In this document: piece by piece, positions 1 to 34,316 of the stretch
Position numbering within the stretch: position 1 is the first letter of the stretch
How the letters are laid out: every line of letters starts with the position of its first letter
Source of the DNA: Bacteroidota bacterium
Lineage (GTDB): Bacteria > Bacteroidota > Bacteroidia > Flavobacteriales_F > PHOS-HE28
Direction: 5' to 3'
NCBI GenBank assembly: GCA_018267065.1
Contig: JAFDZG010000156.1
Location: 1 to 34,316, forward strand
Length of the DNA: 34,316 nt
Notes under the pieces: generated by a model
Databases searched by the model: none
Told to the model about the DNA's origin: nothing
The model's input: only the letters and a program-made list of their open reading frames with translations
Translations under genes and position numbers: made by a program

Positions 1-372
1 GAACTCGTCGCAATTGGTGCGGCCAATGATGACGGCATCCGCCGCCGCCACCCGCTCCACCGCAGTAGCGCTATATGGGCTCACATAGCCTTCCAGCATG
101 CGGGATGATGCGGAAACGCGGTGGTTCTTGTAGCACAGGTTGTCCTTGATGCTGATGATGGCTCCGGCCAACGGGCCTGCGGTACCATTTGCGATCTTGG
201 CATCCGCCGCGGCTGCCTGCGCCAAGGCGCTCTCATCAAAGAGTTCAAGGAAGATGTTCAGGTGCGCCTTTGCCCTTGCGGCATCCAAGGCGGCTCGCGT
301 CATTTCCACCACGGAGAGGGTTCCGGCGGCCAATGCGGCCTTCGCCTCGTGGAATGTACGTGGCATGTTCAT
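1..372 (-). CDS. gatA: Amidase-family protein, probably GatA (glutamyl-tRNA(Gln) amidotransferase subunit A), N-terminal part
   Basis: The reverse strand encodes about 124 N-terminal residues and runs off the left edge. The visible part contains SIKDNLCYKN, which carries the catalytic lysine of amidase-signature enzymes, then SPYSATAVERV and IIGRTNCDEF, all typical of GatA. In the GatCAB complex this subunit releases ammonia from glutamine to amidate mischarged Glu-tRNA(Gln) or Asp-tRNA(Asn) in the cytoplasm. The start is at 372 (Met-Asn-Met-Pro-Arg) or two codons later at 366. No Shine-Dalgarno motif is visible, as expected for Bacteroidota. The gene lies 18 bases after the tatA stop and probably shares its transcript. 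The Gly/Ser-rich core and the rest of the catalytic triad fall outside the window, so another amidase is possible but less likely. Confidence 0.88.
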   Translation of the reverse strand, partial: MNMPRTFHEAKAALAAGTLSVVEMTRAALDAARAKAHLNIFLELFDESALAQAAAADAKIANGTAGPLAGAIISIKDNLCYKNHRVSASSRMLEGYVSPYSATAVERVAAADAVIIGRTNCDEF

Positions 373-390
373 CGGGCCTGCGGCGGGCTG

Positions 391-555
391 TTAAGGCCTG
401 TCCGCCGGTGGCGGCGCGTCGTCCTTCTGGGCATCCTTGAACTCCTTCATGCCCTTGCCCAAGCCACGCATTAGTTCAGGAATTTTCTTGCCTCCGAAGA
501 GCAAAAGGATCAACGCAACAATGAGGATGATCTCAGTGGGTCCCAGTCTTCCCAT
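391..555 (-). CDS. tatA: Sec-independent protein translocase TatA/E
   Basis: This is a 54-residue protein. It begins [20 protein letters not shown], the short N-terminal membrane helix of TatA, followed by the FGGKKIPEL hinge, an amphipathic helix ([14 protein letters not shown]) and a proline-rich acidic tail. TatA oligomerises in the inner membrane and forms the pore or membrane-thinning part of the twin-arginine translocase, which exports folded proteins. The length is typical of Bacteroidota TatA. A perfect -7 promoter box lies 44 bases upstream, and gatA follows downstream. A probable Tat substrate, the glycosylasparaginase at 6126, is encoded in the same window. No tatC is visible here. 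Confidence 0.95.
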
Positions 556-598
556 GTTCAAGCGGACGGGTCAACAAATTGCGGCCCTTCCGAGGGTG

Positions 599-606
599 CA
601 AATGTA
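599..606 (-). promoter_or_regulatory. Bacteroidota-type -7 promoter box for tatA-gatA
   Basis: The reverse strand reads TACATTTG, an exact match to the TAnnTTTG box of the Bacteroidota housekeeping sigma factor, 44 bases before the tatA start. A small inverted repeat (CCCGGA, four-base loop, TCCGGG, 609-624) sits between the stop of the EnvC-like gene and this box. It lacks a following T-tract, so it is at best a weak terminator. No clear -33 TTG was found at standard spacing. Confidence 0.6.
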
Positions 607-627
607 GTACCCGGAACTGTCCGGGAG

Positions 628-1881
628 CTATTGCTGCAACCACGCGGCCGGGTCCACCTTTTGGAGCTGCCCGTCACTGCCGATCTTCCATATTTCGATG
701 TGTGCCGTGCTGGCTCCGTCCTCGGTCATCACGGTGCCCACCTGCTGTTTGGTCTCCACCCGGTCGCCCTTGTTCACGGCCACGTCGCGCAGGTTGCTGT
801 ACACCGTGCGGTAGGCCCCGTGGCTCACCATTACCGCCTTACCCGCCCCGGGGATCACGATCACGCTGCTCACCTCACCCCTGAAAATGGCCCGTACGGG
901 CGCCCCCGGCAAGCAACCGATGTCCAGGCCGTTGTTTTCTATCATGATCCCCTTTAGCACCGGGTGCGCCTGTTTGCCGAAGCTGCTGGTAATGGTGCCT
1001 TTTTCAACAGGCCAAGGCAGCTGGCCCTTGTTTTTCTCAAAATCGGCGTTCAGTTCCTTGGCTTCCGGTGTCATGGTGAATTCCATGGCCGGCGCCTTTC
1101 CGGGTGCCGCGGGCTTGCTCGAAGGTTTCCTGCTCTTTGCGACTTCCGCCTCAATGGCTTTGCGAATGGCCCTGGCCAACTCTTGTCGTTGCCGTTCCTG
1201 CTTGGTCAATGTTTGCCTCAACTGCCCTTCCTGTTTGCGCAATCCGGTCAGCGCCGCCTGCTGTCCCGAACGGTCGTCGTTCAACTTCCGGGTTTCCACC
1301 ACCTGCTTGTCCAACAGCCTTGATTTCTCGGCCTTCCGTGCTTCAAGGTCGTTCAACTTGTTGCCCAGTGCCGTGCGCGCACCGGTGATCAGCACTGCCT
1401 GCTGACGCCGCTGCTGGGCAAGTTGGTCCAGGTACCGTGATCTGCGGAAGGCCTGGGCGAAGCTCTCCGCGGCGAAGATGTAGCTAAGCCGGTCGTACGC
1501 GCTGCGGTTCATGAAGGCGAACTGCACCATCCGCGCATATTCATCCTTCAGCTTCTCCAGGTCCGCTTCCAGCAAGCGCGTGCTGTCCCGTCCGTTCTGG
1601 ATGTCCTGGTCCACGCGGAAAAGCTCGCTGTTCATGGTATTGATCAATTCCTGCCGCTGCCTGATCTGCGCGTCCAGGAGCTGTACCTGCTGTTCGGTGC
1701 TGCGCTGTTGGCTGCGCGCTTTGTCGATCAGGGAACTGGTCTCCTTGATCTGTGCATCAAGGGCATCCCTTTTCCGTTCCAGTTCCTTTCTGCTTTGCGC
1801 CGCAGCCGGCGCAGTGCAAAAACCGACCAGGAGGACAAGCGTGAGGAGCTTACTCCAAGGGCTTGAACTTCTCCGGTACAT
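628..1881 (-). CDS. EnvC/LytM-like murein hydrolase activator (M23 domain protein, degenerate)
   Basis: This is a 417-residue exported protein with a signal peptide at residues 1-29 (hydrophobic core LLTLVLLVGF, then APAAAQ). A long charged coiled coil spans about residues 30-250, a Pro/Lys/Ala linker about 250-268, and a C-terminal LytM (peptidase M23) domain about 290-417. Two of the four expected zinc-site positions are changed. The HxxxD motif reads N316-x-x-x-D320, and the HxH motif has Thr392 before His394. This matches EnvC, whose inactive LytM domain activates amidases at the division septum, so activation and not direct hydrolysis is inferred. The start at 1881 overlaps the end of the DUF4292 gene by 32 bases. 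It was chosen because it gives a proper signal peptide; the frame stays open further upstream but only as a shadow of that gene. Confidence 0.85.
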   Translation of the reverse strand: MYRRSSSPWSKLLTLVLLVGFCTAPAAAQSRKELERKRDALDAQIKETSSLIDKARSQQRSTEQQVQLLDAQIRQRQELINTMNSELFRVDQDIQNGRDSTRLLEADLEKLKDEYARMVQFAFMNRSAYDRLSYIFAAESFAQAFRRSRYLDQLAQQRRQQAVLITGARTALGNKLNDLEARKAEKSRLLDKQVVETRKLNDDRSGQQAALTGLRKQEGQLRQTLTKQERQRQELARAIRKAIEAEVAKSRKPSSKPAAPGKAPAMEFTMTPEAKELNADFEKNKGQLPWPVEKGTITSSFGKQAHPVLKGIMIENNGLDIGCLPGAPVRAIFRGEVSSVIVIPGAGKAVMVSHGAYRTVYSNLRDVAVNKGDRVETKQQVGTVMTEDGASTAHIEIWKIGSDGQLQKVDPAAWLQQ

Positions 1882-2743
1882 GGAAGGGAAGATTGAGCGG
1901 TCCTTGCAGTTGAATGCGGTCCAGGCGCAATGTGCCGGTAACTGTTTGGCCGGGGGCTGACAAAGAAAGGACGACACTGGTGGGGAGGGCTGTTCCATCC
2001 ACGGTGGTCCATTCGGCATAACGCACATCGGCCATGCGGTCGTGCGCAAGGTCGGAGATGGACACCCGGCTGGTGCGCATGCTGTCGGGGTCGATCCAAT
2101 ACTTGTAAACCATGGCCTCCTTCTTTCCAGCCTTGCGCAAGGTGCGTTCGAGGCGCTTTTCACGCATGTCCTTGTCGTTGGGCAGGGTGTCCCCGGGCGA
2201 AAGGTCTTGTGCGGCACGCAGGAATTTCCGCTTTTCCTTGCTGGTGAGGGTGTACATGCCTTCCTCCCGGTCGCTGCGGTATTTTTCTTCCGGGTCCAGG
2301 CCGATGGGCCTGCCCAGCAGCGCTTCCTGGAGCATTTCCAGGCCGGGCTGCATGCCAAACTTCCGCCGTGCTTCACCGGTATCGCCCCTCCAATAGGTAT
2401 CCTGCAGTTTGTCCATGAACAAGAGGGAATCCGGCGTGAGCAGCGCACGCGCCACCTCGATGCCCAAGGCCGGTACCACGCTGAGCCACGCGGCGCTGTC
2501 CTTCACCATGCGGATGTGCGCCTTGAAGCTCTTGCCGTCCGTGGCGGTTTTGTACAACACGTCCGCCTTTGCACTGTAATACCGCGGAGCCGCCCCTTCG
2601 TTGTTCCCCAGCATGGCGAGCAGCTCCGCCGTGCTCCGCTGCTCCAGGCTGCGAACTTCACCCTTCTGCAGCGGCTTTCTGGTGCCGCAGGCAGCAGCAG
2701 CCAAGCCCAAGCCTATCAAGAGGGTACGGCGTAGCGGGCTCAT
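1850..2743 (-). CDS. DUF4292-family lipoprotein
   Basis: This is a 297-residue predicted lipoprotein. The N-terminus has two arginines, a hydrophobic stretch and a lipobox ending LAAAAC, with Cys19 as the acylation site. The body (YYSAKADVLYKTATDGKSF, ARALLTPDSLLFMDKL and similar strands) resembles the DUF4292 family of Bacteroidota, thought to have a LolA/LolB-like lipid-binding beta fold. That assignment comes from recall of the family pattern, not a search. The start overlaps the upstream TPR lipoprotein stop as ATGA, so translation is probably coupled. The neighbouring TPR lipoprotein and EnvC-like protein suggest a role in envelope assembly; the molecular function is unknown. Confidence 0.75.
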   Translation of the reverse strand: MSPLRRTLLIGLGLAAAACGTRKPLQKGEVRSLEQRSTAELLAMLGNNEGAAPRYYSAKADVLYKTATDGKSFKAHIRMVKDSAAWLSVVPALGIEVARALLTPDSLLFMDKLQDTYWRGDTGEARRKFGMQPGLEMLQEALLGRPIGLDPEEKYRSDREEGMYTLTSKEKRKFLRAAQDLSPGDTLPNDKDMREKRLERTLRKAGKKEAMVYKYWIDPDSMRTSRVSISDLAHDRMADVRYAEWTTVDGTALPTSVVLSLSAPGQTVTGTLRLDRIQLQGPLNLPFHVPEKFKPLE

Positions 2744-4506
2744 TCCACAAGCACGCCTTCTTTGATCTTCCTGTCGATCAGTTCACTTGCGCCTCCGGCA
2801 GCTTTGGCCTTTTTCCATTGCTCAAGCGCACCGGCCGTGTCACCGACCTTGTACAAAATGTCGCCGTAGTGCTCCAATAATACGCCCTCGTCCTTGCCTT
2901 CGGCCTTGAGCGCCTTCTCCTGCCACTCCTTGGCTTGGGCATATTTGCCTTGCTTGAACAAGATCCAGGCATAGGTGTCCATGTACGTGGCAGTGCCCGG
3001 CGCCAAGTCGTTGCTCCTGCGGCTCATCTGCTCCGCTTTCTCCAATTTCTCGCCCCGCTCGCTCAGGTAATAGGCCCAATTGTTCAGCACGGAAGCATCC
3101 GAATCATTGATGGCCAAGGCCTTTTCATAAGCCTCGTCGCTCTTGGGGAAGTTCTTTGCCGAATTGTATGCATCGCCTAGCAAGCCCCAGAACTGGGCCT
3201 CCATCGGTTTGTTGTCCACCACGAGGTCACGGCCGGTCACCAGTGCCTCAATGGCATCGTCATAGCGCTTCAGTTGGCTGAGCGCAATGCCGTTGTAGAG
3301 GAAGATCTCCGGCTGGGTAGGGAACAGCTCCGCAGCTTTGGTGGCATCGATGTGCAAGCTGTCCCAATCCGCCAGTTGATAGTCCAGTTGCAACAGGGCG
3401 TTCCAGATGGGATACTTGTCCTGTTCATGGCCCAAAGCGGCGCGGAAGGAGTTGCGCGCTTGCTCCGGTTTGTTCTCCCGCATGAAGAAATCCCCTTCAA
3501 TGGACCACGGTTTTCCTGAGCTGGGATGCGCCTTTTTCATCACCGCGATCAGCGCATGGCTTTGTTCTTCGATCTTTTGCTGCGTGGAATCCTGCTTTCC
3601 GGAACCGGTCATCTGGTAAAAACCCAGCAGCAACTGCATCTTGGGGTCAATGTCCAGGTCGGGGTCCGCAAAGGCTTCGCGCAACTGTTCGAATCCCTTG
3701 TCCAGCTCCCCGTCATCATAATAGAATTGCGCCAGCGAAATGCGCGCCATGCTGTCGTCCGGATCTGCCGCCACGGCTTTTTTATAGAGCTCCAGTGCCT
3801 TGTCCTTGTTGCCCAGTTCCTGGTACACATCGGCAAGCATCCCGAAGTAGTGGGTTTCCTGCGGGTTGGCCGCAATGGTTTGCTCCAGCAGGTCCCTTGC
3901 CTTCTCAAGTTCGTTGGCGCCCACCAGCATGTCGTACTCCCGCATCACAAGCTCATCGCTGAAGCCCACCTTCTTCTCCAGGTCACTGTACACCTTCCGG
4001 GCATCGTCCACCTTGCCCTGCTTGGCCAGGATGTCCGCCAAGCCGAAGTAGACCTCGTACCGGTCCGGCCATTGGTCCAAGATGCCCTGGTAGGCCTTGG
4101 CGGCACCGGGCAGATCGCCCAACTGCGTGCTCAGGTCGGCCAGTAGAAACCGGTACCAAATATTCCCTTTGTCGGTGGTCACGGCCTTCTTGGCGTATGC
4201 AAGCGCTTCGTTGCCGCGCTGTGCCTGCTGCAGCAACTTGGCCAGTTCGAACATGGCGGCCGCATTGTTGGGATCCACTTTCAGCGCCGCTTGGTAAAGC
4301 TGGACCGCCTTTCCGGGGTCGCCCCGCAACTTTGCGTTGGTTGCATCCATGTACAGGCGCATCTCCGTGGCCTGCCGGTCGTCCATCGGGGTAGTGCCGT
4401 CCTGCTCAGCAGGGACCGTGGTGCCCGCCACAGGCTTGGTGCTGCCGCAGGAAGCAAGCATGGCGGCCAGGAGGAAGATCGGAAGGATGCGCATCACTCG
4501 CTTCAT
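2740..4506 (-). CDS. Tetratricopeptide-repeat lipoprotein
   Basis: This is a 588-residue predicted lipoprotein. After MKRVMRILPI comes a hydrophobic run ending in the lipobox LASC, with Cys20 as the lipidation site. The rest is a series of TPR units, with repeated patterns such as LYQAALKVDPNNAAAMFELA, AKAYQGILDQWPDRYEVYFG and SDEAYEKALAINDSDASVLN. TPR solenoids usually scaffold protein contacts, here probably on the periplasmic side. An in-frame ATG four codons upstream (4518) is possible. The start at 4506 is preferred because it forms a clean ATGA overlap with the nucleotidyltransferase stop, matching the overlap at the other end of the gene. Confidence 0.85.
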   Translation of the reverse strand: MKRVMRILPIFLLAAMLASCGSTKPVAGTTVPAEQDGTTPMDDRQATEMRLYMDATNAKLRGDPGKAVQLYQAALKVDPNNAAAMFELAKLLQQAQRGNEALAYAKKAVTTDKGNIWYRFLLADLSTQLGDLPGAAKAYQGILDQWPDRYEVYFGLADILAKQGKVDDARKVYSDLEKKVGFSDELVMREYDMLVGANELEKARDLLEQTIAANPQETHYFGMLADVYQELGNKDKALELYKKAVAADPDDSMARISLAQFYYDDGELDKGFEQLREAFADPDLDIDPKMQLLLGFYQMTGSGKQDSTQQKIEEQSHALIAVMKKAHPSSGKPWSIEGDFFMRENKPEQARNSFRAALGHEQDKYPIWNALLQLDYQLADWDSLHIDATKAAELFPTQPEIFLYNGIALSQLKRYDDAIEALVTGRDLVVDNKPMEAQFWGLLGDAYNSAKNFPKSDEAYEKALAINDSDASVLNNWAYYLSERGEKLEKAEQMSRRSNDLAPGTATYMDTYAWILFKQGKYAQAKEWQEKALKAEGKDEGVLLEHYGDILYKVGDTAGALEQWKKAKAAGGASELIDRKIKEGVLVE

Positions 4507-5510
4507 CCAATGGTGCAATCGTCGCCGATGCTGAGGTCCAACGCCTGGCCGCGCACGCTGGCGCGCTCGCCCAGCATGCTGTTGTCGATCACTGCGTCAC
4601 GGACGGACACCTGTTTGCGGATGATGGAATTGCGCACCACGCTGCCTGCAATGGTGCTTCCACTTTCTATGGATACGTAAGGCCCCACCACCGCCTTGTC
4701 CAGGGTAACTCCCTCTGCGATGAAGCACGGCGGGATCACCACGCTGTCCGTGATGCTCACTTTGGGATGAACCATGTTCTTTTCACCCTTCAGGTACCCG
4801 AGCACCTTGGTGTTGGTGTCCACCATGGCGTTCTTGTTGCCGCAGTCCATCCATGCATCCACCGCACCGGCCTTGAACCGGGCGCCCTTCTGCTTCATGT
4901 GCTCCATGGCATTTGTGAGCTGGTACTCGCCTTTATCACGGATGTCATGGTCTATCAGGTATTGCATCTCTTCCCGCAGGCGCCCGCCATCGGCAAAGTA
5001 GTAGATGCCGATGATGGCCAGGTCGCTGACGAACTGCTGCGGCTTCTCAATGAACTCGGTGATGATGCCCTTGACATCCAGCTTCACCACGCCGAAGGCT
5101 CGCGGGTCTTCCACCTTGTTCACCCAGATCACGCCGTCACAATCCGTGTCCAGCTTCATGTGCGCCCGGAAGAGCGTGTCCGCGAACGCCACGATCACGC
5201 GCCCCTGCAATGCACTTTGCGCGCACAAAATGGCATGCGCCGTGCCCAATGCCTCTTTCTGGTGGTGAATGCTGCCCTTGGCACCGATGCCCTTGGCAAT
5301 GGCCAGGAGCTCCTGCTCCACGGCGGAGCCAAAGGACGGGTTGGTCACGAAGGCAACCTCCTCAACGGGTTCACCGGCCACCTGGGCGAGATCTTCCACC
5401 AAGCGTTGCACAATGGGCTTGCCCGCGATGGGCAGCAAAGGCTTGGCCGTGGTGTGCGTGTGGGGGCGCATCCGCTTGCCCATCCCGGCCATGGGAACAA
5501 TGATCTTCAT
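4503..5510 (-). CDS. Sugar-phosphate nucleotidyltransferase with left-handed beta-helix tail
   Basis: This is a 335-residue cytoplasmic enzyme. The N-terminus (MAGMGKRMRPHTHTTAKPLL) is the nucleotide-binding signature of sugar-1-phosphate nucleotidylyltransferases. ALGTAHAILCA and VIVAFADTLF, where VAFAD aligns with the metal-binding aspartate region, follow within the first 120 residues. From about residue 235 the protein turns into hexapeptide-type repeats (SGSTIAGSVVRNSIIRK and similar), a left-handed beta-helix found in RmlA/GlmU-like proteins. The reaction is NTP plus sugar-1-phosphate giving NDP-sugar. The specific sugar and nucleotide cannot be read from the sequence. It sits 14 bases after dut and overlaps the TPR lipoprotein by four bases, so it is probably in one operon with both. 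Confidence 0.88.
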   Translation of the reverse strand: MKIIVPMAGMGKRMRPHTHTTAKPLLPIAGKPIVQRLVEDLAQVAGEPVEEVAFVTNPSFGSAVEQELLAIAKGIGAKGSIHHQKEALGTAHAILCAQSALQGRVIVAFADTLFRAHMKLDTDCDGVIWVNKVEDPRAFGVVKLDVKGIITEFIEKPQQFVSDLAIIGIYYFADGGRLREEMQYLIDHDIRDKGEYQLTNAMEHMKQKGARFKAGAVDAWMDCGNKNAMVDTNTKVLGYLKGEKNMVHPKVSITDSVVIPPCFIAEGVTLDKAVVGPYVSIESGSTIAGSVVRNSIIRKQVSVRDAVIDNSMLGERASVRGQALDLSIGDDCTIG

Positions 5511-5524
5511 CTCAATGCTTCACG

Positions 5525-6007
5525 TCAATGGGTACCGGTGTGGCCAAAGCCCCCTGCACCGCGTTCCGTGGCGCGAAGGTCCGCGTTTTCCTCCAAACTT
5601 ACCCGTTCGTGGCGCGATACCACCAACTGGGCGATCCGCTCGCCGTCCTTCACTTCAAAGGGAACGCTGCCGTGGTTGATCAACAGCACGCCCACTTCGC
5701 CCCGGTAGTCCGCATCAATGGTGCCGGGGGCATTGAGCACGGTGATGCCATGCTTAAAGGCCAAGCCGCTGCGGGGCCGCACTTGTGCCTCGGTGCCTTC
5801 GGGCAACTCCATGAACAAGCCGGTGGGGATGAGCTTGTATGAGCCGGGGGCCAGGATGATGGAAGCCTCCAGGTTGGCCCTCAAGTCCAGCCCCGCGCTG
5901 TGTTCCGTGGCGTATTGCGGCAATGGGTGATGCCCTTTGTTCACCACCCGCACCACCAAGGCAGATGTCAAAGGACGGGTAGGCATGGCCAATTCGTTTT
6001 CATTCAT
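5525..6007 (-). CDS. dut: Deoxyuridine 5'-triphosphate nucleotidohydrolase (dUTPase)
   Basis: This is a 160-residue homotrimeric-type dUTPase that converts dUTP to dUMP and pyrophosphate, keeping uracil out of DNA and supplying dTMP synthesis. All five motifs are present: SAGLDL (37-42), RPRSGLAFK (77-85), [11 protein letters not shown] (95-105, with catalytic Asp and Tyr), GERIAQLV (122-129) and GAGGFGHTG (150-158). The start at 6007 (MNENELAMP) is used. Met8 would give 153 residues, closer to the usual 145-152, so the start is not fully settled. It is the first gene of the envelope cluster that runs to EnvC. Confidence 0.97.
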
Positions 6008-6014
6008 CGTGTGG

Positions 6015-6022
6015 CAAAGGTG
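6015..6022 (-). promoter_or_regulatory. Possible -7 box immediately upstream of dut
   Basis: The reverse strand reads CACCTTTG, one base from TAnnTTTG, ending seven bases before the dut ATG at 6007. If used, the transcript would be leaderless or nearly so. The mismatch is in the conserved TA, which keeps confidence low. Confidence 0.3.
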
Positions 6023-6125
6023 GGGACCGAACAGGCAGCTTCCGGGGTTCCGGGGATCAACTTGTCCACGATGACCGGCCGGTAGGTAGCCTGACCGTAC
6101 TTTGTGGACCGCCAGCATTGCCCCC

Positions 6126-7142
6126 ATGGTAGACCGCAGGGAATTTCTTCGCCTCTCCGCCATCACGTCCGCAGCAGCCTTGGCCGGTTGCACATCCGCG
6201 TCGGACAAGGTCCAACAAGATGAGCCTGCATTGCCCGTGCGCGTCCTGAACAAACCTGTTGTGGTTTCCACTTGGGATTTCGGAAAGGCGGCCAACACCG
6301 CAGCATGGAGCATCCTCGCCGGGAACGGCAATGCGTTGGATGCCGTTGAGGCCGGCGCACGCGTGCCCGAGGAAGATCCCACGAACCAGAGCGTGGGCCT
6401 GGGTGGCCGCCCGGACCGCGACGGCCATGTAACGCTGGATGCCTGCATCATGGACGCCAAGGGCCGCTGCGGCTCGGTGGCCGCGCTGGAGCACATCGTA
6501 CACGCCATCTCGGTGGCGCGCGCGGTGATGGAGAAAACCCCGCATGTGATGCTGGCCGGAGACGGGGCGTTGCAATTCGCGCTGGCCAACGGCTTTCAAA
6601 AAGAGGACTTGCTGACCGGGCAGAGCCGGAAGGAGTGGGAGGAGTGGCTGAAGACCGCACACTACGCCCCGGTTGTGAACATTGAGAACCAAACACCCGG
6701 AAATTCCAAGGACCACGATACCATCGGCATCCTGGCGCTGGACACGGCCGGAGACCTTGGTGGCGCCTGCACCACCAGCGGCATGGCGTACAAGCTGCAC
6801 GGCCGCGTGGGCGATTCACCGATCATCGGAGCGGGCCTTTTCGTGGACAACGAGGTGGGCGGGGCCACCAGCACCGGCGTGGGCGAAGAGGTGATCCGCA
6901 TTGCGGGCAGCCATACGGTTGTGGAACTCATGCGCCAGGGCCGCACGCCGGAAGAGGCTTGCCGGATGGCTTTGGAACGCAGCGTGCGTCGAGATCCAGC
7001 CTATGCCAAAACCATCCAAGTGGGATTCTTGGCGCTGCGGCGCGACGGGGCCATCGGCGCCTATGCGCTACAGAAGGGCTTCACTTATGCGGTGAAGACC
7101 GGCGGGCGCGAAGAAGTGGTGGCGGCAAAGCACATTTTCTGA
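6126..7142 (+). CDS. Tat-exported glycosylasparaginase (N4-(beta-N-acetylglucosaminyl)-L-asparaginase family)
   Basis: This is a 338-residue Ntn-hydrolase precursor. The N-terminus [15 protein letters not shown] is a twin-arginine signal, and the following ALAGC (Cys22) is a lipobox, so export by Tat and lipidation are likely. [18 protein letters not shown] and [11 protein letters not shown] are family signatures. [11 protein letters not shown] places the self-cleavage nucleophile at Thr199 after Asp198, splitting the chain into alpha and beta subunits. The enzyme hydrolyses the GlcNAc-Asn bond or related beta-aspartyl amides, here probably in the periplasm. The start at 6126 is chosen because it puts the RR motif at the N-terminus; 6102 is also in frame. 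The stop shares one base with the cutC start (TGATG). TACTTTG at about 6099-6105 is a possible promoter box. Confidence 0.9.
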
Positions 7143-7834
7143 TGTTGCTGGAGGTTTGTGCGTATTCCCTTGCCTCTTGCGCTACGGCGGCACGGATGGG
7201 CGCACAACGCGTGGAGCTGTGTGCGGGGGCGGAAGCGGGCGGCACAACACCTGGAAGGGAAACGATCATCGCGGCATTGGAACTGGGCATACCGGTGTTC
7301 CCCATGGTACGGCCACGCGGCGGCGACTTCGTGTATGGCCGCAATGAATGGGAGGCGATCCAGGGGGGCATACGGCTCTGCCGCGAACTCGGTTGTCCGG
7401 GTGTAGTGGCGGGCGTACAGTTGCGCGATGGCCGCATGGACGCTGGGGCCATGAAGCATATCGTGGGCCTGGCGGGGCCCATGGAAGTGACCTGCCACAA
7501 AGCGTTCGACGGCGTACCCGATGCGGCGGAAGCGCTGGAAGTGTTGGTGGATGCGGGCTGCAGGCGGGTGCTCACCTCCGGTCTCGCTGCAACTGCAATG
7601 AACGGTGCCGATGTATTGAAGGTCTTGGTGACCCAGGCAGCAGGCCGCATCGCGGTGATGCCCGGCGGCGGGGTGCGTTCTTCCAACATCGGTGAGTTGG
7701 CGCGCATCACCGGGGCGGTGGAGTTTCACAGTTCAGCCATCACGGCAAGGTCATCCGGCACGAATGCCGATCCCGCCGAGGTCCGTTCGCTGCTGATGGC
7801 GCTGAGCGGCGTTGCACCCGCCCGTGAACAGTGA
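7142..7834 (+). CDS. cutC: CutC family protein (copper homeostasis / TIM-barrel)
   Basis: This is a 230-residue protein, somewhat shorter than E. coli CutC (248). It has the CutC pattern: [13 protein letters not shown] at the N-terminus, GAQRVELCAGAEAGGTTPG, VFPMVRPRGGDFVY, LRDGRMDAGAM, and MEVTCHKAFD in place of the usual THRAFD segment, then VLTSGL and MPGGGVRSSNI. CutC is a TIM-barrel protein historically linked to copper tolerance, but its biochemical activity is disputed. The start overlaps the glycosylasparaginase stop as TGATG, so the two are probably translationally coupled. The frame stays open upstream, but only as a shadow of that gene. The gene ends nine bases from the convergent gene at 7844. 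Confidence 0.92.
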   Translation: MLLEVCAYSLASCATAARMGAQRVELCAGAEAGGTTPGRETIIAALELGIPVFPMVRPRGGDFVYGRNEWEAIQGGIRLCRELGCPGVVAGVQLRDGRMDAGAMKHIVGLAGPMEVTCHKAFDGVPDAAEALEVLVDAGCRRVLTSGLAATAMNGADVLKVLVTQAAGRIAVMPGGGVRSSNIGELARITGAVEFHSSAITARSSGTNADPAEVRSLLMALSGVAPAREQ

Positions 7835-7843
7835 TGCGGTACG

Positions 7844-8248
7844 TTAACCTTGTTGGAGCGCCACGCACTGCGGATGTGCCCATTCCATGGCGGCGGCCTC
7901 ATTGCTGAAGTATTGCACGGGGAATGACACCAGGTGCATGGCGAAGTAGAGCTCGATGATGTTGCGCACCGTGGGGTTCGGGCAAACAACTGCCAGGGCC
8001 TTGGTGAAGGTTTCGGCGCCGGTGCCCAAGTACTGGTTCCTGCCCAGGATGGAAGGTGCGAAATCACTGTCCTCCGGGGCGATCAACACGGCGATATGCG
8101 GCCGCCCGCCGCAATGCTCCTTTCGCGCGGCGACACTGATCAGCAAATTGTTGCCATCAGCCAGGGACCCTGGCCTGAAGCGCACTACGATCAGGTCCGG
8201 GCGCGGTTTCTCCAGGGTGGCTGGTCCAATGTCGATCACTTCCGGCAT
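7844..8248 (-). CDS. Hypothetical protein, possibly STAS/SpoIIAA-like
   Basis: This is a 134-residue soluble protein with no signal or membrane segment. The alternating pattern (DLIVVRFRPGS, PHIAVLIAPED, ALAVVCPNPTVRNIIELYFA, then FPVQYFSNEAAAMEWA) resembles small Bacteroidota proteins with a STAS- or SpoIIAA-like fold, in which a C-terminal segment like FxNEAxAxxWL is common. This is pattern recognition, not a proven family match. It is convergent with cutC and lies downstream of ppsA on the same strand, 107 bases after the ppsA stop relative to transcription. A link to the SpoIIE-type phosphatase at 16408 is only a speculation. Confidence 0.6.
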   Translation of the reverse strand: MPEVIDIGPATLEKPRPDLIVVRFRPGSLADGNNLLISVAARKEHCGGRPHIAVLIAPEDSDFAPSILGRNQYLGTGAETFTKALAVVCPNPTVRNIIELYFAMHLVSFPVQYFSNEAAAMEWAHPQCVALQQG

Positions 8249-8309
8249 GTCGTGGAATTAGGCCGCAATGATCGCGGCTTCCGCGGAATGGGAACCAACA
8301 ATCGTCAGC

Positions 8310-8325
8310 CATCCTTGGAAGGATG
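8310..8325. other. 16-bp perfect palindrome between ppsA and the STAS-like gene
   Basis: CATCCTTGGAAGGATG is perfectly self-complementary and lies in the 107-base gap downstream of ppsA. A second inverted repeat (GGCGC...GCGCC, 8334-8352) sits next to the ppsA stop. Neither is followed by a T-tract on the minus strand, so a classical intrinsic terminator cannot be claimed. They may form a processing or 3'-end structure, or an operator for the STAS-like gene. Confidence 0.4.
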
Positions 8326-8355
8326 CGGAACTCGGCGCGATCGCAGAGCGCCGCC

Positions 8356-10809
8356 CTACGCCAGTTTCACCCTCTTCCCCGCCATCTGTTTCTCCACCTC
8401 GGAAATGGCGCGCTTGGTCTTCAGCAGGCTATCCGGGGTAACGCTGATGGAATCAATTCCGAGCTCCACCAGGAACTGTGCGAAGTCAGGGAAATCGCTG
8501 GGGCCTTGGCCGCAAATGCCCACCTTGGTCTTCGTCTTTTTGGCCGTTTCGATCAGCTTGCGCAGCATTCCTTTCACGGCATCGTTGCGCTCGTCATAGA
8601 TGTGCGAGACCAGTGCACTGTCGCGGTCCAGGCCCAGGGTGAGCTGGGTGAGGTCGTTGCTGCCGATGGAGAAGCCGTCGATGTACCGGCTGAACTCCTC
8701 GGCGAGTATGATGTTGCTTGGAACCTCCGCCATAAGGAAGAGCTCCAGGCCCTCCTTGCCGCGCTCCAGGCCGTATTCCTTCATCACGGCGCCCACCTTC
8801 TTCAGTTCCTCCACCGTGCGGCAGAAGGGGATCATCACCACCACGTTCTTCAGGCCCATTTTCTCCCGCACGCGGCGAATGGCCTTGCACTCCAGCCCGA
8901 ATGCTTCCTTGTAAGCCTCGCTGTAATAGCGAGAGGCGCCGCGCCAACCGATCATCGGGTTCTCCTCGTCCGGCTCGAAATGCTCGCCGCCCAACAGGTT
9001 CTTGTATTCGTTGCTCTTGAAATCGCTGAAGCGCACGATCACCTTGTTGGGGTGGAAGGCTGCGGCGATGCGCGCAATGCCGTAGCTGAGGCGCTTCACG
9101 AAGAACGTTTCCTCATCCTCGTAGCCGTTGATCAGGTAGCTGATCTTGCCGCTGAGGTTGGTATCGCCCAATTCCTTGTGCTGCAGCAGCGCCAAGGGGT
9201 GCACCTGGATGTAATTGTTGATGATGAACTCCTCGCGGGCAAGGCCCACGCCGGCATTGGGCAGGCCGGAAAATTTGAAAGCCAGGTCCGGGCTGGCCAC
9301 GTTGAGCATGATCGGCGTGCGCGTTTCCGGCAGGTTGGCCAGCAGGGTTTCTTCCACCTTGAATGGAATGATCCCCTGGTACACCACGCCGGTATCACCC
9401 TCGCAGCAGCTGGCGGTGATCGCCATGCCGGTCTCCAGTTTGTCGGTGGCGTCGCCGCAGCCCACAATGGCGGGCACGCCCATTTCGCGCGCCACGATGG
9501 CGGCGTGGCAGGTGCGGCCGCCCTTGTTGGTGATGATGGCGCTGGCCTTCTTCATGATCGGTTCCCAATCGGGATCGGTCATGTCCGTTACCAGCACGTC
9601 GCCCTGCTGGAAATCTTTGCCGTCAGTACTCCCGTCGCGTCCGTCCAGGCCGTACATGATGCGCACATTGCCAGCGCCCACACGGTCGCCGATGGCAATG
9701 CCGTTTACAATGACCTTCGGGTCATCCGTGCCGTGTTCCACCTTGTACTCCACCACGCGGTCCGTGGCTTTGCGGCTGTGAATGGTTTCGGGCCTGGCCT
9801 GCACGATGAAGAGCTTCTTGCTCAATCCATCCACGGCCCACTCCACATCCATCGGGCACCAGTGGCCCTTTTTGTCGCTGTAGTACTTCTCGATGGCGGT
9901 CACGTTCCGTGCTATTTCCAGCGCCTGTTCATCGGAAATGCAGAAACGGTGGCGCATGGGCCGCTCCACGGGCACGGTCATCACCGGCTTGGAAGGGTCC
10001 ACCCCATAGATCATCTTGCGGTCCTTGTTGCCCAGCTTCTTTTCAATGATGCTGCTGTATCCCTCGGCCAGCGCAGGCTTGAAGACGATGAACTCATCAG
10101 GGCTCACCGCGCCCTGCACCACCATTTCGCCCAGTCCGTAGCTGCCGTTGATCAGCACCACGTCCTTGAATCCGCTCTCGGTGTCCAAGCTGAAGGCCAC
10201 GCCGCTACTGCCCACATCGGAGCGCACCATCTTCTGCACGCCTACGCTGAGGCCCACTTGGAAATGGTCGTAGCCGAGGCTCTCGCGGTACACAATGGCG
10301 CGGTCGGTGAAGAGTGATGCGAAGCAGTTGCGCACGGCGCTGATCAGGTCCTGGTGCCCGCGGATGTTCAGGTAGGTCTCTTGTTGCCCGGCGAAGCTCG
10401 CATCGGGCAGGTCCTCGGCGGTGGCGCTGCTGCGCACGGCCACGTCGGTGGCATCCTGGCCATGCTGCCTGGAAAGCTCATCGTAGCGGGCCATGATGCC
10501 CTTCCAGATCTCCTCCGGGAATTTGCCGTTCTTGATCAGCGTGCGCACGGCCAAGCCGGTGCGGCGGATGTTCTCAATGTCGTCCGTGTCCAGCCCCGCC
10601 ACAATGTCGCGGATCTTCTGGCCCAGGTCATTGTGCTTGATGAACGCCTCATAGCTGGCCACGGTGACCACAAAGCCGCCGGGCACGCTCACACCGAGCT
10701 TGCCGAGGTTTTGGATCATCTCACCCAGGCTGGCATTCTTGCCGCCCACGGTGGGGATGTCGCTCAGTTCTACTTCGTGCAACCACTTGAGGTAAGGTGC
10801 TTGGGTCAT
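8356..10809 (-). CDS. ppsA: Phosphoenolpyruvate synthase (pyruvate, water dikinase)
   Basis: This is an 817-residue protein, close to the family norm of about 790-810. It converts pyruvate, ATP and water to phosphoenolpyruvate, AMP and phosphate, feeding gluconeogenesis. The N-terminal ATP-grasp-like domain starts with ELSDIPTVGGKNASLGEM and includes RSSATAEDLPDASFAGQQET. The swivelling domain has GGRTCHAAIVAREMGVPAI with the phosphorylated histidine at residue 435. The C-terminal TIM barrel carries GSNDLTQLTLGLDRDS and GICGQGPSDFPDF, the latter with the catalytic Cys. The start at 10809 (MTQAPYLKW) is chosen because homology begins there; the frame remains open upstream but is not protein-like. 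An A-rich stretch precedes the ATG. No convincing promoter was found in 10810-10944. Confidence 0.96.
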   Translation of the reverse strand: MTQAPYLKWLHEVELSDIPTVGGKNASLGEMIQNLGKLGVSVPGGFVVTVASYEAFIKHNDLGQKIRDIVAGLDTDDIENIRRTGLAVRTLIKNGKFPEEIWKGIMARYDELSRQHGQDATDVAVRSSATAEDLPDASFAGQQETYLNIRGHQDLISAVRNCFASLFTDRAIVYRESLGYDHFQVGLSVGVQKMVRSDVGSSGVAFSLDTESGFKDVVLINGSYGLGEMVVQGAVSPDEFIVFKPALAEGYSSIIEKKLGNKDRKMIYGVDPSKPVMTVPVERPMRHRFCISDEQALEIARNVTAIEKYYSDKKGHWCPMDVEWAVDGLSKKLFIVQARPETIHSRKATDRVVEYKVEHGTDDPKVIVNGIAIGDRVGAGNVRIMYGLDGRDGSTDGKDFQQGDVLVTDMTDPDWEPIMKKASAIITNKGGRTCHAAIVAREMGVPAIVGCGDATDKLETGMAITASCCEGDTGVVYQGIIPFKVEETLLANLPETRTPIMLNVASPDLAFKFSGLPNAGVGLAREEFIINNYIQVHPLALLQHKELGDTNLSGKISYLINGYEDEETFFVKRLSYGIARIAAAFHPNKVIVRFSDFKSNEYKNLLGGEHFEPDEENPMIGWRGASRYYSEAYKEAFGLECKAIRRVREKMGLKNVVVMIPFCRTVEELKKVGAVMKEYGLERGKEGLELFLMAEVPSNIILAEEFSRYIDGFSIGSNDLTQLTLGLDRDSALVSHIYDERNDAVKGMLRKLIETAKKTKTKVGICGQGPSDFPDFAQFLVELGIDSISVTPDSLLKTKRAISEVEKQMAGKRVKLA

Positions 10810-10944
10810 CCGTTGCGTTATGTTCAATTGAAGGGGCTGTTTGAACGCAATCCGCTCCGTGAAGGTTGGGTGCCGGGCTTGAATGGATTCGAATACGCTG
10901 GAGATCAACGCTGGCTTGCCCGCCGCAGTCGTGATTTTCCGGCC

Positions 10945-10981
10945 GAAAAATAAGAAGGGGCGCGAATGCCGCACCCCCTCC
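10945..10981 (-). terminator. Intrinsic terminator of the first ssb-like gene
   Basis: On the reverse strand a GC-rich hairpin (GGGGtGCG ... GCGCCCC, one bulge) is followed by TTCTTATTTTT. It starts about 20 bases after the stop of the gene at 11001 and points away from it, as expected for a Rho-independent terminator. Confidence 0.65.
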
Positions 10982-11000
10982 TTGTTCCAACCGCAACCGG

Positions 11001-11369
11001 TCAAGCCGCTTTCGCAGCCGTAGCCTCTTCGCGCTTGGGGATGTTGAGCAACTTGAAGTCGTTGAGCACCACCTCCGTGATGAACCGCTTTACGCCATCC
11101 TTGCCGCTGTAGCTGCGATGCACCAAGCGGCCCTCCACCAGCACCGCACTTCCCTTGGCCAGCAGGCGGTCCACTTGGTCTGCGATGCGGCCCCATGCCA
11201 CCACCGTATGCCATTGGGTGTCCGTTACCTTTTCCCCTTCGCCATTGGTGTAGCGCTCATGGGTGGCCAAGCTCAGGCGGGCCACTTTGCGCCCCTTGGC
11301 GATCTCGCGCACTTCCGGATCAAAGCCCAAGTTCCCGATCAGGCGGACATTGTTGTTCAGCGTTTTCAT
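11001..11369 (-). CDS. Short single-stranded-DNA-binding protein paralog 1
   Basis: This is a 122-residue single-OB-fold SSB protein. It reads MKTLNNNVRLIGNLGFDPEV at the N-terminus, then SLATHERY, TQWHTVVAWGRIADQV, GSAVLVEGRLVHRSY and ITEVVLNDFKLL. It is shorter than housekeeping SSB (usually 140-180 residues) and ends EEATAAKAA, so the acidic DDxPF-type tip that recruits repair and replication proteins is absent. It may be an accessory SSB, for example for recombination, uptake or stress. The start at 11369 is preceded by an A-rich leader typical of Bacteroidota. An in-frame extension to 11471 is possible and its sequence resembles that of the paralog at 14946. Confidence 0.9.
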   Translation of the reverse strand: MKTLNNNVRLIGNLGFDPEVREIAKGRKVARLSLATHERYTNGEGEKVTDTQWHTVVAWGRIADQVDRLLAKGSAVLVEGRLVHRSYSGKDGVKRFITEVVLNDFKLLNIPKREEATAAKAA

Positions 11370-11513
11370 CGTGTTGTTGGTTTTAGGTTTTTCGCTGTGA
11401 AGGAGCCGTTGTTGTTGAACTCCGCCGCAAACCTTCACCCCTCCCCTTCCCTGATCCGGTTGATCTTGCATTTGTAATCGTTCATAGCTGTTTGTTGTCG
11501 TTTGTGCAACGAC
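11370..11513 (-). promoter_or_regulatory. Conserved leader with palindrome upstream of ssb paralog 1
   Basis: On the reverse strand this region begins with the inverted repeat GTCGTT-GCACA-AACGAC (11497-11513). Twelve bases after its 15-bp core comes a 16-codon open frame (11435-11485, MNDYKCKINRIREGEG), then an A-rich stretch up to the ssb start. The same order, spacing and much of the sequence recur before the second ssb paralog (15309-15447). TTG at the palindrome and TATGAACG 20 bases later could be -33 and -7 elements of a non-standard promoter. Alternatively the whole block is a transcribed regulatory leader. The sequence alone does not decide. Confidence 0.55.
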
Positions 11514-11628
11514 AGATTTTCTTGGGATCCGGCCGGTGTCTGCTTAACTTTCAACAAAACATTCACCGACCAGGCAGCGCGGCCATGGAATTCCGTGTCT
11601 TGCCTGCGGAAAACACCCGAGCCGACCA

Positions 11629-12198
11629 GTGCGAGAGCTGGACGAACATGAGCTGGCACGCCGGTGCCAGCACGAGGACCGCAGCGCACAGGAAGTCCTG
11701 TACGCGCGTTATGCACGGCGCATGTTCGCCGTGTGTCTACGCTATGCACGCCACCGGGCCGAGGCGGAAGACCTCCTGCAGGAAGGTTTTATCCGGGTGT
11801 TCGACAAACTGCATGCCTTCCGCTTGGAGGGTTCCTTGGAGGGATGGATACGCCGCATCATGGTACATAGCTGCATCAACCACCTGCGGAAACGGTCGGT
11901 GCGGAACGAAGTCCTCGGCACCGACCAAGTGCCGGAACGAAGCGAAAGCCCATTGGCCCCGGGCAACCTGGGGCAGGAAGAGCTAATGGCCTTGGTGCAA
12001 CAGCTTCCGGACGGCTACCGCATGGTCTTCAACCTCTTTGCAATTGAAGGCTATGAACATGCGGAGATCGCGGAAATGCTGGGCTGCAATGAAGGCACCT
12101 CGCGCAGCCAACTGAGCAAGGCGCGGCGCATGCTGCAACAGAAGATCGAGGAATTGAACGCATTGGAAAAACATGAGGGAGCAACATCCGATCGATGA
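11629..12198 (+). CDS. RNA polymerase sigma factor, ECF subfamily
   Basis: This is a 189-residue protein with sigma region 2 at about residues 20-90 (LYARYARRMFAVCLRYARHR, then EDLLQEGFIRVFDKL and GWIRRIMVHSCINHLRK). Region 4 lies at about 120-172 (LPDGYRMVFNLFAIEGYEH, then IAEMLGCNEGTSRSQLSKAR, a helix-turn-helix). It lacks regions 1.1 and 3, as ECF factors do. It would redirect RNA polymerase to a small regulon. Its last 26 bases overlap the start of the next gene, which has the features of its anti-sigma factor. TAACTTTC at 11545-11552 is a weak -7 candidate. Confidence 0.93.
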   Translation: MRELDEHELARRCQHEDRSAQEVLYARYARRMFAVCLRYARHRAEAEDLLQEGFIRVFDKLHAFRLEGSLEGWIRRIMVHSCINHLRKRSVRNEVLGTDQVPERSESPLAPGNLGQEELMALVQQLPDGYRMVFNLFAIEGYEHAEIAEMLGCNEGTSRSQLSKARRMLQQKIEELNALEKHEGATSDR

Positions 12199-13618
12199 AC
12201 TTTTCGCCCGCACCCTGCGGGGCGCCGAGGCCGAACCGCCACCAGGGGCGCTGGGCGGCATCCTGCGGGAGCGCTCGCGCCGACGCGCCGGTTGGTTGCG
12301 GCGATGGGGCTGGTTGCCTTTGCTTTTGCTTTTCGGCACAGGGCTGGGTTACCTGCTGGCCGGCAATCGTCACGCAAACAGCGGGGGGATCGAACCAAAG
12401 ATCCTGGCCTTGGGTAGCGCGCTCCCGGATGACCCTGCCAATGGCCATCAAGAAACCAAGCCCAACGGACTCCCGGGCATCCATGCGGACTCTGTTGCTC
12501 CACCCCCTGTCTCGTATGGGGGCAAAGCGAACGGGCCTGCTGCAATGGCACCGGACGAAAATGAACCAACAACGGCAAAAGCAATACCCGCACAGGGGAA
12601 ACCCGCGGCAAAACCCCGTGGCATGCAACCAGTCCAAGGCACCGGAGGCGGCCCTGCTGGATCCGTGACGGACAATTCCGGAACAGCCGCACAGCCGGAG
12701 CACCAAGTGCCATCCCTACAGCCTTCGGCTTCCCAGATCGTCGCTACCACCCCCCTGCAAATCGGAGCGTCTCTTGGTGTTGATCTGTTGGTCCGCAACG
12801 AGGGTTCAGCCCATGCAACATGGCTTCCCGTGCTCATTTCAAGCGTGGGCAGCGATCCAGGGGTGGCGGTCCCGCGAAACGCTCCGGCGTTGATTGCCGC
12901 AGGGCCACGTCGCAGCTGGTGGGTGGCCGCCATGGGCGGCCAGTTCCTCGAAAGCCGCAGATGGACGGGCGGCGAGGCCACGATCCGCGAGGCCCTGCAA
13001 GCCACCGAGCCGGTCCACGCCACCACGGCCCTGGGCATGCTTGCCGGCGTGAACGGACGCGGCGGATGGAGCTTGGCCATCGGCGCGGAATACCATGCTG
13101 GCCGCTACGATTTCCGGCATACGGACCGCTTCCAAACCCGCCATGACTCCATCTTCAACCATGTGATCACCTTCAACTCCCTGGTACTGCAAACCACCAC
13201 GGACACCATTACTACCTATCGCCAGGAACAACGCATCGCGGCCTCCGTGAACCGCTATGCCATGCTGCGCATCCCCTTGGAATTGGGCTGGCATGCACCT
13301 TTGGGCCGGTTCCGCCTGGGTGCCCGCGCCGGGGTGGCCCTGGAGCTCACCGACCTGCGTTCCGGCACCCTGCTCGTAAACGGGCCCGAAGGTCCCTTAA
13401 GCGTAGAGGTCCAGCCCGCCCACAAACAATGCATGTCCGTGCTGGGCGGCAGCGTTGGCGCGGACTTGGGCTACATCCTCACCGAACAATGGTCCCTGTG
13501 GGCCTCTCCGGTGTATGAAAAGGGCCTGCTTTCTTTGTTGCCACCGGACAACTCCCCTTACGCCCTGGCCGAGCGCAGCGGCATCCGCCTCCGCCTGGCA
13601 TACACCTTCCGCCCCTGA
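12173..13618 (+). CDS. Putative dual membrane-spanning anti-sigma factor (Dma-like)
   Basis: This is a 481-residue protein with four visible parts. Residues 1-45 are a charged N-terminus (HPIDELFARTLRGAEAEPPP), a pattern common in Bacteroidota anti-sigma-like proteins, ending in a basic cluster RERSRRRAGWLRR. Residues 47-64 are one transmembrane helix; the basic cluster puts the N-terminus in the cytoplasm. Residues about 65-195 are low-complexity and rich in Pro, Gly, Ala and Gln, suggesting a disordered periplasmic linker. Residues about 245-481 alternate amphipathic strands and end IRLRLAYTFRP, like an outer-membrane beta-barrel. This matches the dual membrane-spanning anti-sigma (Dma) architecture reported in Bacteroides thetaiotaomicron. 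Pairing with the overlapping sigma gene supports the role. No biochemical proof can be drawn from sequence. Confidence 0.72.
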   Translation: MREQHPIDELFARTLRGAEAEPPPGALGGILRERSRRRAGWLRRWGWLPLLLLFGTGLGYLLAGNRHANSGGIEPKILALGSALPDDPANGHQETKPNGLPGIHADSVAPPPVSYGGKANGPAAMAPDENEPTTAKAIPAQGKPAAKPRGMQPVQGTGGGPAGSVTDNSGTAAQPEHQVPSLQPSASQIVATTPLQIGASLGVDLLVRNEGSAHATWLPVLISSVGSDPGVAVPRNAPALIAAGPRRSWWVAAMGGQFLESRRWTGGEATIREALQATEPVHATTALGMLAGVNGRGGWSLAIGAEYHAGRYDFRHTDRFQTRHDSIFNHVITFNSLVLQTTTDTITTYRQEQRIAASVNRYAMLRIPLELGWHAPLGRFRLGARAGVALELTDLRSGTLLVNGPEGPLSVEVQPAHKQCMSVLGGSVGADLGYILTEQWSLWASPVYEKGLLSLLPPDNSPYALAERSGIRLRLAYTFRP

Positions 13619-13621
13619 GCC

Positions 13622-14755
13622 ATGCCTGCCATTCGCCGTTGGATCCATGCATCGGGCCTTGCACTGGCCTCCGTTGCCAGCTTGGCGCAGCCCGCGTGCG
13701 ACAGCCTGCACCAGGTGGATTTCACGTGGCAGGGCTACGGTACCTACGGCATCGCGTTCACGCCCGGCGCACCAGCCTCCGGCGCGCCGGTACTGTACAC
13801 GGAATGGGGATTTGCCGGCGAAAGCCTGCTGGACTATAGCACCCAATACCAGCCCACCTACACCTTTCCCGCACCGGGCAACTACCTGGCCTGCCTGCAC
13901 GCCACCGTGCAGGATGATCAACAAGGCTACTGCCTGTCCACCGCCTGCCAAGTAATTGACGTACCTGTGGACGCGCAATGCGCCGGACTGGCCGCCGCCT
14001 TCACCATCGAGGTGCAAGGCAGCGGCATTCACTTTATCGACCAGTCGCAATCCGGCCAGCCGATCACCGGGTGGCAATGGGCTTTTGGCGATGGCGGAAG
14101 CTCCTCCGAAACTTCACCCGTATACACCTATTCCGGGCCGGGGCCATTCCGGGCTTGTCTTACGGTAAGCAGCGGCAACTGCGCGGCCACCGCGTGCAAC
14201 TGGATCTACTTGGGCCCGCCCGATGTGCCGTGCGACACGCTTCTCCAAGCAGACATCGGCATCCTGCAATTGGGGCCGAGCATCGCCGTGTTCGACCAAA
14301 GCATCGTCTCCGGAATGAATTCCTCGGTGACATGGGATTTTGGCGATGGCACCAGTGCCAACGGAAGCCCGCAGATACACACGTACCAGTACGATGGCTA
14401 TTACGATGTGTGCGCCACGGTATCGCTCTGGGGTCCGCTAACGCCTGACACATGCTCCGCCACGGCCTGCGAGTACGTGTACACCGACGTGTCCACCGGG
14501 CTCCCCGCGGCTTCCAAAGCGGGGAATATCACGGTGGGGCCAAACCCCTTTACAGATCAGCTTGCCGTGGAAGGCGTTAACGGAGGGGGAAATTGGCAGT
14601 TGACGGATGCACTGGGGCGGGTATGCCTGTCCGGCAATTTCATGCAGTCTTCACCAGGGCGGCTTTCCCTTAAGGGCTTGGTGCCGGGTTCCTATCTCCT
14701 AAGGATCCATGCAGGCCAACAGACCACGGTACTGCGGGTGGTGCGTGGCAATTGA
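13622..14755 (+). CDS. Secreted PKD-domain protein with type IX sorting domain
   Basis: This is a 377-residue protein starting three bases after the Dma-like gene. It has a signal peptide at about residues 1-22 (ALASVASLAQ). Three PKD-like beta-sandwich repeats follow; two carry the classic WxFGDG core (WQWAFGDGGSS, VTWDFGDGTSA), and each repeat ends in a similar Ser/Ala-Thr-Ala-Cys segment. The C-terminal ~75 residues (VGPNPFTDQLAVEG, DALGRVCLSG, LVPGSYLLRIHAG, then a short VLRVVRGN end) are a type A T9SS sorting domain. The protein is therefore expected to cross the outer membrane through the type IX system and stay attached to the surface or be released. Being in the sigma/anti-sigma operon, it may be a target or partner of that system. 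Confidence 0.88.
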   Translation: MPAIRRWIHASGLALASVASLAQPACDSLHQVDFTWQGYGTYGIAFTPGAPASGAPVLYTEWGFAGESLLDYSTQYQPTYTFPAPGNYLACLHATVQDDQQGYCLSTACQVIDVPVDAQCAGLAAAFTIEVQGSGIHFIDQSQSGQPITGWQWAFGDGGSSSETSPVYTYSGPGPFRACLTVSSGNCAATACNWIYLGPPDVPCDTLLQADIGILQLGPSIAVFDQSIVSGMNSSVTWDFGDGTSANGSPQIHTYQYDGYYDVCATVSLWGPLTPDTCSATACEYVYTDVSTGLPAASKAGNITVGPNPFTDQLAVEGVNGGGNWQLTDALGRVCLSGNFMQSSPGRLSLKGLVPGSYLLRIHAGQQTTVLRVVRGN

Positions 14756-14884
14756 GCGCTCCGCCCCGGCCCCCCATTGAAGTGGATTTACCGCCGGTTG
14801 GCAAATACGCAGGCTCGTGCATGGGTGGGCCCGGGGGACCCCGACCGGTGCACCGGGTTCAGCGGGAAGCTTGAATCACCTGCC

Positions 14885-14927
14885 AAAAATGACCAAGGGC
14901 CGCAGCATTGTGCCGCAGCCCTTGGTC
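14885..14927 (-). terminator. Strong hairpin terminator of the second ssb-like gene
   Basis: Positions 14891-14927 form a near-perfect hairpin: a 10-bp stem (GACCAAGGGC / GCCCTTGGTC) continuing inward with two mismatches to a three-base loop. On the reverse strand it is followed by ATTTTT (14885-14890). It lies 18 bases past the stop of the gene at 14946. It may also slow transcription arriving from the plus-strand PKD gene. The rest of 14756-14884 shows no gene. Confidence 0.85.
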
Positions 14928-14945
14928 GATCTCGGGTTTCCGCGG

Positions 14946-15308
14946 TTATGCCGCCTCGGCCACACTGCTTTCCACTACCTGGAAGCTGGTCATCACCACC
15001 TCCGTGAAGTAGCGCTTCTGGCCGTCCTTGCCGTCATAGCTGCCATGCACCAGGCGGCCCTCCATGGAAATGCGGCTACCCTTGCGGAGCTGTTCCGCCG
15101 CCTGTGCGGCCAGCTTGCCCCAGGCCACGATGCCGTGCCACTGGGTGTCTTCCTTGAATTGCCCCTCGCCGTACGCAAAGCGTTCGTTTGTTGCCAGGCT
15201 GAAGCGCACTTTCTTTTTGCCGCCGTCAAACTCACGCAGTTCGGGGTCTTTGCCCAGGTTGCCCATCAATTGTACACGGTTGCGGATCAGTTTTTCGTTG
15301 GTTTCCAT
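14946..15308 (-). CDS. Short single-stranded-DNA-binding protein paralog 2
   Basis: This is a 120-residue OB-fold SSB, clearly related to the gene at 11001. Matching segments include RVQLMGNLGKDPELREF, FSLATNERF, DTQWHGIVAWGKLAAQA, SMEGRLVHGSYDGKDG and YFTEVVMTSFQV. It ends VVESSVAEAA, again without the acidic C-terminal tip used by SSB to recruit partner proteins. The start at 15308 follows an A-rich leader (CCAAAAACACGAACAATGG). An in-frame ATG at 15389 would add 27 residues that partly match the upstream frame of paralog 1. Two such paralogs 3.5 kb apart suggest duplication, with the sigma/Dma operon lying between them. Confidence 0.9.
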   Translation of the reverse strand: METNEKLIRNRVQLMGNLGKDPELREFDGGKKKVRFSLATNERFAYGEGQFKEDTQWHGIVAWGKLAAQAAEQLRKGSRISMEGRLVHGSYDGKDGQKRYFTEVVMTSFQVVESSVAEAA

Positions 15309-15447
15309 TGTTCGTGTTTTTGGTTGTTCGTGTTTGTTCCGGCCGGTTGTTTGCTGGCCGCTGCAAACATTCAACCCCCGGCCCGCCATATTCGGCCAGT
15401 AGGCGTTTATAGGCGTTCATAAGCGTTGGCTTTCGTTTGTACAACGA
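15309..15447 (-). promoter_or_regulatory. Conserved leader with palindrome upstream of ssb paralog 2
   Basis: The reverse strand has TCGTT-GTACA-AACGA (15433-15447), identical at 14 of 15 bases to the palindrome before ssb paralog 1. A start-like ATGAACG again follows 12 bases after the palindrome, and the middle segment (GTTTGCAGCGG here, GTTTGCGGCGG there) is also conserved. Similarity between the two loci begins at the palindrome and is not seen upstream of it. A shared operator, promoter or RNA leader is therefore likely. Confidence 0.55.
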
Positions 15448-15494
15448 TTGTTGCCGTCCGGGTGAAGTCCCTCGGTGGCATTACTTGCCCTGCC

Positions 15495-15502
15495 TATCTT
15501 CG
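15495..15502 (+). promoter_or_regulatory. Candidate -7 box for the universal stress protein gene
   Basis: TATCTTCG differs from TAnnTTTG at one position and ends 22 bases before the usp start codon. No clear -33 TTG was found at the usual distance. Confidence 0.4.
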
Positions 15503-15524
15503 CGGTCCACCTAAAAAGTGCCTC

Positions 15525-16361
15525 ATGAGCGACCCCAAAAGGATCCTGGTTCCAACGGATTTCACCAAAGTGGCGGACTGCGCCATGAACCACGCAGCGG
15601 CCTTGGCCGAGCGCATGGGGGCCGAAGTGAACATTCTTCACATTGTTTCCGGCCAGAATGACTTGGAAGAAGCCCGCACCAAAGTGAAGATGGAGGTGGA
15701 GCGCGCCAAGAAGTGGAACGACCGCATCAAAGTGAAACCGCAGGTGCGCGTAGGGTCGGTGTATGACGAGATCGGCAACACGGCCTCGGAGATCGGCGCG
15801 GAGCTGATCATCATGGGCACGCACGGCATGCGCGGCATGCAATTCATTACAGGGAGCCGGGCGCTACGCGTGATCACCAACGGGCACGTACCCTTCATCG
15901 TGGTGCAGGAGCGCAACATCCGCGAACGCGGCTACCGCAACATCGTAGTGCCGATGGACCTGCAGCGCGAAACGCGGCAGAAGGTGGCATTGGTTGCTGA
16001 GATGGCGCAGTACTTTGACAGCAAGGTACATGTGATCGTGCCGCATGAAACGGACGAGTTTCTTGTAAAGCAACTGGACAACAACATCCGCTTCGCCCAA
16101 CAATATTTCGGCGAGCGCAATGTGGAGCTGGAGACCACGATGGCGGACGGGGACAGTGGCGGCTTTGTGGCGGCAGTGACCCGTTATGCCATGAAGGTGG
16201 ATGCCGATCTGATCGCGATCATGAACTTGGCAAAGGGCAACATTTTTGGCGTGCTGGGGGTTCCCTACGAACAGGAAGTGATCACCAACGAAGCCATGAT
16301 CCCGGTGATGTTGCTGAACCCGCGCGAGGCCACCACCGGCGGCGGATGGAGCTTCCAGTAG
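15525..16361 (+). CDS. Tandem-domain universal stress protein
   Basis: This is a 278-residue cytoplasmic protein made of two UspA domains. The first (residues ~1-132) begins KRILVPTDFTKVADCAM and carries the nucleotide-binding signature GTHGMRGMQFITGS, of the G-x2-G-x9-G(S) type, followed by VPFIVVQ. The second (about 142-270) begins YRNIVVPMDLQRETRQKV but lacks an obvious glycine loop, so only the first domain is likely to bind ATP. Such proteins respond to starvation or redox stress, but the partner here is unknown. The start at 15525 is chosen because the Usp fold begins right after MSDPKR. It is convergent with the SpoIIE phosphatase gene. Confidence 0.92.
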   Translation: MSDPKRILVPTDFTKVADCAMNHAAALAERMGAEVNILHIVSGQNDLEEARTKVKMEVERAKKWNDRIKVKPQVRVGSVYDEIGNTASEIGAELIIMGTHGMRGMQFITGSRALRVITNGHVPFIVVQERNIRERGYRNIVVPMDLQRETRQKVALVAEMAQYFDSKVHVIVPHETDEFLVKQLDNNIRFAQQYFGERNVELETTMADGDSGGFVAAVTRYAMKVDADLIAIMNLAKGNIFGVLGVPYEQEVITNEAMIPVMLLNPREATTGGGWSFQ

Positions 16362-16395
16362 GCCGGGCCGATAACTGACCGGTTATGGGGCCGGC
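16362..16395. terminator. Bidirectional hairpin between convergent usp and SpoIIE-type genes
   Basis: GCCGG...CC.ATAAC pairs with GTTAT.GG...CCGGC across a short loop, giving a long interrupted stem in the 46-base gap between two convergent genes. There is no good T-tract on either side, so termination is inferred mainly from position. Confidence 0.5.
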
Positions 16396-16407
16396 GCGCC
16401 TTTGGCG

Positions 16408-18192
16408 CTACACCTGCATGCCCATCACCAAGATATCATCCACCTGCTCCAGGGTGCCCTTCCAGTCATTGAAGGCTTCGTTCAACAGGGTCTTTTTGCG
16501 CGCGGGTGTTTCCGCTGAAATGCGCACCAGCAGTTCCCGGAATTGCCTGTAAAGAAATTTCTTGCCCCGTGGGCCGCCGAACTGGTCGGCATATCCATCC
16601 GAGAAAATATACACGGCATCCCCCGCCTCAAGCTGTATGGTACAGTCCTTGAACGAGCGGCCCGGGGCGGAGAAGCCCCCTATGGCGGTTTTGTTCGCGG
16701 GGAACTGGAGAACTTGGCCGTTGCGCACCAAATAAAGCGGGCAGTTGGCCCCTGCGAATTCCAATACAAGTGTTCGCGGGTCATATACGCAGAGGGCCAT
16801 ATCCATGCCGTCGCGCACATATTGGTCCCGGTCTTTGTGCAGGGCCTCGAACGCGATCCGGTTCAAGAGGTCCAATACTTCCCCGGGCTTTGTACGCCCA
16901 CCTTCCTTCACCACCCTGTTAAGCCCATTGTGTCCCACCAGGCTCATAAAGGCCCCTGGAACGCCATGCCCGGTGCAATCCACCGCCGCAAAGACCGATT
17001 TCCCGTTCACGGACTCCACCCAGTAGAAATCTCCGCTCACAATGTCCTTGGGCCTGTAGAGCACAAAGCTGCCCGGCATCAGTTCCTGGACCCTTTCGTC
17101 CAGCGGAAGGATGGACTCCTGCAGCCGCTTGGCGTAGCGGATACTGTCCGTAACGTTCTTGTAGAGCTCCACCACCCTTTTGCTTTGGCGCTCCACTTCC
17201 TCTTTTTGGCGCACCATCTCCTCGGTACGCTCGCGCACCCTTTCCTCCAGGATGCGCTCCCGTTCCCCCAGCTCCCTGCGCATCATCAACAGGGCGTGCC
17301 CCAGCACATCCTCGTTGCTGAGGGGCTGGTACTCTGCATTGAAGTTGCCGGCGGCCAGTGCATGGGAGAAATCGGTGGTTCGCTTCAGGCCGTCCACCAG
17401 GCCGTTCAAAGCCCGCGACATGTCGCCTATTTCATCATTGCCGGAAACGATGCGCGTACGGGGAAACACACCCTTGCCGAGCTGCAGCAGGATGGCGCGA
17501 AGGCGGCGCACCGGCCGCACAATGCGCCTGATGACCAGGAATGCCATCGCCACGCCGATAAGCACCAACGCCGAACCCAGGTACAGCACGAAAAACCGGA
17601 GGGTGTTCAGGTTGCGGATCATATCCGCGCGCAGCAGGCCGATCTTGCGGTTTTGCGCTTCGAGCAGCACGTCCAGGTCGCTGAGCACCTTGTCCGTCTG
17701 GCGATCAAGGGTTCCGCCTTCTTCCGCCAGGTCGCGGGCCTTGAAATAGGCAACGGGGTCCTTGTAGCTCTCAAAGGTGGGCAGCATTTTCTTCACGCTG
17801 TCATGCAGGGCAAACAGCGCGCTCATGTCCATGAAGGCCTTGCTCATGGCCGCCACTTCATCCTTGTCCCAGAAAGCCTGCAGGGTGTCGATGCGGTCAA
17901 TGATGCCTGGCAGGTCGCGGTCGGTGAGGGTTACCAGCGCTGTTTTCTCCGGGGCATCCGGAATGCTTTCCACCAGGGCCCAGTGCTTTACCAGGGTACG
18001 CGCGTTCACCACCAGGTTTCGCAGGCGTACCAAGGCATCCACCGAAGGGCCGTAAACAATGGTGATCTGCGAATTGATCGAGCGGCTGTCGCCGATGGCG
18101 CGGCCGGTAAGCAACACTACCACAAGGGCAAAGAAGATGAACAGGCCGAAGCCCAACCCGATGCGGCGGCCAATGGTCATTCGTACCCGCAT
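16408..18192 (-). CDS. Membrane sensor phosphatase: HAMP domain with SpoIIE-type PP2C domain
   Basis: This is a 594-residue inner-membrane protein. It has a transmembrane helix at about residues 13-31, a helical periplasmic sensor region (32-197), a second helix (~199-221), HAMP (~222-275) and a coiled coil (~305-345). A SpoIIE/PP2C phosphatase domain spans about 365-594. Acidic metal-site residues are visible in SGDFYWV (Asp388), VDCTGHGVPGA (Asp405), SDGYADQFGG (Asp532) and QVDDILVMGM (585-586). Such enzymes remove phosphate from serine or threonine on partner proteins, often STAS-domain anti-anti-sigma factors. It begins six bases after the TPR gene stop and is the last gene of a yfiR-TPR-phosphatase operon, which suggests that the first two gene products supply a periplasmic signal. 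Confidence 0.9.
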   Translation of the reverse strand: MRVRMTIGRRIGLGFGLFIFFALVVVLLTGRAIGDSRSINSQITIVYGPSVDALVRLRNLVVNARTLVKHWALVESIPDAPEKTALVTLTDRDLPGIIDRIDTLQAFWDKDEVAAMSKAFMDMSALFALHDSVKKMLPTFESYKDPVAYFKARDLAEEGGTLDRQTDKVLSDLDVLLEAQNRKIGLLRADMIRNLNTLRFFVLYLGSALVLIGVAMAFLVIRRIVRPVRRLRAILLQLGKGVFPRTRIVSGNDEIGDMSRALNGLVDGLKRTTDFSHALAAGNFNAEYQPLSNEDVLGHALLMMRRELGERERILEERVRERTEEMVRQKEEVERQSKRVVELYKNVTDSIRYAKRLQESILPLDERVQELMPGSFVLYRPKDIVSGDFYWVESVNGKSVFAAVDCTGHGVPGAFMSLVGHNGLNRVVKEGGRTKPGEVLDLLNRIAFEALHKDRDQYVRDGMDMALCVYDPRTLVLEFAGANCPLYLVRNGQVLQFPANKTAIGGFSAPGRSFKDCTIQLEAGDAVYIFSDGYADQFGGPRGKKFLYRQFRELLVRISAETPARKKTLLNEAFNDWKGTLEQVDDILVMGMQV

Positions 18193-18198
18193 GGCCGG

Positions 18199-19098
18199 TC
18201 ACTTTTCTTTCAGCTCATCATGCTCCAGCTCCTCGTACAGATGCCTGTAGTGGCGGCTCTGCTCCTCATCCTGCAGACTGTAGTGTATCCCTTCAAGGCC
18301 AAGGATGGTCTCCTTGCGGTTCGGCTTCATTAAATGCGCCTTCAGCATGTATGGCAGCGCTTGCGTGAAGAACTCCCGGCTTGCCTCCTGGATCTGCTGG
18401 AGGCTGGGGATGTCATTGTCGGCGGAAATGCGCTGGATGTTGTAAACCCCGCGGTTGTAATAGAGCGTGGCCAAGTTGTAGTTGGCCCCGTAATTGGAGC
18501 TGTCCATGGCCAACACCTGTTTGTAGGTGGACACGGCTTGGTCATACCGGTCCAGCCGTTGCCTGTCCTGGTTGAACAGCTTGACATATACCGTGCCCAA
18601 GGCATTCCCAAAATCGATGTCCTGGGCTTTGAGCACGGTATCCGGCACCATGCGCGCCACCGCTTCCCTGTATTTGCCGAAGAAGGTTTTGGCTTGTTCC
18701 GGTTCAAGGCCGCCCAACGCACGAACGGCATCATTGTAGATGGTCTTGGCAAGGAAGAAGTAGGCCGGCCTGCTGCTGCCGGTATACTGGTTGGTGCTGT
18801 CCGCCGCGATACCGGCAAACAAGCTGGCCATCGCTTCATCCCGCAAGTTGCCGCCCTCCCCCTTCTCCGCGGCCCCCTTGTACAGGTCCTTGTAAATGAA
18901 CCCGCGCAGCACCCACACCTCGGCTTGTGCCGCCAAGGCCGGATCCTTCACTGCTTGGTCCACCAGCACCCGTGCGCCTTTAAGGTCGCCTTCGCGGTAT
19001 TTCTTGTTGGCCTGGGTCAACAGGTCTGCTTGCGCTACCGCCACGGAAGCGAACGCCAAGGCGCAGATGAGCGTGGTGATCGTGTGCTTCATGGTCAT
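18199..19098 (-). CDS. Periplasmic TPR-like protein in the YfiR/SpoIIE operon
   Basis: This is a 299-residue exported protein. The signal peptide ends near AVAQ (residue ~23). The mature part begins DLLTQANKKYREGDLKGARV and contains further helical-repeat units (DQAVSTYKQVLAMDSSNYGA, NYNLATLYYNRGVYN), consistent with TPRs. It starts inside the yfiR stop (ATGA overlap, 19095-19098); Met3 is an alternative start. Its place between a YfiR-type periplasmic protein and a membrane phosphatase suggests it is an adaptor or sensor in one pathway. No specific family beyond TPR was recognised. Confidence 0.8.
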   Translation of the reverse strand: MTMKHTITTLICALAFASVAVAQADLLTQANKKYREGDLKGARVLVDQAVKDPALAAQAEVWVLRGFIYKDLYKGAAEKGEGGNLRDEAMASLFAGIAADSTNQYTGSSRPAYFFLAKTIYNDAVRALGGLEPEQAKTFFGKYREAVARMVPDTVLKAQDIDFGNALGTVYVKLFNQDRQRLDRYDQAVSTYKQVLAMDSSNYGANYNLATLYYNRGVYNIQRISADNDIPSLQQIQEASREFFTQALPYMLKAHLMKPNRKETILGLEGIHYSLQDEEQSRHYRHLYEELEHDELKEK

Positions 19099-19682
19099 TC
19101 CACAACACGTTCGGCCAGTTGTTTCAGGGTGAGCCCGACATCAATACGGTGCTTCTCCGCATTGGACAGGCTGATCTCATACTTCAGCGTGTTCTTGGCC
19201 GCGATGAAATTGACCACGGCGCCTTTGGACAGCGCATCGGGAAAATCGGTGACCAGCAGGGTGGAGCGCGTGTTCGCCTGTTTCAGGATTGCCCCCAGCA
19301 GTGCCTTGTCCTCTTCGGGAACGAACAGGATGTGGCAACGATCCACTTCTGCCGTTTCGGGGAGCTTGCGCACTTCGATGGGCTGTTTCCCAATGGAGCG
19401 GGTGGCGTATTTCTTCACCAGTTCCTGGTACAGGTTGCCACTGCCCAGCACACCGATGATAAAAGGCCCTTGGCGCATTTCCGGGTCACGCCATTCCACC
19501 AGCTTGGCGATGTTATAAAGGTAGCTGGCCTGGATGATGGCCGTGGTGTCCTTGTCTGGCTCGCGTTGCGCAGCCCCGCCCAGCAGCAGCGCGATGGCCA
19601 CCAGAAACGCAGCAATGGCGGCGCTCTGCACCGCAGTGTTCCGGAGCTGGCCGGAATTCGCGGGCTGGTGTCGGAGGTTCAT
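19095..19682 (-). CDS. YfiR family (DUF4154) periplasmic protein
   Basis: This is a 195-residue protein with an N-terminal hydrophobic segment (about residues 19-37, AAIAAFLVAIALLLGGAAQ) that acts as signal or anchor. The mature part starts with the DUF4154 pattern IIQASYLYNIAKLVEW, then FIIGVLGSGNLYQELVKKY, HILFVPEED and LLVTDFPDALSKGAVVNFI. In Pseudomonas, YfiR restrains a membrane diguanylate cyclase (YfiN). Here no cyclase is nearby, and the operon ends with a HAMP-SpoIIE phosphatase instead, so it may control that protein. The start at 19682 is the first ATG giving a sensible signal sequence. TACTTTG lies 15 bases upstream. Confidence 0.85.
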   Translation of the reverse strand: MNLRHQPANSGQLRNTAVQSAAIAAFLVAIALLLGGAAQREPDKDTTAIIQASYLYNIAKLVEWRDPEMRQGPFIIGVLGSGNLYQELVKKYATRSIGKQPIEVRKLPETAEVDRCHILFVPEEDKALLGAILKQANTRSTLLVTDFPDALSKGAVVNFIAAKNTLKYEISLSNAEKHRIDVGLTLKQLAERVVE

Positions 19683-19697
19683 GTGGCGGAGCCGGGC

Positions 19698-19704
19698 CAA
19701 AGTA
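19698..19704 (-). promoter_or_regulatory. Possible -7 box for the yfiR operon
   Basis: The reverse strand reads TACTTTG, one base shorter between TA and TTTG than the consensus. The same heptamer precedes the glycosylasparaginase gene (~6099-6105). It is 15 bases from the yfiR start. Confidence 0.35.
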
Positions 19705-19745
19705 GGACCCGGCCGGTGCTGCGCGCCGCCTGTGCCTGTGGTGCT

Positions 19746-19765
19746 ATGCACAACCGCTTGTGCAT
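19746..19765. other. 20-base hairpin between yfiR and ferritin
   Basis: ATGCACAA-CCGC-TTGTGCAT is a perfect 8-bp stem with a four-base loop. It follows the ferritin terminator on the minus strand and precedes the yfiR promoter region, so it could be a second terminator or an operator for the yfiR operon. Confidence 0.45.
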
Positions 19766-19803
19766 GAAAAAGACATGCCACAACCGCCCCGGGGCCGTGG
19801 CAT
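19766..19803 (-). terminator. Intrinsic terminator of the ferritin gene
   Basis: The reverse strand has ATGCCAC...GTGGCAT with an inner GCCCC/GGGGC stem, followed by GTCTTTTTC, starting five bases after the ferritin stop codon. Position and T-tract are typical of a Rho-independent terminator. Confidence 0.8.
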
Positions 19804-19807
19804 CGGG

Positions 19808-20308
19808 TTAGGCCGTGGTATTTCCGCTGGCCATCAGGTCCCTGTCAAAGAGGTACAGGCCGCCCTTGTCGCTGCCGATCAGATTGAGCTTGTCCAGCAT
19901 GGTGCGCGCCAAGCGCTCCTCTTCGATCTGCTCGGCCACGTACCACTGCATGAAGTTGTGCGTGGTGTAGTCCTTTTCCTTCAGGCAGAGGTCCACGATG
20001 GCATTGATCTCGCCGGTAACCTCCACTTCCTGGTGCAGGATGCTCTTGAACACGTCCATGATGTCCTTCATGTCCTTGGGCGGCTTGGCCAAGGCTGGCA
20101 CCACGGCGTGCCCGCCGCGCTCGTTGATGTAGTGCATCAGCTTCAGGGTGTGCATGCGCTCCTCGTCGCTGTGGCGGTAAAGGAATGCAGCAACGCCTTC
20201 CAGCCCCTGTGCTTCGGCCCAGGAGGCCATGGCCAGGTAGATCTGACTGCTCATGGCCTCCTTGGCCACCTGATCGTTGAGCGCGCTCTCCACTTTCTTC
20301 GATACCAT
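19808..20308 (-). CDS. ftnA: Ferritin (FtnA type, non-heme)
   Basis: This is a 166-residue four-helix-bundle ferritin. The ferroxidase centre residues are in place: Glu17, Glu50, His53, Glu94, Gln127 and Glu130. The segment EERMHTLKLMHYINERGG is typical of bacterial FtnA. Twenty-four subunits form a shell that oxidises Fe(II) and stores iron as a mineral in the cytoplasm. No heme-binding methionine of bacterioferritin was seen. It has its own terminator. Its promoter is not clear, with TAACTTCA about 30 bases upstream of the start the best weak match. No Fur-like box was recognised. Confidence 0.96.
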   Translation of the reverse strand: MVSKKVESALNDQVAKEAMSSQIYLAMASWAEAQGLEGVAAFLYRHSDEERMHTLKLMHYINERGGHAVVPALAKPPKDMKDIMDVFKSILHQEVEVTGEINAIVDLCLKEKDYTTHNFMQWYVAEQIEEERLARTMLDKLNLIGSDKGGLYLFDRDLMASGNTTA

Positions 20309-20356
20309 TTGGCGGGACGGTTTAGTTAGTGGGTGAAGTTAGCAATACCCGTGCGC

Positions 20357-20920
20357 TCATCGTTTGTTAAAGTGGTTCATGGCGTCGGCTATTCCAAGGA
20401 GTCCGAATTGAAGTATGGCTTTCCCCACCTGTTCAATGCGATCGGGCAATTCCTTTTCCTCCTCCACGCTCCACCGCCCCAGCACGAATTCGCTTTGCCT
20501 GCCCCTTGCAAAATCGTTCCCTATGCCGAAGCGCAAGCGCGGAAAGCCCTCCGTGCCGATGAGTTCGATGATGTTGGTGAGCCCGTTGTGGCCGCCCGCG
20601 CCGCCTGCGGCGCGCAACCTCACCTTGCCGAACGGCAGGGCCAGGTCGTCGGCCACCACCAACAGTTGTTCCGGCGAAAGACGTTCTTGGTCCAACCAAT
20701 AGCGAACCGCCTTGCCGCTTAGGTTCATGAAGGTTTGCGGTTTGATCAAGATGAAGGTCCTCCCCTTGTGCCGGAACTGTGCCATGTCCGCATAGCGGTC
20801 TGCGTTGAAGCGGACCCCAAAACCGGCGGCCAGCGCATCCAGCGCCTGGAAGCCGATGTTGTGCCGCGTACCTTCATACTCCGGGCCGGGATTGCCGAGG
20901 CCCGCTATCAGGAATTTCAT
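20357..20920 (-). CDS. pth: Peptidyl-tRNA hydrolase
   Basis: This is a 187-residue enzyme that frees tRNA from prematurely released peptidyl-tRNA. The family signatures are present: FLIAGLGNPGPEYEGTRHNIG with Asn10 and catalytic His20, KPQTFMNLSGKAV, VVADDLALPFGKVRLR with the catalytic-site Asp, and GGAGGHNGLTNII. The length is normal. It follows rplY and prs on the same strand, a gene grouping common in many bacteria, but a strong hairpin lies between rplY and pth. Confidence 0.97.
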   Translation of the reverse strand: MKFLIAGLGNPGPEYEGTRHNIGFQALDALAAGFGVRFNADRYADMAQFRHKGRTFILIKPQTFMNLSGKAVRYWLDQERLSPEQLLVVADDLALPFGKVRLRAAGGAGGHNGLTNIIELIGTEGFPRLRFGIGNDFARGRQSEFVLGRWSVEEEKELPDRIEQVGKAILQFGLLGIADAMNHFNKR

Positions 20921-20951
20921 GTTTCAGTGTGCAACTGCGGTGGTGGCGAAA

Positions 20952-20982
20952 GTACAAGCCCCGCAAAATGCGGGGCTTGTAC
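20952..20982 (-). terminator. Perfect 13-bp hairpin between rplY and pth
   Basis: GTACAAGCCCCGC and GCGGGGCTTGTAC are perfectly complementary around a five-base loop. It lies 43 bases after the rplY stop. On the reverse strand it is followed only by TTTCG, a weak T-tract, so it may terminate partially. The 3' arm also creates TACTTTCG, one base from the -7 consensus, 24 bases from the pth start, so the hairpin could double as a promoter element for pth. Confidence 0.7.
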
Positions 20983-21025
20983 GGGAACGATCGGAGGCAC
21001 CGGATGAACCGGGGCTTCCGGGTGG

Positions 21026-21676
21026 TTATTTCTTGGCGGGCGCGGGCTCGGCCTTCTTTTCGCCCGCAGCAGCGGCGGCAGGTGCGGCAGCGGCGGCGGC
21101 GGCAGGTGCGGCTTCGGCCGGGGTTTCCGCAGCCTTCTTCACCATCTTCACGGTCACTACCACATCACTTGGTTTCTCCATCACCGTAACGCCGGGCAGC
21201 TTCAGGTCGCTTACATGGATGCTGTCCCCAAGGTCCATGTTGGCCACATCCACCTCAATGACCCCGGGCAGCTTCTCGGGCATGCCCTTTACACGCAGCT
21301 TGCGCATGTTCAGGTTGAGCTTTCCGCCCTTGCGCACACCCGCGCTCTGGCCCGTTGCGCGCACGGCCAGGTTCAGGCTTGTTTCCTTGCCGGCCACGGC
21401 CTCCAGGAAATCGGCATGGATCACGGCATCCGTCACTGGCTGGAATTGCTTGTCCTGCAGTACGGCCTGGCGCTTTTCACCGTCGATGTTCAGCTCCACG
21501 TAGTGTGCCTCAGGCGAGTGGACGATCTTGTTCAGTGCGCGTTCCTCCACGCTGAAATGCAGGACCTCCTTGCCGCCGTAGAGCACGCAGGGGACTTGCT
21601 TGTTGCGGCGGACGGCCTTGGCCTTGCTGGTGCCGATTGCCGGCCGCTTGGTGCCGATGAGTTCGACGTTCTTCAT
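21026..21676 (-). CDS. rplY: 50S ribosomal protein L25 (CTC/TL5 form)
   Basis: This is a 216-residue long-form L25 that binds 5S rRNA. The N-terminal L25 domain (residues ~1-95) begins with NVELIGTKRPAIGTSKAKAV and contains QVPCVLYGGKEVLHFSVEE. The C-terminal CTC beta domain (~96-185) includes RVKGMPEKLPGVIEVDVANM and LGDSIHVSDLKLPG. The last ~35 residues are an Ala/Pro/Lys-rich tail of a kind common in this group. It starts 13 bases after the prs stop, so the two share a transcript. Confidence 0.96.
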   Translation of the reverse strand: MKNVELIGTKRPAIGTSKAKAVRRNKQVPCVLYGGKEVLHFSVEERALNKIVHSPEAHYVELNIDGEKRQAVLQDKQFQPVTDAVIHADFLEAVAGKETSLNLAVRATGQSAGVRKGGKLNLNMRKLRVKGMPEKLPGVIEVDVANMDLGDSIHVSDLKLPGVTVMEKPSDVVVTVKMVKKAAETPAEAAPAAAAAAAPAAAAAGEKKAEPAPAKK

Positions 21677-21689
21677 TTACCTCGGGGTG

Positions 21690-22649
21690 TTATGCGATGA
21701 TGAAGTGGCTGCTGATGCTTTCATGGTGCCGTACGCGTTGAATCACGTCGGCGAACAACTGTGCCACGGACAGTTGCTTGATCTTCGGTGCTGCCTGGAG
21801 GTGGCTGGCTGGAATGGGGATGGTATCGGTGACGATGAGTTCTTCCAGTGCGCTGTTCTGCACGCGCTGGCAGGCATCGCCGCTGAGCACGGCATGGGTG
21901 CACATGGCACGCACGGTGCGTGCGCCCTGCTCCTTCATCATGGCGGCGGCCTTGGTGAGGGTTCCGGCGGTGTCCACCATGTCGTCGATCAGCACCACGT
22001 CCTTCCCGGCCACGTCTCCGATCACGGTCATTTTTTCCACCTTGTTGGCCACCTTGCGCTGCTTGTAGCAAATGGCCATATCCACGCCAAGGTGCTTGGC
22101 ATAGGCATTGGCGCGCTTGGTGCCGCCGGTATCGGGCGCCGCCATCAGCAGGTCGGGCAGCTTCATGGCCTGGATATGGGGCAGGAAGATGCTGCTGGCG
22201 AAGAGGTGGTCCACGGGCACCTCAAAAAAGCCCTGGATCTGGTCTGCGTGCAGGTCCATGGTCATGATGCGGTCCACGCCTGCGGCCGTGAGCATATTGG
22301 CCACCAGCTTGGCGCCGATGCTTACGCGGGGCTTGTCCTTGCGGTCCTGCCGGGCGAAGCCGAAGTAAGGCATCACCGCCACGATCCGCTTGGCGCTGGC
22401 CCGCTTGGCCGCATCCACCATCAGCAACAGTTCAAAGAGGTTATCGCTGGGGGGCATGGTGCTCTGCACAATGAAGACCACATTGCCGCGCACGGTTTCC
22501 TCGAAGCTGGGCTGGAATTCCCCGTCGCTGAAGCGGCTCACGGTCACCTCGCCCAGTTTCTGCCCGCCTTCCGCAGCTATGCGGGCGGCCAAGTCCCGCG
22601 TGGCGGTGCCACCGAAGATCTTTGCGCTGTCCAGGGGTGTGTGGTCCAT
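21690..22649 (-). CDS. prs: Ribose-phosphate pyrophosphokinase (PRPP synthetase)
   Basis: This is a 319-residue enzyme converting ribose-5-phosphate and ATP to PRPP and AMP for nucleotide, His, Trp and NAD synthesis. Signatures include KIFGGTATRDLAARIA, RFSDGEFQPSFEETVRG, FGFARQDRKDKPRV (the ATP-binding loop), MDLHADQIQGFFEVPVDHL, and VVLIDDMVDTAGT, the PRPP loop. The ATG at 22649 is chosen because homology begins there; an in-frame TTG at 22673 lies just inside the predicted transcript start. A canonical promoter with an overlapping palindrome is upstream. The other enzyme of ribose-5-phosphate supply in the window, rpiB, is at 33544. Confidence 0.97.
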   Translation of the reverse strand: MDHTPLDSAKIFGGTATRDLAARIAAEGGQKLGEVTVSRFSDGEFQPSFEETVRGNVVFIVQSTMPPSDNLFELLLMVDAAKRASAKRIVAVMPYFGFARQDRKDKPRVSIGAKLVANMLTAAGVDRIMTMDLHADQIQGFFEVPVDHLFASSIFLPHIQAMKLPDLLMAAPDTGGTKRANAYAKHLGVDMAICYKQRKVANKVEKMTVIGDVAGKDVVLIDDMVDTAGTLTKAAAMMKEQGARTVRAMCTHAVLSGDACQRVQNSALEELIVTDTIPIPASHLQAAPKIKQLSVAQLFADVIQRVRHHESISSHFIIA

Positions 22650-22681
22650 GTTGGCGGGGAGTGAATCCCCCAAAAGGGGCG

Positions 22682-22711
22682 CAAATGTAATGATCCTCCG
22701 CCGGTTATCAA
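22682..22711 (-). promoter_or_regulatory. Promoter of prs (TTG - 19 bases - TACATTTG)
   Basis: On the reverse strand a -33 TTG (22709-22711) is followed after 19 bases by an exact TACATTTG (22682-22689), the Bacteroidota housekeeping promoter layout. The prs ATG lies 33 bases further on. This is the best-formed promoter in the window. Confidence 0.75.
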
Positions 22712-22722
22712 CGATCGTTGAT
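22707..22722. promoter_or_regulatory. 16-bp perfect palindrome overlapping the prs -33 element
   Basis: ATCAACGATCGTTGAT is perfectly self-complementary. Its left half contains the -33 TTG of the prs promoter, and it lies 71 bases before the divergent rnr start. The position suggests an operator for a dimeric repressor that would block prs. The core AACGATCGTT recurs at 33299-33308. The regulator is not known. Confidence 0.6.
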
Positions 22723-22792
22723 GGATCTTTTTCGGATGGTTGCGGGCGGTTGGTTCAGGGCTCCCCCGTAAATCTTGCCAACTTCGCGCCCC

Positions 22793-25099
22793 ATGAGCAG
22801 GAAGAACAAGCCACGGCGGCAGGAGGGCCCATCGGCCAGCGACGTGCTCGCCTTGGTAGGCGAAGCGGGCCCCACCGGCATTACCGCCCAGCAGCTAATG
22901 CTGAAGCTGGGCATTGACAAGCGCGAGCGGGACCTGCTTCAGGCGGTGCTGGCCGCCCTGATCGCCAACGGCAAGGCGGAAACGGCCAAGCGCGGGCGCT
23001 ACGTGGCTGCGGGCGGACGCACTACCGAAGGAAAGGGCGCGGGCACCGAGGCTTTCCTGGACATCATTGCCAGTGGTGCCGGCTACGCGCGCGTGGGCAC
23101 CGGGGAGGACGATGTGTACATTCCCGAACATGCGGTGGGCACCGCCTTGCATGGCGACAAAGTATTGATCCGGGTGCAGCGCGGGCGTGGCAGGCCCGAA
23201 GGCAAGGTGTTGGCCGTGCTTGAACGGAGGCGCACCCGCTTTGTGGGGAAAGTGGAGAAGCGCGGACCACAGTTCATGCTTCTTGCGGACGACCAGAAGA
23301 TGAACCGTCCGCTGCTCATTACGGCCGAAGACCTCCATGGCGCACTACCGGGCGAGAAGGTGGTGGCGGAAATGGCCCCCTGGACCAATCCGCGTGAATT
23401 ACCGCGCTGCCGGGTGGAAAAAATCCTGGGCAAGGCCGGTGAGCACGAGGTGGAGATCCACGCCATACTTGCCGAATTTGACCTGCCATCGGAGTTCCCC
23501 GCTGCCGTGGAAGCAGCCGCTGAGGCCATCCCCGGGGGCATTTCGGCATCTGAGGTCGCCAAACGGCGGGATGTACGGGCCATCACCACGCTCACCATCG
23601 ACCCGGAAGACGCCAAGGACCTGGACGATGCGCTCAGCCTGCGTAAATTGGACAACGGACACTGGGAGGTGGGCATCCACATTGCCGACGTAAGCCATTA
23701 CGTGGTCCCCGGCAGCATTGTGGACAAGGAAGCTGCGGCGCGTGCCACCAGCGTGTACTTGGTGGACCGCGTGGTGCCCATGTTGCCCGAAAGGCTCAGC
23801 AACAACCTCTGCTCGCTGAACCCGCACGAGGACAAGCTCAGCTTCAGCGCCATCTTTGAGATGGACGCCAAGGCCCGCGTGGTCTCTGAGTGGTTCGGGC
23901 GCACCATCATGCGCAGCGACCGCCGCTTTGCATACGCGCAAGCCCAGGCCATCATTGACGGCGGCGAAGGGGAATTCAAGCAAGAGGTGCTCACCTTGTA
24001 CGAACTCTCCAAGGTGCTGCGCAAGGAACGCATGGACAATGGCGCACTGGAAGTGGGCGGCAATGAGGTGAAATTCCGCCTGGACGACCGGGGCCGGCCA
24101 ATTGAGGTGTATGAAAAGGTGATGGGCCCGGCCAATTGGCTCATCGAGGAATTCATGCTGCTGGCCAACAAGCAGGTGGCCGCCTCGATCAGCCGCCGCA
24201 AGGGCGGAGCGCCACCGTTCGTGTACCGCATCCACGACCTGCCCGATCCGGAAAAGGTGCAGCAGCTGCGCATGCTGGCCAAGAGCTTCGGGCATGAGCT
24301 GAAGACAGACGGCCGCCCCGAGGACCTGCCCAAGGCCATCAATGCCCTGATGCAAAAGATCAAGGGCAGCGAGGAAGAGAACATCCTCAAGCAGCTCACC
24401 ATCCGCTCCATGAGCAAGGCCATCTACAGCACCGACAATATCGGTCACTATGGCTTGGCTTTCCGCGATTACACGCACTTTACCAGCCCCATCCGCCGCT
24501 ATCCGGACCTGATGGTGCACCGCGCCATGGCCCACTATTTGGCCGGCGGAAAGGCACTGAACAAGCAGGCCCTGGAGCTGAGCTGCGTGCACAGCTCGCA
24601 AATGGAAAAGCGGGCTGCAGATGCCGAGCGCGCCAGCATCAAGTTCAAGCAGGCCGAATACTTGCTGTCCCGCGTGGGGCAGACCTTTACCGGCATAGTC
24701 AGCGGCCTCACCGCGTGGGGCATGTACGTGGAGCTGGTGGAGAACAAGTGCGAAGGCATGATCGCCCTGCGCGACCTGCCGGGCGACCGCTACGCCTTCA
24801 TCCAGGAGCAGTATACCGTGGTGGGCCAGCGCACCGGCCGCCGTTTTCGCCTCGGCGATGAGCTGCAGGTGATGGTGCGCAGCGTGGACATGGAGAAACG
24901 CACGGTGGATTTTTCCTTGGTGGATGAAGTGGAGATTCCCCTGCAGCCCGCCAAAACCGGGCGGGGCCAGTGGGATGAAACCCGCCCCTACCCCGCTTCC
25001 GAAGGCCATGGCCACCGCAAGGGTTTCCGCAGCCCAAAGGGCACCGGCTCCAAAAAGGCCAGGAAGGAAAAGAGCGGCAAGGGGAAGAAAGGGCGGTAG
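22793..25099 (+). CDS. rnr: Ribonuclease R
   Basis: This is a 768-residue 3'-to-5' exoribonuclease that degrades structured RNA and helps in ribosome and mRNA quality control. An N-terminal winged-helix-like segment (residues ~15-70, ASDVLALVGEAGPTGIT) and cold-shock domains (~80-240) precede the RNB domain. The RNB catalytic cluster reads TIDPEDAKDLDDALSL at about 268-283. A C-terminal S1 domain (about 625-710, FTGIVSGLTAWGMYVELVE) is followed by a basic Gly/Lys tail. The start at 22793 is used; the six codons upstream in frame are not conserved-looking. The 3' end of this gene exists as a second, diverged fragment at 25674-25806. Confidence 0.96.
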   Translation: MSRKNKPRRQEGPSASDVLALVGEAGPTGITAQQLMLKLGIDKRERDLLQAVLAALIANGKAETAKRGRYVAAGGRTTEGKGAGTEAFLDIIASGAGYARVGTGEDDVYIPEHAVGTALHGDKVLIRVQRGRGRPEGKVLAVLERRRTRFVGKVEKRGPQFMLLADDQKMNRPLLITAEDLHGALPGEKVVAEMAPWTNPRELPRCRVEKILGKAGEHEVEIHAILAEFDLPSEFPAAVEAAAEAIPGGISASEVAKRRDVRAITTLTIDPEDAKDLDDALSLRKLDNGHWEVGIHIADVSHYVVPGSIVDKEAAARATSVYLVDRVVPMLPERLSNNLCSLNPHEDKLSFSAIFEMDAKARVVSEWFGRTIMRSDRRFAYAQAQAIIDGGEGEFKQEVLTLYELSKVLRKERMDNGALEVGGNEVKFRLDDRGRPIEVYEKVMGPANWLIEEFMLLANKQVAASISRRKGGAPPFVYRIHDLPDPEKVQQLRMLAKSFGHELKTDGRPEDLPKAINALMQKIKGSEEENILKQLTIRSMSKAIYSTDNIGHYGLAFRDYTHFTSPIRRYPDLMVHRAMAHYLAGGKALNKQALELSCVHSSQMEKRAADAERASIKFKQAEYLLSRVGQTFTGIVSGLTAWGMYVELVENKCEGMIALRDLPGDRYAFIQEQYTVVGQRTGRRFRLGDELQVMVRSVDMEKRTVDFSLVDEVEIPLQPAKTGRGQWDETRPYPASEGHGHRKGFRSPKGTGSKKARKEKSGKGKKGR

Positions 25100-25118
25100 A
25101 ACTGCAAACCTCCACCGG

Positions 25119-25283
25119 ATGCCCTCCAAGCGCCTGCTCTTTGCCTTCCTTGCTGTTCTCGCAGCCTTTCAATTATTGGCTGCCTTCATCCACCATCGGG
25201 TCGGCGTGCGGCTATTTGCGCCCTTCGCCATAGGCGCAGTGGTGGCGTTCTGGGTGGGGTGGACGAACCAACGCAAGAAATGA
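25119..25283 (+). CDS. Small two-helix membrane protein, hypothetical
   Basis: This is a 54-residue frame starting 19 bases after rnr. It has two hydrophobic stretches, LLFAFLAVLAAFQLLAAFI (6-24) and LFAPFAIGAVVAFWVGW (32-48), separated by HHRVGVR and ending NQRKK, which looks like a real small membrane hairpin. No family was recognised. It is probably co-transcribed with rnr. A spurious frame cannot be excluded at this length. Confidence 0.5.
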   Translation: MPSKRLLFAFLAVLAAFQLLAAFIHHRVGVRLFAPFAIGAVVAFWVGWTNQRKK

Positions 25284-25344
25284 ACCGCACTGGCCACCGG
25301 CGGTCCGGACCGGCGCAAGCGGCGTCCCTTGCACTGGGAACAAC

Positions 25345-25677
25345 CTACACCAAGTTCAGGCGTTTGGCCAGCTCGTCCTTGTAGCTGCCGCCGTTGGGAA
25401 TGATCTTTTTGTCATTCTCCAGGATCAGGTTGGGCTGCTCAATGGCGGTGATCTTGTCGATGCGCACAATGAACGAGCGGTGTACGCGCATGAAGTCACT
25501 TTCGGGCAGCTTGGCCCCGGGGTCCTTCATGGTACGGTGGATGGTGTAGCGGGTGTTCGGGGTGTTGATCACCACGTAATCCTTCAGCGCCTCGATGTAA
25601 TAGGTGTCGCTGGTGCGCAACTTCACCATGCGGCTGTTGCTCTTTACAAAGAGGATGTCCTTGTTTCCGCCCTGGCC
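25345..25677 (-). pseudogene. Truncated copy of the LytTR response regulator (3' part only)
   Basis: This region matches the 3' end of the regulator gene at 27805 to the stop codon, at a constant offset of 2460 bases. Over 25349-25677 there are 13 mismatches in 329 bases (96% identity). It encodes only the LytTR DNA-binding domain, from about KDILFVKSNSRMV to LNLV; the receiver domain is missing. Most of the base changes alter residues (for example IIPIGG to IIPNGG, KDIEAK to KDPGAK), as expected for a decaying copy. The frame has no internal stop and stays open upstream to 25875, but that extension is rnr-derived sequence read backwards. A short LytTR-only protein is therefore unlikely though not excluded. 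Confidence 0.85.
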
Positions 25678-25806
25678 AATGGGACGAGACCCGCCCCTAC
25701 CCGGCCACTGATGGAAACGGGCACCGCAAGGGGTTCCGCAGTCCGAAGGGGGCCGGTTCCAAAAAGGCCCGGAAAGAGAAACGGGAGAAGGGGAAGAAAC
25801 GGCGAT
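25674..25806 (+). pseudogene. Diverged fragment of the 3' end of an rnr gene
   Basis: In the plus orientation this stretch aligns codon by codon with the last ~43 codons of rnr (24969-25099). Both read Q-W-D-E-T-R-P-Y-P, then HRKGFRSPKG, GSKKARKEK and KGKK. About 36 of 43 residues match, while the DNA differs at many third positions, so the copy diverged under protein constraint before it was cut off. The rnr stop codon is lost and the frame runs on. It abuts the truncated LytTR copy at a shared GGCC. Nothing gene-like was seen in 25284-25344 or 25807-25898. Confidence 0.8.
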
Positions 25807-25898
25807 CGCGGGAGGGTCTTGAAGAATCGTGTTCAGGGCGGGAAAAACGGGGGGCAATTGTGCGCCGATCCACAAATAACCCGCATGTGACCTTCGAT

Positions 25899-25906
25899 TA
25901 TATTCG
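25899..25906 (+). promoter_or_regulatory. Candidate -7 box for the secreted protein gene
   Basis: TATATTCG is one base from TAnnTTTG and lies 62 bases upstream of the start at 25969. The sequence just before that start is A-rich (ACAAACCGAACATG), as is usual in Bacteroidota leaders. No clear -33 was found. Confidence 0.4.
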
Positions 25907-25968
25907 CTCGCCCTTCAACCCAGCGGCAACATTCGATCCACAATACAATCAACCCCTACAAACCGAAC

Positions 25969-27480
25969 ATGCGCAACACATTATTGGTGGCAGGCATACT
26001 TGCGGTAACCGCCGCTTTCGCCCAGGAACGCACCTTGGACCACGTCAAAGCATCCAAGGCCCGGGGCGGCGGCATCATTATGAAAAACAACGAGGTCGCC
26101 GGTTATTACTCGTTCTACGAGGTTGACAAGGTGGATGGCAAGACACGGGCTTTCCGCATGGCGCTGCTGGACAACAACCTCAAAGACATCGGCGTGATCA
26201 AGCTGAACCGGCCCAAGGACAGCTACATGGTGGAGAGCGCTTTCAATGGCCAAGCCTTCATGTTCTTCTTCATGAATGACAAGAACGTGGAACTGGAGAC
26301 CTATGACATGAACGGCAAGAAACTGGGGGCGAAAGTGTATGAGGATGTGAGCAAATGGGAACGTATGCGGGTGTATGCAGCCGTGAAGATGGGCGAAACC
26401 GGCGAGGTGAACCAAAGCCTCTTTCCCCTTGGTGAGGATGGGTTCCTCAAACAAAGCGTTGGCGAGGGGAAAAAAGCCGGCTACCTGCTAACGGCGTACA
26501 ACAATGACCTGAGTAAACGCTGGGAAACGGAAGCACCCGCAGGCGGGATGATCGAAAGTTTGGACGTGATCGCGGTCACCAAAGACTACATCGTTGGGTC
26601 CCTGTACAAGCAAAAAGGCCGGATGGACATGCCGGACAATACCTTTTTGGCCCTGTTCGATGTACACTCGGGCAAGAAGCTGTGGGAGAAGGAATTGACT
26701 GATGGCGGGCGCCGCATGACCGTGGTGAACGCATTCCCCGAGGAAGGCAATGACGACCTGTTCCTAATCGGCGAGACGTTCGGCCCCAAGGACAACGTGT
26801 TCAAAGACAAAAGCCAAGGCATGTATTGCATGCGCATGGGCATGGACGGAACACCCAAACAGACCGAACTGCTGGATTGGGACAAAGACATTAAGCCCCA
26901 CGTGCCTGCGGATGAAAAGGGCCGGAAGGAATTGGACCGGATCTTTTTCCACCAGGTTGTACGGCTGAACAACGGAACGATCCACTGCATCGGCGAGGAA
27001 TACAAGAAGGTGATGGGTGCCACTGGCGGAATCCAGATCACCACGGAGGACATGTTGGTGATCGAACTTGGCCCGGACTTGAAGTTCAAACAATGTTCGA
27101 TATTCCCAAAATCCAAGGGTCGTACGGAGTTCCCGCTGGAATATGCTGCACTATCCGCTTCCTTGCTCGCCAAAATCGTCAAGCAGATGGGCCGTTTCGA
27201 CTATTTGTTCACCACCCAGGACAAGACGGGTGACCGTTATTTCTGCAGCTTCTTGGATTATGCACGGGGCAAGAACGATGCAGGAAATAAGGTCGGAACC
27301 TACATAGGAACAATTGTCGGGGACGGAAAGTCTGCGCCCACCTTGGACAAATATGATGTGGATGAGAAGGGCTCCACATTCTTCCGGGTGATGGCGGCCA
27401 AGCCCGGATACGTGCTCATGTATGAGTACCACCGCAAGGAGAAAACCATCAACCTCCACTTGGAGAAGGTGAACTTCTGA
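25969..27480 (+). CDS. Secreted protein of unknown function (possibly DUF6770-like)
   Basis: This is a 503-residue protein with a signal peptide (LLVAGILAVTAAFAQ, cleavage near residue 19). The mature chain has many short beta-strand motifs (RAFRMALLDNNLKDIGVIKL, DNTFLALFDVHSGKKLWEKE, HQVVRLNNGTIHCIGEEYKK) that suggest a beta-propeller-like fold. The opening (ERTLDHVKASK, then NNEVAGYYSFYEVDKVD) resembles a Bacteroidota family I recall as DUF6770; this is uncertain. No T9SS sorting domain or lipobox is present, so it is probably periplasmic or released. It stands alone between rearranged DNA and a strong terminator. Confidence 0.7.
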   Translation: MRNTLLVAGILAVTAAFAQERTLDHVKASKARGGGIIMKNNEVAGYYSFYEVDKVDGKTRAFRMALLDNNLKDIGVIKLNRPKDSYMVESAFNGQAFMFFFMNDKNVELETYDMNGKKLGAKVYEDVSKWERMRVYAAVKMGETGEVNQSLFPLGEDGFLKQSVGEGKKAGYLLTAYNNDLSKRWETEAPAGGMIESLDVIAVTKDYIVGSLYKQKGRMDMPDNTFLALFDVHSGKKLWEKELTDGGRRMTVVNAFPEEGNDDLFLIGETFGPKDNVFKDKSQGMYCMRMGMDGTPKQTELLDWDKDIKPHVPADEKGRKELDRIFFHQVVRLNNGTIHCIGEEYKKVMGATGGIQITTEDMLVIELGPDLKFKQCSIFPKSKGRTEFPLEYAALSASLLAKIVKQMGRFDYLFTTQDKTGDRYFCSFLDYARGKNDAGNKVGTYIGTIVGDGKSAPTLDKYDVDEKGSTFFRVMAAKPGYVLMYEYHRKEKTINLHLEKVNF

Positions 27481-27504
27481 ACCGGACCAACCAATTGGAA
27501 CGAG

Positions 27505-27535
27505 GGGGCTGCCGACCGGGCAGCCCCTTGCTTTT
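27505..27535 (+). terminator. Intrinsic terminator after the secreted protein gene
   Basis: GGGGCTGCC and GGCAGCCCC form a perfect 9-bp stem with a five-base loop (27505-27527), followed by TTGCTTTT. It starts 25 bases after the stop of the gene ending at 27480. A further small hairpin (CCTGCG-TTTC-CGCAGG, 27578-27593) follows. Confidence 0.85.
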
Positions 27536-27606
27536 GGGGCTCGGCCATCGAAATATCCCGGTCACAGCACCATTTGTCCTGCGTTTCCGCAGGGTCGCAA
27601 GCAAGT

Positions 27607-27799
27607 GGGTACCCCGAAGAACTTCAAATGGATGGCACACGTGTCGATCATTCGTTCAGACAAGGCACGACGAAGAGAGGATAATGACCCCAAAGTATCC
27701 GACTGAGGAGCATCGAAGTATGGGCGAATGAGCGCCAAGCGCCCAAAGGGTCGTCGCACAGCGACGATGACGCCAGAGTGAGGTTCTTCGAGGTGCCCC
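27607..27799. repeat. Non-coding element of about 190 bp bounded by imperfect inverted repeats
   Basis: The left end GGGTACCCCGAAGAACTTC (27607-27625) and the right end at 27780-27799 (reverse complement GGGGCACCTCGAAGAACCTC) match at about 16 of 20 positions in opposite orientation. Inside is a perfect hairpin TCGTCGC-ACA-GCGACGA (27751-27767). No convincing coding frame is present. The layout resembles a small non-autonomous mobile element or a dispersed intergenic repeat, but no target-site duplication or second copy was found in this window. Confidence 0.4.
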
Positions 27800-27804
27800 A
27801 AGTA

Positions 27805-28560
27805 TTAAACCAAGTTCAGCCGTTTGGCCAGCTCGTCCTTGTAGCTGCCGCCGATGGGAATGATCTTTTTGTCATTCTCCAGAATCAGGTTGGGCTGCTC
27901 AATGGCGGTGATCTTGTCGATGCGCACAATGAAGGACCGGTGTACGCGCATGAAGTCACTTTCGGGCAGCTTGGCCTCGATGTCCTTCATGGTGCTGTGG
28001 ATGGTGTAGCGGGTGTTCAGGGTGTTGATCACCACGTAATCCTTCAGCGCCTCGATGTAGTAGATGTCGCTGGTGCGCAACTTCACCATGCGGCTGTTGC
28101 TCTTTACAAAGAGGATGTCCTTGTTTCCGCCCTGGCCTTCCACCAAGTTGAACAACATATCACGCTCTTTGAGCACTTCGGCTTCCTTCTTGTGCTTGTA
28201 CAAGGCCATTTCGATCGACGTGTGGATGTCGATCTCCTTGAAGGGCTTGATGATGTAGCCGTAGGGCTGGGTAACCTTGGCTTTGCTCAGGGTGCTTTCG
28301 TCGGCATAGGCCGTTAGAAATATCACCGGGATATTGGCCTCTGCGCGAATGCGCGTGGCGGCCTCAATGCCGTTCATCTCACCCTTGAGCATGATGTCCA
28401 TGAGGATGATGTCCGGCTTGTGCTCCAATGCCATCGCAACGGCGTTATCACCCGTGGAGGCTGCGCCCACCACGTTGTAGCCCAATTTCTTGAGGCTCAT
28501 CTGGATGTCCTTGCTGACGATGCTCTCGTCCTCCACCACCAGTACGTTGGTCTGCGCCAT
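27805..28560 (-). CDS. Response regulator with REC and LytTR DNA-binding domains
   Basis: This is a 251-residue protein. The receiver domain (residues ~4-120) has the acidic pocket Glu10-Asp11, the phosphorylation site Asp55 in ILMDIML, Thr83 in FLTAYAD and Lys105 in IIKPF. The LytTR domain (~148-250) includes LRTSDIYYIEALKDYVVI and DFMRVHRSFIVRIDKITAI, which contact DNA direct repeats. The gene begins ten bases after the sensor kinase stop, and the kinase is its likely partner. Its last 329 bases are duplicated at 25349-25677. Confidence 0.95.
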   Translation of the reverse strand: MAQTNVLVVEDESIVSKDIQMSLKKLGYNVVGAASTGDNAVAMALEHKPDIILMDIMLKGEMNGIEAATRIRAEANIPVIFLTAYADESTLSKAKVTQPYGYIIKPFKEIDIHTSIEMALYKHKKEAEVLKERDMLFNLVEGQGGNKDILFVKSNSRMVKLRTSDIYYIEALKDYVVINTLNTRYTIHSTMKDIEAKLPESDFMRVHRSFIVRIDKITAIEQPNLILENDKKIIPIGGSYKDELAKRLNLV

Positions 28561-28569
28561 GGCTCTGCT

Positions 28570-31500
28570 TCAGGAACGTTCAAAAGTAATCAAATAGGCT
28601 GTTCCGGGTGTACCGGACGGGTGTGATCGGTTGACTTTCCCGTCCAACTGCTCCGTGAGCATCTCCACCAGCTCCAAGCCCAAGCCTCCGTCCCGCCCCA
28701 ATTCAAACTTGGCGGGGAATCCGCGGCCGTCATCACTGACGGAAATGCGGACCTGTTTTCCTTTTCCATGGAGCTTGATGGTAATAACCCCTTCCTCCCC
28801 GTCAGGGAATGCGTGCTTCAACGCATTGCTGACCAATTCGTTCAAAATTAATCCGCAGGGGATGGCTTTGTCCAGGTCCAGCATGATGTGCTCCAGTTCG
28901 GTATGCAGGCGCACCTTGCCGCAAAGCGAGTAGCTCAGCACCAAGTTCCGGCAGAGGCCCTCGATGTATTGGGCAAAATCCACTTGGCTGAAATTCTTGT
29001 TCTGGTACAGGCTTTCGTGGATGAAGGACATGCTGTGGATCCGGTTGCGGCTCTCCAACAACAGTTCCAAGGCTTGCGGGTCGCCGTCCACGTGGTCCCG
29101 TTGCAGGTTGAAGATGCTGCTGATGATCTGCAGGTTGTTCTTCACGCGGTGGTGCACCTCCTTGAGCAGCACCTCTTTTTCCCGCAAGCTTTCCAGCACC
29201 TCGCGCTCCGTACGCTTCTTCTCCGAGATGTCGTGCGCGAGGCAGCTCACACCGTCCACTTTTCCGTCCGTGTGGATGGGGCTCATAAAAAGCTCCAGCC
29301 ACATCTCCGCGCCATTCTCCATTTCCACATGCGTTTCGTGGTGCTGCGGCTTGCCGGCGAAGCAGGCGTTGTAAATTTTGAGCCACTCCTCGTCCATCTC
29401 AGGGCCCACGATGTCCGCAAATATGCCGCGGATGTTATCGCCAAGCCCGATCTCCTTGCCGTAAACCTGTTTGCTCACCCGGATGAAGAACTTGTTGCAG
29501 GCGGTGATGTTGAACTTGCGGTCCACGCTCCAGATCATCACATCGGCGCTGCTCTCGAAAATGGCATTGAGCTTGGCGGCTTGCTCGCGCACACGGGCCT
29601 CTGCCACGCGTTCCGCGGTAACCTCATGGCCAATACCGAAGACTTCCACCACTTCCCCGCTGCCGTCGCGTACGGGGCTCAGGTAGATCTCATTGCAAAC
29701 CCGCTCCCCGTTCCGGTCAAGCAGATCGGTCTCGAAACGGGCGGGGTTCCCCGCAAAGACTTCGGCGTATTTCGCCTTCCAGAAATCATGGTAGTCCCGG
29801 GTTGCAAAAAGTTCCCGGGGCGTACTTGTGTCGGTATTGATCACCGGGGCCTTCCCGTGCAACCGCTGTATCATGTCGCAGTAGCCCTGGTTGAAGCTGG
29901 TCAGGGCGATACGGCGGTCCACGGTCCAAAACATGTGTTCGCTGGCCTGGAACAGGGCTTTCTCTTTTTCAGCGTGTTTTTGCAACTGCTCCTGTGCGGC
30001 ATGCGCGGCCGTAATGTCCCGGAAGATGCTCCTCGAGGCAACGCTTTTTCCGTTTTCCTTGCGCACGTTGGACGTCCCCTCCACTAAAATACGCTGCTTC
30101 TTCTTGGTGAGGAACCAGGCACGCCAAACCTGGGTATCAGGTGCGTTTTCCGCCTGCGCCAACCAGTACCTTGCGGTGGCCCTTACATTATCCTCGGCTA
30201 TGATGTCCATCAAGTTGATGGAGGCAAGCTCTTTCTCCGAATAGCCCAAGGTCCGTTTCCAGGCATTGTTCACAAACAGGATCTTTCCCTCCATGTCCGT
30301 GCTGTGGATCAGGTCGGTGGCGTTGTCAACCAGGTCGCGGTACCGCTCCTCACTGGCTTTCAAGGCTTCCTGGTCACGTTTGGCTTGTGTTACGTCACGG
30401 CTAACGCCCATGCTCCCGAGCAACTTCCCGTTTTCATCGAAGAGCCTGGATGCCGCGAGGAAGCTCACAAAGAACTTCCCTTCGGCATTGATGTTCCTTA
30501 CCTCCCCTGCAAATGCGCCAAACTGCGCCATCTCCTTTTGCACGGTGTCGTAGGCATCTTGATCGGCATATAACAGCCGTGAATTCTTTCCGATCACCTC
30601 TTCGGGCTCATGGCCGAACTTGATGACGGCCGCAGGATTGAACTCGGTGATCGTCCCCATGTGGTCCACCGCAACGATCATGTCGAGCGAACTGTCAATG
30701 AGGCTTTTTGCCAATCGCCTGCTTTTCAGCAAAGCCTCTTGTGTACGCTTGTGCTCTTCGATCTCCTCACGGAGCTTCGCGTTTGCCTCTTCGGCCAGTT
30801 TGGTCCGCAGCCGCTCCTGCATCATGGATTGCTCCAGCTCCGCGTCATGAAGCGTCAATTGAACACCGGGCGCATTCATGTACCAAGTGGTGGCGGCGTA
30901 GACCATCAATTTACGGTCCGTGCCACCCTTTGGGTGGAAATGGATGGTTGAACCTTCCGCAACACGGCCTTGGTCCGCAGACCGGGTCAGCAGGTCCAAT
31001 GCTTTGGCATCCTTGCTGTCAACGATGCGCGCAAGCTCGGTTCCGGTTAGTTGCATAGGGGCCAACAGGGCTTCCGCGGCCGGATTCGAAAACACCACTT
31101 TTCCACCTTGTATGATCAGGATGCCATCACGTACCCGTTCGGAAAGCTGGCGGTAGTTGTTCACCAACAGCCGCTGTTCCAGCTCGGCATTGCGCACCGA
31201 CGTAATGTCGATCACCATGCCTTCGATCACGGTGGGCCTGCCCGGCATCTCCCGGATCATCACGCTCTCCAGCACATGCACCGCTTTGCCGGTACGGTGC
31301 TTCAGCAGGATTTCATAGTTGAGCAATTTCTTGCGGGTGGAAAGTTGGTCCACGAACGCTTGCCGCTCTGCAACGTCAAAGTAGAGGCTCTTCACGGGAA
31401 TGTTCTTCAACTCCTCGATCGACCCGTAACCAAGCAGTTCCACGAGGGTTTGGTTGCAATCCAGCATGCGGCCGCCCACCGTGGTGCGGAACAAGCCCAC

Positions 31501-31614
31501 CAAGTCTCCGCCCAGCAGGTTCCCATACTCCAGCTCACCCTTCCTCTTGCCTTCACCACCTCCCATTACACCAACAATTTGATCGCCTCGTACATGACCC
31601 TTTCGCTGCATCAT
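28570..31614 (-). CDS. Cytoplasmic sensor histidine kinase with about six PAS domains (HisKA_2 type)
   Basis: This is a 1014-residue protein with no membrane segment. About six PAS domains lie in tandem, at roughly residues 38-165, 170-285, 310-435, 440-560, 565-690 and 695-815. Several end in a PAC-like motif (GVSRDVTQAKRDQ, SIFRDITAAHAAQ, GIGHEVTAERVAE, CLAHDISEKKRTE). The kinase core begins KEVLLKEVHHRVKNNLQI, where the first His of HHR is the expected phosphorylation site. The ATPase domain carries LILNELVSNALKHAFPDGE, SDDGRGFPAKF and GGLGLELVEML. It probably senses a cytoplasmic ligand or redox state and signals to the LytTR regulator next to it. The start overlaps the MORN gene stop (ATGATG); a start at residue 17 is also possible. 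Confidence 0.92.
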   Translation of the reverse strand: MMQRKGHVRGDQIVGVMGGGEGKRKGELEYGNLLGGDLVGLFRTTVGGRMLDCNQTLVELLGYGSIEELKNIPVKSLYFDVAERQAFVDQLSTRKKLLNYEILLKHRTGKAVHVLESVMIREMPGRPTVIEGMVIDITSVRNAELEQRLLVNNYRQLSERVRDGILIIQGGKVVFSNPAAEALLAPMQLTGTELARIVDSKDAKALDLLTRSADQGRVAEGSTIHFHPKGGTDRKLMVYAATTWYMNAPGVQLTLHDAELEQSMMQERLRTKLAEEANAKLREEIEEHKRTQEALLKSRRLAKSLIDSSLDMIVAVDHMGTITEFNPAAVIKFGHEPEEVIGKNSRLLYADQDAYDTVQKEMAQFGAFAGEVRNINAEGKFFVSFLAASRLFDENGKLLGSMGVSRDVTQAKRDQEALKASEERYRDLVDNATDLIHSTDMEGKILFVNNAWKRTLGYSEKELASINLMDIIAEDNVRATARYWLAQAENAPDTQVWRAWFLTKKKQRILVEGTSNVRKENGKSVASRSIFRDITAAHAAQEQLQKHAEKEKALFQASEHMFWTVDRRIALTSFNQGYCDMIQRLHGKAPVINTDTSTPRELFATRDYHDFWKAKYAEVFAGNPARFETDLLDRNGERVCNEIYLSPVRDGSGEVVEVFGIGHEVTAERVAEARVREQAAKLNAIFESSADVMIWSVDRKFNITACNKFFIRVSKQVYGKEIGLGDNIRGIFADIVGPEMDEEWLKIYNACFAGKPQHHETHVEMENGAEMWLELFMSPIHTDGKVDGVSCLAHDISEKKRTEREVLESLREKEVLLKEVHHRVKNNLQIISSIFNLQRDHVDGDPQALELLLESRNRIHSMSFIHESLYQNKNFSQVDFAQYIEGLCRNLVLSYSLCGKVRLHTELEHIMLDLDKAIPCGLILNELVSNALKHAFPDGEEGVITIKLHGKGKQVRISVSDDGRGFPAKFELGRDGGLGLELVEMLTEQLDGKVNRSHPSGTPGTAYLITFERS

Positions 31615-33119
31615 GGAACATAGCCGCTGGGTTCAAACGGGGGTGGAAGTTTTGCATCCCCGAGCTTCATTTCCTTTCCATCCTTGTAACGGATGGTGAG
31701 CAACGGCGTTCCATCGCTGTCAAAGTAATTGAAATCGCCCTGCTGAAGGCCGGCGGTATACTTTCCCTGGAGCTTTAACCGCCCGTTTGGCCAGTACCAG
31801 CGCTGCTTGCCGTTCCGTTCACCGGCAACGAACGATCCCGTGAAGTACTTCTTCCCGTTGTCGTAGGTGCTTTCCCAGGTGCCGTCACGTTCACCATCCT
31901 TGTATGCCCCGTGTTCCGTGTGCTCACCCACATGGTAGGTCCATGGCCCATCCTTCAGCCCGTCGATATACTGGCCTTTCACGATCACCGATCCATCCTT
32001 CCCGTACTCCGCTGATTCGCCGTCCTCCTTGCCTTTCCGGTAGTTCTCTTCCCTGTGCAGCTCGCCGGAGGGATAGAACCACTTCCACGCCCCTTGCGGA
32101 AGTCCGTCCTTGTAGGTTCCTCGCTGCTCCACTTCACCGCCCCGGTGGTAGAAAATCCACTGACCATCCTTCTTACCGTCCACATAGCCGCCTTCAGCGC
32201 GCTTCTCACCAGTGGCGTAGTATTCCGTCCATGGCCCTGTCAGCGCCCCTGCTTCACTCACGGCTCCCTGGCTCATTAGTTCGCCGTTCCGGTAAATGGC
32301 TGCATCCGTAGGCTTCCCTTGGTCGTCAAACTCGCGGAACAAACCTTCCTTTTTGCCTTCTTTGGAGTAACTGCCGATGCTCGCCACTTTGCCATTGGCG
32401 TGATAGGTGTTCCTGATCTGGAGCAAAGTGGCTTCCTCCGCGTCCGGAAGCACTTGGTCCAGGTCATACTTCTCCATGTTCTTCAGGTTTCCCTGCAGAT
32501 CGTATTCCTTGAAGATCCCTTGCCGCTTGTCATCCACGAAGTTGCCCTCCCACTTCACGCGGCCATTGGGATAGTAGCCTTGCCATGTACCCTGGCGCCA
32601 ACCCTGTTCGTCCAATCTGTTCACTTGTTCCCTGCGCTGCAACACCCCGCTTCTCCACACGGAAATGGCAATGGGCCTTCCATCCTCGGCATATTCATAG
32701 GCAGGGCCATCCTCCTTGCCATTTTTAAACACCACAACGGACTTGGTCCTACCGTCCGGATAGAAGCTGGTGGAGGGTCCTTGCTTTACATCCCCGACGT
32801 ATGCTTCATCACTAAGCAGCGTGCTGGCCGCGCCGTACCTTTTCAGTGATCCATTTTTCTTGCCGTCGCTGTATTCGATGGTCGTTTCCACGGCTCCGTC
32901 CGGTGCGTAGAATACCCACGTGCTGTCCAGTTGGAAGTTGGTCCGCTTACCCTGACTTTTGATCGTGCCGTTCTCGTAGAATGTTCTCCAATGCCCTTCC
33001 GGCTTGCCATTCACCAAGTACCCTTCACTGCTCACCTTGCCATCGGGATAAAGGTACCGCTGAAACTGGCCTGGGGGTTGTGCCATCAGGCCAACACCAA
33101 TTGCACACATCAGAATCAT
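31611..33119 (-). CDS. Secreted YwqK/MORN-repeat protein
   Basis: This is a 502-residue protein from the start at 33119 (MILMCAIGVGLMAQ, a short signal sequence). The rest is an array of about 18-20 MORN-type units of around 23 residues, with a core like YPNGRVKWEGNFVDDKRQG, YPSGELHREENYRKGKEDG or YDNGKKYFTGSFVAGERNG. Such YwqK-family proteins are often annotated as antitoxin-like, but the repeat itself only indicates a beta-hairpin surface. An in-frame ATG at 33200 follows a good promoter by ten bases and would add 27 residues, so the start is open. The stop overlaps the kinase start, placing this exported protein first in the kinase/LytTR operon. Confidence 0.85.
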   Translation of the reverse strand: MILMCAIGVGLMAQPPGQFQRYLYPDGKVSSEGYLVNGKPEGHWRTFYENGTIKSQGKRTNFQLDSTWVFYAPDGAVETTIEYSDGKKNGSLKRYGAASTLLSDEAYVGDVKQGPSTSFYPDGRTKSVVVFKNGKEDGPAYEYAEDGRPIAISVWRSGVLQRREQVNRLDEQGWRQGTWQGYYPNGRVKWEGNFVDDKRQGIFKEYDLQGNLKNMEKYDLDQVLPDAEEATLLQIRNTYHANGKVASIGSYSKEGKKEGLFREFDDQGKPTDAAIYRNGELMSQGAVSEAGALTGPWTEYYATGEKRAEGGYVDGKKDGQWIFYHRGGEVEQRGTYKDGLPQGAWKWFYPSGELHREENYRKGKEDGESAEYGKDGSVIVKGQYIDGLKDGPWTYHVGEHTEHGAYKDGERDGTWESTYDNGKKYFTGSFVAGERNGKQRWYWPNGRLKLQGKYTAGLQQGDFNYFDSDGTPLLTIRYKDGKEMKLGDAKLPPPFEPSGYVP

Positions 33120-33210
33120 CAATCCTTTTTTTAAAAGAAGTTGATGGTATGATATAGGCTGTTGATCGTGTTGGCGATCGGTGCGCGAACAGCTTGGCAT
33201 TGTAACTTCT

Positions 33211-33218
33211 CAAAAGTA
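33211..33218 (-). promoter_or_regulatory. -7 box of the MORN-kinase-LytTR operon
   Basis: The reverse strand reads TACTTTTG, an exact TAnnTTTG, 91 bases before the start at 33119 and ten before the alternative start at 33200. A TTG lies 16 bases upstream of it, slightly closer than usual. Confidence 0.6.
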
Positions 33219-33530
33219 TTCAACAAGGGGTGAACAATGACGATGCGCGGGAATGCCAAGAGGAACGGTCATTTCATGGAAAGCATCGGCAGGCTGTAAA
33301 CGATCGTTCACAGATGGTCGGACGGTCATCTGTTCATGGTATGTGGCCCATCGGTGCCCTGTCCGATCGTTCGTTGGTTGTTCATCAAGTGATGATGGAA
33401 GAAGCTTGGAAATCCCGAAAGATCGATCATGCAACAAGTGTTCCGGAAGTGCTTGGAATAATGGCCCAAAGTTGTGCACGGGAAAACTTGCTTATCAACA
33501 GCCGCAATGTTCGATCCATGTTCACGCGGC
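33219..33530. other. Divergent intergenic region, mostly unexplained
   Basis: No convincing gene is present in the space between the MORN operon promoter and the rpiB promoter. It contains the 10-bp palindrome AACGATCGTT (33299-33308, shared with the prs operator candidate) and an imperfect direct repeat of ACGGTCATnnnTTCATGG (near 33265 and 33324). It also has several GATCGTTC-like words and one TTATCAACA resembling a DnaA box (33492-33500). Regulation of the flanking genes is the likely content. Confidence 0.4.
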
Positions 33531-33538
33531 TATCTTTG
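33531..33538 (+). promoter_or_regulatory. -7 box of rpiB, very close to the start codon
   Basis: TATCTTTG matches TAnnTTTG exactly and ends six bases before the rpiB ATG at 33544. Transcription would begin at or just before the start codon, giving a leaderless or nearly leaderless mRNA. The -33 region is not a clear TTG. Confidence 0.6.
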
Positions 33539-33543
33539 GGGCT

Positions 33544-33972
33544 ATGCGGATCGCCATAGGCAGTGACCACGCCGGTTTCCGGCTGAAGGAAGAAATGATC
33601 ACCCGGCTAAAGGCCAAAGGTGCGACTGTATTGGACGAAGGCACGCACAGCGAAGCGAGCACGGACTATCCGGGCTATGCGCACGCGGTCGCCAATGATG
33701 TGCTGGAGAAACGGGCTGATCTGGGCATCGTGATCTGCGGAAGCGGCAACGGCGTGAACATCACGGCAAACAAGCACAAGGGCATCCGCTCGGCTTTGGC
33801 ATGGATACCGGAAGTGGCCCGCTTGGCCCGCCAGCACAACGATGCCAATGTACTGGCCCTGCCGGCACGCTACCTTTCGGAAGCGGAGGCAGCGGCCATT
33901 GTGGACGCCTATCTGGAAAGCACGTTTGAAGGAGGCCGCCATCAACGCCGCGTTTCAGCTATTGAATGTTAG
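33544..33972 (+). CDS. rpiB: Ribose-5-phosphate isomerase B
   Basis: This is a 142-residue enzyme interconverting ribose-5-phosphate and ribulose-5-phosphate in the pentose phosphate pathway. It starts MRIAIGSDHAGFRLKEE, with Asp8 and His9 of the substrate site. The catalytic Cys65 is in GIVICGSGNGVNI, and His98-Asn99-Asp100-Asn102 lie in the RQHNDANVLAL segment. The length is typical. The start at 33544 is fixed by homology; the upstream in-frame extension is not protein-like. It is followed after ten bases by a peptidase gene. Confidence 0.96.
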   Translation: MRIAIGSDHAGFRLKEEMITRLKAKGATVLDEGTHSEASTDYPGYAHAVANDVLEKRADLGIVICGSGNGVNITANKHKGIRSALAWIPEVARLARQHNDANVLALPARYLSEAEAAAIVDAYLESTFEGGRHQRRVSAIEC

Positions 33973-33982
33973 TGCCGGCCAC

Positions 33983-34316
33983 ATGAAGAGCAAGGACTTG
34001 GTTCTCAGTGTTCTTTTCATTGGCATGTGGCAGGTGCCCTCAATGGCACAAACCGACGACAGCCTGGCGGCCCATTATGCCGCTTCCATCACGGAGGCGG
34101 GTCTTCGGTCCGTGCTGAACGTGCTGGCGGATGATTCCTTGGAAGGCCGGGAGACAGGCATGGAAGGCCAGCGCAAGGCAGCGGCCTACATCATGGCACA
34201 GTACCGTGACTATGGCATTCCGCCGATCCCCGATGCTGCAACACGGGGCATGCTCCCCAATGGTTACCAGCAGCAATTTCCTTTGGTAACAAACCGCTTA
34301 GGCGGCCTTCGCATCA
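33983..34316 (+). CDS. M28-family peptidase, N-terminal part
   Basis: The frame starts ten bases after rpiB and runs off the right edge with about 111 codons visible. There is a signal peptide (LVLSVLFIGMWQVPSMAQ, cleavage near residue 23). The mature start includes LNVLADDSLEGRETGMEGQ followed by AAAYIMAQYRDYGIPP, a pattern found at the beginning of exported M28 aminopeptidases in Bacteroidota. The zinc-binding residues lie beyond the window, so activity cannot be judged. Confidence 0.78.
   Translation, partial: MKSKDLVLSVLFIGMWQVPSMAQTDDSLAAHYAASITEAGLRSVLNVLADDSLEGRETGMEGQRKAAAYIMAQYRDYGIPPIPDAATRGMLPNGYQQQFPLVTNRLGGLRI

Follow-up and report, generated by a model that had tools for sequence, protein, structure and literature searches.

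A predicted Dma-like anti-sigma factor in a conserved operon with an ECF sigma factor and a type IX secretion cargo protein in Bacteroidota

Gene organization of the locus

The window analysed here, a stretch of 34,316 nt, is one contig of a 3.3 Mb genome, and the relatives used for comparison are Flavobacteriales MAGs. A check of the open reading frames revealed three open frames on one strand, which encode an ECF sigma factor, a protein of 481 residues, and a protein with a PKD domain and a type IX secretion system (T9SS) sorting domain (Table 1). The original prediction, made from the sequence alone, had claimed that the second gene overlaps the sigma gene and is followed after three bases by the PKD/T9SS gene. 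This layout held at the coordinates in Table 1, with an overlap of 26 nt and with the ATG start of the PKD/T9SS gene 3 nt past the end of the second gene. The operon is flanked on the (-) strand by two diverged ssb-like genes (11001-11471 and 14946-15389).

Table 1. Positions of the operon features, of the predicted parts of the 481-residue protein and of related loci
Feature	Position	Strand	Basis or remark
Predicted autoregulatory ECF promoter	11573-11601	+	GGCAGC 11573-11578, N18, GTCTT 11597-11601
ECF sigma factor, 189 aa, GTG start	11629-12198	+	Pfam, TIGR02937, orthologs
Dma-like trans-envelope anti-sigma factor (predicted), 481 aa	12173-13618	+	AlphaFold2, Foldseek, ortholog alignment, regional conservation
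Secreted PKD-domain protein, T9SS type A sorting domain, 377 aa	13622-14755	+	Pfam, TIGR04183, ortholog position
Putative sigma-binding module	residues 1-45 of 481-aa protein		two predicted helices, strongly conserved motif
Inner-membrane helix (predicted)	residues 47-66 of 481-aa protein		hydrophobic; present in aligned orthologs
Disordered tether (predicted)	residues 67-242 of 481-aa protein		low pLDDT
8-stranded outer-membrane barrel (predicted)	residues 248-478 of 481-aa protein		AlphaFold2, Foldseek
Long predicted extracellular beta3-beta4 hairpin	about residues 318-358 of 481-aa protein		model
Predicted regulon genes, window's genome	L195, L198, L200, L201		secreted proteins 6-65 nt downstream of motif
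~505-aa T9SS family as third gene	L115-L117, L121-L124, L128, L129, L133, L134, L151, L162, L165, L166, L172, L178

The product of the first gene matched the Pfam domains Sigma70_r2 (E=2e-17) and r4_2 (E=5e-17) as well as TIGR02937 (E=3e-27). Its orthologs in the same genus are 59-80% identical to it and have a non-ATG start at the same place as the GTG of the window. There are 17 related sigma genes in the window's genome and several per genome elsewhere. The product of the third gene matched PKD_4 in Pfam (E=1e-22), and its T9SS sorting domain was recognised by TIGR04183 (E=7e-7, 29.2 bits against a cut-off of 23); the Pfam model Por_Secre_tail scored 21, under its cut-off of 27. An N-terminal signal peptide was read from the sequence, and the protein meets the criteria for type A T9SS cargo, namely a signal peptide and a C-terminal sorting domain.

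Predicted architecture of the 481-residue protein

Searches of Pfam and NCBIfam gave no confident name for the 481-residue protein (OMP_b-brl, E=0.004, below the cut-off), and it was therefore judged by a structural model and by its homologues. The AlphaFold2 model, built on an alignment of 18 sequences, placed helices at residues 6-18, 24-45 and 47-66, followed by a region (66-242) with almost all residues below a pLDDT of 50 and no structure, and then by eight long strands, mostly with a pLDDT of 80-98. Foldseek matched the predicted barrel to OmpA (TM 0.72) and NspA (0.71), by target length, and also to OmpT. If the two barrel termini lie in the periplasm, as those of OmpA do, the model implies that strands 3 and 4 (299-334 and 337-377) form a hairpin that reaches well outside the membrane.

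Regional conservation among the same-genus orthologs was highest, for a long region, in the N-terminal 35 residues (0.53), and the alignment revealed a conserved N-terminal motif, HPIDELF..L.DAE..PP. The tether was the least conserved part, with a pairwise identity of 0.11 and a length of 144-196 residues across orthologs. The tip of the hairpin (325-348) showed a value of 0.41, against 0.28 for loop L3 and 0.23 for loop L4, and loop L1 (0.44) equalled the tip. The barrel strands and the loops showed about the same degree of conservation, and no single ligand site stood out.

The model predicts that this protein spans both membranes, a prediction for which there are no experimental data. We regard it as Dma-like on the basis of its architecture and the adjacent sigma gene; it was not compared in sequence with Dma1 or Dma2, and binding to the sigma factor is inferred. 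The original prediction had proposed a dual membrane-spanning (Dma) layout, which the AlphaFold2 and Foldseek results support, and would have been refuted by a soluble domain in place of the barrel, whereas structure prediction gave an 8-stranded outer-membrane barrel. Its call of a membrane helix at 47-64 held, but its linker of about 130 residues did not, as the model gives about 176.

Conservation of the operon within the genus

Full-length orthologs of the 481-residue protein were present in most of 45 same-genus genomes. The sigma gene directly precedes the anti-sigma gene in all 29 same-genus loci with an upstream flank, and an ortholog of the PKD/T9SS gene, 27-58% identical, comes next in all 29 with a downstream flank. 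At two loci (L013 and L021), the start of the anti-sigma gene was set by the ATG at the conserved HPID start and not by the automatic call. The occurrence of the three-gene order at every locus with flank shows that the arrangement is more than chance.

Two other sets of related genes were observed. The window's own genome holds another sigma/Dma-like pair (contig C288; L040 4941-10501), which adjoins two PKD/T9SS genes, in the order cargo, cargo, sigma, Dma-like, and the exact GGCAGC-N18-GTCTT motif was not found upstream of this pair. In addition, shorter paralogs (frames of about 363-370 aa at G043:C56:17149, G010:C53:4899, G014:C89:30226 and G002:C1:2868772) align with the profile only over its N-terminal and linker portions. 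Those of G010 and G002 adjoin sigma genes 42-44% identical to that of the window, and the shorter paralogs may be anti-sigma factors without a barrel.

Conservation of the operon outside the genus

Of 396 genomes sampled across the class, 310 had a Dma-like homologue in a search with a class-wide profile. Beyond the genus, 83 loci were examined, with genes called by longest open frames, and in these an ECF sigma gene directly precedes the Dma-like gene in 81 of 84 cases. Among the next genes outside the genus that are co-directional and within 350 nt, 24 of 57 encode a T9SS sorting domain, compared with a background of 34 among 318 other genes from those stretches (p=7e-8). This p value is optimistic because the loci are related and the first 40 or so were picked by closeness to the query. 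The original prediction had suggested a search for the three-gene order in other Bacteroidota, and the outcome is that sigma and Dma-like genes are nearly always paired and that T9SS cargo is recurrently third.

One third-gene family, shared by 17 loci (Table 1), recurs behind the sigma/Dma pair across many families of Bacteroidia. Its members are homologous over their full length, are mostly about 505 aa long and carry a T9SS domain; those scanned showed no known domain except the sorting signal. The remaining third genes outside the genus encode lipoprotein-like, PKD/T9SS and VWA proteins. Mapping of these labels onto a quick tree built from 98 Dma-like proteins revealed strong clustering: the T9SS-505 label required 5 changes, against 15.9 in shuffles, and the PKD, lipoprotein-like and VWA labels changed 1, 2 and 1 times, respectively. 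Many deep forks of this tree are weak and its long branches meet, and only the clustering of labels was used. The partner is therefore, for the most part, characteristic of the Dma clade. At two loci (L136 3411-5054 and L138 2709-4295), the Dma-like proteins seem to have two tandem copies of the N-terminal sigma-binding motif.

A predicted promoter and its predicted regulon

The hexamer GGCAGC was common to the sigma upstream regions in 28 of 29 same-genus loci, and many of these then have GTCTT. In the window, the spacing is 18 and the motif ends 27 nt before the GTG start. A CGTC-type -10 is expected of ECF sigma factors, and the predicted -10 block resembles it. With spacings of 17-19, the motif occurs seven times in the window's genome, against once for a reversed control, and the only sigma gene among these exact matches is that of the window. 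Four of the seven lie shortly before genes for signal-peptide proteins; for two of these four genes, the sequence retrieved includes a T9SS domain, and for a further one (C320) the genome-wide profile search gave a T9SS match. Two matches lie inside genes. A related motif (GGCARC and a TCT box) was seen, by eye only, before sigma genes in other families.

The pattern was fixed after the analysis of the window's genome and then tested in seven relatives, with nearly all matches fetched; the counts for eight genomes include the discovery genome. First, motifs with a spacer of 18 lay before a signal-peptide gene in 34 of 52 instances, while those with spacers of 17 and 19 together did so in 2 of 22 (p=8e-6). 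Second, when GTCTT was preceded by a pyrimidine, a signal-peptide gene followed in 33 of 45 instances, and when it was preceded by a purine, in 1 of 7. The refined motif is GGCAGC-N18-YGTCTT. Third, 24 of the 26 complete signal-peptide proteins downstream of the motif in the eight genomes carry a T9SS domain. These downstream proteins fall into about 18 families, seven with two or more members, and so do not represent one duplicated gene. The signal-peptide rule and the T9SS profile were home-made, and Pfam or NCBIfam confirmed some of the T9SS calls.

Genus-wide, the spacer-18 motif was found 216 times where the locus is present, against 33 for reversed-pattern controls, and was not enriched in three genomes without a sigma ortholog (11 against 9; present versus absent, p=0.001). 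These three genomes are only 82-95% complete, and G025, which has a sigma ortholog, was counted as locus-present. The excess of GTCTT shrinks to 31 against 13 in seven genomes in which the operon promoter has another -10 end. That promoter ends in GTCAA in five genomes, and among the loci fetched there the GTCAA motif marked, beyond its own operon, one secreted-protein gene only. The regulon therefore varies within the genus.

These computations show the conservation of the operon, the promoter motif and the link of the motif to T9SS cargo genes. That the sigma factor reads the motif is inferred, because autoregulation is presumed, because the two are lost together and because the -10 variation of the operon and of the motif goes together. 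The original prediction had seen the surface protein as either the signal or the output of the system; the promoter regulon strongly supports the output idea, and the signal idea, on which no test result bears, remains a possibility.

Comparison with known systems

Dma1 and Dma2 of B. thetaiotaomicron control vesicle formation (PMC13088901; Pardue 2024 cited there), and their targets are NigD1 for Dma1 and polysaccharide loci for Dma2 (PMC13088901). The 481-residue protein resembles them in its N-terminal anti-sigma module, membrane helix, long disordered tether, C-terminal barrel and adjacent sigma gene, and Dma2 likewise lies in a three-gene operon. In contrast to both, the third gene of the window encodes T9SS cargo, and the predicted regulon consists of T9SS cargo. 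The PorXY-SigP system of P. gingivalis (PMC7712824, PMC4800418) also links an ECF sigma factor to type IX secretion, and there too a T9SS-domain surface protein, PorA, influences the signal. However, SigP takes its input from a two-component system and regulates genes of the secretion machinery, whereas the window has a predicted barrel-bearing anti-sigma factor and cargo targets. The SM6 ECF promoters of Flavobacterium psychrophilum (PMC9723704) share a CGT box at -10 and are likewise linked to T9SS genes and an ECF/anti-sigma pair, but the targets listed for them are secretion machinery (GldN, PorU) and the controlling pair is unresolved. No Dma architecture is described for SM6 in the sections of that paper bearing on it, and we found no paper linking a Dma system to T9SS cargo in the literature searched. 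What is new here is the predicted promoter GGCAGC-N18-YGTCTT upstream of the sigma operon, with a predicted regulon mostly of signal-peptide genes.

Proposed mechanism and its significance

In the absence of binding or expression data, we consider it likely that this locus encodes a Dma-type surface-to-transcription switch for T9SS cargo. In this scheme, the barrel of the 481-residue protein would be embedded in the outer membrane, its N-terminal helices, connected to the barrel through the inner-membrane helix and the tether, would reside in the cytoplasm, and the protein would keep the ECF sigma factor from acting. The sigma factor would be freed when the barrel or the protruding hairpin senses a change, with the signal unidentified and with pulling, conformational change or proteolysis as possible release steps, and would then transcribe from GGCAGC-N18-YGTCTT promoters. 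Its predicted targets are its own operon (sigma, Dma and PKD/T9SS genes) and, unlinked to it, a small number of genes whose products are surface proteins exported by the T9SS. The binding of the sigma factor by the Dma protein and the direction of signalling are inferred. The third protein may be an output only, and feedback from it is possible.

The Dma family was described only recently, and what its members sense is unknown. The present analysis supplies a promoter and a set of T9SS surface proteins as targets, both predicted, together with a candidate partner at the cell surface, and the question of what Dma barrels sense becomes directly testable. We propose a way in which Bacteroidota could match the expression of surface proteins to the state of the outer membrane.

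Alternative explanations

An elaboration of the proposed switch, whose likelihood overlaps with that of the switch itself, is that the third T9SS protein is the ligand: once exported, it would dock on the hairpin, report T9SS function and close a feedback loop. The strict operon linkage in the genus, the tracking of the Dma clade by the third-gene family, a hairpin tip more conserved than the extracellular loops L3 and L4, and the precedent of PorA acting on PorXY-SigP signalling (PMC7712824) favour this reading. However, loop L1 is as conserved as the tip, there is no contact model, and many Dma-like genes elsewhere have no adjoining cargo, and we consider this reading less likely than not. 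A bolder form, a closed surface homeostat in which the barrel reads the T9SS protein of its own operon and adjusts the T9SS surface-protein set, is likewise less likely than not. If true, each Bacteroidia Dma clade would have a dedicated surface partner, with the ~505-aa T9SS family and the PKD/T9SS, lipoprotein-like and VWA proteins as candidates.

A further possibility, less likely than the proposed switch, is that the system senses envelope-assembly stress, with barrel insertion itself as the signal and the barrel not a receptor. Stalled barrel assembly or T9SS export would leave the protein cleaved or misplaced and free the sigma factor, and cargo would be a stress output. The similar conservation of strands and loops, without a single ligand site, and the envelope phenotype of the known Dma1 and Dma2, which affect vesicle formation (PMC13088901), are compatible with this explanation. 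On the other hand, the predicted regulon is T9SS cargo, and the promoter matches included no recognisable chaperone or assembly-factor gene, although those without a following signal-peptide gene were not individually annotated.

It is unlikely that another ECF sigma factor is the one that reads the promoter and that the operon is merely one of its targets. Several related sigma genes do occur per genome (17 in that of the window). However, no second sigma gene with the exact motif was found in the window's genome, the enrichment of the motif is lost where the window-type sigma factor is lost, and the -10 block of the operon differs by clade, with the GTCTT enrichment weakening along with it.

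Finally, a chance neighbourhood, in which T9SS genes are so common (about 150 sorting-domain matches in the window's genome, roughly 5% of genes) that adjacency means nothing, was rejected by the next-gene test and the conservation tests and is all but ruled out, as the same third ortholog occurs in every same-genus locus with flank, next genes outside the genus show a T9SS excess (24 of 57 against 34 of 318, p=7e-8), and T9SS genes at other places in the genome are preceded by the promoter motif.
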